A DNA stretch of 64,000 nucleotides. Source: Liolophura sinensis (lineage: Eukaryota > Mollusca > Polyplacophora > Chitonida > Chitonidae). The translations under genes were made by a program, and so were the position numbers. Position 1 is the stretch's first letter. Each line of letters opens with the position of its first letter. This document shows, piece after piece, positions 1 to 64,000 of this stretch. The notes under the pieces are model-generated. The model worked only from the letters and a program-made list of their open reading frames with translations. It searched no databases and had not been told where the DNA came from. The stretch spans positions 4,714,501 through 4,778,500 of the forward strand of contig NC_088295.1 in the NCBI RefSeq assembly GCF_032854445.1, read 5' to 3'.

Positions 1-945
1 TTTTGCTGCCAGCCTGCCGTTTTTGGTGTACAGGTGCATGCTTGGTATCAAAATGATGGAAATTGTCTAAGCTTTGGGCAGGTATGAGTTTTAATGATGA
101 AAGTTTGAAATTCTGGGCGAGAGGACACAAGGAGACAGGTGGTGATGAGGCTGTGAGTGACGTCCCTTTGGCGTTGCTAGGCACCCCTCCCAGCTGCCGG
201 CATGGAAAGGTCCAGCTTTTGACGGTCAACCTATGTCAAGATTTTTATGGCTTCTTTCTCACAGGCTGGGCCAGGTATGCACCAAAGCTTATTGGCCTCG
301 GAATGTTTGGGACTGAGGTACAGCGCTAAACGTTAACATTGTCGCTTATGGAAAACTAATGGAGGCCTGTGGCTATCACCGTGACCTCGGTGACCTGAGC
401 GTTGTTCAAGATTTCTGTACAGAATATGCTGATGGTGGCAGTGATGTAAAGCGAACGCATAGAGCGCCACATGCTCTTTAATGAGTATCGTACAAAGCAC
501 GTAAAAGGACTGGAGATGGACACAGACCCCCATTAGAACTTCCGTTTTTCCGAATTACTAATGTCATTCTGTGTATTTAAGGGTGTAAAGTCTTTTCGCT
601 GCCAGCCTGCCGTTTTTGGTGTACAGGTGCATGCTTGGTATCAAAATGATGGAAATTGTCTAAGCTTTGGGCAGGTTCGAGCTTTACTGATGAAAGTTTG
701 AAATTCTGGATGAGAGGACACAAGGAGACAGGTGGCGCTGCGGGTGACGTCCCCTTCGCGTTGCTAGGCACCCCTCCTAGCTGCCGGCGTAGAAAAGTCC
801 AGCTTTTGATGGTCAACCTATGTCAAGATTTTTATGGCTTTTATTTCACTTGCTGGGCCAGGTATGCACCAAAGTTTACTTAGCTACAACGCTAAACGTT
901 AACATCGTCGCTTATTAAAAAATTGATGGGGGTCTGTGGCCAGAT
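1..945. repeat. Partial tandem duplication, about 593-bp period
   Basis: Positions 1-375 match about 593-945. Shared stretches include gctgccagcctgccgttttt, gtcaagatttttatggct and acgctaaacgttaacat. The window starts inside copy 1. Each copy carries a short open frame (about 88 and 75 codons) that lacks an ATG start. Between copies many changes alter residues, with one 6-nt indel. I do not recognise the encoded sequence and treat it as repeat, not gene. Confidence 0.75.
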
Positions 946-2478
946 AAAGTCGTTGAATGTCGACCAACAAGTTAGACGTCAGATGTTTAAGAAAAGGGGC
1001 GATCATTTAGATAGCCGAATTAGGAAGATATTGTTGTTGAAATTTTTTCAACGCAACATGCATGTCAGCTAGAAGTTTGTACGCGCAGGCCGGTCAATCA
1101 ATTTGATCAAATTATAAAGCATGGTAGGCCGCGCCTACCATGATCTGAATTCAACTTATAATAGGCGGATGTTCCAGTGATCAAATGAAGGATCTCATGT
1201 CGTGTGCAGCCAATTCATGCCATTGTTCAGCCATTCGATGTAATGACAAATTCAGCGTCAACATGTAAACCTTATCAGCACCTGACGATGTTTCACGAAG
1301 TTGTTAGTCTTTTTCACGATATTTCATGATATGCGTATCCACGGCAACACGGTCTTAGATCTATTATCGTTACCAAGGCTCTCAGTCGTAAACAATTCTG
1401 GCAGAATTTTTGCTTTTTGCTTAAAGCTTTCCTGGCCGACCAAATCGACCTAGTAGACCTACAGACACTGGAGAGAGTTTGCCAACTTGTGCCAGCGACT
1501 TGTGGATTGTATGACAAATCGATAACTTTAATTACACAGTAAATTTGCCAAGCGCTCTCGACAAGGTTTACGTGTGTTTTGATGTATTCCCTGTATTCAG
1601 CGGTAAGACATCACACTTGCCTTCACGAATATCGACGGACTGTTTGCTCTCCCGAGATACGCCAACATAAAGCATCCAAAGTTATGTAAGCACGTTTTTG
1701 ACACATACATTTAACGCATGCTTACATTCAGATCTAAAAACTTCCTAAAACTTAAGGCCATTAATAGTTGCGTGAATAAGTACATGATATCATTTTTTGA
1801 TTCTTGTTACGACAAACGGAAAGAAGAAAGACGAAAGGAGATATATATTGCCTGATGCGGGTTTAAGAACATCTTTTCACATTTGTTTGAGCTTCTAAAG
1901 TTTGTGCAAAATCAGTTGTAAAAAAAGCCCGTCAAAGATAAAATCTGATAGAAAATGAAATCATACGTTTTGTTCAGATTAATCAACCAACTTCCTGCAA
2001 CACCAAAAATGTACCTTATTCGTCTCTGACTACATCCTGTCCACTGCAGAAGTTAGCAAGTTAGTAAGTGACATTAGAGTTAAAACCTTCAAAATCATCT
2101 GCCAATTAAATAAAATCTGACGTTTTATAGGTATTGAATATACATGCATGATTAATCCAAATCCTTTAAAAGAGCCTATGGTAGCATAAAGTCTTGTGAC
2201 ACATAATATAAAGCGCCTCTTTTATATAGCCATCTTTAGATATCTCTGTAATGTGGCATTAGAGGACATCCTCTGTCCAAATGAAAAACGCGACGGCCAT
2301 AGTTTAATAATTCCCTCGGTCTCTCTTCATCCTAACAATCAAAAGTGTAAGTGTCATTTGAAGCGATTTCATTTAAGGTAGTGGAAACACTTCACTTTCA
2401 CTGAGTGAATGAGTGCTTGGGCTTTAACATCGTACTTAACAATTTAAGTAAGTCATATAACGACGAAGGAGTCGTTAG
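946..2478. other. Unannotated intergenic stretch
   Basis: No supported gene. The only structure seen is a 23-bp near-perfect palindrome at 1120-1142. Confidence 0.6.
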
Positions 2479-2615
2479 ATTTATTTGATTGATTGATTGG
2501 TGTATTTTACACCGTACTCAAGAATATTTCACTTATACGACGGCGGCCAGCATCATGGTGAGAGGAAACCAGGCAGAGCCCGGGGGAAACCCACGACCAT
2601 CCGCAGGTTGCTGAC
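2479..2615 (-). mobile_element. 5'-truncated tRNA-derived SINE (family 1), minus strand
   Basis: The reverse complement carries the family-1 body and 3' end: a tgcggatggtcgtgggtttc-like stretch, then ataatgctggccgccgtcgt-like, gtataagtgaaatattcttg-like and a TAAA-rich tail. The tRNA head is absent. Copies on both strands across the window define the family; 51062-51332 is the full-length reference. Confidence 0.8.
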
Positions 2616-3315
2616 AGAGGTTTGTGGTTTGAACATTTTTGACATGTGCCAGGAATCTCTGCTGAGGAAAAACCGTTGTAAAACCAGCGGATGAGATCAA
2701 CTGTCTTCATTTATTAAGAGCGAGTGTTTTTAAGCGGGATGACGCCTTTGAAGACTGAACCACAGATCAGTAAAGCTATGATTATATCCCTCAATGCAAT
2801 CCAGCCTTCAGAAGCAGAAGGTAATCTAATGTTTATAGCGTTCCTATTCTCCAAATTGGACACGCTTGTGTATTTACATAAGCTCTATGCAGGTTTCGGT
2901 TTTTCTCCTGACTTGTATATACCCTATATATCAGCGTGAAGACCGGCCTAGTCTCAACCGTTCGACTATATAACGTTTTATAGGTGCGTGGATAACAGAC
3001 GTGGATCTTTAGCTGTCATTTATCATCACACAACAGCGATAAATATCAAAAGTTGAGCAAATTTATTTGAAGTTTTCTTACCTTTAATATGAAAAAGTCA
3101 GTGTGTGTTTTGTCATTTCTCGGCTGTGGTGAGCATTCCTGTGCGGCCAAGATTGTGTTGAGGCAGACAGAGGGAAGAAGTGACCGGTATTTTTGTCTGG
3201 TTTACCAGAGAGATCATGTCACCATGTGAGAGGTGGCCACGGTATCTTCTAACACGGTACCCTTTTCGTAACACCGATCTGTGCAGTTTGGCCAGGAACC
3301 AATTCTTATTAGCGC

Positions 3316-3522
3316 ACCAATGCAATCGCTGTGAGTTCAAGTCCAGCTCATGCTGGTTTCCTCTCCGGCCTCAAGTGGGAAAGTCTGGAGTAGCCTGCGG
3401 ATGGTCGTGGGTTTCCCCCGGGGTCTGCCTGGTTTCCCCCCACCATAATGCTGGCCGCCGTCGTATAAGTGAAATATTCTTGAGCACGGCGTAAAAACAC
3501 CAATCAAAAAAATAAATAAATA
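3316..3522 (+). mobile_element. 5'-truncated family-1 SINE with 15-bp target-site duplication
   Basis: Starts inside the tRNA-like head near the B box (gtgagttcaagtccagctca) and ends in (AAAT)n. It is flanked by perfect 15-bp direct repeats aattcttattagcgc at 3301-3315 and 3523-3537, which shows insertion by target-primed reverse transcription. Confidence 0.88.
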
Positions 3523-3619
3523 AATTCTTATTAGCGCCTACGAAGGACTTCTACAGTTTGTCTTGATATATGCATTGTCTCTGTAAGTTCAGGCTTGAAT
3601 TATGCGATGAATATAGGCC

Positions 3620-3955
3620 TACATGATTGAACCTTGCAGTGATCATACATGACTTGAACCTTGCAGTGATCATACATGGTTTCTGTAGGACCAGACTTGA
3701 ACCTTGCTGTGATCATACATGGTTTCTGTAGGACCAGGCTTGAATCACATACATGGTTTGTGTAGGCCCAGACTTGAACCTTGCAGTGATCATACATGGT
3801 TTGTGTAGGACTAGACTTGAACCTTGCTGTGATCATACATGGTTTGTGTAGGCCCAGACTTGAACCTTGCAGTGATCATACATGGTTTCTATAGGTTTTT
3901 AACCTTGCAGTGAACATCCGGACTTGAACCTGCATTGAACATCCATGTAGGATGA
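3620..3955. repeat. Minisatellite, about 43-bp unit
   Basis: About eight imperfect copies of a unit containing cttgaaccttgcagtgatca, tacatggttt and taggaccag. Some units are truncated. The minus-strand open frame here is a repeat by-product. Confidence 0.85.
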
Positions 3956-3979
3956 CAATCTTTAACCATTTCAAAGGAG

Positions 3980-4365
3980 AATGATATATTTATTTATTTC
4001 ATTTGATTGTTGTTTAACGCCAGAAGTTTTCACTTTATATGCGTTGGCGGTCAGTTTTAAAGGTTTTACATGGCTGAGACAACGGACCTATTGAAGGTTA
4101 TTGATAAACGTTTCCATATATGACCGTGTATGACGCATGGATATGCACAGCACACAGACAAGTGGTCTTCAAGGAACGTTTGAATGTGCAAACGGTCAAG
4201 CAAGCGTCACTAATCGTTTAGTTATTGTCAGCAAGTCCCTTCAAACAGTGAGGGGGAGGGGGATATGGAAATCCCCTGCCCAAGACGGGCATTGAACCAG
4301 TACCTTGTGTTTCCGTGCCATCGAAAGAAAAGCGCCATTAACTACTCGGCCACGATCCGCTCTCC
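3980..4365 (-). mobile_element. SINE of a second family with Ser/Leu-tRNA-like head, minus strand
   Basis: On the minus strand the head (about 4362-4282) has an A-box-like tggccgagtagttaatggc and a B-box-like ggttcaatgcc. The body differs from family 1, but the last 60 bp before the TAAA tail (3985-4050 on the + strand) align with the family-1 3' end. The usual reading is two SINE families using the same partner LINE. Confidence 0.7.
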
Positions 4366-6125
4366 AATATGTTTTGATTCCCTAGGCGAAATCAAACATT
4401 CATCTACTTCTCACCATGAGATGCTGAAGTTGATGTCAGACTTGGTGTTAGAATCACTTCGTCAAAAAAGTCATTTGCTCACATGAATAAGATACTACAC
4501 TGCATGATTCGCCCTTTGTTACATGCTTGAACCGTTTGTTTCCCTGACCAAAGAGATACATTATACATTGGGACATTAGTATTTCCACTCTCAGCGAATG
4601 GAACAGCGGATTGATTAGATCCAAGATCATGGCTAACGCAAGTTGACCTCTAGCTATCTGATTCAGTTTTGTACTTTTCAGAATTTGTTTGCATATTTCC
4701 GTCGATGATATCAGTACGCACACAACCTGGCGTGTAGCTTGACCCTGGATTAACCTTTTTAAGTTTTGTTCAGTCTATTTGTCGTCTCTACATGTGTTCG
4801 AGCATTTGAAAAACTCACACTCGTGTTTATCTTTATTATTTGACGTTATTAAAAAAAAACATGAAAGTGGACAAGCAGGTCATGTATACATGCCTCACAG
4901 CCTCGTGACCCAGTAGATGAGAAATCCTGTATCTGTTCCGCTTCTTCTTGTCAAACTCAAATCAACAGACAAATATGTTTCTTTCTTATTTGTTTTATTT
5001 AACCAGTCCCATTTCATGACGGTCCTCTCCACCCACAGATGAGTATAAAGACGCCTCACATCTAAGTAGTCTTCTCACGAAACAAGAAAACCCAAGAGCT
5101 TAGTAATCGTATTGTGCGCTGATTTTTTTTACATCAAGGGGACAACAGTTTAAGAAATCAAAACTTATTTGACCTGAGCGATTGAAACAAAGAATTGTTA
5201 ATACCGGAATCTTGAAAAAGTCAGTTTAAGACGACACGTGGCAAATACCTCATAATTTATACATAGCCACAAACTAGAAAATGATGCATCTGAAAGGTGT
5301 GTCGTGAACTTTTCTGGTGACAACAATTTACATATTTATGGGTATTTAATGTAAATCGTTCCCGTAAAAGTAACATCAGCTGCTTCACCAGCTTACGGTG
5401 ATTAGTCTTGAGATCGCGACACCCATGCGCACTCCTGAACGTGATTTCTACATAATGGCGAAAATAAAGGTGAGCCCATACAGTGCGACAGCGACGTTAA
5501 TTCCACGTAATTTGAAAACTGGGTTCGACCCCAGTCCTGCATGCACGGTTGCTTCGTCCATGTGAATACGGCGGTGGTTCACTCTGGACACACCCAAACC
5601 GGACCGCCGTCATGTACACGCCATGTATACTCAGAGTTAACACCTGCAATTTCTCCACGAAATAGGGACATAATTATGTCAAAAATGGATCCTTTTAGTG
5701 TCAACTATATGGAATGGATCGCATGTTAAAAATTAACACTATTATCTCATTGCTTATTCTTTGTGACGTCATCCAGGTGAGTCCGCTGTCCACTGCCACT
5801 CTGTTTCCCATTCAGTAACTTGGAAAGTTCTACATTAATACTGCTGAGAAATGTCTCCGGTTTTAAGCCTTCTGCTCAGCGCACTTTGAGGCTGAAATAT
5901 ATATAAATACTACAACATATACATAGGTAGATCAGATAGTTCACTACATTGCTTCCTCTGGAAAGAAAACAGCTTCTCCGTTAAACCTATATATGTTGAT
6001 ATACCTATACTCAAATACTTATAGGCTTATAGCAGCATTTCACAGTTATATAGGCCCCGGTATTCCCCAGGTTGTCTTTAAGTTGTCCACTCTCCTCCAT
6101 GCTGTCATTTGACACTGTTAAAATA
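4366..6125. other. Unannotated intergenic stretch
   Basis: Nothing supportable. A B-box-like gggttcgaccccag near 5521 lacks a matching A box and cloverleaf. Confidence 0.55.
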
Positions 6126-6770
6126 TTTAGCCACGTATTTACATCAAATCAGGTGACGGCAACAAAAGCACTGGTTCAGAACTAGCCACGTATCTACATC
6201 AGATCGGGTGACGGCAACAAGCACTGGTTCAGAACTAGGCACGTATCTACATAACATTGGGTGAGGGCAACAAGCACTGGTTCAGAACTAGCCACGTATC
6301 TACATCAGATCGGGTGACGGCAACAAGCACTGGTTCAGAACTAGGCACGTATCTACATCAGATCGGGTGACGGCAACAAGCACAGGTTTAGGACTAACCA
6401 CGTATCTACATCAGATCGGGTGACGGCAACAAGCACTGGTTCAGAACTAGCCACGTATCTACATCAGATTAGGTGAGGGCAACAAGCACTGGTTCAGGAC
6501 TAGCCACGTGCCTACAACAGATTAAGTGAGGACAACAAGCACCGGTTTAGGACTAACCACGTGTCTAAATCAGATTGGGTGAGGGCAACAAGCACTGGTA
6601 TAGGAATAGCCACGCACCTACATCAGATTGGGTGAGGGTAAAAAGAAGAGGTTCAGCCACGTATTTATATTAGATTAGGTGAGGCAAAAAGCTGTGGTTT
6701 AGGACTAGCCAAGCATCTATATCAGATTTGGTGACGGCAACAAGTAGTATTTTAAGACTCACCATGTCAA
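6126..6770. repeat. Minisatellite, 53-bp unit
   Basis: About twelve copies of a unit containing tagccacgtatctacatcag, atcgggtgacggcaacaagc and actggttcag. Copies are near-identical at the 5' side and diverge progressively towards 6770. Confidence 0.88.
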
Positions 6771-6989
6771 ATGGATCTGAAGAAAAGCCTATATAAAGTG
6801 ACGTCAGCAGCTGACAAGCTTATACAGGATTTTTGTTTCCTTTAACTACACCTTGTGAAAAGGGTTAAAACAACTGAATATATTCCATACCTTAAACTTA
6901 GAAGCCTATATAAATATGCTATTGAAATAACTTATAAAACGACAACTGACTTTACAATCGACTGTAAATATAATTTGTGGTACCTTCAA

Positions 6990-7130
6990 TCAAATGAATC
7001 AAATAAAACCTTGCAGGTATCTCACCGCCCTCTCCCCACAAGCAATGAGAAGGGAGGAGTCTACAAATGTCTTGCCCATGCCCGGTTTTGAACCCGCGTG
7101 TGTTCTTACGATTTTGCTGTAGATAGCTGG
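6990..7130 (-). mobile_element. Possible remnant of the Ser/Leu-tRNA-like SINE
   Basis: On the minus strand a B-box-like ggttcaaaaccgggc is followed by a stretch resembling the post-tRNA region of the element at 3980-4365, ending in a TAAA-poor tail. It is weak and degraded. Confidence 0.35.
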
Positions 7131-8373
7131 CGACTCGTTTACACTGGTGTATCAGTGCAGGTTATAGGATAGCTTCGTGGTCACCTTTCAGTCCTATCAT
7201 TTTGAAATGAATTCACGTTGAGTAGCGTGAATTCGCATCACATGAACTATATCCCCTCAACACTCACATCAGCACAGAAGAGTATCCCCGTGTTGATCGT
7301 CCCCTTTGTGTTACTTATAGACCAGTACTAGAAGTACAAGACTATAGCCTTTCAGTTGTTTTCTCATACATTTATTCTTTCCTTTTTCTATGGTATTTTT
7401 CGTAGTAAACACGCGAACAATTTACAATATTTACGAAGAAAACAAATTAATTCTACATCCGTATGCAATAGGTGACTATTCAAAGCTCGGCCAGTAGTTT
7501 GTTTCTGGTCACCTCTGGTTATTTACGGAGTGCCACGTTAATTGACAGTCTGGGGATTCCCCGGGCGTACAGTGCTATCCACGGGACACCCATGCCGTGT
7601 CCGGGTGACGGCAGGGGTGGAGGAGAGTTACTTACTTCCCCATCCGCCATGTAGGTTGATTTGTCATATGTACACACCAACATGATTACTGCTCAAACCC
7701 GCTGGTGAATAATGTATTCACAACTCTTGTTTGGTTATTCTGCAACTCGATGCATGACCCTATGACCCGAGCTGATCAGTTTCATCATAAATAAACATCA
7801 GCAAATGAGCAACACCAGAGTTACTGAAACGGAACGAAACGGTGGGCTGTTTTAATTCATACTTAGTTGGTACATAAGCTAAAACCATCGGCAGCATACA
7901 TGGGTCGCAATGTGACGCTATTAGCGAATCCTCCTCTGCAATGTGCAATGTACAGGATGGAATACATACTTAGTTAAACATGCTCATAAAAATACATGAA
8001 AATTAAATCGTGCAAAGAGCAGTGTACTCCTAATGTCGTAAAAATCCTATTCCGAAAACGCATACATATTTATGACATTTTTTTCAAGAAATGAAAACTA
8101 TATTAAATTGCTATTTATAAATACTCATATGGCTTTTGTGTGAATTATCGTGGATTTGAAGAATTATGGGGAAACTTTGTCGGGTGTTTATATATTCATA
8201 TTAGAGTTTTTAGGCCACCTAGACATGGTGTGTATTTATCAAGAAATCAGATATTCAAAAACAATAAATTCCTTCATGAGGAGAAGTGCTTCTAAATTGC
8301 AAAGGTTGTCTAGGATTTGTATAGAATTGTTCATGATGAAGATTTCACATGAATGGTTTTTCTTTTAACTGAG
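7131..8373. other. Unannotated AT-rich intergenic stretch
   Basis: No gene, RNA or clear repeat recognised. Confidence 0.5.
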
Positions 8374-8490
8374 GAGGTGTGTTCCCCCAGGGCTGTGCCC
8401 ACTTTCCTCCAGCCTTAAACCTAAAGACTGTCATATAAGTGAAATATTATTGAGTTATAAGTGATATTAACCATCAATGAGATAAATATA
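8374..8490 (+). mobile_element. Strongly degraded family-1 SINE 3' end
   Basis: Matches the family order: gttcccccagggctgtgccc, tttcctcc, gtcatataagtgaaatatta, ttgagt and a caatgagataaata tail, with many substitutions and one small internal insertion. Confidence 0.65.
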
Positions 8491-11400
8491 TCCTCGGACA
8501 ACAAAGAAACTAGTGCACTAACAATGTGTATGCTGATCTAATGCCATACTGTACCCCTATATCCACTCATCCCATCTGATCTCTTAGAACGGATTTATGT
8601 GATGCCGTCAGGTAAAACGGGATTCCTTGTGTGTCCAAATATTAGCACATGAAGTTTTATTTTTTTGCAAAATATCCAGACACACACCATATCCACTTGA
8701 TTCACGATAATTCACTTGGTAAAAGAACACGTTCTATCATTCACTCATATAACCTTGATCAGATGTGTCTCTTAACTATTTCCTAAACTTAGCACGTAAA
8801 AGTTCAACTGCATGATGTCAAGCAATGCCGTGGTACTATTCAACTAGAGTTTATCAAAATATGTCACCACATAAGCCTCTGGACGAAATACTTGAACGTT
8901 TTTACAGACTGGAGGAATATGATACGTTAGACAGAATGTAACCTTTCCTCACCCCGTTTCTAGGATCCCATCTGTCTCATATTTGGAGTTTTCAAGACAA
9001 ATCTTTCAGTTACAATAATACATACTAATTCTGCAGAAGTTTGTTTGCAACACCACACAACCGCCAAAGGACAAGTAGCCTTTGTGATACAAATTATACC
9101 CAGGGACTTAGGTGATCCGTTAGGGGGTTAGTGTCAGAACTCACCTGTGATTACTTAAGGCTATTACTAACATGACATGCTTTGGGCAATTCAAATATGG
9201 TCCATCATTCTGACCAAGTCCTTTTGACTTTCATAAGTGGAAGCAAACAAACGGTACCACGTGAATACGAACTATCTGACAATATCACTACCACAAGAAA
9301 GCTTTACATTTTAAAGAGACTAGTACCCTTATTTGGGTCACTTATGTATTTATACATAACTTGAGGGAAAAACACGACCTGTTCGGTAAAAGTATAATTG
9401 TTTGCTCAAACATCAGTGTGTCTCCATCAGAATATCTCGGTTACCGGAGTGACTCCAACCACACACGCAGTGCGCACGCACTACACACACGGCTTGATGG
9501 ACCTTCGTTTCCTTCCATTAGCTCAATGTTCTGCATTTAGTTCGTCAATACCGCATAGGTAAAGATAAACACTGAAACGGCGTCAGGGGATTCGTGCACT
9601 ACTCTCCTCAGTCACACAACTACTGCTGGCATCATCCAACATCCCCCAAGATATGACTCACTCTAAACTAAACGAGTTCTTCATGCTTCACATCTTCCCT
9701 CTTTCAGGATTAACTTGGTATATGCAGACCCCTCCGTCCGTTTGTCCGTTCGTGCGTTCGTCTATCCGCCCGTCTGTCAGCCTGAAATGTTGTCACCTTC
9801 ATAAAGCACATCAGTGTTTCAACAGATGGTTATGGTCGTTTTGCATGAACAAGCAGTGTTATTGTGAGGACAACATCAGATTAATTCAAAATAGTTTCTT
9901 TGTGCTGTGATACACAGTGACAATTCCAGGAAATTCTGCGAGGCTTGTCGAGACAAATGTCCTGTAACTTTAATATAAAACATATGAAAACGCACATCAC
10001 CACACCACTGCCAAAATATCACTGGAGTTATTAAATTTACATGATCTTAGGATCATGATTTGGTGTTTATTTAGTTACTAACATTACAGAAATTCATTGT
10101 CAGTTTATCAGCAGGACAGTGGAAAGTGATACACAAAAGAACGACTATAAGGTATACTTGTCCTCTCCTGTTTATATAAGAGAAATCTTAATCTTATGAA
10201 TGTTTCGGTATCTTTCGGCAGTACTCGGACTCATGGGTGGAGGTGGGATGGGGTGGGGGGTGATTTGCACTGAGGCTTTTACACGGAATCATTGGGTCTT
10301 TTACTCGTATTTATACAGCGATGACGGAGATGAAAACATGAGAGGGACGACATAGATGTGATGATAACACGCTTCTCAGGAGGATTATGCGGATTTGGAT
10401 TAACAGAGTATGATCTTGAAATTTCGTTATTTTGTCACTTGATAGCCAGATTATTTTTGTACACCTCTTCATAGAGATGTACAGGTATTGGTGAAGGTGT
10501 TCATAGTCCGTCACGGAGGGACCTTCAGTGGGAGACAGGGCCAGCCTGGGGGACGTGTGGATGTCTGTCAGGAGAGAGAGACTGTGTGACATGTGGTGCC
10601 TTGATGTGTGGCATGCGTGCTAGGCTGTAATGATCATGATGTATGATGTCGCCTGTACATTGCACAGCCGTACGCTCAATACCAGGCTCACCGCAGATTT
10701 ACCAAATGTTACTGGGGTGAGAATTATAAGAGACAAACAGAATCAAATTGACCCTGGATGGTTAGTTGTGACCCCGGCATAACTGACATTATCCCCAGCT
10801 ACGGCCTTGTCCACTACCCGGATCACACGCTCTTCGTGTTTGACGTGGTTTCATGAACTCTCCTAAAACCCTGAGGCAATGTCTGTATAAGCGCAGGCGT
10901 CAACCGATATTGTTACCAGTGCAAATCATGCTCTTGCTAACAAGGTAAATCAATTATTGCGCTTTTGTCAACAAATTACCCAGATGTTGTATAATTGATA
11001 ACTGAAATATAACTAGGCCTACATTTCACTAGTTTTATCTTCTGTTTTCAACCAAATAAACAAATGAACCTAACAAGAGATGATGCATTAATTGTGCTAT
11101 ACGGGGAACAATCCAGAACACAAATTGCAGAATGTCTAGGAAAAGGAAAAGAAAACAATAACAGCAACCAGACTCGAAAATATTTATGCAATGCAATGAT
11201 GATGAGTTTTGTAATCTTAAACACACGAATATCACAAGAGATCACAAACACTATCAAATGATGCGTTTTGGAAAGTTGTGGGAGCGCCATCGTGTCAGTG
11301 GATTAGCTCAGATGTGCCTGGGCACTCAAATGCTCCAGGTAAATCGACTGAGTTGAACTCAGATTCGAAAACAGGAAACAGGTATCGTCTGTAAGATTAA

Positions 11401-11825
11401 AGTCTTACATTCTGATTGTCCAAAAATAAGACACGAAGCTCTTTATTTTACATAGATTTACCATGTCAAAAAACTGATTTTTGCTTTATTACCGTTCATG
11501 CAATAACCTCCTTCTTGACAACCAGCAGGCAATGTATGTATGTGTGTGTTTTTTGTTTTTTTAAAACATATGACACGAAACCCTAATTGTCTTTTCCTTT
11601 AACCTTATTAATGGCTTGTAAACAGTTCATATCACATTAGGAACTCGGTCTCATACTCGAAACAATACCACGCTTCTAGTTCATTAACATTTTGAGAATA
11701 CAGGGATTTGTTTACCGTATCTAGTGCTTTGTACAAGGGAGAGACATCTCTAAACGTTTGTTACAGCAAGTAGTTAACGAACAGAGAAAATGTTTGACAT
11801 ACAATGTAGAAGATGCATATATTTT
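8491..11825. other. Unannotated intergenic stretch
   Basis: Holds only simple features: a short cc-gt-c repeat at about 9730-9780 (ccgtccgtttgtccgttcgt) and an inverted repeat catgatcttaggatcatg near 10040. No supported gene. Confidence 0.5.
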
Positions 11826-12435
11826 ACACATAGTACACCCTGCATCCACTATGCACAATGAGGATCGCATTCACTGTGCACGCCGAGGGTCGCATCCACT
11901 GCGCGCCCTGAGGATCACATCCACTGACCCCCATGAGGATAACGTCCACTATATACGTTGTGTATCATATCCGCTGTGCACGCCGAGGATCACATCCAGT
12001 GGGCACGATGAGGATCACATCCACTATGCATGCTGAGGATAACATCCATTGTGCAAGCGGAGGATCATGTCCACTAGGTGCGTAGTGATGATCACATTTA
12101 CTGCTCACGCACATGTTCGCATTTACTGCGCGTCCTGAGGATCACATTCGCTGGACACACGGAGGATCAGATTCACTTTGCACGCATCCTGAGGATCACA
12201 TCCAATGAACACGATGATAATCACATCCACTAGGTGCGCAGTGAAGATCACATCTACTGCTCACGTATAGGATCACATCAACTGTGCACGCTGAGGATCA
12301 CATCCACTGCACATCCTGAGGATCACATCCAATGAACACGATGAGGATCACATCCACTAGGTGCGCAGTGAAGATCACATCTACTGCTCACGTATAGGAT
12401 CACATCAACTGTGCACGCTGAGGATCACATCGCCT
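11826..12435. repeat. Minisatellite, about 25-bp unit with 127-bp higher-order repeat
   Basis: Basic unit is of the type gaggatcacatccactgtgc plus acgcc. Near the 3' end a 127-bp block recurs: taggtgcgca is at 12231 and 12358 with the same downstream order of variant units. This indicates unequal exchange of multi-unit blocks. Confidence 0.85.
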
Positions 12436-13590
12436 TCGGCATTTTAACTCATTTTTGAGCAATTTTATCTGAAATGGTGCAGTCATGATACAAGTACAAA
12501 AAGCTAAGGTTATTATGTCAATAAGAGAGATGGGACTGACCCTGAGATCATCCATACACCACCCTGACAAAGGCCCACATCCCGTATGTGCGGAGCATCG
12601 GCTCTGTCAGAGCGTTTGGCGTTGTAGAATGGTAAACACTCTACTATGAGGTAACAGATTCTTGCTCAATAGAACGTTTAATTAACCCTTTATGCAAGCT
12701 TTTAACTACGTCTGTACCAGTGTTGTGTATTGTAGCTCTGTACTCTTCTCTGCCACTTATCGTTCAATGTCCAACCAACATCCATGATTCCCATGGAATA
12801 AATCCACTTGATAACACCTTTCTCTACCATCAGCCGTGAGTAAGGATTGTGTGCTGTTTGTAAGATTACCCCACGCCCAAGTTCCTAAACTGTAACTCAA
12901 CAATACAGCTTTAGGTCTGTACGCGACCTTCGGAATGCCCCAGGTTTTTGTAGGTCTATATCCCACCTGCACCTGGCAAAACTGAGGACAACTTGTAATT
13001 CAACGGGTGAATTAATTATTGAGGCAAAAAAATTCAAGTACTGTTGAAGAATTGCTTGAAAGCTGCCAAACATCCTGTTGTGTCGTTCACCAGACAGTCC
13101 AACCATCATACAGGTCTTTTGTAAGGTGCCACCATTATAGGGTTCGGTATACAAATAAAACCTGATAGACATCAGTGAGGTACGTGTATTGGCCACATCA
13201 CAGCACTTAAAGCAATGTATGAGATGATGTAAACCTTTCCAAGCCAGACAACAATATATGTTTCTTATACCAGAATATATGTAAAACATTTTTTTTTTTT
13301 GCAATATACAATGAATGGGTTCGAACTTGTAATAGTGTCACCTGAACGGTTAGTGATAAATGATTTACAGGTGCATTGAAGTGTTGAAAGCATCCACGAA
13401 ATAAAGTACATGTGCTTTATGCATAAAACTTTCTTATCTCTAGAATAACTAGAAACTGCAATAAAAGTCAATACCCAAGACTTTTGGATCAACAGTCACT
13501 ATGGTAAGCCGAAATGCAAGGTTAACTCATTAATTGTAACAGGGTACGCTTTTTGGTAGCCACATACACCGATCTATACTGTTCTAAACA
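12436..13590. other. Unannotated intergenic stretch
   Basis: A 135-codon minus-strand frame (12897-13304) has no recognisable domain and atypical composition; I do not call it a gene. No repeat identified. Confidence 0.5.
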
Positions 13591-15690
13591 GAAGTTTATG
13601 TGTAGTTACCCACGTCGTTCTCATGGGACATGTATGTTTAGTTACGTCCACAGCTCTCAAGCGACGTTACTTACATGGTTTTCAAGCGACGACCCCATGT
13701 CCATTTTATTACGACGTCTCTGTTTAATTACATTCAGTGTTCTAAAACGACGTCTCTACATAGTTATACCGATATGATTCTCCGTGTAGTTACCAATATG
13801 ATTTTCAGGCGACGTCTCCATGTAGTTACCAATATGATTTTCAGGCGACGTCTCCGTGTAGTTACCGATATGATTTTCAGGCGACGTCTCCATGTAGTTA
13901 CCAGTATGATTCTACATGTTTGTCATTCTCAATTCACCCTTAACCTTTACCCTACCGAAACAACGTCTCCATTTGATTACCTCCAATGTTTTCAAGCGAC
14001 ACCTCTATATAGTGTAATCTGTTATTTTCCCCATCCTCAAGCGACACCTCTATATAGTGTAATCTGTTATTTTCCCCATCCTCAACCGACACCTCTATAT
14101 AGTGTAATTTGTTATTTTCCCCATCCTCAAGCGACACCTCTATATAGTGTAATCTGTTATTTTCCCCATCCTCAGGCGATACCTCTATATAGTGTGATCT
14201 GTTATTTTCAACATCCTCAAGTGACACCTCTATATAGTGTAATCTGTTATTTTCCCCATCCTCAAGCGATACCTCTATATAGTGTAATCTGTTATTTTCC
14301 CCATCCTCAAGCTATACCTCTATAGTGCAATCTGTTATTTTCCCCATCCTCAACCGACACCTCTGTATAGTGTAATCTGTTATTTTCCCCATCCTCAACC
14401 GATACCTCTATATAGTGTAATCTGTTATTTTCCCCATCCTCAACCAATACCTCTGTATAGTGTAATCTTTTATTTTCCCCATCCTCAACCGACACCTCTA
14501 TATAGTGTAATCTGTTATTTTCCCCATCCTCAACCGACACCTCTATATAGTGTAATCTGTTATTTTCCCCATCCTCAACCGATACCTCTGTATAGTGTAA
14601 TCTTTTATTTTCCCCATCCTCAACCGACACCTCTATATAGTGTAATCTGTTATTTTCCCCATCCTCAACCGACACCTCTATATAGTGTAATCTGTTATTT
14701 TCCCCATCCTCAAGCGACACCTCTATATAGTGTAATCTGTTATTTTCCCCATCCTCAACCGACACCTCTATATAGTGTAATCTGTTATTTTCCCCATCCT
14801 CAAGTGACACCTCTATATAGTGTAATCTGTTATTTTCCCCATCCTCAAGCGATACCTCTATATAGTGTAATCTGTTATTTTCCCCATCCTCAAGCTATAC
14901 CTCTATAGTGCAATCTGTTATTTTCCCCATCCTCAACCGACACCACTGTATAGTGTAATCTGTTATTTTCCCCATCCTCAACCGATACCTCTATATAGTG
15001 TAATCTGTTATTTTCCCCATCCTCAACCGATACCTCTGTATAGTGTAATCTTTTATTTCCCCATCCTCAACCGACACCTCTATATAGTGTAATCTGTTAT
15101 TTTCCCCATCCTCAACCGACACCTCTACATAGTGTAATCTGTTATTTTCCCTATCCTCAACCGACACCTCGATGTAGTTACCTAAATACACATACTAAAG
15201 CTAATCACATTTATGTTACACTTAATAAACAGGTGCTGTTTTGGTGTTCAGAAATGATATGTTTAGTTAATAAGCGACGTGTTTATTACAGTACACTGTT
15301 CGACGTTTATGTGAACCTACATATGCCGTTCTCAGTATATGGCTCTGTGTAGTTATCTAGAGCAGTTCTCAAGCGACATTTCTGAAGCTATTTATGTATT
15401 TCTCTGTCGACGTCTCTGTACAGTTAACTACACAGTTCTCAAGCGATGATACTGTGTAGGTACAAAATGTGTTTTAAAGCGTCGTTTTTATTTAGATATC
15501 CGTGTTGTTCTCAAGCGAGGTCCTCTGTGTAGTGACTTACACAGTTCTCAAGCGAGGCCTATGCACGCGTCTATGCAGTTATTTATACCGTTTATGTCAT
15601 TCTCAGTTGAAATCTGCGTGAAGTTAGCTACAATTTTCTCAGTTGACATCTCTGTGAAGTTACCCGTACCAGTCTCAAATGACAAATACA
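13591..15690. repeat. Compound minisatellite: 36-bp, 45-bp and degenerate units sharing one core
   Basis: A 36-bp unit (gcgacgtctccatgtagtta core) is repeated at about 13740-13915. A homogeneous 45-bp unit (aagcgacacctctatatagt, gtaatctgttattttcccca, tcctc) runs from about 13985 to 15180 in about 26 copies. Diverged relatives with caagcgacgtctctgtgtag flank both sides. A 13-unit block is duplicated about 583 bp apart (gctatacctctatagtgc at 14311 and 14894). The 45-bp period keeps frames open on both strands. Confidence 0.9.
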
Positions 15691-16283
15691 CTGTATGTAA
15701 TGCATTGTATGAATTACATATAACACAATATGTATGAATATGTGAATATAGGCGGAGGACACCTGCACTGATTGAGGCACGCCTGTGTCGTGTTATACAC
15801 ATATGCAAGTTATTTTAATGATATGCATAACATGTTAACATCGCAGAGGCTAGCTGATTTGGCCTGTCAGTGATCTATTATTACTTTCGGTAAAGGGACG
15901 GGCAATTTGCTGGTCAGGCCAGTCCCGGTCATCTCAGCAATCCTTTATCCCCACTGTAACCTACTGATTGGGGACAGTTTATCTATATAGTAGGTACAGA
16001 GCTCTGGATAGCGACCCAAGTGGGCCAATAAGATCGCCCGGCTTGCGGTATGTTGGGATTTATTTGTAGTATCCGAGTGCCAATCTTATTCAGACAGTGG
16101 GAGTGAGCGTAATAAGGAAGGTCTCTCTAGCTTATCTGGCCTTGTCACCAGAACCATTTCGCGGAGCCCTCCAAGGTGCTCACACAAAATAGTCTAACTG
16201 AGTGTATCCTATCATACCAACAAGAGTTTTAACCTGAGATTTAAATATTACCCGAAGTTTGGAAACTGTGAGCTTCGTCGGCC
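15691..16283. other. Upstream region and probable 5' UTR of the aquaglyceroporin gene
   Basis: About 590 bp between the minisatellite and the start codon. A TATA-like tctatatag lies near 15981. The transcription start cannot be placed from sequence. Confidence 0.35.
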
Positions 16284-16403
16284 ATGACAGCGCCGGACTC
16301 AAAGTACGTCCGATTCCGGGCATACTTACTGTCCAAAATCCGCGTGCGTAGTCCACTTGGGCGAGAAATCCTGTCCGAATTCATCGGCACCTTCTTCTTG
16401 GTG
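16284..16403 (+). CDS. Aquaglyceroporin exon 1 (residues 1-40)
   Basis: Starts at the first ATG after an in-frame TGA (16269-16271). It encodes a basic cytosolic N-terminus and the start of TM1 (EFIGTFFLV). The donor is GTG|gtaagt, phase 0. Joined to exon 2, the spacing through TM1 matches other aquaglyceroporins, so no exon appears to be missing. A 9.15-kb intron follows. Confidence 0.9.
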
Positions 16404-18310
16404 GTAAGTATGGTACCTAGCTAACTTTGAGCCGACTTTCGACAGAAACGTTGTGATAGAAACATCTCTTGGAATAGAAGTATTTTGAAAATAATATTCA
16501 AAGGTATTTTAATAACTTAAAAAATAATTCATTTATTTGTTTCTTGTTCCCAGTGTATGAACAAACGATGACTTTTAGTCAGAGTTGGTTTCGGGATCTG
16601 ACTTGCATTGTGGCTTATGGACATTTGACCGTTTTAAGTTGAATCTTAATGCTTATACAATGATTAATGTAAAAGGATATCTATGGCGGACGTAATAACA
16701 ACAAATGTGTTCTAATGTAAGAACATGACAATGCCGAAGCTAAAATTTACACACTAGAAAGGTTTCCTTGCCTGTGTGTATTAGTTAATGTTCTACTTTG
16801 AGAAGACCACCATGCACGCTTTAATCAAACTACACGTCAGGATTCTGTACACTTCCATCCACAGTTCCTGGACAACTATAGTGTTTGATAATATGTTGAA
16901 GGTTTGGCCAGTTAGTTCTCGATACTTCGCTGGATGAAAGATTATGGGTTTATTGATCAGATAAAGGTTTGATTGGTTGCATGTCAGTACTTTCTTAGAA
17001 AAAGGACAATCCGTTTTGACAATAAACTGAAAGGTTGGACAGTCAGTTTTCGATGCTTCCTCGGGTCAAAGAAAATCGGATTTGGATAAAGGTGGTAGTT
17101 TTAGGCAGTTCCTTTAGGGACTGTACGTTTCGCTTTCATCTGTCTCCATTTTATTCCATCCGGTTGACCATGGTGTGTTGTGTCAGGGACATTGAACATC
17201 CCTATTTTATATGAATTTGTACACTTTTGGGTTCTGTTCATCAACGTATAAGCAGTATCAGACAGACGCTCACCCAGCCTATGATCCTCTTATATCATAC
17301 ACTGTGGTAATAGGCATTGTTTGCCTGAGTGTTGAGTGGTGGTTTTATAGAAGCGCTACTTTAATTACTTAACGCTGTTTAATTGGGCCTTCCAGTACTT
17401 GAGGGCTCACTCGTCTGCGGCAGTTTAACATATGTAGGCTATCAGTATAAACCAGAAAACTTATAGTTGTGAACTATTTCTGCGCTCAAACATCTTTACA
17501 GGCCTGTTGGTGACGTAGGAGGCGCTATATGCGATGGATTTATCCATTTTGAAGGAAAGTGATAGAAGTACTTTTACGGATTTATGTCGCACTCTCATTA
17601 TTTTATACTGGTCTGCATGTTACACGAAAATCAATCCAATTCCACTAGAAAGTGACGTGACAGAATATTGTTGAGGAAAGCCAAGAAAGCAATCATGCAG
17701 GGTATATGATTCCTCTGGCTTGATTCTATATCAGGAATTTCTTATTTATCATAGACATACTACCATGTAAATTGATATATTTTTCTCTTCAAGTCGAAGT
17801 GGTCAACAAACTCTTGCATTTTATAAGGCACAGTTTGAGCTACATGACGAATGGGTACGTTTTCTCCTATCACTGGAATGCTGGCAACCGGTAAATACGG
17901 TGGGAATCCCGTCATTTCAATTAGTGAAAAGTTAATTATTTCACATTAAGTTTTATGGTGCTATTAACGCTACTAATATTAACGGAAGAAGTTCAGAATT
18001 TCACTAAAATTTAATTTTAGTGTAATAAAGTACACTGAAATTATTGCACAAAGATTTAGATAAGTGCATGCTTCAAGATAGCATGTTCACATTTTCAACA
18101 TGATTTGGTACAGTTTGTTTCTCATCTGCGTTGTAAGCATTATGTCTATAGGAGTCAATTCACACACAGATGTAACTATTGCTGTTTTCCACTTTATACC
18201 CTTATATCATACCATTTACTTGGACTATTGGTGCAGAAAATGGGCTGTCTTAATTATGATTCAAAATTTTACACCTCGCTGTGTTGCAAAGGTGTCACCA
18301 ATCCTCTGTG

Positions 18311-18348
<38 letters not shown>

Positions 18349-21300
18349 TGTGTGTGTGCGTGTGTGTCTGTTTTGTTTGAGCGAATATACAGCTGTGGTA
18401 TGACGGCAACCTAAAGTTGAATCCAACATGCTTATCAGACAATCTCTACGAGACGAATGTTTACTAATGCTTATTCGAGAAAAAAAGCAACACCGGAAAT
18501 AACATTCTGGTATTAAGAGGGTACTTAATAGAAAGTGATAGTGGAAGTTGCGGTCTTTAATGACTGGGCTGGTTGAAAAGTTGTCTTGTAATAGACCAAA
18601 TGAGGTGAGCATTCAGTTTTGTTTGAGGCACTGACCGTGATCAGAAGATGAAGACAAACATCTGCCCGTAACAGGCGGAATAGCATCCAAATATTGACAG
18701 TTGTTATACACACACTTGATGTGGTTAGTGGATAGTGTGAAGTGAATAAGCGATACAGTGAGAACGCCGTGTTATTACGTGACAATCTGCTGTGAACCGT
18801 CTACTTACTATGGCTTAAACCTGTTACAGGAGATTAAGCGTGTTTCCAATAAGCTTAAACGACAAGGATCAACACAACGGACACGAGACCTTCACACCTC
18901 CGTGCTTAACCCAAGTCTGGCTCTATCACTAGACAAGTAAGCACAAAGCTTCCTAAATCAAGTTCTCGTAACTTTTTCGCAAATCACATCACCTTATGGC
19001 GCAATAGCCTAGACAACGTCTTTAACGAAAAATGTTTGAGAAACATGACTTACGAATTTTTGTTAAAGTGGCCCTGTATGCACAGCAATATCACAATGGC
19101 ATTTTTCTAGAAGCTGACGAGAGATATTAGGTCGGGAGATATTTGAGTACTACTCCATTCCTAAAAATCTGTAAAAAAAAATGTCACTGTATTGCTCGTG
19201 AGATTCAGACTTCTCCGGAAACATGTGATTTCAGCCTAGGTGTACAGTGTAGTGCGATGAATACAGGGCTGTGGTTTACATTATTGAGCAAGTTCACCAA
19301 GGAATCTATAAGTGGTGGAGAAAGGGTGAATGCATTGCTGCAATCTATTCATGGATATTTTCTGTAAATCTCTAGGTGGTCGGGAGACAAAACAGCTATT
19401 TCTGCGCCAGACACAATGGTAATATTTATTCACCTAGCTTTTTTATTTTGAGCGTTATAATCATGTCAGGCCGGGGCGTATTGTGACCGCTGAATACGGT
19501 GATCTAATTAATCCCACCCTGAGAGAACTCTTCTTTGAACTCAAGGTTTGCGCTGTATTTAAAACAAGCACGTGGAGACCTCATGTCGCATTGTCAGATC
19601 CCTCGGACTATATAATGAAGAGTTGTCCTACGTTTTTTTTTTCAACTTCAATCTCTCAAGCGTCACGTGATGACGCAATTTACCGTACTGGTTAATCCTT
19701 ACTGAACTTTTGTCTCTACCAGCCATTCGTTCTTTGTTCTACTTCTGACCACCGTACCTGTAGACAATGTATTGTTACATTTGGCCTCTCTTAACGAAAC
19801 GATTAGAATTCTTAAGATAGAGGTACATGAAGGCTAACTCTATTTCTGTATATGCCTTGAGGGCCGGTCCTGTCGTTGTTCACTCCTCCATACTCTAAGT
19901 GTTAATTTGGTTCGCAGTCCTGACCCATCGCTTTATCACACTGCCGGTATTGATGTAACTATACAATTAAAACGTCTTTGTATATAATTACCATATTAAT
20001 ATATTTATTGGACAAAAAAGAACTATACTTCTTAATTACCAAACATGCACTGATGCGTTTGAAAAGCCATTACTTGGTCCTGATTAGAATTTTGCCTTGG
20101 TATACAATTACACGAAAATGGCGGCGCTGCTGTGTAATTATTCCGTTTGTTCCAAAACCTGCGGATGGTCGTGGGTTTCCCCCGGGCTCTGCCCGGTTTC
20201 CTCCCGCCATAATGCTGGCCGCCGTCGTATAAGTGAAACATTCTTGAGTACGGCGTAAAACACCAATCAAATAAAATGAATAAATTTTTTCCAAACATTG
20301 TATACAGATTTTAAGTAATTATTATGCCATTTGCTCTTATTTAAGTACATCATACCTGAGTCTGTTTCACTGGATTTTTAATCTAACGTCTATGTTACAA
20401 GTACGCATGCCTACTATTGATTAGCATACAAACAATAAACTTTAGTCCTCTGTCTCGCACAACTCTTCAAACACATGAAACTGCTTCTAGATGGACTGAT
20501 TTTCTTTGCATGTAAAATATATGAAACAATATGGATTATGAGAATCTGAAAAGAGAGAATCTCAAGTTTGACTTCACTGGAAGTGGTACCTACTGCAATT
20601 ATATGTGTGTACTATTTGAACTTGGTATAGGCTGTAAACATTATTTTCCATTCTGTGTACCGTATATACCAGCATTTTGGGGCAAGTTAGGGTCAATGCA
20701 GCGTGAAGCATAGTGGTTTATATAAATGTGTACCTACACCATTAAGACTCTGTTTGTATCGCCTATTATGCAACATGTGTTAAAAAAGAATATTATATAT
20801 CACGGCGTACCCCCGTTGCTAGGTAACGATTTCTCTTCCACACAAAAACCAACACTTCTGTGCAGAGGTTGTTTATCGTCCCATCCGCTCAGCTTTGATC
20901 GCGTACTCAAGATACATGTACGCTTAATGACATCCTATACAACCAGCTTCTCAGCCAGTAATCAATCGATTGTTAAGTTTAAACAGTATCGGAAGGTCAC
21001 TGTTTACAGTTTGTTATGCGAGAAGATGTGAGGGTATCTTTACAACGCCCTCTACCTTACTGATAGCATGCGGTCCACTATTCCCCCACTCTTCTGACAG
21101 TGGTATTTCTCTTATCGCTGTGTGGTGGGACATTGACATTATACCGTCACATCTGATCCCCACGCCCATATCAGATAAGATAGGAAAAACTTGAAACAAA
21201 GAATGTGTGGTAAACATTTAGTGACGATGTGTTTTTACATGGATACAGTCGTACACATTTATACACGTAGTATCTTGGACAAGTACAAGAAATGCTGGGT

Positions 21301-24300
21301 ATACACATGCTGAGACATGCTGTCATATATATGTATATCATCTACTCACCTTGAAAGTTGTGTTATAAATCTCTAAGGCTCTTTTTTCTTGGGGGCGGGA
21401 AGGTCTGACAGCAACCTGCGGATGGTTTCGGTTTCCTCCCACCATAATGCTGGCCTTCGACGTATAAGTGAAATATTCTTGAGTACAGCGTAAAACACCA
21501 GTCAAATAAATAAATAAATAAATAAATCTTTTTCTCGGGGCATAAAATTGTGCTGAAAATCTCTAAGGCTGTAGTTTCCGGGTCGTGAAGGTTGTGTTTA
21601 CAGCCTCTAAGGCTCTTGTTCTCGGGTCGTGAAGGTTGTGTTAACGGCCTATAAGATTCTTGTTCTCGGGCCGTCAAGGTTATGTTTACAGCCTCTAAGG
21701 CTCTTGTTCTCGGGCCGTGAAGGTTGTGTTTGCAGCGTCTAAGATTCTTGTTCTCGGGCCGTGAAGATTGTGTTTACAACCTCTAAGGCTCTTGTTCTTG
21801 GGTTGTGAATGTTGTGTTTACAGCCTCTGAGGCTGTTGTTCTCGGTCCGTGAAGTTTATTCTTACAGTCTCTAAGGGTCTTGTTCTCCGGCTATGAAGGT
21901 TGTGCTTACAGAGTTAAGGCTCTTGTTCTCCGGCAATGAAGGTTGTGTCTACAGCCTCTAAGGCTCTTGTGCTCGGGCCGTGAATGTTGTGTTTACAGCC
22001 TCTAAGGCTGTTGTTCTCGGGCCGTAAAGGCTCTATTTACAGCCTCTAAGACTCTTGTTCTCGGTCCGTGAAGTTTATGCTTACAGTCTTTAAGGCTCTT
22101 GTTCTCGGTCCGTGAAGATTGTGTTTACGGCCTCTAAGGCCCTTGTTCTCGGGCCGTGGAGTTTATTCTTACAATCTCTACGGTTCTTGTTCTCCGGTCG
22201 TGAAGGTTGTGTTTACAGCCTGTAAGGTTCTTGTTCTCGGGCCGTGAAGATTGTGTTTGAAATCTCTAATGTCCCCGTTCTCCGGTCGTGAAGGCTGTGT
22301 TTACAACTTCTAAGGCTCTTTTTTGTCAACCGTGAAGATTGTGTTTGAAATCTCTGAGGCTCTTTGTCTCGGGCCGTGAAGTTTATACTTATAATCTCTA
22401 ACTCTTGTTCTAGGGACATAAAATGTGTTTAAAGTTTCTAAGGCTCTTTTTTGTCAACCGCGAAGATTGTGTTTAAAGCATCTAAAGCTTTTGTCTCGGG
22501 CCGTTAAGTTTAAGCTTACAGCCTGTGAGGCTCTTGTTCTCCGGCCGTGAAGTCTGTGTTTACAGCCTCTGAGGCTCTTGTCCTCCGGCCGTGAAGTCTG
22601 TGTTTACAGCCTCTGCGGCTCTTGTTCTCCGGCCGTGAAGGTTGTGTTTACAGCCTCTGAAGCTCTTGTTCTCCGGCCGTGAAGTCTGTGTTTACAGCCT
22701 CTGAGGCTCTTGTTCTCCGGCCGTGAAGGCTGTGTTTACAGCCTCTGAGGCTCTTGTTCTCCGGCCGTGAAGGCTGTGTTTACAACCTCTAAGGTTCTTT
22801 TTTGTCAACCGTGAAGATTGTGTTTGAAATCTCTGAGGCTCTTTGTCTAGGGCCGTGAAGGTTGTGTTTACAGCTTTACAATCTTCACGGCCCGAGAACA
22901 ACTATGAAGACTGTGTTTGAAGGCTTTTGTCTCGGGCCGTGAAGTCTGTGTTTACAGCCTCTGAGGCTCTTGTTCTCGGGCCGTTAAGTTTAAGCTTACA
23001 GCCTGTAAGGCTCTTGTTATCGAGTCGTGATGGTTGTGTTTACAGCCTCTAAGGCTCTTGTTCTTGGGCCGTGAAGATTTTGTTTGAAGTGTCTAAGTCT
23101 CCTGTTCTCGGGTCGTGAAGTTTGTGTTTACAGCCTCTGAGGCTCTTGTTCTCGGGCCGTGAAGTTTAAGCTTACAGCCTGTAAGGCCCTTGTTATCGAG
23201 TCGTGAAGGTTGTGTTTACAGCCTCTAAGGCTCTTGTTCTCGGGCCGTGAAGAATTTGTTTGAAGTGTCTACGTCTCTTCTTCTCTGGTTGTGAAGTTTG
23301 TGTTTATAGCCTCTAAGGCTCTTGTTCTCGGGCAGTGAAATTTGTGTTTACAGCTTGTAAGGCTCTTGTTCTCCGACCGTGAAGATTGTCTTTACAGCGT
23401 CTAAGGTGCTTGTTCTCGGGCAGTGAAGTTTATACCTACAATCTCTTTCTCGTGCCGTGAAACGTGTTTACAGTCTCTAAGGCTCTTTTTCTCAGACCGT
23501 TAAGGCGTGTGTTTGAAGTTTCATGCCCTTGTTCTTCGATGGTAAAGGTTGTGTTTGAAGTCTGTAAGGCTCTTGTTTTTCAACCATGAAGATTGTGTTT
23601 GTAGAATTTGGACGGTCAGTCTAAACTGACAATGGCCTTGCTGCACATCACATACGAAAACTTCTGCTGCATTACAGACGCTGCATTCTCCATGTGAATG
23701 TATTTCAGTCTGGGTTGGCGGCCTCTGCAGATCAAACAGTAGACCTCTTGTCAAGCTGCGCTCACACCACTCGTCGAATGAAAGTAGTGTTAGTTCATGC
23801 GTTAGTTCATGTAGAATTCGACAAATCACATGGTTTGAATGCAGCTTACGAGATAGAATTGTCCTAGTTTCAATACCCCTGTCGCATTCGACCAGTTCAT
23901 ACGACAAATCGCATTCTGGGAAAGTTGAAAAAAAAGTTGAAAAAGGGCAGATGGCTACACTGAAAGTTTAATTACTGCTCTGTTACAAGCTTGAAATGCT
24001 TCATTAAAAGTTAAATAATGAATTGTCATGCTACATACGTAAGCTTATATACGCTTGCCCTACCATCCAGTACTGTGTGTACTGTGGACACATTTCGCGA
24101 GACTCTCAAACAAAGCAAAGGTATCTTATAGTTTATCGTGGTTAAAAGTTAATGCAGGTATATTTGTATTTTGGGATAAAGTCATTAATCATAACATACT
24201 TGTACTAAACTACTGACGTCTGAGAAGGTCATTATTTAGGTCCTGTCCGCGAACGCGGACGTCTCAGCTGGGAACCTCAGTCCGCCACGTGGTCAGCGCA

Positions 24301-27300
24301 AGAACAGCTAATCTCAACCTTTGTTTGAGTAAGAAATTTATCGGGCGTATTTATTAGCAAATATATGACAGGTATAATTGGTGCAATGTGTGAGTGACCT
24401 GGGTGTGCAACCATAGATAAAACAGATGGAGTGTTTTTATACAGGCCTAAGATGCCCACTGACCTGCTGAGTCCATCTATAATCGTGTGTTTTTAACACG
24501 GTGCAAAGAAAACAGCCCCTTTACTTGGTGACCTTTGTGTTCTGTTGCTTTAATTTCTGTACCATTGTCAACCATCTGCAAGATGTATCAGTATTGACAT
24601 CTGAGTAACATTGATAACCATCCACAAAATGCTTTAAACCTGATATTGGTGTACCACCGTCAATCATCCATAAGATAATTCAGTGGTGACATTTGTGTAC
24701 CACCGTCAATCATCCGCAAGATAATCCAGTGCTTTAATTTGTGTACCATCGTTAATCATCCACAAGATAATCCAGAGCTGAAATTTGTGTACCATCGTCA
24801 ATCATCCACAAGATAATGCAGTGTTGACATTTGTGTACCATCGTCAGTCATCCACAAGATAATCCAGTGTTGACTATTGTGTACTATTGTCGATCATCTA
24901 CAAGATAATTCAGAGCTGACATCTGTGAGATGACAAATGACAGAGTACTGTCATTTGTGTACTATTATCGATCATCTACAAAATGACACAGTGTTGACGT
25001 GTTTATCCGGAAAATGCTCTAAACGTAGTACCCATGTCCCACTATCAACTATGAACAAGATGCATGCAAAGGAAAGTCAGTGTTCTGTCGTCAACCATTT
25101 TGTCCTGCCATCGTCCCAATACAAAATGCCTCAAACTAGACCCGTGTTTACCTGAAAAGCCTTAATCCTGCCATTCCATCATCACCATCTCTGTCACAAC
25201 AGATTATAATGAGAGCTGGGGGAAAAACAAATACAATTTTCATAAAACGTACTGATTTCCCTAAAGTGTAATAAATTATAATGCAAGTGTCATCACAATG
25301 AAAAAAGGAAAAAAAGTCAAATAATTCAAATAATTATATTGTGATGACACCTAGATCGATGGTTATACAACCACCCATACCTGATAACATTATAGATTAG
25401 AAACTAGAGAAAACTTTCTGAATCTTATACAGTCTCTCTGCATTTACCTACAACAGAGATATTCACGTGTTATCACGAAGGCTTTGTTTTGGGTGTTCTG
25501 ATTGACATGACTAGTGTACGTACATGCACTCATTTCTATGTTATTTCCTCGCAGACGTTTGCGGTAGCCTCTGGTGCCCAGTATGTGTTGAGCAGGCAGG
25601 AGTTGAGCAGTTTTCTGACGGTGAATTTGGCCGGAGGCGTAGGACTCACGTTCGCCGTGTACTGGTCATGTGGGCCATCAGGTACGTGCAGAGCAGGACT
25701 CACATTCGCCATGTACTTGTCATGCTGACCCTGGCGCACGTACAGAGCATGACTCACATTGGCGGTGTAGTTGTCATTCGGACCCTCAGGTACGTTTAGA
25801 GCGTGACTCACATCCACCGTGTACTGGCCATTTAGATTTGGCGTGTACTGGTCATTTGGACCTTCAGGTATCCATTCGCTGAACTTGTTATTCGGACCCT
25901 TAGGTATGTACAGGGCATGACTCATATTCACCATGCTCTTGTCATTCGGATCCTGAGGTGAGTTCAGAGCATGACTCACATTCGCCATGGATTTGTCATT
26001 CGGATCCTGAGGTAAGTTCAGAGCCTGACTCACATTCGCTGTCACTTGGACCCTCAGACACATACAGAGCATGACTCACGTGCTGCCTCGTGTTCGCAGT
26101 GAGCCTGACACACATTTGTCGTGTACTGATCATTCGGATCCTCAGGTACCCAGTGAGCTTGATTTACATTCGCCCTGTATTGGTTATTTGGACCCTCAGG
26201 TACGAAGTGAGAATGACTCGCGTTCGCTGTGAATTTGTCATTCGAACCCTCGTGAGCTTGAACGGTAATCACGATCATTCGAACTCCCAGGTGTGTACAG
26301 AGCATGAATAAAATTCGCCGTTATCATTCGGACCTTAGGTACTTTCAGAGCAAAGTTCACATTCGTCGTATACTGGTCATTTGGACCCTGGGGTACGTAG
26401 TGAGCATGACTCGCATTCGCTGTGAATTTGTCCTTCTGACCTCAAGTACACGGTGAACATGTACACATTTCTCGACTAATTGCAGACAAAGTAGAACTTT
26501 CAACAAATATATGTGAAAGGCTACATACATGGACTTAGACAGTATTCATTCCTGAACAGCCGTATGGATATGTCACATGAGTGTGTACAAGAACTATCTC
26601 CGCAACTGTGTTGACCTTGAGGTTAAGAATTGATGTTGTAGTTGGTGCTGAGCATTGAACAGGCCGAAATAAGAACATGGCCTGTATGAATGTGATGAGC
26701 TTTAAATGAAGGCTTCAACAGATACGATTTTCACAGAGTAATGAAAAGGCGCACAGGTGAAATGGACAACAGATGCGATGTTTACAAAGTAATGGAAAGG
26801 AGCACAGGTGAAGTGTACAACAGCAATAGGGCTAATTTGCGCAGTTTACAAAAAATATTTTATCGTTACGCAACCTAACCCTGGGGTGATTAAACACATC
26901 AGAAGGTTTCTTTACAAATGTGTAACACGTTATTCTGACCCATTCTTTAAACATTTTGCGGGGGATGTTATCATGCTACAAGGCTATATGAATCAAAGAT
27001 TACACTTGCGAGCAAAACAAATATTTACTTACTTACATTACGGCAGTCATCCAATGGTCACTTTGTGCATCATCAGCGCCCAAGATGGCAGCCGTTGTTA
27101 ACTCTTTTCTGAATTTTACTACCTTCACAATGATATTTTATCCACATGTATGCTTAATGAAGTTAATATCTTATGATGTCTCCTTTGATGCTGTAGGCGC
27201 CGTGCTGAATCCGTCCGTCACGTTAGCTTTCTGCATAGAGGGGAGAATACCCTGGTGGAAATACCCGTTCTACGCCATAACTCAGGTCTGCGCAGCCTTT

Positions 27301-29934
27301 GTCGCCGCTGCCATACAGTTCGGGGTTTACCATGGTAAGTATACTCATACACCAGTGTAACGTACCAACCGTTCTACGTTCTGATGTCCGGGCTACACTC
27401 ACACTTTTCTGATCGAGTTCTTAGGGTTTTTTTCCAGGTTAACTGATCTATGGTAGGTTGAAGATAAATAAATCTGAAACTGTACAGGTGTTTAGTGTAA
27501 TTATGTAGTGTCTTTGCTGTTTGTGCTCACACTCTTGAACAGTCTCATTTTATGGAAATAAAGGATAACAAACGCCAAACAGAAGGACTGCGACCGACTT
27601 TTGTGATGAATGTTACCTGTTAAGGTGCGTTATAAATCCGAAAGGACGTGTTATCAGTTATCTGTTCATATAGACAATACACTATTCAGGGGATATGGCT
27701 AGACTTTTACGGGAACAGTTGTTTAATAAACGCTGCGAAATCTTTTTCTAGACATTATTTTCCTGACATATATAGATGTTGCCCACCTTATGTTACATAA
27801 TTATCCTCCTCGCCTCAAGTTCTGTCTTCGTGGCTTTCAGAATTTATTAGAATATGGTTTTAGACAGTCTTTATGATGCGTTGTGACTTCAACACTGCGT
27901 TAGGTATCAATATCTACAAACCTTACCTCCATGTTTTCCACTCCGGCTCTATGTGGGAAGGTCTGCCAGCAACCTGCGGATGGTCGTGGGTTTTCCCCGG
28001 GTTCTGCCCTGTTTCCCCCCACCATAATGCTGGCTGCCGTCGTACAAGTGAAATATTCTTGAGTACGGCATAAAACACCAATCAAATAAATAAATACCTC
28101 CGTGTTTTTACTACACTGTTTGAACTCGCAGATGCCATCAACCACTATGACGGCGGTGTTCGGCAGACGTACGGACCCCAGGCCACGGCCGGAATCTTCT
28201 CCACATTCCCCCAGGATTACGTCTCCACCACAAACTGCTTCTTTGACCAGGTAACGCCGTCAGACGCTGCCGTCTGCCATGGCGGTTTATGAGAACAGAC
28301 GGTTTTTAAATCATTTTTAAAGATTGTAAATACTGTTGCCCTGATAGTTACTTGTAAGTGACACTGTCTTATTACGGTATCTACATTAATGTGGCCCAAT
28401 GCGTTTGTTACGGTACCGGTAGTTACGTAGTTACTCAGCCTTACTATATACACCGCCTTATTACGGTAGTCACGTAAATGTGGCCCTACTGTACACACCG
28501 TCTTATTACGGTAGTCACGTAAGTGTGGCCCTACTGTAGACACCGTCTTATTACGGTACCGGTAGTTACGTAAATATGGGCCTACTGTAAACACCGTCTT
28601 ATTACGGTACCGGTAGTTACGTAAATGTGGCCCAACTGTAGACACCGTCTTATTACTGTACCGTTAGTTACGTAAATGTGGCACTGCTGTGAATACTGCC
28701 TTATTACAGTAGTTACGTATACATGGGCCTACTGTAGACACTGTTTTATTACGATAGTTAAGTAAATATGGCCTTATTGTAGACACCGTTTTATTACGGT
28801 AGTTACATAAATGTTGCCCTACTGTAGGCGCCGTTTTATTGAGCTAGTTACGTAAATGTGGTCTTACTGTCTCCCCCTCGCTACGTCCGGTTTCTTCTCA
28901 CCATAGTGCTGGCCGTCGCCGTATAAGTGAAACACTCTAGGGTACGGCATAAAACATCAATCAAGTAAATAAATAAATAAAATACATACTTTACACAATA
29001 TGTTGTAGTGAAGTGCACATGGTGCTACTACATGTATAAGTGTGCGAAACGAGACCAATAATCTTCCACAAAATGTACGAAAAAGTTCTCACTGAGAACC
29101 ACTTACTAGACGTCCCCTTTTCCACAGGTATTTGGAACATTCATTTTGGCTGGGTGTATCCTGGCGATGACAGACAAGCGACATATGTTTCCTTCAAAAG
29201 GTCTGTTACCCATTGCTTTGGGCCTGATCGTCTTTGCGATTGGCACATCTTTCGCACTCAACTGTGGTTACGCCATCAACCCAGCCCGGGATTTCGGACC
29301 TCGCCTCTTCACGGTCGTGGCGGGATGGGGGATAGAACCAATCAGGTAAGTAAGGTAGTCGAAGTCGATGGTCATTAGAGTCCGGTCATATGCTATGAGG
29401 CAACCTATACTCAATGTATTAGATTGGGGATAGTCAGTGCGTAGGCATGGGTAACATATGAATTTCTCAGCAACGAGTATTATAGCTATTGTTAACAGGA
29501 AATAATGCCAAAATAAACTGATGTTATGCGACTCTTGCACATCTATACCAAAATTTTTTTTTGTTAAAAACAATGTAACAAGTGCAAGTGTTTCTGATGA
29601 TGAATATAATGAATTTTCCCCACTTAATTGCAGTTACCGGAATTATAACTGGTTCTGGGTGCCGATCGTGGGTCCCCTAGTTGGCGCCACTGTCGCCTGT
29701 TTTGTGTACAACATCTTCATCCAAGCCCACTGGCCACCGGAAGATGAGGATGAGAATGATCCTGTGGACGACGTGGAACAGGGCAAGTCCATGAATAGGC
29801 TCAGCACGATCTCCACCGTTGATAACGGAGCGGCTCTGGAGGGCTTGGACAATAAGGGTTTCTCTGAAGGTAAGGAAATCATCTTGAAAGACGATCTGCA
29901 CCAGTTTGCCCAGCGGTCGGCCCGTGAAGCTTAA
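16284..29934 (+). CDS. Aquaglyceroporin (MIP family channel), complete six-exon gene
   Basis: Membrane channel expected to pass water, glycerol and other small neutral solutes. Joining six exons gives 340 aa with phases 0, 1, 1, 0, 2 and GT-AG at every junction. Visible: conserved REILSEFIGTFFL at residues 27-39 in TM1; first half-helix motif NPS (87-89) in place of NPA; TM3 about 104-126; a long extracellular loop C (about 128-165) ending NCFFDQ, as in glycerol-permeable members; second motif NPARDFGPR (219-227). Asp223 after the NPA Arg marks the aquaglyceroporin (GlpF/AQP3/7/9/10) branch rather than water-only aquaporins. TM6 is about 248-270, followed by a roughly 70-residue acidic cytosolic tail (EDEDEND). 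The ATG is the first after an in-frame TGA at 16269. Length is slightly above the usual 290-320 aa because of the tail. Which AQP3/7/9/10-like paralogue this is cannot be decided here. Confidence 0.93.
18301..18371. repeat. (TG)n microsatellite
   Basis: Interrupted TG tract with occasional C substitutions inside intron 1. The Val-Cys-rich frames across it are artefacts. Confidence 0.95.
20158..20286 (+). mobile_element. 5'-truncated family-1 SINE in aquaglyceroporin intron 1
   Basis: Begins at cctgcggatggtcgtgggtt and ends at caccaatcaaataaaatgaa. It is close to the consensus seen at 51062. Flanks ttgttccaaaac and ttttttccaaac may be the target-site duplication. Confidence 0.88.
20287..21359 (+). 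other. Unannotated part of intron 1
   Basis: No element or exon recognised. Confidence 0.5.
21360..23600. repeat. 44-bp minisatellite interrupted by a SINE and an inverted unit
   Basis: Unit is ctctaaggctcttgttctcg, ggccgtgaaggttgtgttta, cagc, in roughly 45-48 diverged copies. The array begins before the SINE at 21395-21526, which split one unit. At 22878-22901 a piece of the unit sits in reverse orientation. Subtypes differ at ctcggg/ctccgg and at a Tttttgtcaacc variant. Confidence 0.92.
21395..21526 (+). mobile_element. Family-1 SINE inserted inside a minisatellite unit
   Basis: Runs from ggaaggtctgacagcaacct to the (AAAT)n tail. Flanks tcttttttcttgggg (21380-21394) and tctttttctcgggg (21527-21540) look like a diverged target-site duplication and match the array unit itself, so the insertion is younger than the array. 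Confidence 0.85.
23601..24519 (+). other. Unannotated part of intron 1
   Basis: Contains a small perfect hairpin gtccgcg-aa-cgcggac at 24246-24261. No exon recognised. Confidence 0.5.
24520..25150. repeat. 46-bp minisatellite in intron 1
   Basis: About twelve diverged copies of a unit with tttgtgtaccatcgtcaatc, atccacaagataatccagt and gttgac. The gtaccaccgt landmark is spaced 46 bp (24651, 24697). It decays towards 25150. Confidence 0.82.
25287..25350. repeat. Inverted repeat with 13-bp perfect arms
   Basis: gtgtcatcacaat (25287-25299) pairs with attgtgatgacac (25338-25350) across an A-rich 38-nt loop in intron 1. It may be a tiny MITE relic; pairing does not extend outward. Confidence 0.6.
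25555..25681 (+). CDS. Aquaglyceroporin exon 2 (TM1 end to TM2)
   Basis: The acceptor is ctcgcag|ACG and the donor is CAG|gtacgt at 25682, phase 1. It encodes TFAVASGAQYVLSR, then TM2 (FLTVNLAGGVGLTFAVYW). The last 39 nt, with the first 15 intronic nt, form unit 1 of the 54-bp minisatellite that fills the start of intron 2. Read-through into the intron reaches TGA at 25726-25728 after 15 codons. Confidence 0.9.
25643..26460 (+). repeat. 54-bp minisatellite founded on the exon 2 / intron 2 junction
   Basis: GACTCAC recurs at 25643, 25697, 25751 and 25805 (period exactly 54), then at 25973 and 26027, with more diverged units to about 26460. There are about 14-15 units in all. Unit 1 is 39 nt of coding exon plus gtacgtgcagagcag of the intron. 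Copies of the splice donor recur as gtacgt (25790), gtatgt (25904), gtgagt (25958), gtaagt (26012) and gtacgt (26393). The coding part matches conserved aquaporin TM2, so the exon is the likely ancestor and the intronic units its duplicates. Confidence 0.85.
26461..27196 (+). other. Rest of aquaglyceroporin intron 2
   Basis: No repeat or exon recognised apart from two short related stretches near 26750-26820 containing aatggaaaggagcacaggtg. Confidence 0.5.
27197..27334 (+). CDS. Aquaglyceroporin exon 3 (first pore half-helix and TM3)
   Basis: The acceptor is gctgtag|GC and the donor is CATG|gtaagt, phase 1 in and out. It encodes GAVLNPSVTLAF, where the first pore motif reads NPS, then WWKYPFYAITQ and TM3. 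Confidence 0.93.
27938..28094 (+). mobile_element. 5'-truncated family-1 SINE next to the exon 4 acceptor
   Basis: Runs from ccactccggctctatgtggg to a TAAA tail, flanked by 14-bp direct repeats tacctccatgtttt (27924-27937) and tacctccgtgtttt (28095-28108), one mismatch. Only 37 bp separate its tail from exon 4. Confidence 0.88.
28132..28250 (+). CDS. Aquaglyceroporin exon 4 (extracellular loop C)
   Basis: The acceptor is ctcgcag|AT and the donor is CAG|gtaacg, phase 0. It encodes AINHYDGG, then the family-typical TAGIFSTFP and NCFFDQ. A 5'-truncated SINE ends only about 40 bp upstream of this acceptor. Confidence 0.93.
28355..28867 (+). repeat. 45-50-bp minisatellite in aquaglyceroporin intron 4
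   Basis: About eleven copies of cgtaaatgtggccctactgt, agacaccgtcttattacggt, agtta. Units with an extra accggt are 50 bp. It is cut short by the SINE remnant starting near 28868. Confidence 0.85.
28868..28983 (+). mobile_element. Degraded family-1 SINE 3' end in intron 4
   Basis: Matches the family segments ccggtttcttctcaccatag, tgctggccgtcgccgtataa, gtacggcataaaacatcaat and a TAAA tail. Confidence 0.78.
29128..29345 (+). CDS. Aquaglyceroporin exon 5 (TM4, TM5, NPA box)
   Basis: The acceptor is tccacag|GTA and the donor is ATCAG|gtaagt, phase 2. It encodes TM4 (VFGTFILAGCILAMTD), TM5 (LPIALGLIVFAIG) and the diagnostic second motif GYAINPARDFGPR followed by AGWG. This is the strongest single piece of family evidence in the gene. 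Confidence 0.96.
29634..29934 (+). CDS. Aquaglyceroporin exon 6 (TM6 and acidic C-terminal tail)
   Basis: The acceptor is attgcag|TTAC. It encodes YRNYNWFWVPIVGPLVGA (TM6), then a tail with the acidic run EDEDENDPVDD and Ser/Thr-rich segments; the stop is TAA at 29932. An AATAAA overlaps the stop codon (29933-29938). Confidence 0.94.
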
Positions 29935-29938
29935 TAAA
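29933..29938 (+). promoter_or_regulatory. Candidate poly(A) signal overlapping the aquaglyceroporin stop codon
   Basis: AATAAA begins one base after the T of the TAA stop codon. If used, the 3' UTR would be only about 15-25 nt. A second AATAAA at 30439-30444 would give a 3' UTR of about 0.5 kb and may be the real signal. Confidence 0.35.
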
Positions 29939-30581
29939 TGTTATTCTGTAATGAAGCTAATTTCCACCTGTGTGATCTTTTTTTCAATACTGTAAACGTA
30001 GAAGGTACAGCTGTGAATGTTTCTGTATAACTGTGAATGTTTTACTTGTAAACTCTGAACAATAATTGAGCCTTCTGTAACCTATTTGCGCCCTCTAGCT
30101 ACAATCTCTCTATGCCAGAATCTGTTAGCCAATACTAGCATGGTGCATTTCTTTTCTCTTTTTGTACAAAGCCTAGTAATTCATGTACATTAACATGCAC
30201 AGTTAAGTAGATTAAGTGTACAGAGTTAAGTAGATTAACTTTCCACATGTACATATGACTTATCAGTCAGTGTTTGTTACTAAAGAACAGGTTTATACCT
30301 GAAACCAGTAACTGTTACCAATAGTTAGGTAAACATACTATTGTATGGATAAATATGGTTGTTTCTCAAAAAGAGAAAGGCAGGTGAGGGAGTTGACCTG
30401 TAAGGACTTCAGAATCTGGTGACTCCCATGTTAGGTATAATAAATGCCTGTTGTTACTGAGAACGCCTTGGGGGGTTTTCCTATCTACGTTAGACATGGA
30501 ATGAAGATAAATGACGGTGACCATCCCGGTCGCAATTTTACTTAAGACCCTAAACCCAGTCTTACTACTACTTATCATTCA
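29935..30581. other. Downstream flank / possible 3' UTR of the aquaglyceroporin gene
   Basis: Non-repetitive, with two candidate poly(A) signals listed separately. No other gene seen. Confidence 0.5.
30439..30444 (+). promoter_or_regulatory. Alternative poly(A) signal downstream of the aquaglyceroporin gene
   Basis: AATAAA about 500 bp after the stop codon, before the 46-bp minisatellite at 30582. It is a motif match only. Confidence 0.3.
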
Positions 30582-31205
30582 TCCTGTTTTATCTTTGCTT
30601 CCCATCTGCCATGCTCCTGACTTTCCCTCCTCCTTGCTCTTTGCTTCCCATCTGCCATGCTCCTGACTTTCCCTCCTCCTTGCTCTTTGCTTCCCATCTG
30701 CCATGCTCCTGACTTTCCCTCCTTCTTGCTCTTTGCTTCCCATCTGCCATGCTCCTGACTTTCCCTCCTTCTTGCTCTTTGCTTCCCATCTGCCATGCTC
30801 CTGACTTTCCCTCCTTCTTGCTCTTTGCTTCCCATCTGCCATGCTCCTGACTTTCCCTCCTTCTTGCTCTTTGCTTCCCATCTGCCATGCTCCTGACTTT
30901 CCCTCCTTCTTGCTCTTTGCTTCCCATCTGCCATGCTCCTGACTTTCCCTCCTCCTTGCTCTTTGCTTCCCATCTGCCATGCTCCTGACTTTCCCTCCTT
31001 CTTGCTCTTTGCTTCCCATCTGCCATGCTCCTGACTTTCCCTCCTTCTTGCTCTTTGCTTCCCATCTGCCATGCTCCTGACTTTCCCTCCTTCTTGCTCT
31101 TTGCTTCCCATCTGCCATGCTCCTGACTTTCCCTCCTTCTTGCTCTTTGCTTCCCATCTGCCATGCTCCTGACTTTCCCTCCTTCTTGCTCTTTGCTTCC
31201 CATCC
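30582..31205. repeat. 46-bp pyrimidine-rich minisatellite, open in all three minus frames
   Basis: About 13.5 nearly identical copies of cccatctgccatgctcctga, ctttccctccttcttgctct, ttgctt (landmarks at 30601 and 30647). Because 46 is not a multiple of 3 and the unit has no stop on the minus strand, three overlapping frames of 204-217 codons are open there. I regard them as artefacts. Confidence 0.93.
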
Positions 31206-31364
31206 CTCAAGCTTTTTGCTTCTCATCCCCACGCATCTCGCACCTGAATTACCTCACGTTTTACACCTCATCTGCTGCGCGTCTTGCACCTCATCCTCCA
31301 CACATCTTACACCTCATCTGTAGCGCGTCTTGCACCCCCTCGCCTTCTACTTTCCACAATGCCC

Positions 31365-31640
31365 TACCGGCCACGCTCTTCACCTGCATCCACATGCGCT
31401 CTCACCAATCCTCCATGTTCCTCGCCCCCATCCACCACGCCCTTGGCTCCACCGGCCACGCTCTTCTCCTGCATCCACATGCGCTCTCTCCAATCCTCCA
31501 TGTTCCTCGCCCCCATCCACCACGCTCTTGGCTCCACCGGCCACGCTCTTCTCCTGCATCCACATGCGCTCTTTCCAATCCTCCACGTTCATCGCCCCCA
31601 TCCACCACGCTCCTGCCCCCGCCAACCACTGTCCTCGCCC
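31365..31640. repeat. 85-bp tandem repeat, three copies
   Basis: cacatgcgct recurs at 31391, 31476 and 31561. The unit is C-rich and stop-poor, producing overlapping open frames of 80-197 codons on both strands with no recognisable domain. Confidence 0.9.
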
Positions 31641-32279
31641 GCATGTGCCGTGCTATTGCCGCCTCTCCCGCTGGTGTCAGATCTATCCTCAGTCCCCCGT
31701 CTTTCGTTTCAGGATGGCAGGATCCCGTCACACTGAGAAGCCTGAAGCGGCTTTAGACTCACGGGAAGGACCTATACATGATGATCATTCACGGAGGCGG
31801 GAAACAAGACCGATCGAGCCCTTCATGTCAGAAACACTGTCATTGCTAGTGATATTCATGTGTAAAACTGCATATTCTGGCTAGTACTCGACCATGCCGA
31901 ACCTCAATACTCTATCGTGCCTGTAAAGCCAGGTATTTCTCTGGGAAACTAAACCCCTTCCAACCAGTTATTTTACTTTACAGAGCGTTTCCGAGGTCAC
32001 CGCCGGGATCCCGTGAAGACGTCCAGGTTATGACATCCAGGCTCAACCAATCAAAACTAGCCGATCTCGACACGTGCCGAAAACTGGAAGGCGCAGGCAG
32101 CCTCATGACTGACATCATGACAGTTAAAACCTTTAGTTCCGGCCCTACCCTTAGCTATAATTAAGTGCAGGAAGGATTGTATCGAGAGGGTTTGAAATCC
32201 ACATACAGACAATTTCCGAGAGATTGACCCTTTGCAGCCAGAATTTTCAGCACGTTTCTGTGCATGAAACTTATATCCT
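31641..32279. other. Unannotated intergenic stretch
   Basis: No supported element. Confidence 0.5.
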
Positions 32280-32895
32280 TTGCAGTGGTTACAATACTTG
32301 TACGTGTATGTGTTCCAGTATCAGGTCACACACCCTAGGAGGGCGGTCAGCTCACCTCAGTGCAATGGGGTGCTCATGCCATTTACAGCGGTTATAATGC
32401 ATGTACATGTATATGTTAGAGTACCAGTTCACACACCCTAGGAGGGCGGTCAGCTCACCTCAGTGCAATGGGGTACTCATGCCATTTACAGCGGTTATAA
32501 TGCATGTACATGTATATGTTAGAGTACCGGTTCACACACCCTAGGAGGGCGGTCAGCTCACCTCAGTGCAATGGGGTACTCATGCCATTTACAGCGGTTA
32601 TAATGCATGTACATGTATATGCTAGAGTACCAGTTCACACACCCTAGGAGGGCGGTCAGCTCACCTCAGTGCAATGGGGTACTCATGCCATTTACAGCGG
32701 TTATAATGCATGTACATGTATGTTAGAGTACCGGTTCACACACCTTAGGAGGGCGGTCAGCTCACCTCAGTGCAATGGGGGTACTCATGCCATTTACAGC
32801 GGTTATAATGCATGTACATGTATATGTTAGAGTACCGGTTCACACACCTTAGGAGGGCGGTGAGCTCACCTCATTGAAATGGGGTACTCATGTAA
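32280..32895. repeat. 103-bp tandem repeat, about six copies
   Basis: The unit contains acacaccctaggagggcggt, cagctcacctcagtgcaatg and gttataatgcatgtacatgt. ccctagg is spaced 103 bp (32333, 32436). Copies are very similar, suggesting recent expansion. Confidence 0.92.
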
Positions 32896-35167
32896 AAAAC
32901 GTCCCAGGACTCTTCTGAGCTTTCCTCAGTTCTCACTCAGGTATCCTCTACCAGCCTGTGTCAGTCATGCATGTTTTCTATATAGATGACGCTGATCGTT
33001 TTAAGGCACACCAGTACACAAAGAGATTTACTGGTATAAGAAAGCGTGCACACCAGAGTAGAGAAACATTTGTAGGTGTTATTATGATATCAATACTAGT
33101 ATTCATTTCAATCACGCAGAAAACTGGGCTTTTGCAAGGTATTGTCATTGACAGACTGGTGTCTCAATGGACACATATTATACCTCTAGAAATGCCAAGT
33201 TTATTACTTAGCGTAGAATTCAGGTGTTATGTTATCATTTTATATATTATTTGTTTACTGAGTACATTAAATGTATATGGAATTAAAAGCACTGCTACGT
33301 GTAATTGCTATTATTCTAAACACCCATTTTCCTTTTTGTGTGAGCTATGCACATTAAACATGTCTTGTTATACGTCTGTACAGGGGCCTCCTTGGCTCAG
33401 TTGAGTTCTAATGTTAGAAAAACACAGTTCTCTTGTTTGTTTTACCAATCGAAGAAACTAATGTATTAGTTAAATTCTTTCTGCTTGTTTTCTAGTCCAG
33501 ATATTGTACAAAGATATCGGGACTGTATGGAAGAACTGCAAGGGTATGCCAGACCATTCCACTGACTTCCTTCATTCGGCTCTAATGTACAATTTACGAA
33601 CCTGCTTGTGTGACACATGATTGTGCTTTAGCTGCAATGCTCCACATCTCTGGTTTTCAGTTAAGGGGCATGATGGTCTATGCGTTAAAAATAAATAAAA
33701 TGTATATCGATATGTGTTGTTTTGTTTTGTTGTTCGTGTAACCCTGTTGGAACCCATTCCTACAGCAGTCCAGCCATGCTCAACAAAGCAGGAAAACGCA
33801 CGTGTAAGCAACGATCCTCCATATATGAGAGATCTCATACAAAGAGAGCTACCGAGACCAAAAGCGGACGTTTGCTATTTTTTTATCTTGTATTTCCTGT
33901 GTTGTTTTTTTTTTACAACAAATTTGTAATTCAGTTATGCATATTAGCGCAACTTTCGTTGTTTTTATACGAAGTTTTAATTTTTACCGGTATTATGTTA
34001 TTTTTTTATTTATTATATTTTTTTTGGATTTTGGTTGTAAGATTTGTAGTAACTTGTCGGGTTATTTTGGGGGGGAAATATATATTTCTAATATTTGTAG
34101 AAATAAAGACTATCAGGCTAATATCAAGTAGCAAAAAACATGGCATGGTAGTTACGTGCTGGTAACGTTATGAGGGTTTCGCACACGTGGGCCCAAATGT
34201 TAAGGCACTTTACGTTTTGTAGACGCCATTAAAAAATGACCACGTCTTATTTGTTTCTTAAAATAACCTTTATTAATCTTAAAATTGATATAATGAAGGA
34301 ACCTGCTGGCAAAATTGAAAATCCACAAGTTAGAAAGGTAGAAAAACAAAACTGAAGTCTTTCCGAAAAGTTGTTTTTACGTACATTCAACAAGAAGCAA
34401 TCCAACACATCTTCAGAGAGCAATGGCGCCAGACACAGCCTTTTGAACGCTAGTTCATCATCAGAAGGGCCGTTGTTAGTGCATATCTTTTAACAGTTAT
34501 TTCCCTTACATTGCAAGTCAAGCTGTGGATGTACTAAGCAATGTTCTATCGATCTTGTCTACATCGAGTAAGTCAGCAATACTAAAGAAGAAGACTTACA
34601 TCCTTAGATTAATCTTTAGTTAATAACTGACTGAATACGAATGTGTATTGTAGTTTAGAGGTATGTCATCATTCAGTCAGCAAGGGATAGTTATGAGTGT
34701 GCATGCGCAATGGCAACAAAATGACAAAAGTGTCCTTTAATTTTGACAAGTTGTACCGTCTGCAATTTGTCGAAACCTCGACAAATTATACAGTAAGTCG
34801 ATGAGGCGAGATGTAACGGATCAACAAGCCGGACTACGTACACTCTGACGGACAACTCCATCCATGGATTCCCCTATCACATAGGCAGTTGTTACGACAG
34901 CTTGGACAGGGAACAGTTGACTCCAATAACGTAATTCCAAACTCTGCACAGCTCACTTTCTGCTTGCCTGTATCTTTTATTTCCTTGATGGCGCTCTTTA
35001 TTATAGAGATGGAAATCGACATCCTACTTTTATTTCCTACCTTTAGGTACATGCAGGAAGATGGCGGCTTCCTAGAACATGCTTTGTCAATGTACATTTG
35101 GACAATTTATTGCGATACAATAAGGTATGAGTAAAAGTCACAGAAGTTATGCAGGATGAGACTTCTT
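32896..35167. other. Unannotated intergenic stretch, partly T-rich
   Basis: A 148-codon frame (32958-33404) and AT-rich frames near 33722-34165 show no domain and are low-complexity. At 33381-33402 gggcctccttggctcagttg resembles the family-1 SINE 5' head without the rest. A 10-bp-stem hairpin lies at 34764-34787. Confidence 0.5.
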
Positions 35168-35290
35168 TTTTTTCTTTTATTCATTTATTTAGTTGATTTG
35201 AATGTTACGATGTGACCAAGAATATTTCAGTTATTCAAAGGCAACCAGCATGACTATGGAAGAAAACTGGGCAGAGTCAAGTTTGACAGG
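35168..35290 (-). mobile_element. Degraded family-1 SINE 3' end, minus strand
   Basis: The + strand keeps the reversed order: ttcatttatttagttgattt, gaccaagaatatttcagtta, ccagcatgactatggaagaa and aactgggcagag, matching the family with many substitutions. Confidence 0.6.
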
Positions 35291-35334
35291 CCAACCTTTT
35301 GCCCATTGCTCCTATGAGTTGTCATCCGTGTACT

Positions 35335-35765
35335 TCCGCGCTATCCATCTGCTTATTTCCACCAACTACTTGTGCCCTGTACATCTAGTTATTGCCCACC
35401 GATTTACTTCCACCCGTCTACTTGTGCCATGTCCATCTGCTTTATGTCCATCCAGCCACTTGTCTGTCCATCTGCTTATTGTCCATTTACCTTCTTGTCT
35501 CTGTTATAGTCCATCCATCCACTTGTCACATGTCCATATGCTTGTGCCATGGCCCTTTGCCTATTGCCCATCCATGCACTGGTCCCATGTTTATCTGCTT
35601 ATTGCCCATCCATTCACTGGTCTCATGTTTATCTGCTTATTGCCCATCCATGCACTGGTCCCATGTTTATCTGCTTATTGCCCATCCATCTATTCCTCTG
35701 TCAATGTCTATCTACATTTTGTCCGCATATCGACTTATCACCCAGCTATATGTACTTGTCATCCA
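35335..35765. repeat. 37-38-bp minisatellite
   Basis: Clean copies of atctgcttattgcccatcca plus tgcactggtcccatgttt lie at about 35560-35690, spaced 38 bp, with diverged units on both sides. It is stop-poor in all + frames, hence the 116-198-codon frames there. Confidence 0.82.
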
Positions 35766-38700
35766 TTTATCTTCTATTTATCGGTTGTCAGTCCTTAAAC
35801 TCGTCCACACTTATTCTTGATCTGTCTTTCATCGTTTTCCCGTCACTTTCAAGACAGCAATGTGGAAAATCTGGACATTGTTTCTCTGGTAATGCCTAAC
35901 CAAATACGGATATTAATCCCAACCTGATCAATATTTTGATATAAATCAATTCCCATGTCTTTTTGTATTGAAAATGTTAGAAAAGGACGATTCAGAGAAA
36001 GTGATCTTGGTGAATACTGAGGTGGCAGCAGGTCCTAAAGTCTTAACCAACTAGACCAGGAAAGGTCAAATACATTTATCTCACCTGAGGTGAATGACTT
36101 TTGGGGTCGGAGAAGTTAGTTTGTGTGGGATTGTGTGGAGTAACGGTTAGGTCAAGTCTATTAGCGAGAAGGTGCAAACCTGCCAATGTGGACAGATTTC
36201 TTGTTAGGATTGGTTCCAAGGTCATAGAATCCATCCACCCATTTGTTTTGTACAGAGGTAAACGGGAAATGTCTATGAAGAAATTATTGAGCTGTCAAAC
36301 ACCTGGGTGAGGCCTGACAATTCGTTACTTTGTGGCATAAGTGTAGCTTAATGGAGGCTCTGCTCTGATAGGGCGCTCCCGTCAGAGACTTGGCAGGCGT
36401 GAAAACAATTAGAAAACAGATGTGAGTATGGAGACAAAGGTGCGCCCAGCGGTACACGGACAGATCTCCACAACTCGGTCGGACGTCAATCAATATGCAG
36501 AGTACAGAAATCTGTAAAACAAATACATTAACGACCACAATCAGAGGATGGCATGTACAAGTATTGGCGCCATTGACCTCGCTTCAGTATCTTCAATAGA
36601 AATTCCGTGCGCTCAAGCTCTCCAAACTTCCAGTTTCTATTTTCTTCGTCTGTCCTGATTGTACAATATCAGCTCGCCATGGGATCAATCTGAGCTCCAC
36701 AGGCTGTCAAAAGAGCCTCTTGCTCATGTAATAAAGAGATCCGAACAACAGGAGAGAGATGTGGTCGCGGACTGCGATTGCCGGCCTGCTCGGATCGAAG
36801 GCGGTGCACGGCTCAGCGATATCGGTGATCATTTCAACGAATTCCGCACTGTGTATAGCCAGCCTCAGACAGTTATACCCCTAGTCTGATTGCGTCCAGT
36901 TTGTGGGACGCAGGAGGGAGATGGGGTTGATCGGCTTTAAGGACAGGCGAGATGGAAGCCTGATGGATAGCTGGCTGCTTTTGCTCCGCACTCAGTTTAC
37001 ATGATCGGAATCTCAGGGACTAGGGGTTTTATAACGTACATCGATAAGCATTCTCTCTGGTTTGCCAAATCTGACAAAAGTCTCATGGCTAGAATATTAT
37101 GATCGGTTGATGCCAGAAAAACCAGGTGACATGCCTGAGTGGACAATCGGTTGATGCCAGAAAAACCAGGTGACATGCCTGAGTGGACAATTGTGTAACC
37201 TAACATCCGCGGATACGCATAAATAGAGTTGTATCTGAACATTGTAGAAGTAGTGAACGTCTGTATGGGCGAGCAGGCAGGCGAACAAATCCACAGTATA
37301 AATTCTCAATATCCTATCCCGGAACATAGCTCCTCGTCAATCCCCAGCGATGCCCTCTCGCCAATCCTTACTGCTCTCTCGGATACACGTTTAATGCGCA
37401 TTTTGTTTCTCCGCGGAAGGCTTGGGTTGTATAATACTGCCATTTATCTTCTCATCGGCGTTTATATAACACCAACTGTGTGGAAATATTGCCATTCCCA
37501 GTGTGTCATGAACCAGATCGAGTTTAGTGTAGTAATATAATAGCAGCCGCATCCCTGTAATAACGGCTGGCTAGCTTCTTCAGCCGTCCGACCGGTTCGC
37601 TCAAGCTGTTTACGGAAAAGTCCAGCTTCGGTGAAGCGTTAATACTGCAAGTTTATTGCAAGGGCTTTTTATAGATCATAAGCCACTGGCTTGAATAAGC
37701 CAGGTCTCAAGACAACCGTAATGTATGGTGGAATGGATATAAAATCCGATTTTACAAACATTGATAACATGGTATGAAAGGCAACGACTCCAAGTAAAAA
37801 TCATGCCTGGGCTCTGTACACAATGTCATATCCGAAAGATATAAGAAAATAAATTAACGAAATTTGCTGGAATTTCACGCAGCTTTTCTTGTCTGTCACC
37901 ACCCCCTCCCCCTCCCCCTCCCCACACACACAGCCTATCCTGGAGACAACAGATTTCGCAAAGATGAAAACTTACTCGTTTCTGATTCTTTCTTCACCGC
38001 ACTTCTGCTGCTCGTTCCGCATGTTGTTCTTAATGGCCTTAAAAATTATGTAGAACTTCAGAGTAACATGATTTGCAAAATTTTCAGAACAAGATGACAT
38101 GCTGCAGTTCAAGGCTGTGTCAAGAAATACTTGTTAACATGACGTGAGTTTATGTATTTTGGTATATCCCTGATTTCCCAACGTTTTTCTAACTTTGTGA
38201 TGTTGCTAGCGCGCATAATGTCAGTGTTGGCTCTAACCGGAGTCTCAGGTTAAATAGTAAATGCATGCTTTGGTTTTCAGTACAGTGGTACTTATCTGTT
38301 TAGTATAGCTATATGTATTTTTTGAGAATCATCTCTTAACGTTTGACATACTTATAAGCTCAAGGATTTATGTTCTGAAGACAACAGAAAAATTAATTGT
38401 GTGGCCATTGATTGAAGGAAAAACTATATGTCGTTTCATCATTCAATAATTAGCGAGTTTGGCAAAGAACAAATAAAGACTATCCTGTATTGCAAGATTG
38501 AATTTGTCCTTCTGTACTTGGCGAGTGTGTGTGTGTGGGCGGGGGGAATGACGAGTGGACGTGGGGTAGGGGGAGGGGATTTTGTCTTGGGGCGCACGCA
38601 TTAATGATTGACATACTGCACCGACCCAATTTCATCTCCACCCTTCATCCGAAAGCGGAGGTAGGCCTACCTAAAGAGAGACAGTTGATGGTGTTTCCTT

Positions 38701-39108
38701 GGTTTAACCTGATTTAACTGCAACAATCAAAATAATACAGGCCATTAAGAACGCCTTGGAATTTTGATAGACACGCTGGACTCCATTTAAAGAGGTATTA
38801 TCGATGGGTACTTAGTCCCGGTGAGGACAATTAAAAATGAGTTGAAAAACAAATTGTGTGGTATTGTTAGTGCATTAGTCAATCAGCAACATTGATGGGG
38901 TTTATTTAGCATAATGGAGATCGTTAACACAATATCAACATTAGTTGGAGCCAGGGCCCAGATAGGATAAACCACGTATCAGTAACACTTTAGAATTGCA
39001 GACTAAAGGCCACAGATACATCAGCTCGCCATACCTGTACGATATGATGCATGAATTACGTTTGTTAAACAAGTCGGTTGATTGTTGACAGTATCGCCTA
39101 AAGATGCA
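35766..39108. other. Unannotated intergenic stretch
   Basis: Contains a perfect or near-perfect 44-bp tandem duplication at 37102-37189 (atcggttgatgccagaaaaa...). No supported gene. Confidence 0.5.
37102..37189. repeat. 44-bp tandem duplication, two copies
   Basis: The segment beginning atcggttgatgccagaaaaa and ending ctgagtggacaa occurs twice head to tail, apparently identical. It looks like a minisatellite at its first step. Confidence 0.9.
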
Positions 39109-39620
39109 CGCGAACACAACAGATCTATTCTTGTGTGTACGCAAACACCACACATCTATTATTCTGTATATGTGAACACCACATATCTATTCTTGTGTAC
39201 ACGCGAACACCACAGATCTATTCTTCTGTATACGTGAACACCGCAGATCTATATTTGTGTAGACGTACGTGTATATGTGCCACAACAAAAGTCTTCTTGC
39301 AAACGTACATGGAACACCACACACACAGTTCAGCAGACCTAGGCACTACGTATGCAACACCACACACGCAGTTCAACAGAAGTAGGCTCTGTGCATGCAA
39401 CACCACACACGCAGTTCAACAGAAGTAGGCTCTATGTATGCAACACTATACACGCAGTTCAACAGAAGTAGGCTCTATGTATGCAACACCACACACGCAA
39501 TTCAGCAGATGTATGCTCTATCTATGCAACGCCTCACGCGCATTTCTACAGACGTAGGTAAGGCCCCAAAACTAATTCTGCCGACCTAGGCAAAGCCCCA
39601 CACGTAGTTCTGCAGGGATA
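39109..39620. repeat. Compound minisatellite: about 31-35-bp then 43-bp units
   Basis: At 39109-39290 the unit is gaacaccacagatctattct-tgtgtacacgc. From about 39310 a 43-bp unit, gcaacaccacacacgcagtt-caacagaagtaggctctatg-tat, recurs (39354, 39397). Weak relatives extend to about 39820. Confidence 0.83.
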
Positions 39621-39829
39621 GTCAAGCACCAGACCTAATTTTTCACACGTACATGTAGGCAACGCTCACACGTAATTCTGCAAAAGTATGCAAAATGACA
39701 CAATATAATTTTGCAGATGTATAGAACATCATACACCTATTCATGTCTGCGTAATAAGCGTAATAGATGTATTCATGTACGCTCACGAAGCGCCACACAT
39801 TTATTCCTTCTGATGTTTACCCTATGTTA

Positions 39830-40888
39830 TCACAAATGTATGGGTGAGTAGCAACCTGCAGCAGCCGTTATATTTCACATACCAAGCTCACGTGCAGTTT
39901 GGACAGAATTTCTCCGATAGATTGCGATAGAAGTCTAAAATTTACAATGCAACTTGTTGGATACATATCAATTTAACACTGCAGCTATCAAAGTAGCAAA
40001 TAAAGTCTGTAAATGAAAGGAAATAAAGATGTAAAAACTAGCTTATGATATGTGCTGGCGGGAATTTTTTCTTGACCCTTGGTGACCCTTGATACATTCA
40101 ACAGTCGCTTGCAATACATTTCGATTATATCACACTCGTCTGCTGACAAAATCAAGTGAACAAAGTGTGCTGTACGGGTAGATGGGGAAGCTAAACTTTA
40201 CGAAGGAAATAACCCGTTTACTTAATATTATTTCAAGATAGCATACATGAGCGGGTCATACAGAGCCCATGCATTACGGACAGCAATATATCCAAGGGTC
40301 CTGCATATGGCGTGTACACATCTCGCCTTGTAGCATTTGCTAGATCCTGTGTGGTATGTGACGATTTCAATCAACGTCACAAGTTACTACCTTGAATATA
40401 AGCGTCATGTCCAACATTCATATACCATTCGTAGTCCGTAAAGGGCGTTCCAAGTCGATAATCGCAAGATCCATTTCCAAAACAACGTCTAACACTAGTT
40501 CCCAAAGACAAAGGTATGCAAGAAATTATACAAATAGGAAATAAATCCGGTAAAACACAAAAGAGAAGCAGTCATCAGTTATCAATGATGCCGGGCAGAC
40601 AGTGGATATTCCAAGCATGAATTCCGTATCAAAGTTCAAATTCGTAGTCCTCGAGTTCCTGGTCAAATAACAATTAATCAATGTATCTCAGTCGCGCTTT
40701 GCAACTGTTCATAAAGGCATCATGCAGATGTAATGAGCATGGCTGCCTTGTGTATCAAAGTTATTCCATCAAACACCTTCACTGTAAGTTTCTTAATTTC
40801 TACAATGAGCACAATTCTCTTGCAGATAAATATGGACACAGCGTCCAGAATCGCTGGTGCTCTGCTTCACGACTGTGTCTAAATCCGC
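39830..40888. other. Unannotated intergenic stretch
   Basis: Nothing recognised. Confidence 0.5.
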
Positions 40889-42060
40889 TTAATCAGGGGC
40901 TAGGGGATGTATATTAATCGTGTTGAATTCACGCGCCACGTTGGATAATATATAATATACATACAATATACATAATATATGTATGTAAGGATAATTTACA
41001 ATGTCAAAATTGAAACTATGCCTCTTGTCGTACACTCTGCGAGAGAGGAAACCGTTTTGGGTTTTGCACAAATATAGGTCCAGATAAGATGTACCATCTG
41101 GAGAGTTTGTGGTTTCCTTCAAATCCAGCGAAGGTAGGTATAAATCTTTCACTGTCTTTGCTATATATAGATTCTTTAAAGTTAGTAGGTCACCAATATA
41201 CCGTTTAGTGAATGCGAATGATGGGGCCTAGTGAGGATTTCTCCTTAATAGTTTCTGCATACAGTCGTATTCAACCGAGAAAGGTTTTAGTCATCCAAAA
41301 GGGAGGCACAATTGGTACTCATCGGAATGGCTATACAGTGTTGATACATGGTTTCCCCGAATTTCACATGAATGCTATTAATGGGAAACTCAGGAACCTC
41401 GATGAACGACTTAACATCCAATGAATGGTAACCCTTGGATGTAATGAATTGAAGAATGTTTGTTGCCCTTGACGTTAATGTAGCGGTAATCAGTTTTATT
41501 AAAGAACTGTACAATTAGCGATGAAATTCTATCAGTTAAATCTGTGTGAGGAATTGTCGTATTTCTGAGAATTGTGAGAGTGGAGAAATCCCAAGTAGAG
41601 ATGTTATTATAATGTTCGTATATATGAGCGTCTAGTTTTGAGTTTTTAAGGATCCACATATAGTTAACGCCAGAATTTTTTTCATTTGCGCAACAGTACT
41701 TTCCCCCAAATGGCTGTACTTCTTGTAATACCTTCGTTAAGACAATAGATACAACTTTGGTGATACAGTTTATCGATCCCTCAATAAAGCGAGCTTTGTA
41801 CTGGGATTTATGCATTTTCAGAATCCAGTAAAGTTGTGGTATGTTGGTGTGACGGAAGGTACGGATATACTCATCTGTTTGAGAAAGGACTGATATTTTT
41901 TAAATAGTTCATCCAGGGTATTTGTCGTTATAGAATACGTTGATGTGGCTACAGTTGTTGTAATGGTATCAAGCTCTTCTACAAGAGCCTGGAAGTAATA
42001 ATTCTTGCAGACGTTGTTTGTTTGCAATGGACTATTTCATGATATATTTAGCAATGTTTC
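40889..42060 (-). pseudogene. Degraded Penelope-type reverse transcriptase fragment
   Basis: Four successive minus-strand frames, broken by frameshifts and stops, read as one RT domain. In order: NNVCKNYYFQALVEEL (about 42021-41974); HKSQYKARFI and GKYCCANEKNSG just below 41815; motif-A-like TWDFSTLT; motif-B-like IPMSTNCASLLDD (about 41287); motif C as RYIGDLL (YIGD at 41189-41200); then TNSPDGTSYLDLYL and RRVYDKRHSFNFDIVNYP (to about 40960). The catalytic YxDD has lost its first Asp. I see no GIY-YIG endonuclease domain or element termini. Assignment to Penelope-like elements is by motif order and recalled family resemblance. Confidence 0.75.
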
Positions 42061-42929
42061 GCAGATGATCAATTTCAGTTTACACCCGATTTCCTACCAA
42101 TGCTCTGACAATATATTAGTGAGAGTGTTGAAAATTACGCTGTATTGTATAGTCGAGAAAAATCTTCGGCTTGCTGACTGGAAATTACTATGATATATGT
42201 ACTTTATTAAGCAGTCATTTGATCTATGGAAATAACCAAAAATTAATATGAGATATATGAATACATATTGCGAGTAATCACGGCCGTGAACACCCAGACA
42301 ACAGATGGGGGGGGGGGGATATAATTAAGGTTGTGCAAAGTCATTGTTGTAAATAAACGCCTCTGCAGGTGGGCACCAGCTGTTTGTCCTAACCTCGGGC
42401 TGGCTCAGCTGGTTCCCTTGATGGTTGATACAGTTCTGATGGCATTGATAAGAAACTCCGGCTGTGATAGCCAGCAAATATGCTATTTTTCAAACCTTAC
42501 GAACGGTATGAGCAATGCTGTAATTACTGTGTGTCAGTAAATTGTGTTACGCAAATGCTTCTTGTCAAAATCGTTAATTGATAATTGCCTATTTCTTTCA
42601 TACTTCCATGATTTATTAAATTTTTCATTTCTTGACGTTCATATTCTAATTTAGGTAGATCTTCTGAGATTTACTAGTGATCATAATATGAAGAGGTCTC
42701 TGATGAATCGTACGACTAATGTTAGTGGTAAATACGCAGACTTTTGCAATGAGCTATGGTGGTGAATTCAACCGAATAATTGTGAGATTAAATTTGCAGG
42801 TGACCACAGGCTAATATCAGTGAGTTTTAAACTGCTGGTGGCCATACTCGAATACATTGCAGACAGCTCTCCTCTGTCACAGTGCCACCCATATGTTATC
42901 AACGTCTTCTCTGTCCACACCTTCTGACC
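42061..42929. other. Unannotated intergenic stretch
   Basis: Holds a run of 12 or more G near 42307. No gene recognised. Confidence 0.5.
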
Positions 42930-44295
42930 ACACCGTCTCTGTCACACCCCTGTTCTGTCACAACCACAGTCCCATCCCTCTTCTGTCACAACCACAGCTC
43001 ACCCCTCTTCTGTCACAACCACAGCCCACCCCTCTTCTGTCACAACCACAGCTCACCCTTCTTCTGTCACAACCACAGCCCACCCCTCTTCTGTCACAAC
43101 CACAGCCCACCCCTCTTCTGTCACAACCACAGCCCACCCCTCTTCTGTCACAACCACAGCCCCACCCCTCTTCTGTCACAACCACAGCCCACCCCTCTTC
43201 TGTCACAACCACAGCCCACCCCTCTTCTGTCACAACCACAGCTCACCCCTCTTCTGTCACAACCACAGCCCACCCCTCTTCTGTCACAACCACAGCCCAC
43301 CCCTCTTCTGTCACAACCACAGCCCACCCCTCTTCTGTCACAACCACAGCCCACCCTTCTTCTGTCACAACCACAGCTCACCCCTCTTCTGTCACAACCA
43401 CAGCCCACCCCTCTTCTGTCACAACCACAGCCCACCCCTCTTCTGTCACAACCACAGCCCACCCCTCTTCTGTCACAACCACAACCCCACCCCTCTTCTG
43501 TCACAACCACAGCTCACCCCTCTTCTGTCACAACCACAGCTCACCCCTCTTCTGTCACAACCACAGCCCACCCCTCTTCTGTCACAACCACAGCCCCACC
43601 CCTCTTCTGTCACAACCACAGTCCCATCCCTCTTCTGTCACAACCACAGCTCACCCCTCTTCTGTCACAACCACAGCCCACCCCTCTTCTGTCACAACCA
43701 CAGCCCACCCCTCTTCTGTCACAACCACAGCTCACCCCTCTTCTGTCACAACCACAGCCCACCCCTCTTCTGTCACAACCACAGCCCCACCCCTCCTCTG
43801 TCACAACCACAGTCCCATCCCTCTTCTGTCACAACCACAGCTCACCCCTCTTCTGTCACAACCACAGCCCACCCCTCTTCTGTCACAACCACAGCCCACC
43901 CCTCTTCTGTCACAACCACAGCCCACCCTTCTTCTGTCACAACCACAGCCCCACCCCTCTTCTGTGACAACCACAGCCCACCCCTCTTCTGTGACAACCA
44001 CAGCCCACCCCTCTTCTGTCACAACCACAGCTCACCCCTCTTCTGTCACAACCACAGCCCACCCCTCTTCTGTCACAACCACAGCCCACCCCTCTTCTGT
44101 CACAACCACAGCCCACCCCTCTTCTGTCACAACCACAGCTCACCCCTCTTCTGTCACAACCACAGCTTACCCCTCTTCTGTCACAACCACAGCTCACCCC
44201 TCTTCTGTCACAACCACAGCCCCACCCCTCTTCTGTCACAACCACAGCCCCACCCCTCTTCTGTGACAACCACAGCTCACCCCTCTTCTGTCACA
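42930..44295. repeat. 27-bp C-rich minisatellite, about 50 copies
   Basis: The unit is cccacccctcttctgtcaca-accacag, alternating cagccc/cagctc. Occasional 28-bp units (an added C) shift the frame. There are no stops in most frames on either strand, so + frames of 361 and 469 codons (HPSSVTTTA repeats) and several minus frames appear; none is a credible protein. Confidence 0.95.
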
Positions 44296-44329
44296 GTGCG
44301 GCCACCTATCCTTTGCCACAGTGCCACCC

Positions 44330-44670
44330 ATATGTTGTCACAGTCTGGCCACACCTTCTCTGTCACAGTCTGGCCACACCTTCTCTGTCACAGTCTGGCC
44401 ACGCCTTCTCTGTCACAGTCTGGCCACACCTTCTCTGTCACAGTCTGGCCACACCTTCTCCGTCACAGTCTGGCCACACCTTCTCCGTCACAGTCTGGCC
44501 ACACCTTCTCTGTCACAGTCTGGCCACACCTTCTCTGTCACAGTCTGGCCACACCTTCTCTGTCACAGTCTGGCCACACCTTCTCTGTCACAGTCTGGCC
44601 ACACCTTCTCTGTCACAGTCTGGCCACACCTTCTCTGTCACAGTCTGGCCACACCTTCTCTGTCATAGTC
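44330..44670. repeat. 25-bp minisatellite adjoining the 27-bp array
   Basis: About 13 copies of cagtctggccacaccttctc-tgtca, nearly identical, open in all three + frames. Diverged relatives run to about 44830. It shares the ttctctgtcaca core with the neighbouring 27-bp unit, so the two arrays are probably related. Confidence 0.93.
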
Positions 44671-44830
44671 CCACCACTACTCTGTCGCAAGTCAGCCCCC
44701 CGTTCTCTGTCATAGTCCCACCCCTCTTCTGTTACAGTCCGGCCACCTGTCTTCTGTCACACTCCCACCCCTCTTCTGTCACAGTCCCACCCATCATCTG
44801 ACACAGTCCCACCCGTTCTAGCTCCTGTCA

Positions 44831-45937
44831 CCTCTTCATTGCAGTCCACAGAATTCTCTATTGCATTAAACTTTGTGACCATACAGTCAATTCACACAAA
44901 ACACACCAATTGGAATCAACCGCTTAAAAAAACAAGATATTTTGGTTTTAGGACACGAACTTCAGGTTTGAATTTGATAGGAGAGTGTTTATTAATACTT
45001 TGATGCTTATAAAGACGGCCACGACCTGGTCGAGGCTCATGACAGTTTTCTGTGCTGGGCAGGGCCTCCCTGTCCCTTAGATCTGCTTATCTAACCGTCC
45101 GTACCAGCAGTTAGTGGGATGCAGTCTTAGAAATCCACTTTATTCTAAGATGCCATTGTGCGTGAATGCCCTGTACTTCACTGCAGGGATTCTCTACGAA
45201 TCATCCATAATAATATTGACTGGGTTTTGTCGCAGTCCGATTGGGTTAACACATCGTAAATAAGGGCATGTAACTCAGCATCCGAGGAGCATACAAATTC
45301 GCTTGTCTCTGAACTGACTCCAGCTCAATAGACAGGAAGTCAGCTGACGGGAACACGGCCACTGGACGAGTCACGCCTGCCCTACCTCAGTCCGTGCCAG
45401 GTTAGCCTGGTGTTGTCAGGACTGCTGGGAAATTAGAGAAGTAAAGAACAAGGTATAGTGTTTGATTTAATGAAACTCGGGTCCTGCCGAGCCACCGTCC
45501 TGGCTGGCCAGCTTCGAGCACGACCGAAGCAATTGCTCTGCATGTTGGTAATTATGACGCCTCTTTTTCACTACCGGTGCTGACATACTGAGCAGAACGA
45601 CAAATCGACTCACTTTGAACACTTAAGGAAGAAAATGCCAATGGACAAAATTGTGACAAACATAGTTCAGACAACCTTATAAGATCGATCGGACAGCGCC
45701 TACTTCTAAACTAGACAAAATAATAGGTTTGGTACAGAAGAAAACTCAAAGTGACTGTGGAAATGAGATTATTGGTGTGGAGCCCGCGGGTGGGTTAATG
45801 ATTGGGAGGGACTAAATCATTCGTGACCCGAGGAGAAGAACAGATGTTTGGTAGGAGCTCTCCCACCCTCCTCTGCCTGTCTAATTACTGCATCATAAAC
45901 CGAGCTGTCTCCCAGCACCAAGGTGTAGCTGGCTGTC
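44831..45937. other. Upstream region of the GPCR gene
   Basis: Non-repetitive. Presumably contains the promoter and 5' UTR, but no convincing TATA box or initiator could be placed. Confidence 0.4.
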
Positions 45938-46317
45938 ATGGCTCCTAACCAAACCGACGGCACCGGAAACTTTTCGGCCATGACGAGTGCGGGAGAGAAG
46001 AGTCTGTCCCTGGCAGAGGTGGCGGGCTTCTCGAGCCTGTTCTGTGTGGTGGGCGTGGTAGGACTGGTGGGTAACGGCTTGGTCATCTACATCGTGCTCA
46101 GTGACAAGAAGATGCGATCCTCTGTCACCAACCTGTTTATTATCAATCTGGCGCTGTCTGATAGTGTCATTATGCTGTTCGGTATCCCGGAAATCGTCCA
46201 GTTTATGCTGGACCGCGGCTGGCTGCTGGGTGCCGGACTGTGTAAGCTCGACCGCTTTGTGCTTGTTACCTCTCTCTATGGCTCAGTCCTAACTCTTGTC
46301 GCAGTGTGTATAGAACG
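45938..46317 (+). CDS. Rhodopsin-class (family A) GPCR, exon 1: N-terminus to TM3
   Basis: Seven-transmembrane receptor acting through G proteins at the plasma membrane, probably for a neuropeptide. Exon 1 encodes residues 1-126. It has two N-glycosylation sequons (N4-Q-T, N11-F-S) and no obvious signal peptide. TM1 has GNGLVIY (N46 = N1.50), TM2 has NLALSD (D75 = D2.50), the first extracellular loop has W95, and C102 = C3.25 is the disulfide Cys. TM3 ends in E126 plus the split Arg codon. The ATG follows an in-frame TAG at 45926-45928; M15 is a possible internal start. The donor is GAACG|gtaagt, phase 2. It joins exon 2 at 63309. Confidence 0.92.
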
Positions 46318-47884
46318 GTAAGTGTATCTCATTATAGTTATTTTTCCACTTTACATTTGATTGTCATGTCTTTCTTGTGTTACAGCACGTACATGGTGTA
46401 TTTGCCAAACTCTGTACAATCCTGCTGTAAGACATTTAACTGAATTTAAATCACCCTTTAGGACATCATTTTGACAAATTCAAATGAACTTCAACATATT
46501 GTGTGAAGATGTACTCGTAGTGAACAAGTTACTTTATGTAGATGATGAGAAGTGTTGTGGTAGATAATGCAGGAATCTTTGATAATTCAGACGCATTTTG
46601 GAAACCTTCATCATCTCCACCGTCTTTGAAAACCCTTTCTAAAGTTGATTATTTTAACTAACAAATAATACCATCCACAACATTTTCTTTCATGACATCT
46701 TTTCGTCGTGGTTTTAAAACTACTTGATCATTTTCTTCTATGGTGAGATGCTTTTATTGTGTAGTAAGTACCGACGAATTCTGAACCATGATCGATGAAG
46801 GACTCATATAACTTTCCAGATGTCTAAGATAGTGCGAGTCATTCAATAACTACTTACACGCATTACACCTCTATCAGATAGGCCACACAATTTAGCCCAA
46901 CTGGCCACTGACCAGAAAATAGCCACGGCTTAGTTTTTTAATCCCGCCAAAGTCAGCCCTACATCAGCGTGCTATTTGCCGTCTCTGCTTTATCTTCTAG
47001 TGTAGCGTTTTGTGTGAGGATGACAGTCTGAGTGACAAATCAGAGGATTACTGCTCGTGTTAACTGATCCGGCTGATCACACCCGTTCATCACGCGCTTA
47101 CCACTGACAAGGGAGATAATTAGGCGATAATCTGGTACTGGTCAGTGGCTTCATCGCCAACATTTTGTCACCATTATCAAGGCTACATTAACTGAATTAA
47201 CCTTAGTCTGAGAGCTACCGTGGGGACCAAGGGCATATCGGACTCTAGGGTGGTGGTCGGCTCCGTGACTGACAACCTGTACACACAACAGACTGTACTC
47301 ATGGTGATAACGCGTAGTGACACTTTGGTAGTATAATCATAGATCATTTATCAGCGGTAATCCGGATTTCAGTGATGAACAGTGGGCATACAAGACAGAT
47401 AAAAAAAACCCCTCTCCATACTCCATGAGTTGTATTATGAAAATTCAGGCAGAATTCCATCAATAAACGCCGGTAGTCACATCGCCTGTCGAACGGTTGT
47501 GCATTACCGGCAATGTATTTCGTTATAAATATCCCAGTCGTTATGGGTTATGTGAAGGACAATTGTCTATAACAAATCGGTTTATACAGTATTACGTGGG
47601 TAATAAGCGCTGAAACACTGAGCTGACATAACACGCTATGCTCTAGAGGAGTTCCACGGATGTGTAACACTACGCACAAGTACATGTAATATATGGCGAA
47701 TTTGCTGTGAAAGAGACTTAATGTGGAGTGTAAACGATTGTAATGGATATTCTACCAGATGTGTGGTATAAAGATATCCATTACGAAAAGATGTTATCAT
47801 GTGTATTAGTGACATAATGCGGAGTATTTCATTCAGCGGATTATGTTACATGTACGGAAACAAAAGGTGATGCGTAAACACCGT

Positions 47885-48750
47885 TATGAGGCACTGAAAC
47901 TCGCAGCCCTAGGGCATCTTGGTGGAATTATGGGGGTATGGAACTGAAACACACAATGCTGGGGCATCTTGGTGGAATAATGGGGGTACGGAAGTGAAAC
48001 ACGCAGTGCTGGGGCGTCTTGGTGGAATAATGAGGGTACAGAAGTGAAACACGCAATGGTAGGGCATCTTGGTAGAGTAATGGTGTACGGAAGTGAAACA
48101 CGCAATGCGAGGGAGTCTTGGTGGAATAATTGGGGTACGGAACTGAAACACGCAGTGCTGGGGCTTCTTGGTGGAATAATGGGGTTACGGAAGTAAAACA
48201 CGCAATGCTGGGGCATCTTGGTGGAATAATGGGGATACGGAAGTGAAATACGCAGTGTTGGGGCATCTTGGTGGAATAATGGGGGTACGGAAGTGAAACA
48301 CGCAATGCTGGGGCGTCTTGGTGGAATAATGGGGGTACGGAAGTGAAACACGCAACGCTAGGGCATCTTGGTGGATACATGGGGGTACGGAAGTGAAACA
48401 CGCAATGCGAGGGCATCTTGGTAGAGTAATGATGTACGGAAGTGAAACACGCAATGCGAGGGCATTTTGGTGGAATAATTGGGGTACGGAAGTGAAATAC
48501 GCAATGCTGGGGCATCTTGGTGGAGAAATGGGGGTACGAAATTGAAACACGCAGTTCTGGGGCGTCTTGGTGGAATAATGGGGGTACGGAAGTGAAACAC
48601 GCAGTGCTGGGGCGCCTTGGTGGAATAATGGGGGTACGGAATTGAAACACGCAATGCTGGGGCATCTTGGTGGAATAATGGGGGTACGAAAGTGAAACAC
48701 GCATTGCTAGGGCATCTTGGTAGAGTAATGGGGGTACGGAACTGAATATT
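47885..48750. repeat. 50-bp minisatellite in the GPCR intron
   Basis: About 17 copies of gaagtgaaacacgcaatgct-ggggcatcttggtggaataa-tgggggtacg. All three minus-strand frames are open (98-291 codons) because the unit lacks stops on that strand and 50 is not a multiple of 3. Confidence 0.93.
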
Positions 48751-49384
48751 GCGATGTGAGGGAATCTTTGTTGCAAAATCGGAGATATAAGGACCTTAAA
48801 CAAGAATGAGAAGCTATCTTATTGGAATTATGGAGGGTAAAAACCACGCAAGGTTAGGGCATGTTAATGGTGTAATGGGAATAACGATCTTATAGAGGTA
48901 ACATGTGAGATAAATAACTCAAAGACGCAATGCAACGGCATCATATAGAGGTAACATCTAAGATAAATAACTTAAAAATGCATGCGAAGGCATCTATAAT
49001 GATATCATGGGAGATAAGTAACTTAAACGCCCAATTTTAAGGCATCTTATAGTGGAATAGTGGGAGATAAATAACTTAAACCAGCAATTTTAAGGCATCT
49101 TTTAAGTAGATAGATTAGATATAACCCTGTGAGATACAACTTAGGCAATAGTGGTACCATGAGAATGGGATACCGTGCTAGAATATGTAATGTAGACGTA
49201 AAATGAATGTTTTTAACAGGGATGTCCTTTCGAGTGGGATTAAAGGTGTAGTGTGTTAATGATACAACGGTAATTGGGGTGTGGACATTTACAAGTAGTA
49301 CGATAAATCTCTTTACTGAAGAATAAATCGGGCACAAATTGTGCAATCAAGGTACTGTATGGGTGGAAGTCAGAATCAAAAACG

Positions 49385-49770
49385 TAAAATGTAAGTGTGA
49401 GTGGTACTGAAAAGGTGTAATGTATGTGTGAGTGGTACTGAAAAGGTGTAATGTATGTGTGAGTGGTACTGAAAAGGTGTAATGTATGTGTGAGTGGTAC
49501 TGAAAAGGTGTAATGTATGTGTGAGTGGTACTGAAAAGGTGTAATGTATGTGTGAGTGGTACTGAAAAGGTGTAATGTAGATATGAGTGGTACTGAATAG
49601 GTGTAATGTAGGTATGAGTGGTACTAAATTAAAAGGTGCAATATAGGTATGAGTGATACTAAATAGATATAATGTAGTATAGTACTCAAAAATGGTGTAA
49701 TGTATCTATGAGTGCAATCAAAAGGTGTAATGTACGTATGAGCGATACTAGATATATATAATGTAGTATG
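49385..49770. repeat. 31-bp minisatellite in the GPCR intron
   Basis: Five to six near-perfect copies of ggtgtaatgtatgtgtgagt-ggtactgaaaa, then diverged copies (gtaggtatgagtggtact) to about 49770. Confidence 0.9.
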
Positions 49771-51061
49771 AGTGGTACAATGGAAATCATGGAATAGGTT
49801 AACTGCATGTATAGCGCATGATTGGGCTACAATAATGATACAACTGAAACATGGCTATAATGACGTCCCTGAGGAAATGTGTTGACTGTATATACGAGCC
49901 GTCAGAGACAGCATCACGCGGAAAACTGGGATAACTGTTTAGTTACAATTTGATAATATCGTTACCAACTCAGCGTTTTGAAAAGCTGTATAATGTTATA
50001 TCAAGGACACCAAACGGGACACTCCTCCCAGCCACGATTGTGCAGAATTACGCTAGCGACACCAGATGCGATACTTCTCCCCGTCACGAGACACATATTG
50101 TGTATTACCAATCTCGACGATAAAGAAATTTTACTTATAGCAAATCCGTGGTTTACATGTACTGTTGTCTGTATTTCTTGTCTTATTCTTTTAATTCAAG
50201 TGGAACATTTGATGAAATGAGCCATCTATTTGCTGAAGAGACACAGTTTCGTGGGACTCCTGAAATATAGACTCTCTTGCGTAATACAGTCTAGTTCTGG
50301 TCATACTACTAGGCCTGCAAATGAGACACACATGAGCACTATGTAATACATCGATCAAATCAAAAGTAAAGTGATTCACCTTAAAACAGCTATGCTGGTC
50401 AGACATCAGGAAGTGTGCCAGCAATGCTCCCGTCACTGTCCGTCAATATTTTGTATTCAGCCAACAGCTGTCACAATCTCAGCTATTCACTCACCCACGA
50501 ATACGCTCAACAAATTACAGACGTTCCTATCCTGGGTAACGCTCAGTCTTGGCACATACAGGGGAGGAACGCTAATGTCAGATCGGTCCCGTGACAAAAA
50601 AAAAAAAACGCTGCCTCACTGGAGTGTGAGTTATTAACATTCTGTACGGGTTTTGTGTTCCCTGGAATAGTCCTGGGTGAGCCAGTGTAGACTTCAACAA
50701 ACCTTAACCAAATCAGACCAGCTGTCATATCTGCCGACATCTTAACTCTGATGATGATCTCAAGGCAGAAGATTGGCGGCCAAAACCAAATCACACGCGA
50801 CGTACGGCAAATCAAATTCCATCGTCATCATCTATTGTATATTGGTTTCGCACTGAGTACTTCACTAATTGGCCAGTATACAGAACATAATAACTGTTTC
50901 CCGTTTTTTTTGGAAGAACTCTAAGTGCGGCACCATTCTTTTGTAGTTTGTACCAACCTCTTGTGCGAAAACCCGATCTGGTGCGGAAGCGGATGCGATT
51001 TGTCCTCATGCTCAATACGCGGAAATCTGTTAGAGAATTTATGAGGTTTTATTTCATCGGA
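49771..51061 (+). other. Unannotated part of the GPCR intron
   Basis: No repeat or exon recognised. Confidence 0.5.
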
Positions 51062-51332
51062 GGGGCCTCCGTGGCTCAGTTGGTTAACGCTAGCGCAGCG
51101 CAATGACCCAGGAGTCTCTCACCAATGCGGCCGCTGTGAGTTCAAGTCCAGCTCATCCTGGCTTCCACTCCGGCCGTACGTGGGAAGGTCTGACAGCAAC
51201 CTGCGGAAGATCGTGGGTTTCCCCCGGGCTCTGACCGGTTTCCACCCACCATAATGCTGGCCGCCGTCGTATAAGGGAAATATTCTTGAGTACGGTGTAA
51301 AACACCAATCAAATAAATAAATAAATAAATAT
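51062..51332 (+). mobile_element. Full-length family-1 tRNA-derived SINE
   Basis: The tRNA-like head starts ggggcctccgtggctcagtt-ggttaacgc (A box) and includes gtgagttcaagtccagc (B box). The conserved body follows (cctgcgg..tcgtgggtttccccc, ccaccataatgctggccgcc, cttgagtacggtgtaaaaca) and an (AAAT)5 tail. This is the reference copy for the other fragments. Confidence 0.92.
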
Positions 51333-51566
51333 TTGTTCGGTGTTCTACGCCATACTCAAGAGTATTTCACTTATACAATGCCCGTCAGAATTTTGGTTGG
51401 AGGGTTAAACAAATGACCACCCGCAGGTTGCTGCAAACTTTCCCACGAACGTCTGAAGATGAAACCAGCATGAATTGGACTTGAACTCAAAGCGATGGCG
51501 TTGGTGAGAGGCTCTTGGTGATTGGGACGCGTTGGTACGGTAACCACCTCAGCCACGGAGGCCCCC
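51333..51566 (-). mobile_element. Full-length, diverged family-1 SINE, tail-to-tail with its neighbour
   Basis: The reverse complement starts gggcctccgtggctgaggtg-gttaccg, has a gagttcaagtccaattcatg B-box region and ends gagtatggcgtagaacaccg. It abuts the tail of the + strand copy, forming an inverted pair of about 250-bp arms inside the GPCR intron. Confidence 0.9.
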
Positions 51567-52554
51567 CTGAAGTTCGTACATCCATCTGGTCATATTATAC
51601 AACCGATAAAGCAAAGGCACCTCGGAATGACATTCACATGAATGCATTAACCTCTGTGACTGTTAAAACCGGCAAACTAGTAGCAGTCACCATAACGGTT
51701 GCATTTCACATTGGTTAGTTGCAGTTCAAACAGTCTCTAGGCTCAAGGCTACAATTAAGATATTTCGATTCCCGTTTTATAGAATATATAGTTTTTGGCA
51801 GGGTAAACCACTTTGGTTCTTTATTATATTTTTATTGTCCTTGTTTACGTCGTCATTGTTCTCTATTACACCATTTAGCTCTTTATTACATTACGCGTAC
51901 GTGTTTTTCAGTAAGGGCGCCATGGAGGGATTGGATTCACAGAACAATGTTTGCCCGACCTTGGGGAGATACAGGCGATAATAATGAATTATAAGTGATT
52001 GTTGAGTGATAAACAACCACGACGAAGTGGGATGGGAGGGAGGGAGGGGGTACTTGTCGGAGGACGGCGGCTATCCAGCGTGAGGGACATTAGAAAACCG
52101 AGTAGCCTTGGCTTTCTCCATTCCCCAGGTCTGTACTCCAGATGAATGCCACTTCAATACCTCAAGACAATCATGGCCCCTGGACAAAATTGCAGTCTAT
52201 TCATTTCTGATGTTCTGTTCAGTACTTGAGCTCAGTTCTCTCTGGGGTTGAATGACGGTTGTGAGAGTTTTGAGCAGAGTTTACATGCACAAATTGCATT
52301 TTCATGCTGTGCTAGAATTAAAAATTGGCCCAAATCCGCCCCCTTCCCACCCCATCACCGGTAACTCCACTTGGTTGTAATCTGTTCACGAGACCCGACT
52401 CACATAACATCAGAATGGGTGCAAACATGAATGTACGTGTATTGGCCATCAGATTGCCCGTATCAGCCAGGCCTTTTCAGTATTCACGCTATGGTATTCC
52501 TCGAAGTATGTTGCGATAGGCATAGGCCGCAGATTTTGTAGACATATTGACATA
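51567..52554 (+). other. Unannotated part of the GPCR intron
   Basis: Nothing recognised. Confidence 0.5.
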
Positions 52555-52728
52555 GTGCATGCTAGCTTCCTCTCTGGTCGTACGTGGGAAGGTAATGTAG
52601 AAACTTGCGGATGATTGTGAATTTCCACCGAGCTCTGCCTAGTTATCTCACACCGTAATGCTGGCCCCAGTCGTACAAGTGAAACATTCTTCCGTACGAC
52701 GTGAAAAACCAGTGAAATAAATAAATAT
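52555..52728 (+). mobile_element. Degraded family-1 SINE
   Basis: Retains cttcctctctggtcgtacgt-gggaaggt, ctagttatctcacaccgtaa-tgctggcc, cgtacaagtgaaacattctt and a TAAA tail with many substitutions. Confidence 0.75.
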
Positions 52729-52794
52729 TGATATATTACGAAATTATTTAGCATAGGTTATGTTAGTTTCAATTAGAGCCTTAATGTCCCTTCC

Positions 52795-55700
52795 ATGTAA
52801 AGCAGATCACCCACATTCACCCACCTCACCATAAAGCTACCCTCATGTAATGTAAACCACCCACGTTATGCTAACCCCATTAAAACCCCTATGTCACTCT
52901 AATGTAATGCAAACGACCCACGTTATCCTAACGCCATCAAAACCCCTATATCACCCTCCTGTAATGTAGACCACCCACATTATGCTAACCCCATCCAGAC
53001 CCGTATATCACCATAATGTTATGTAACCCCCCCACGTTATGCTAACCTCCATCAAGACCCTTATGTCACCCTGATGTAATGTACACCACCGACGTTATGC
53101 TAATCTCCATCCAGACCCTTATGTCACCCTAATCTAATGTAAACCACCTCAAGTCATGCAAATCTCCATTAAGACCCTTATGTCACCCTAATCTAATGTA
53201 AACCAACCACGTTATGTTAATCTCCATCAAGACCCCTATGTCACTCTAATGTAATGTAAACCACCCACGTTATGCTAACCTCCATCAAGACCCTTATGTC
53301 ACCCTAATCTAATGTAAACCACCCACGTTATGCTAATCTCCATTCAGACCCCTATGTCACCCTAATCTCATGTAAACCACCCACGCTATGCTAATCTCCA
53401 TTCAGACCCCTATGTCACTCTAATGTAACGTAAACCACCCACGCTATGCTAATCTCCATTCAGACCCCTATGTCACTCTAATGTAATGTAAACCACCCAC
53501 GTTATGCTAATCTCCATTCAAACCACTATGTCACTCTAATGTAATGTAAACCACTCACGTTATCCTAACCTCCAGTAAGACCCCTATGTCACTCTAATGT
53601 AATGTAAACCACCCACGTTATGCTAACCTCCATCAAGACCCTTATGTCACTCTGATGTAATGTAAACCACCCACGTTATGCTAACCTCCAGTAAGACCCC
53701 TATGTCACTATAATGTAATGTAAACCACCCACGTTATGCTAACCTCCATCAAGACCCTTATGTCACCCTAATCTCATGTAAACCACCCACGTTATGCTAA
53801 TCTCCATTCAGACCCCTATGTCACCCTAACGCAATGTAAACCACCCACGTTATGCTAACCTCCATCAAGACCCTTATGTCACCCTAATCTAATGTAAACC
53901 ACCCACGTTATGCTAACCTCCATCAAAACCCCTATGTCACTGTAATGTAATGTAAATCAACCACGTTATGCTAACCTCCATCAAGACCCTTATGTCACCC
54001 TAATCTAATGTAAACCACCCACGTTATGCTAATCTCCATTCAGACCCCTATGTCACTTTAATGTAATGTAAACCACCCACGTTATGCTAACCTCCATCAA
54101 GACCCTTATGTCACCCTAATCTAATGTAAACCACCCACGTTATGCTAACCTCCATCAAGACCCCTATGTCACTGTAATGTAATGTAAATCACCCACGTTA
54201 TGCTAACCTCCATCAAGACCCTTATGTCACCCTAATCTAATTTAAACCACCCACGTTATGCTAATCTCCATTCAGAGCCCTATGTCACTCTAATGTAATG
54301 TAAACCACCCACGTTATGCTAACCTCCATCAAGACCCTTATGTCACCCTAATCTAATGTAAACCAACCACGTTATGCTAATCTCCATCAAGACCCTTATG
54401 TCACTCTAATGTAATGTAAACCACCCACGTTATGCTAACCTCCATCAAGACCCTTATGTCACCCTAATCTAATGTAAACCACCCACGTTATGCTAATCTC
54501 CATCAAGACCCCTATGTCACTCTAATGTAATGTAAACCACCCACGTTATGCCAACCTCCATCAAGACCCTTATGTCACCCTAAGCTAATGTAAACCAACC
54601 ACGTTCTGCTAATCTCCATCAAGACCCTTATGTCACTCTAATGCAACGTAAACCACCCACGCTATGCTAATCTCCATTCAGACCCCTATGTCACCCTAAT
54701 GTAATGTAAACCACCCACGTTATGCTAACCTCCAGTAAGACCCCTATGTCACTCTAATGTAATGTAAACCACCCACGTTATGCTAACCTCCATCAAGACC
54801 CTTATGTCACCCTAATCTAATATAAACCAACCATGTTATGCTAATCTCCATCAAGACCCCTATGTCACTCTAATGTAATGCAAACCACCCACGTTATGCT
54901 AACCTCCATCAAGACCCTTATGTCACCCTAATCTAATGTAAACCACCCACGTTAGGCTAACCTCCAGTAAGACCCCTATGTCACTCTAATGTAATGTAAA
55001 CCACCCACGTTATGCTAACCTCCATCAAGACCCTTATGTCACCCTAATCTAATGTAAACCACCCACGTTATGCTAATCTCCAGTAAGACCCCTATGTCAC
55101 CCTAACGCAATGTAAACCACCCACGTTATGCTAACCTCCATCAAGACCCTTATGTCACCCTAATCTAATGTAAACCACCCACGTTATGCTAACCTCCATC
55201 AATACCCCTATGTCACTGTAATGTAATGTAAATCACCCACGTTATGCTAACCTCCATCAAGACCCTTATGTCAGCCTAATCTAATGTAAACCACCCACGT
55301 TATGCTAATCTCCATTCAGACCCCTATGTCACTCTAATGTAATGTAAACCACCCACGTTATGCTAACCTCCATCAAGACCCTTATGTCACTCTGATGTAA
55401 TGTAAACCACCCACGTTATGCTCATCTCCATTCAGACCCTTATGTCACCTTAATCTAATGTAAACCACCCACGTTATGCTCATCTCCATTCAGACCCCTA
55501 TGTCACTCTAATGTAATGTAAACCACCCACGTTATGCTAATCTCCATTCAGACCCCTATGTCACTCTAATGTAATGTAAACCACCCACGTTATGCTAACC
55601 TCCATCAAGACCCTTATGTCACTCTAATGTAATGTAAACCACCCACGTTATGCTAATCTCCATTCAGACCCCTATGTCACTCTAATGTAATGTAAACCAC

Positions 55701-56050
55701 CCACGTTATGCTAACCTCCATCAAGACCCTTATGTCACTCTAATGTAATGTAAACCACCCACGTTATGCTAATCTCCATTCAGACCCCTATGTCACCCTA
55801 ATCTAATGTAAACCACCCACGTTATGCTAACCTCCATTAAGACCCTTATGTCACCCTAATGTAAAGTAAACCACCCACGTTATGCTAACCTCCATTAAGA
55901 CCCTTATGTCACTCTAATGTAAAGTAAACAACCCACGTTATGCTAGCCTCCAGTAAGACCCCTATGTCACCCTAACGCAATGTAAACCACCCACGTCGTG
56001 CTAACCCTCATAGATCCCTGTGTTACCCTTTTGTAATGTAAACCACAATA
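52795..56050. repeat. 58-bp satellite-like array, about 55 copies, two interspersed subtypes
   Basis: The unit is cctccatcaagacccttatg-tcaccctaatctaatgtaaa-ccacccacgttatgctaa. Subtype A has ..caagacccttatgtcaccctaatcta..; subtype B has ..tcagacccctatgtcactctaatgta... They often alternate, giving 116-bp and longer higher-order blocks; a third variant has cagtaagaccc. Units at both ends are more diverged, as expected for unequal exchange. Confidence 0.95.
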
Positions 56051-59000
56051 ATACCACTCCCATTCATATGTAATGCAAATTACTCAGCCAAGCAAATGTT
56101 CTTTTTCACACAATGCTAAACAACATGGTACCACGTTGGTTTCCGCACATCGCTCTTGCTCATATCTGTGCATGGAATCCCAATATCTGCGACCAAATCT
56201 TGTGAGCAGATCCTAGCAAAAACTGTATTATTCAAACTGTTATCTCCTTTCCGGTTCGTGATTGAAATAATAATTTTCACAGCTGTCGTGTGTTTAACTG
56301 CTTAAGCTGTTTGATAGCTTAAAACCATGGTAATCAAGGTAAAAAAGGCGACACAATCTTATCAGATACATTATAAACTTTATTTCACACCTCTCTACTC
56401 TCCCCATAAATATTCCGTTTACTGTTTTTTTTTTCACTTGTTTTTTTTTTGTTTTGTTTTGTGTTTTTTTTTTTGTTTTTTTGATTTTTGTATCTCGGTA
56501 CAGTGTCTTTCTTTCGTCTAGCTTAAGGGTCACATAAAGCCGCTGTCGTTATCAACGCTTATGTCGATCTTATGAGAATGATTTCTTTTACATCCGGACA
56601 TACCCGGATAAGGTACAAGTCAAGAGGTGTTCTGTCCAATAATACACCTCAAACGGTATCAAACCAGACGATAATACACCGCTAGCCAAAATCCACTCCC
56701 ATTTTGACATGCCAACTAACTGACGATGTTTTGAGCCCAGGACAATTCTGGCTGGTTTACCTTAGCAGAGACAAAACAAGATCGTCCAGTTGTACTCGAA
56801 CACAATCATTGGGATGTCTCATTTGTATCTATGGGTAAAAGAGCACATCCAGGACAGATAAATCGGTAATTGGATCTCACACACACAGATAAGGTGGCGG
56901 TAATCACAGCATCCCGTAATCTGAGCTACCGACAGGCTGTTTTGGTTCGGAGATCGGAACATCGATAATGTTGAAGATGATGCGTCTGTCATATTTCAGG
57001 GACTCAAGCCGTAATTTTCAACCGCTCCGTCTTGCGCATTGCAGCATTGAATCGATATATTATAAGGAAAGGAATAATACTCAAAGCACGAAGATAGAAA
57101 TGTCATATGTAAACGTGTGTGGCTTCAAACTGTCAAACCATCAACGAATGAAAGATTGATTTCAAGGATTAAAATAGTCCATAAAATAAAAACGTGTATC
57201 GTGCTGTTCTAACGAACTAACATAGGAGATCACGCATGCGCCTGTCAGATGACGCATATAACCAACTGAACGCCCGAGTTAAGTTTTATATCTTACCTAT
57301 GTCAGACAATTTGTTCAGATATAATTTTAAATGACGGCTGGCATGCCTCAATACTTTAAGCTCCGACGGTAGGAGGTATGTGAGAATTTCATACCACAAA
57401 GCCGGGCAACTATGCCATACACCGAAATAAGACTGGAACAATGTAAAACATTTGAGAAGATTTGTAGCCTTCACATACACTTCAATACAAAAGTACAAGG
57501 TCAAAACCGTACTTCAAAGAAAAATAGATAATAAGGTTCACCAATCTTGTTATTGAATATAAAACGTCCATATATTAGTTTCTGTGTTATTTACTCCACG
57601 CCTGCTCTCTTGCGATCTGCCCAATAAACGACTTCTTATCTAATTTCATGTTCCTTGTGTCTGTCATAACATAGTTACAGTCTGGAGTTGCTGAGAAAGT
57701 TTGGAGACTAAATCGGATTTGATGGTGTTTTGAGTTAGAACTGAATTAAGACTATTCTCCTGACTGGTTCAAGAAAATTTCCCCGCTGCTCCTGGCATCA
57801 AAAGCTTCGTGACCGTACGACTGCGTTAGGGAACCTTGTCAGCTCTGGTGTTTTGTCACCTTGCCAGTTAGACTGCTTGTTATTGTGATCAGAGTGATCA
57901 GTCTTACCAAGCTAGACAAGCCGCTCACACGGAGACACAGCCCTTCTACCAATCACCAATTAATTCAGTTTATGTAAATATAACTAGTCAGTGTTTTCAC
58001 AGTCTCTTGGGTCTAATCGATGAACTGGTTAGGCGGAGATGTGCTAGGCTGTAAAAGACGGAGGAACGGGCGTCCTTGTAAAATGTCACGGCTGTCTCCC
58101 GGTGTGTATAGTGACGGTGTGGACTGTCCAAGCTGTCCCTGACTTAGGTAACTTATCGTTATGCTGTCCTTGGCAAACCTTTCTGCTTATGACTTTTGCG
58201 AGCTCATTAAGCACATGATGGATGCCGTCGTCAGGCCTGGGACGGAAAGCATATGGCTGTGTTACAAACACCTAAAGGTTTCCTACTGACATATACCTCC
58301 TGGAACGCTCGTATACCCATAGACCTCACTCTCATATAATACTGTGTTCATTTCGAAAGGGTTGACCCAAATTCCTAGGGTGATTATTAATGGCGTGTAA
58401 AAGACCTGTTCGAGGTGTGCAAATGACAGATTGTTTGTCAGGTGGTGGAATTATCCTGCTGCACGTGCGCTCCCACCTTGTCCACTTCTCAACCGGCGTA
58501 CATCCACGGAGGAGATGAGAAACAAAATTCAATGTAGTGAATGTTTGCGCTGTTCTCTAGGTTAGCATCAAATATCGCACAGTGGTCGATATGATGCCGT
58601 GAAATTGGAGAGCTTTATTAAATGCGAACAGCTCTTCAGCCTAATTTATACTATGACATCCGGAAACTCATCGCTAAAGGTGTTCCCGAACCTCTTAAAA
58701 TGTGGGAAAACGATCTTAAACTGTAGGAAGCGCAAGCATTGATTCAGTGGGATGAAAACAGCTAAACAAAGTCAGGTATTGAATGCTAATGGAGATTTGT
58801 TGGAAATTGATGGCGTTTCCTGAAGACGGAGAGGCATTTTCCTGAAGTTTAGCCCAAGGCAGGTGTAAGAGCAATCTTTGACACGTCATATATAGATACA
58901 GATACAGTTTAGGAGCGTGCAAAAGCGCTATCCGGAGTGGGTTGTATTTTTCTTTCTCAGTGTAAATGTTATTGAAAAGAAAATGACTGTTAGGATTATT

Positions 59001-60063
59001 TTCTTGGTTGGATGATGATGGTTCACCACGGGGGACACAGAAATGGTTTCATCTCCTTAAGCGGATCGCGCGTGACGTTAACTCTAATGAGGTCAGTCCA
59101 GAGCTGTCATTCGTAACGGCCACTCTGTCAACAGCCAATAGTCGCTCAGTCACTAACAGCCCGTAACAGCCATCCGAGGCGGAAAACAAAACTGACCAAC
59201 TCGCAGTATGGGGCCCGTATCGGTTCCTCAGACGGTCAAAATTTACAACTCCATAGCCCAAACTGCAACCACTAAATGTTCCTTAACCCCTGGCTTCATG
59301 GTCTAGATTGATTTTTAATACAAGTACAGCTATCGTGATTAGCCCTAGCGTATTAGGAAGGAGCCTTAGGGCTTACAGGCGAAACCCTTCAATAGTGCTC
59401 CGTATGAACGGGTTCGCACAGCCCAGTAGTTACAACGTACACAGCCGGAGTGTGATTGATTTCCACTGAGACAATTGCTGCTGCGCTGTTTGTAAAGCTT
59501 TGTCACAGAATTACACGACTCTCCAATAGTTAGATAATAACATCACACGCCTCGGGCTTTGGTTTCAAGAGTTGAATCCAGGGGGGCTTGAGTGGCAGCA
59601 ACAACGTGAAGGCAGTTGAAGATGTAAGACAGTCGTGGAAAGTGAAAGCCAGAACTTATCTTTAGCGACAGCTTGGGGGTGAGAGGTGGGTCGCTATAAC
59701 CTGTGGATAACGGTGTTATAATGATCTCCATGTCATAAGCCAATCCGCAATATCGGTGCCATCTCCAAAACCTAATCCACGTCTTAGGGATTTACTTAAC
59801 TTACCGGTACATCATCTCCCTGCAAATCACAGCCTCAATCTTTTAACTATAGTTATAATAAAAAAAATGAGGAACAAAAGAGTTGAAAATTATACTGTAT
59901 AAATGTACCAATCCATGCATTAAAGTATTTCATCTATGGCTGTATTCATTACAGATCTGGGGGTCGAATCCAGGAAGCAATTTTCGACTCCCAAGTTGTG
60001 GCAGACTTAACTTCACACTTGTTAGGTGTACCCAATTTCAATTCCTCAATATCCTAAAGTTAA
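56051..60063 (+). other. Unannotated part of the GPCR intron
   Basis: Contains a T-rich low-complexity tract at about 56419-56490. No exon, RNA gene or transposon recognised. Confidence 0.5.
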
Positions 60064-61450
60064 ACTTCCTCCATTATCTCCAGTCCTGGATTATCATGCA
60101 TACAACTGGATACCAGCCCGTCCCTCTTAACGACAGCGCTGTACCCATACTAATATCACTCCATTATCTTCAGTCCTGGATGATCATGCATACAACTGGA
60201 TACCAGCCCGTCCCTCTTAACGACAGCGCTGTACCCATACTAATATCACTCCATTATCTTCAGTCCTGGATGATCATGCATACAACTGGATACCAGCCCG
60301 TCCCTCTTAACGACAGCGCTGTACCCATACTAATATCACTCCATTATCTTCAGTCCTGGATGATCATGCATACAACTGGATACCAGCCCGTCCCTCTTAA
60401 CGACAGCGCTGTACCCATACTAATATCACTCCATTATCTTCAGTCCTGGATGATCATGCATACAACTGGATACCAGCCCGTCCCTCTTAACGACAGCGCT
60501 GTACCCATACTAATATCACTCCATTATCTTCAGTCCTGGATGATCATGCATACAAATGGATACCAGCCCGTCCCTCTTAACGACAGCGCTGTACTCATAC
60601 TAATATCACTCCATTATCTTCAGTCCTGGATTATCATGCATACAAATGGATACCAGCCCGTCCCTCTTAACGACAGCGCTGTACTCATACTAATATCACT
60701 CCATTATCTTCAGTCCTGGATGATCATACATACAACTGGATACCAGCCCGTCCCTCTTAACGACAGCGCTGTACCCATATTAATATCACTCCATTATCTT
60801 CAGTCCTGGATGATCATGCATACAACTGGATACCAGCCCGTCCCTCTTAACGACAGCGCTGTACCCATACTGATATCACTCCATTATCCTCAGTCCTGGA
60901 TTATCATGCATACAACTGGATACCAGCCCGTCCCTCTTAACGACAGCGCTGTACCCATACTGATATCACTCCATTATCCTCAGTCCTGGATTATCATGCA
61001 TACAAATGGATACCAGCCCGTCCCTCTTAAGGACAGCGCTGTACTCATACTAATATCACTCCATTATCCTAAGTACTGGATTATCATGCATACAACTGGA
61101 TACCAGCCCGTCCCTCTTAACGACAGCGCTGTACTCATACTGATATCACTCCATTATCCTCAGTCCTGGATTATCATGCATACAAATGGATACCAGCCCG
61201 TCCCTCTTAACGACAGCGCTGTACCCATACTGATATCACTCCATTATCCTCAGTCCCGGATTATCATGCATACAAATGGATACCAGCCCGTCCCTCTTAA
61301 CGACAGCGCTGTACCCATACTAATATCACTCCATTATCTTCAGTCCTGTATTATCATGCATACAACTGGATACCAGCCCGTCCCTCTTAAGGACAGCGCT
61401 GTACCCATACTAATATCACTCCATTATCCTCAGTCCTGGATTATCATGTT
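60064..61450. repeat. 90-bp tandem repeat, about 15.5 copies, carrying a 554-codon open frame
   Basis: The unit starts ctccattatcttcagtcctg and includes catacaactggataccagcc, cgtccctcttaacgacagcg and ctgtacccatactaatatca. The period (30 codons) keeps one + frame open (59883-61547). Differences between units are few and mostly change the residue (Gln-preceding Leu/Pro, Met/Ile, Thr/Asn, Pro/Leu, Asn/Lys), not what purifying selection would leave. It lies inside the GPCR intron, so I call it a repeat. Confidence 0.93.
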
Positions 61451-62794
61451 GATATTATCATATCATTATCAGTTGCAAACCCGTAACTCCAATTCGAATA
61501 GAGCAGTCACGAGAGTTACAATTCGAAAAAAAAGATCAAAGGTGTGACCAAATGTATGTTCAAATGTATGAACACATGTATGATCACTTGTACTGCTTTA
61601 ATTGGTGTCGAACATCGCAGACAAAATATTTCGCATACCTGTATCTGTATACGATACAACCATTCCTGTTTAATATCTTTAATAAGACAAGCACTTTATC
61701 GCCAACACTAGGGCACCTGATGAAGGAAGTAATGTACATGTTATCGTCTTGTGCATGAACAATTAGTGACATAGTTGGAATGGAAGTGTGGCCCAGGTTG
61801 GCGGGTTCGTCTGGCAAAACGCCTCCACGATATCGGTATGTTATGACGATTATCATGACACGTGTCTATTCCTTAATCATACACATTTCTAGAATCGTTT
61901 TATCTACAAATATCTCATGGGTTGTAAACGGTTCAAGGGTTTATTATGACAGCAAACAGGATTATAGGCAGAGAAAACCAGCCATAAATCATTAAAACTC
62001 CCCTCCCCCGCCCTTGTCACCAGATACCAGATAAATCCCCTGATTTAAGGATGCATCCAAACTCACGAAGTCTGGACTCGTGAGGGATTTGTAAAATCTG
62101 AACTGTAACACTGAGAAATACTGAAATGATGACGATATCCAATTGTTTCGCAAAACTCTCATCAAATCACACTGACTGACATACTCTGTATTCACAGAAG
62201 AAATATTTTTGCAGCTACACAGCTACTGCAACCTGCAGCAAAAAATACAAAACCCTACCAAGAATAGCTCATTTCTGTTGCCCAAAGCCGGCTCGTGCGA
62301 TGTGCCAAAAAGTGATAACCCCACTACTTGCATTATAATAGTATCATTGTATTGAAATCAGTCTGACACTAAATGAGTTATTGGCCAAAATGATCAACTC
62401 TTACAGGTGTATTATTGGTGTCAACGTACATTAGCGTCATCGTTGATTTGTCATTCAGTGAATATCGAGTCATCGATCCCACCAACACAAACATTTTCGT
62501 GAGAATAAAACATATTATTTCCAGATCAACCTTTAATAGTTGTTCTCGGTGTTGTACGCTTGGTAAGAAGATAAAAATGAATAGGTAAAGCAATGTAGCA
62601 GAAGAATAAAGCGATGAACAGGTTTTAAGCATATAAACCCCAATAATCCGATGTGCGAGACAAGAAATTGTATTCCACCAGATAATTGATTTTTATGCTA
62701 AATGTGAAGACATTAGGCGACATGAATAGCGCATTAACTACTGATTACTACATAAACAGGCTGGCAATTTAATTCGATCTGTTTACCTACTCCC
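61451..62794 (+). other. Unannotated part of the GPCR intron
   Basis: Nothing recognised. Confidence 0.5.
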
Positions 62795-63098
62795 ACTAGA
62801 CCGCTTCGGTGGCTTAATGGTTAATGATCGCCAGAATCGAAGTCGGAAGAATACCAAAAACTTTAAAAATGGCACTTGTTGCTTCTTTGCTTGGCGCTTA
62901 GCACTGAGGTTAGAAGAAGGAAAAAGGACTGGTTGGCCCATTGTCAGTATAATGTGAATGGGTAGGGTGTCATGTCTGGTGTCTTCGGCATGATACTTCG
63001 CTCTGTCACAAGAGGACACAATATATGTACACGCACGTAATGAGCTCTCGTCGTCATATGACCGAAAAATTGTTCAGTACGACGTAAAGCCCCATCGT
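62795..63098 (+). mobile_element. tRNA-derived SINE of a third type, about 210 bp before GPCR exon 2
   Basis: The head ccgcttcggtggcttaatgg-ttaatg looks like a tRNA A box. The body has cacttgttgcttctttgctt-ggcgcttagc, ggactggttggcccattgtc-agtataatgtg and gtgtcttcggcatgatactt; the end is gtcgtcatatgaccgaaaaa-ttgttcagtacgacgtaaag. It resembles a conserved-domain SINE type I recall as common in molluscs; the exact family name needs a library search. Confidence 0.75.
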
Positions 63099-63308
63099 TT
63101 ATTTGCATGTAGCGTGTTGCACAGAGCCTGGAATTAGCCATTGATTGTGGTTTTCGCCACACTGGTTGTCCTGTCTTTTGTTTTCGGGTTAGGCTTCACT
63201 TATGGTAAGTTTGCTGTAGTAGTATCTAATTTGAAATCAGATAATACCTTTCATGTTTGTTTTAATGCATTTTTTCATGTTAACGACATGTTATTTCTAC
63301 TGTTATAG

Positions 63309-64000
63309 GTATATAGCCATCGTGTACCCCATCAAAGCCCACATACTATGCACAAAACGTCGGGTTCTCCAAAGTATCGTGTTGATATGGATTTTAGCCG
63401 GTCTCTGTGGCTTGCCAACAGCTGTATACATCCAGATCAACACTCACCAGAAGCAGAACGCCGTCGTCTTCTGTACAATCATCTTCCCTGACGACCATAT
63501 ACGTTACTTTCTCGTATTCAAATACCTGGAGCTCCTGTTTTTCTATCTTTTCCCGATGGTGATTCAGATATCGTGTTACGTGGTGATTGGGCGGCGACTT
63601 TTTGTCGGCGTTGAGAAGCTTCACGGAAACAAACTGCTAAAGCGGGACGAAGGCGAGGTAGAGGAGAAGAGTTCGCGGGCTATTCGGGCCCGGAAGGGGG
63701 TTGTCAAGATGCTCATCGCTTGCGTCCTCGTCTACTTTCTCAGCTACTCACCCCTGCAGGTCATGCTACTCTACAATACGTTTGCCCCTGCTCCATTCCA
63801 CGAGACATGGAGCTTTCTGGTATTCGTCACCACACTGGCTTACATCAACTCGGCAGCAAATCCCATCATTTATTGCGTATTCAGTGAGAACTTCCGGCGG
63901 AAGTTCAGCCGACTGATCGGCTTGCGCAGATCGGAGGAGGCCACACGACACGCCATGCTTTCCGCACAGTTCTCCACAGAATATATTTCCATGTCCAAAG
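63309..64000 (+). CDS. Rhodopsin-class GPCR, exon 2: ERY motif to cytosolic tail (runs off window)
   Basis: The acceptor is ttatag|G; the joined codon gives R127 of ERYIAIVYP (E/DRY motif). Then W154 (4.50), the loop-2 Cys C182, P209 (5.50) and Y217 (5.58), a short charged third intracellular loop, TM6 with P275 (6.50), TM7 NSAANPIIY (NPxxY) and helix 8 FRRKF. About 357 residues are encoded up to the window edge, where the frame is still open. The TM6 switch reads S-Y-S-P instead of C-W-x-P. IVYPIKA after ERY and the overall pattern suggest a peptide receptor, but I cannot name the ligand class. Confidence 0.93.

Follow-up and report, generated by a model that had tools for sequence, protein, structure and literature searches.

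The window, that is, the whole stretch of 64,000 nt analysed here, to which all coordinates refer (position 1 is its first letter), contains an intact six-exon aquaglyceroporin gene at 16284-29934, which encodes 340 amino acids. Its exons and the donor of intron 2 are located as follows:

16284-16403, + strand: exon 1, from the start codon to a GTAAGT donor (motif scan, sequence and spliced reading frame)
25555-25681, + strand: exon 2; the 41 bases at its end (25641-25681) belong to repeat unit 1 (aligned with AQP3 and AQP10 without gaps)
25682-25687, + strand: GTACGT, the authentic donor of intron 2, which is in phase 1 (intron position common to the paralogous loci L003 and L005)
27197-27334, + strand: exon 3, after the acceptor TGTAG (sequence)
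28132-28250, + strand: exon 4 (sequence)
29128-29345, + strand: exon 5 (sequence)
29634-29934, + strand: exon 6, including the stop codon (sequence and reading frame)

When the six exons of this predicted gene model are joined, 1023 nt are obtained, with only one stop codon, at the end. The MIP domain (PF00230) is matched with 160.2 bits against a cut-off of 25 (E 8.4e-47, profile positions 8-222 of 222). Among the PDB sequences of solved relatives, vertebrate AQP10, AQP3 and AQP7 align with the host protein over nearly the full length (E 1.6e-74, 2.7e-70 and 6.2e-59, respectively), and they outrank GlpF and the water-selective aquaporins. The second pore motif is NPARD, with the aspartate after the second NPA that marks aquaglyceroporins. 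The first pore motif, within exon 3 (27197-27334), is LNPSV, whose NPS differs from the canonical NPA. The alignment to aquaporin-10 is gapless from residue 12 into exon 5, including the exon 2/3 junction, and the peptide of exons 2 and 3 aligns with AQP3 without a gap over 87 residues. Given also the read-through of 340 residues, the protein that results when 25682 is the donor is thus the expected one.

The end of exon 2 lies within a minisatellite, whose intronic part is 768 bp long and takes up about half of intron 2 (1515 bp). The array and the sites of interest within it are listed below:

25641-26449, + strand: 54-bp minisatellite of about 16 diverged head-to-tail units (TRF, self-identity and wrap-around alignment)
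25726-25728, + strand: TGA, the stop that an extended exon 2 would meet first in frame (sequence)
25790-25795, + strand: donor copy CAG|GTACGT in unit 3, nine bases identical to the authentic donor (score 9.48)
25904-25909, + strand: donor copy TAG|GTATGT (score 8.22)
25958-25963, + strand: donor copy GAG|GTGAGT, which outscores the authentic donor (score 11.38)
26012-26017, + strand: donor copy GAG|GTAAGT, the strongest in the array (score 11.69)
26291-26296, + strand: donor copy CAG|GTGTGT (score 9.50)
26307-26312, + strand: AATAAA hexamer within an array unit (sequence)

The initial annotation had described a 54-bp array that starts within exon 2 and whose first unit includes both the end of the exon and its donor at 25682; TRF, self-identity and alignment confirm this description. 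Unit 1 (25641-25694) consists of 41 exonic and 13 intronic bases and contains the donor; the start had been placed at 25643, correctly within exon 2, but the actual start is 25641, two bases earlier. TRF reports two blocks, the 54-bp array at 25641-26039 (7.3 copies, 68% matches) and, further on, one at 26098-26251 (2.9 copies, 73%). For 25643-26460, the self-identity at lag 54 is 0.526, while the maximum at any lag of 10-299 in 1000 mononucleotide shuffles of the same region is 0.330. The wrap-around alignment has 16 rows and reaches 26449. It had also been stated that the landmarks are exactly 54 bp apart, which holds locally but not for the array as a whole, since 8 of the 16 rows in a second alignment are exactly 54 bp long and the remaining rows vary from 34 to 60 bp. 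On the minus strand, an open frame of 179 aa (25536-26075) spans exon 2 and the array; no Pfam match was found for it, and it is probably open because the 54-bp unit has no stop in that frame.

On average, the 14 intronic units are 71% identical to the exon unit, and no two neighboring units exceed 89% identity, which indicates that the array is old and has turned over little in recent times. The best pair overall is a non-adjacent one, 26213 and 26406, with 95% identity over the shared columns. Other arrays in the window (at 13992, 30592, 42945 and 60069) reach 93-99% matches by TRF. As judged from its units, the present array looks like an old, decaying repeat. Decayed arrays are expected to change length rarely, and at a mean identity of 71% frequent length polymorphism would be unlikely.

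Donor scores were computed with a donor matrix and RNA duplex energies with the U1 5' end; on these scales, the authentic donor CAG|GTACGT at 25682 has a score of 9.48 and a duplex energy of -8.8 kcal/mol. Four intronic copies (25790, 26291, 25958 and 26012) score at least as high, and in three of them the U1 duplex is also stronger than that of the authentic donor (-10.8 kcal/mol at 25958 and -10.7 at 26012, for example), the exception being 25790 with -8.0 kcal/mol. Consequently, the view that gtgagt at 25958 and gtaagt at 26012 fit the consensus better than gtacgt is borne out by the scores, and the aligned units and scored copies likewise support the claim that the 5' splice site has been duplicated many times. 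In the rest of the intron (26461-27196), no site reaches the score of the authentic donor; the remaining 63 kb of the window contain 14 sites on the + strand that do. However, such an enrichment of donors is a consequence of the copying and, taken alone, does not speak for a function.

Then, have the donor copies been kept by selection? GT is present in 11 of the 14 intronic units (a set that leaves out the partial unit 26071-26104), compared with 7.1 expected under independent decay. In pairwise comparisons between intronic units, the donor block has an identity of 0.631 versus 0.696 over all columns, and 51 of 54 circular shifts are as good as or better than it. Compared with the exon, the identity of the donor block is 0.785 versus 0.712, which is the 7th of 54 circular shifts. 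In the two comparisons, the GT dinucleotide ranks 12th and 9th of 54. In a random-mutation simulation, 4 of the 12 scorable copies (26213 and 26406, in which the donor block is gapped or partial, and the partial unit 26071-26104 being excluded) reach the exon donor score, versus 1.4 in the simulated arrays (P 0.005-0.009). It should be noted that two of the four strong copies are sister units, 89% alike. With one sister dropped, P becomes 0.042-0.067 for strong donors and 0.038-0.085 for the mean score over the variants run; when three lost units are added, strong donors have a P of 0.049-0.067 and GT retention one of about 0.19. The excess of donor strength is therefore marginal once the two sister units count once (P about 0.04-0.09). 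The tests disagree: pairwise conservation speaks against selection, while the identity to the exon and the simulation lean toward it. Taken together, they indicate no clear selection on the donor copies, with a weak lean in its favor.

As to the origin of the array, the glycine codon that is interrupted by intron 2 of the aquaporin gene also holds a phase-1 intron in the paralogous loci L003 and L005, and at L004 the matching acceptor is present, while exon 2 was not found in that locus. The four highest lags in the L003 intron (about 205 bp) and in the L005 intron (about 1.1 kb) do not include lag 54. The best lag in the L003 intron is 69, at 0.393, and this equals the value of lag 54 over the whole target intron (0.389) only by noise, because the L003 intron is so short. 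Since both paralogues share the position and phase of the intron without the repeat, intron gain by tandem duplication is rejected. Read in the exon frame, which is maintained through its first units, the array encodes repeated TM2-like peptides (AGLTFAMYLSC, LTFAVYWSFGPSG-like and LTFAMDLSFGS) that are interrupted by stops; the exon and unit 2 have AGGACTC, and most units from unit 3 on have ATGACTC in its place, which gives a TGA. A whole-genome DNA search with the array, which skips very common words, gave three matches, all within the array itself, and thus no copies of a dispersed satellite or mobile repeat at other loci. The gapless protein alignment over the junction, the repeat-free paralogue introns and the stop-broken TM2 copies in the intron thus support an origin of the array from the coding exon end and its donor, as had been proposed (the exon seeded the array, and not the reverse), and a comparison with paralogues from the same genome, which might have shown that the array predates the exon or has nothing to do with it, did not refute this order. 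It could be argued that an older or dispersed minisatellite was there before and that the exon grew into it or was captured by it, and the window is indeed rich in minisatellites (25.9% covered). However, a conserved protein that runs without a gap through the exon 2/3 junction, paralogues with the same intron and array matches confined to the array in the above search lead us to reject this order, which retains the slightest of chances.

The remaining alternatives concern function. The copies may compete for U1 and divert the pre-mRNA to an extended exon 2 that bears a stop, so that the array content would set the channel output. The four strong intronic copies, the lack of such sites in the rest of the intron, the simulated excess of donor strength (marginal after collapsing the sisters) and the first stop at 25726 are consistent with such a switch, but in comparisons between units the donor block shows no more conservation than the remainder of the unit, and the array is old and irregular; we regard the switch as improbable. 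That the copies are kept as an array of U1-binding decoys, an unproductive-splicing rheostat derived from the exon's own splice site, is a shade more doubtful. U1 competition or sequestration, the tuning of output by array length and length polymorphism, as suggested in the initial annotation, found no support; the donor block is no better conserved than the rest between intronic units. U1 is also known to protect transcripts against premature cleavage (telescripting), and non-splicing U1 on the copies could shield the intron at hexamers such as AATAAA at 26307. Strong U1 matches do lie upstream of this hexamer and of ATTAAA at 26889; however, the former sits in an array unit and arose with it, and a 1.5-kb intron hardly needs many such sites when the authentic donor is already one, which makes a shield very unlikely. 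Finally, an acceptor-like CAG directly before the donor in each unit (the units read ..GGACCCTCAG|GTACGT) might allow recursive or intron-in-intron splicing, with stepwise removal of units. The pyrimidine fraction is 0.50-0.69 at 11 unit junctions versus 0.625-0.81 at the five acceptors of the gene, so that most unit tracts are weaker than the authentic acceptors; moreover, an intron of only 54 nt would be very short, and one of 1.5 kb has no need of stepwise removal. Splicing of this kind appears more improbable still.

We therefore favor, as the likely explanation, that the multiplied exon-intron junction is essentially neutral, with splicing mostly at the exon-proximal donor and at most some leakage. 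A tandem duplication would have captured 41 bases from the end of exon 2 together with the adjoining 13 bases of intron 2, and with them the 5' splice site, and repeated slippage or unequal exchange would have spread the unit through the first half of the intron. The exon copy presumably remained under selection as TM2 of the channel, while the intronic copies would have drifted, acquiring stops and indels, with some donors lost and a few improved. We infer that splicing still takes place mainly at 25682, because this donor ends an exon of normal size: exon 2 would be 127 nt long with the donor at 25682, and 235, 403 and 457 nt long with those at 25790, 25958 and 26012, respectively. Use of a downstream donor had been expected to run into the TGA at 25726 and to end the protein after TM2, and the reading frame confirms this; leakage to the copies would accordingly give transcripts that are probably degraded by nonsense-mediated decay or encode a non-functional channel cut after TM2. 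The array would thus have no dedicated role.

A repeat unit that spans the authentic 5' splice site and is present in many copies is what is found here, as in the exon-intron-boundary minisatellite of human CBS. The CBS VNTR has reportedly been linked to reduced CBS activity, going by the title of a 2001 paper of Lievers and co-workers. This 31-bp VNTR is denoted c.1444_1467+7(16_21), i.e. 24 coding and 7 intronic bases across the 5' splice site in 16-21 repeats, with units that are invariably 31 bp long, show single substitutions and vary in number between people (PMC2630376). The CBS VNTR resembles the aquaporin array in having many copies of a unit across the authentic 5' splice site, but it is uniform and polymorphic, whereas the aquaporin units range from 34 to 60 bp and have a mean identity to the exon of 71%. 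Related systems have been described. Introns can be gained via tandem duplication of AGGT segments, and fission-yeast genes have several tandem 24-bp copies with introns across the copies (PMC4974935); there, the duplication creates a new intron, while intron 2 of the aquaporin gene predates its repeat, as L003 and L005 indicate. In intron 5 of dog LHX3, the copy number of an intronic tandem repeat alters splicing (PMC3223203), but that is a 7-bp repeat in a 75-bp intron, which acts through minimal intron size and does not copy the donor, whereas the aquaporin array copies the donor. Earthworm metallothionein genes have intronic minisatellites of about 180 bp, for which the excerpt does not describe splice-site copying (PMC12783039). 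In our literature search, which reached little of the subscription literature, no invertebrate case of an exon-intron-boundary minisatellite was met. The aquaporin array thus joins the known CBS-type architecture, and the function proposed for it is unsupported.

The aquaporin array is a clear natural case in which the 5' splice site of a coding exon has been multiplied, with copies stronger than the original, and the gene still reads intact. It lends itself to testing which donor the spliceosome selects when many nearly identical ones are present, and how a gene can withstand the duplication of such a junction. If the copies prove to be used, it would represent repeat-driven control of a channel gene; on present evidence, it neatly illustrates the birth of a CBS-type minisatellite at an exon edge.

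How common are such repeats? TRF was run on 75 genic loci (266,115 bases) with sugar transporter, P450, kinase or aquaporin matches, and a locus was flagged when a repeat with a period of 15-120 bp overlapped the matched coding stretch by at least 15 bp. Only one of the 75 loci was flagged, L039, with 2.1 copies of 18 bp, a base rate that is only rough as the loci partly overlap and include long single-exon matches. The repeat in L039 follows a GTAAGT donor and seems to be wholly intronic and to span no junction, the profile match probably overshooting the exon. As a positive control, the target aquaporin locus (L002) was flagged. Minisatellites cover 25.9% of the window (TRF, periods 15-160) versus 2.7% of the 75 loci (periods 15-120).

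Other introns of the gene also carry repeats. Minisatellites of 46 bp in intron 1 (24640-24927) and 45 bp in intron 4 (28438-28870) both stop short of any exon by TRF coordinates, and in intron 3 (27930-28110) there is a SINE-like sequence that ends in an AT-rich tail and resembles a short mollusc element. Elsewhere in the window, two minisatellites are very large, at 52839-56046 (58 bp, 55 copies, 88% matches) and at 42945-44295 (27 bp, 50 copies, 95% matches). In addition, a 90-bp repeat (15.3 copies, 97% matches) at 60069-61448, whose period is a multiple of three, is contained in a 558-aa open frame of the + strand (59871-61547).
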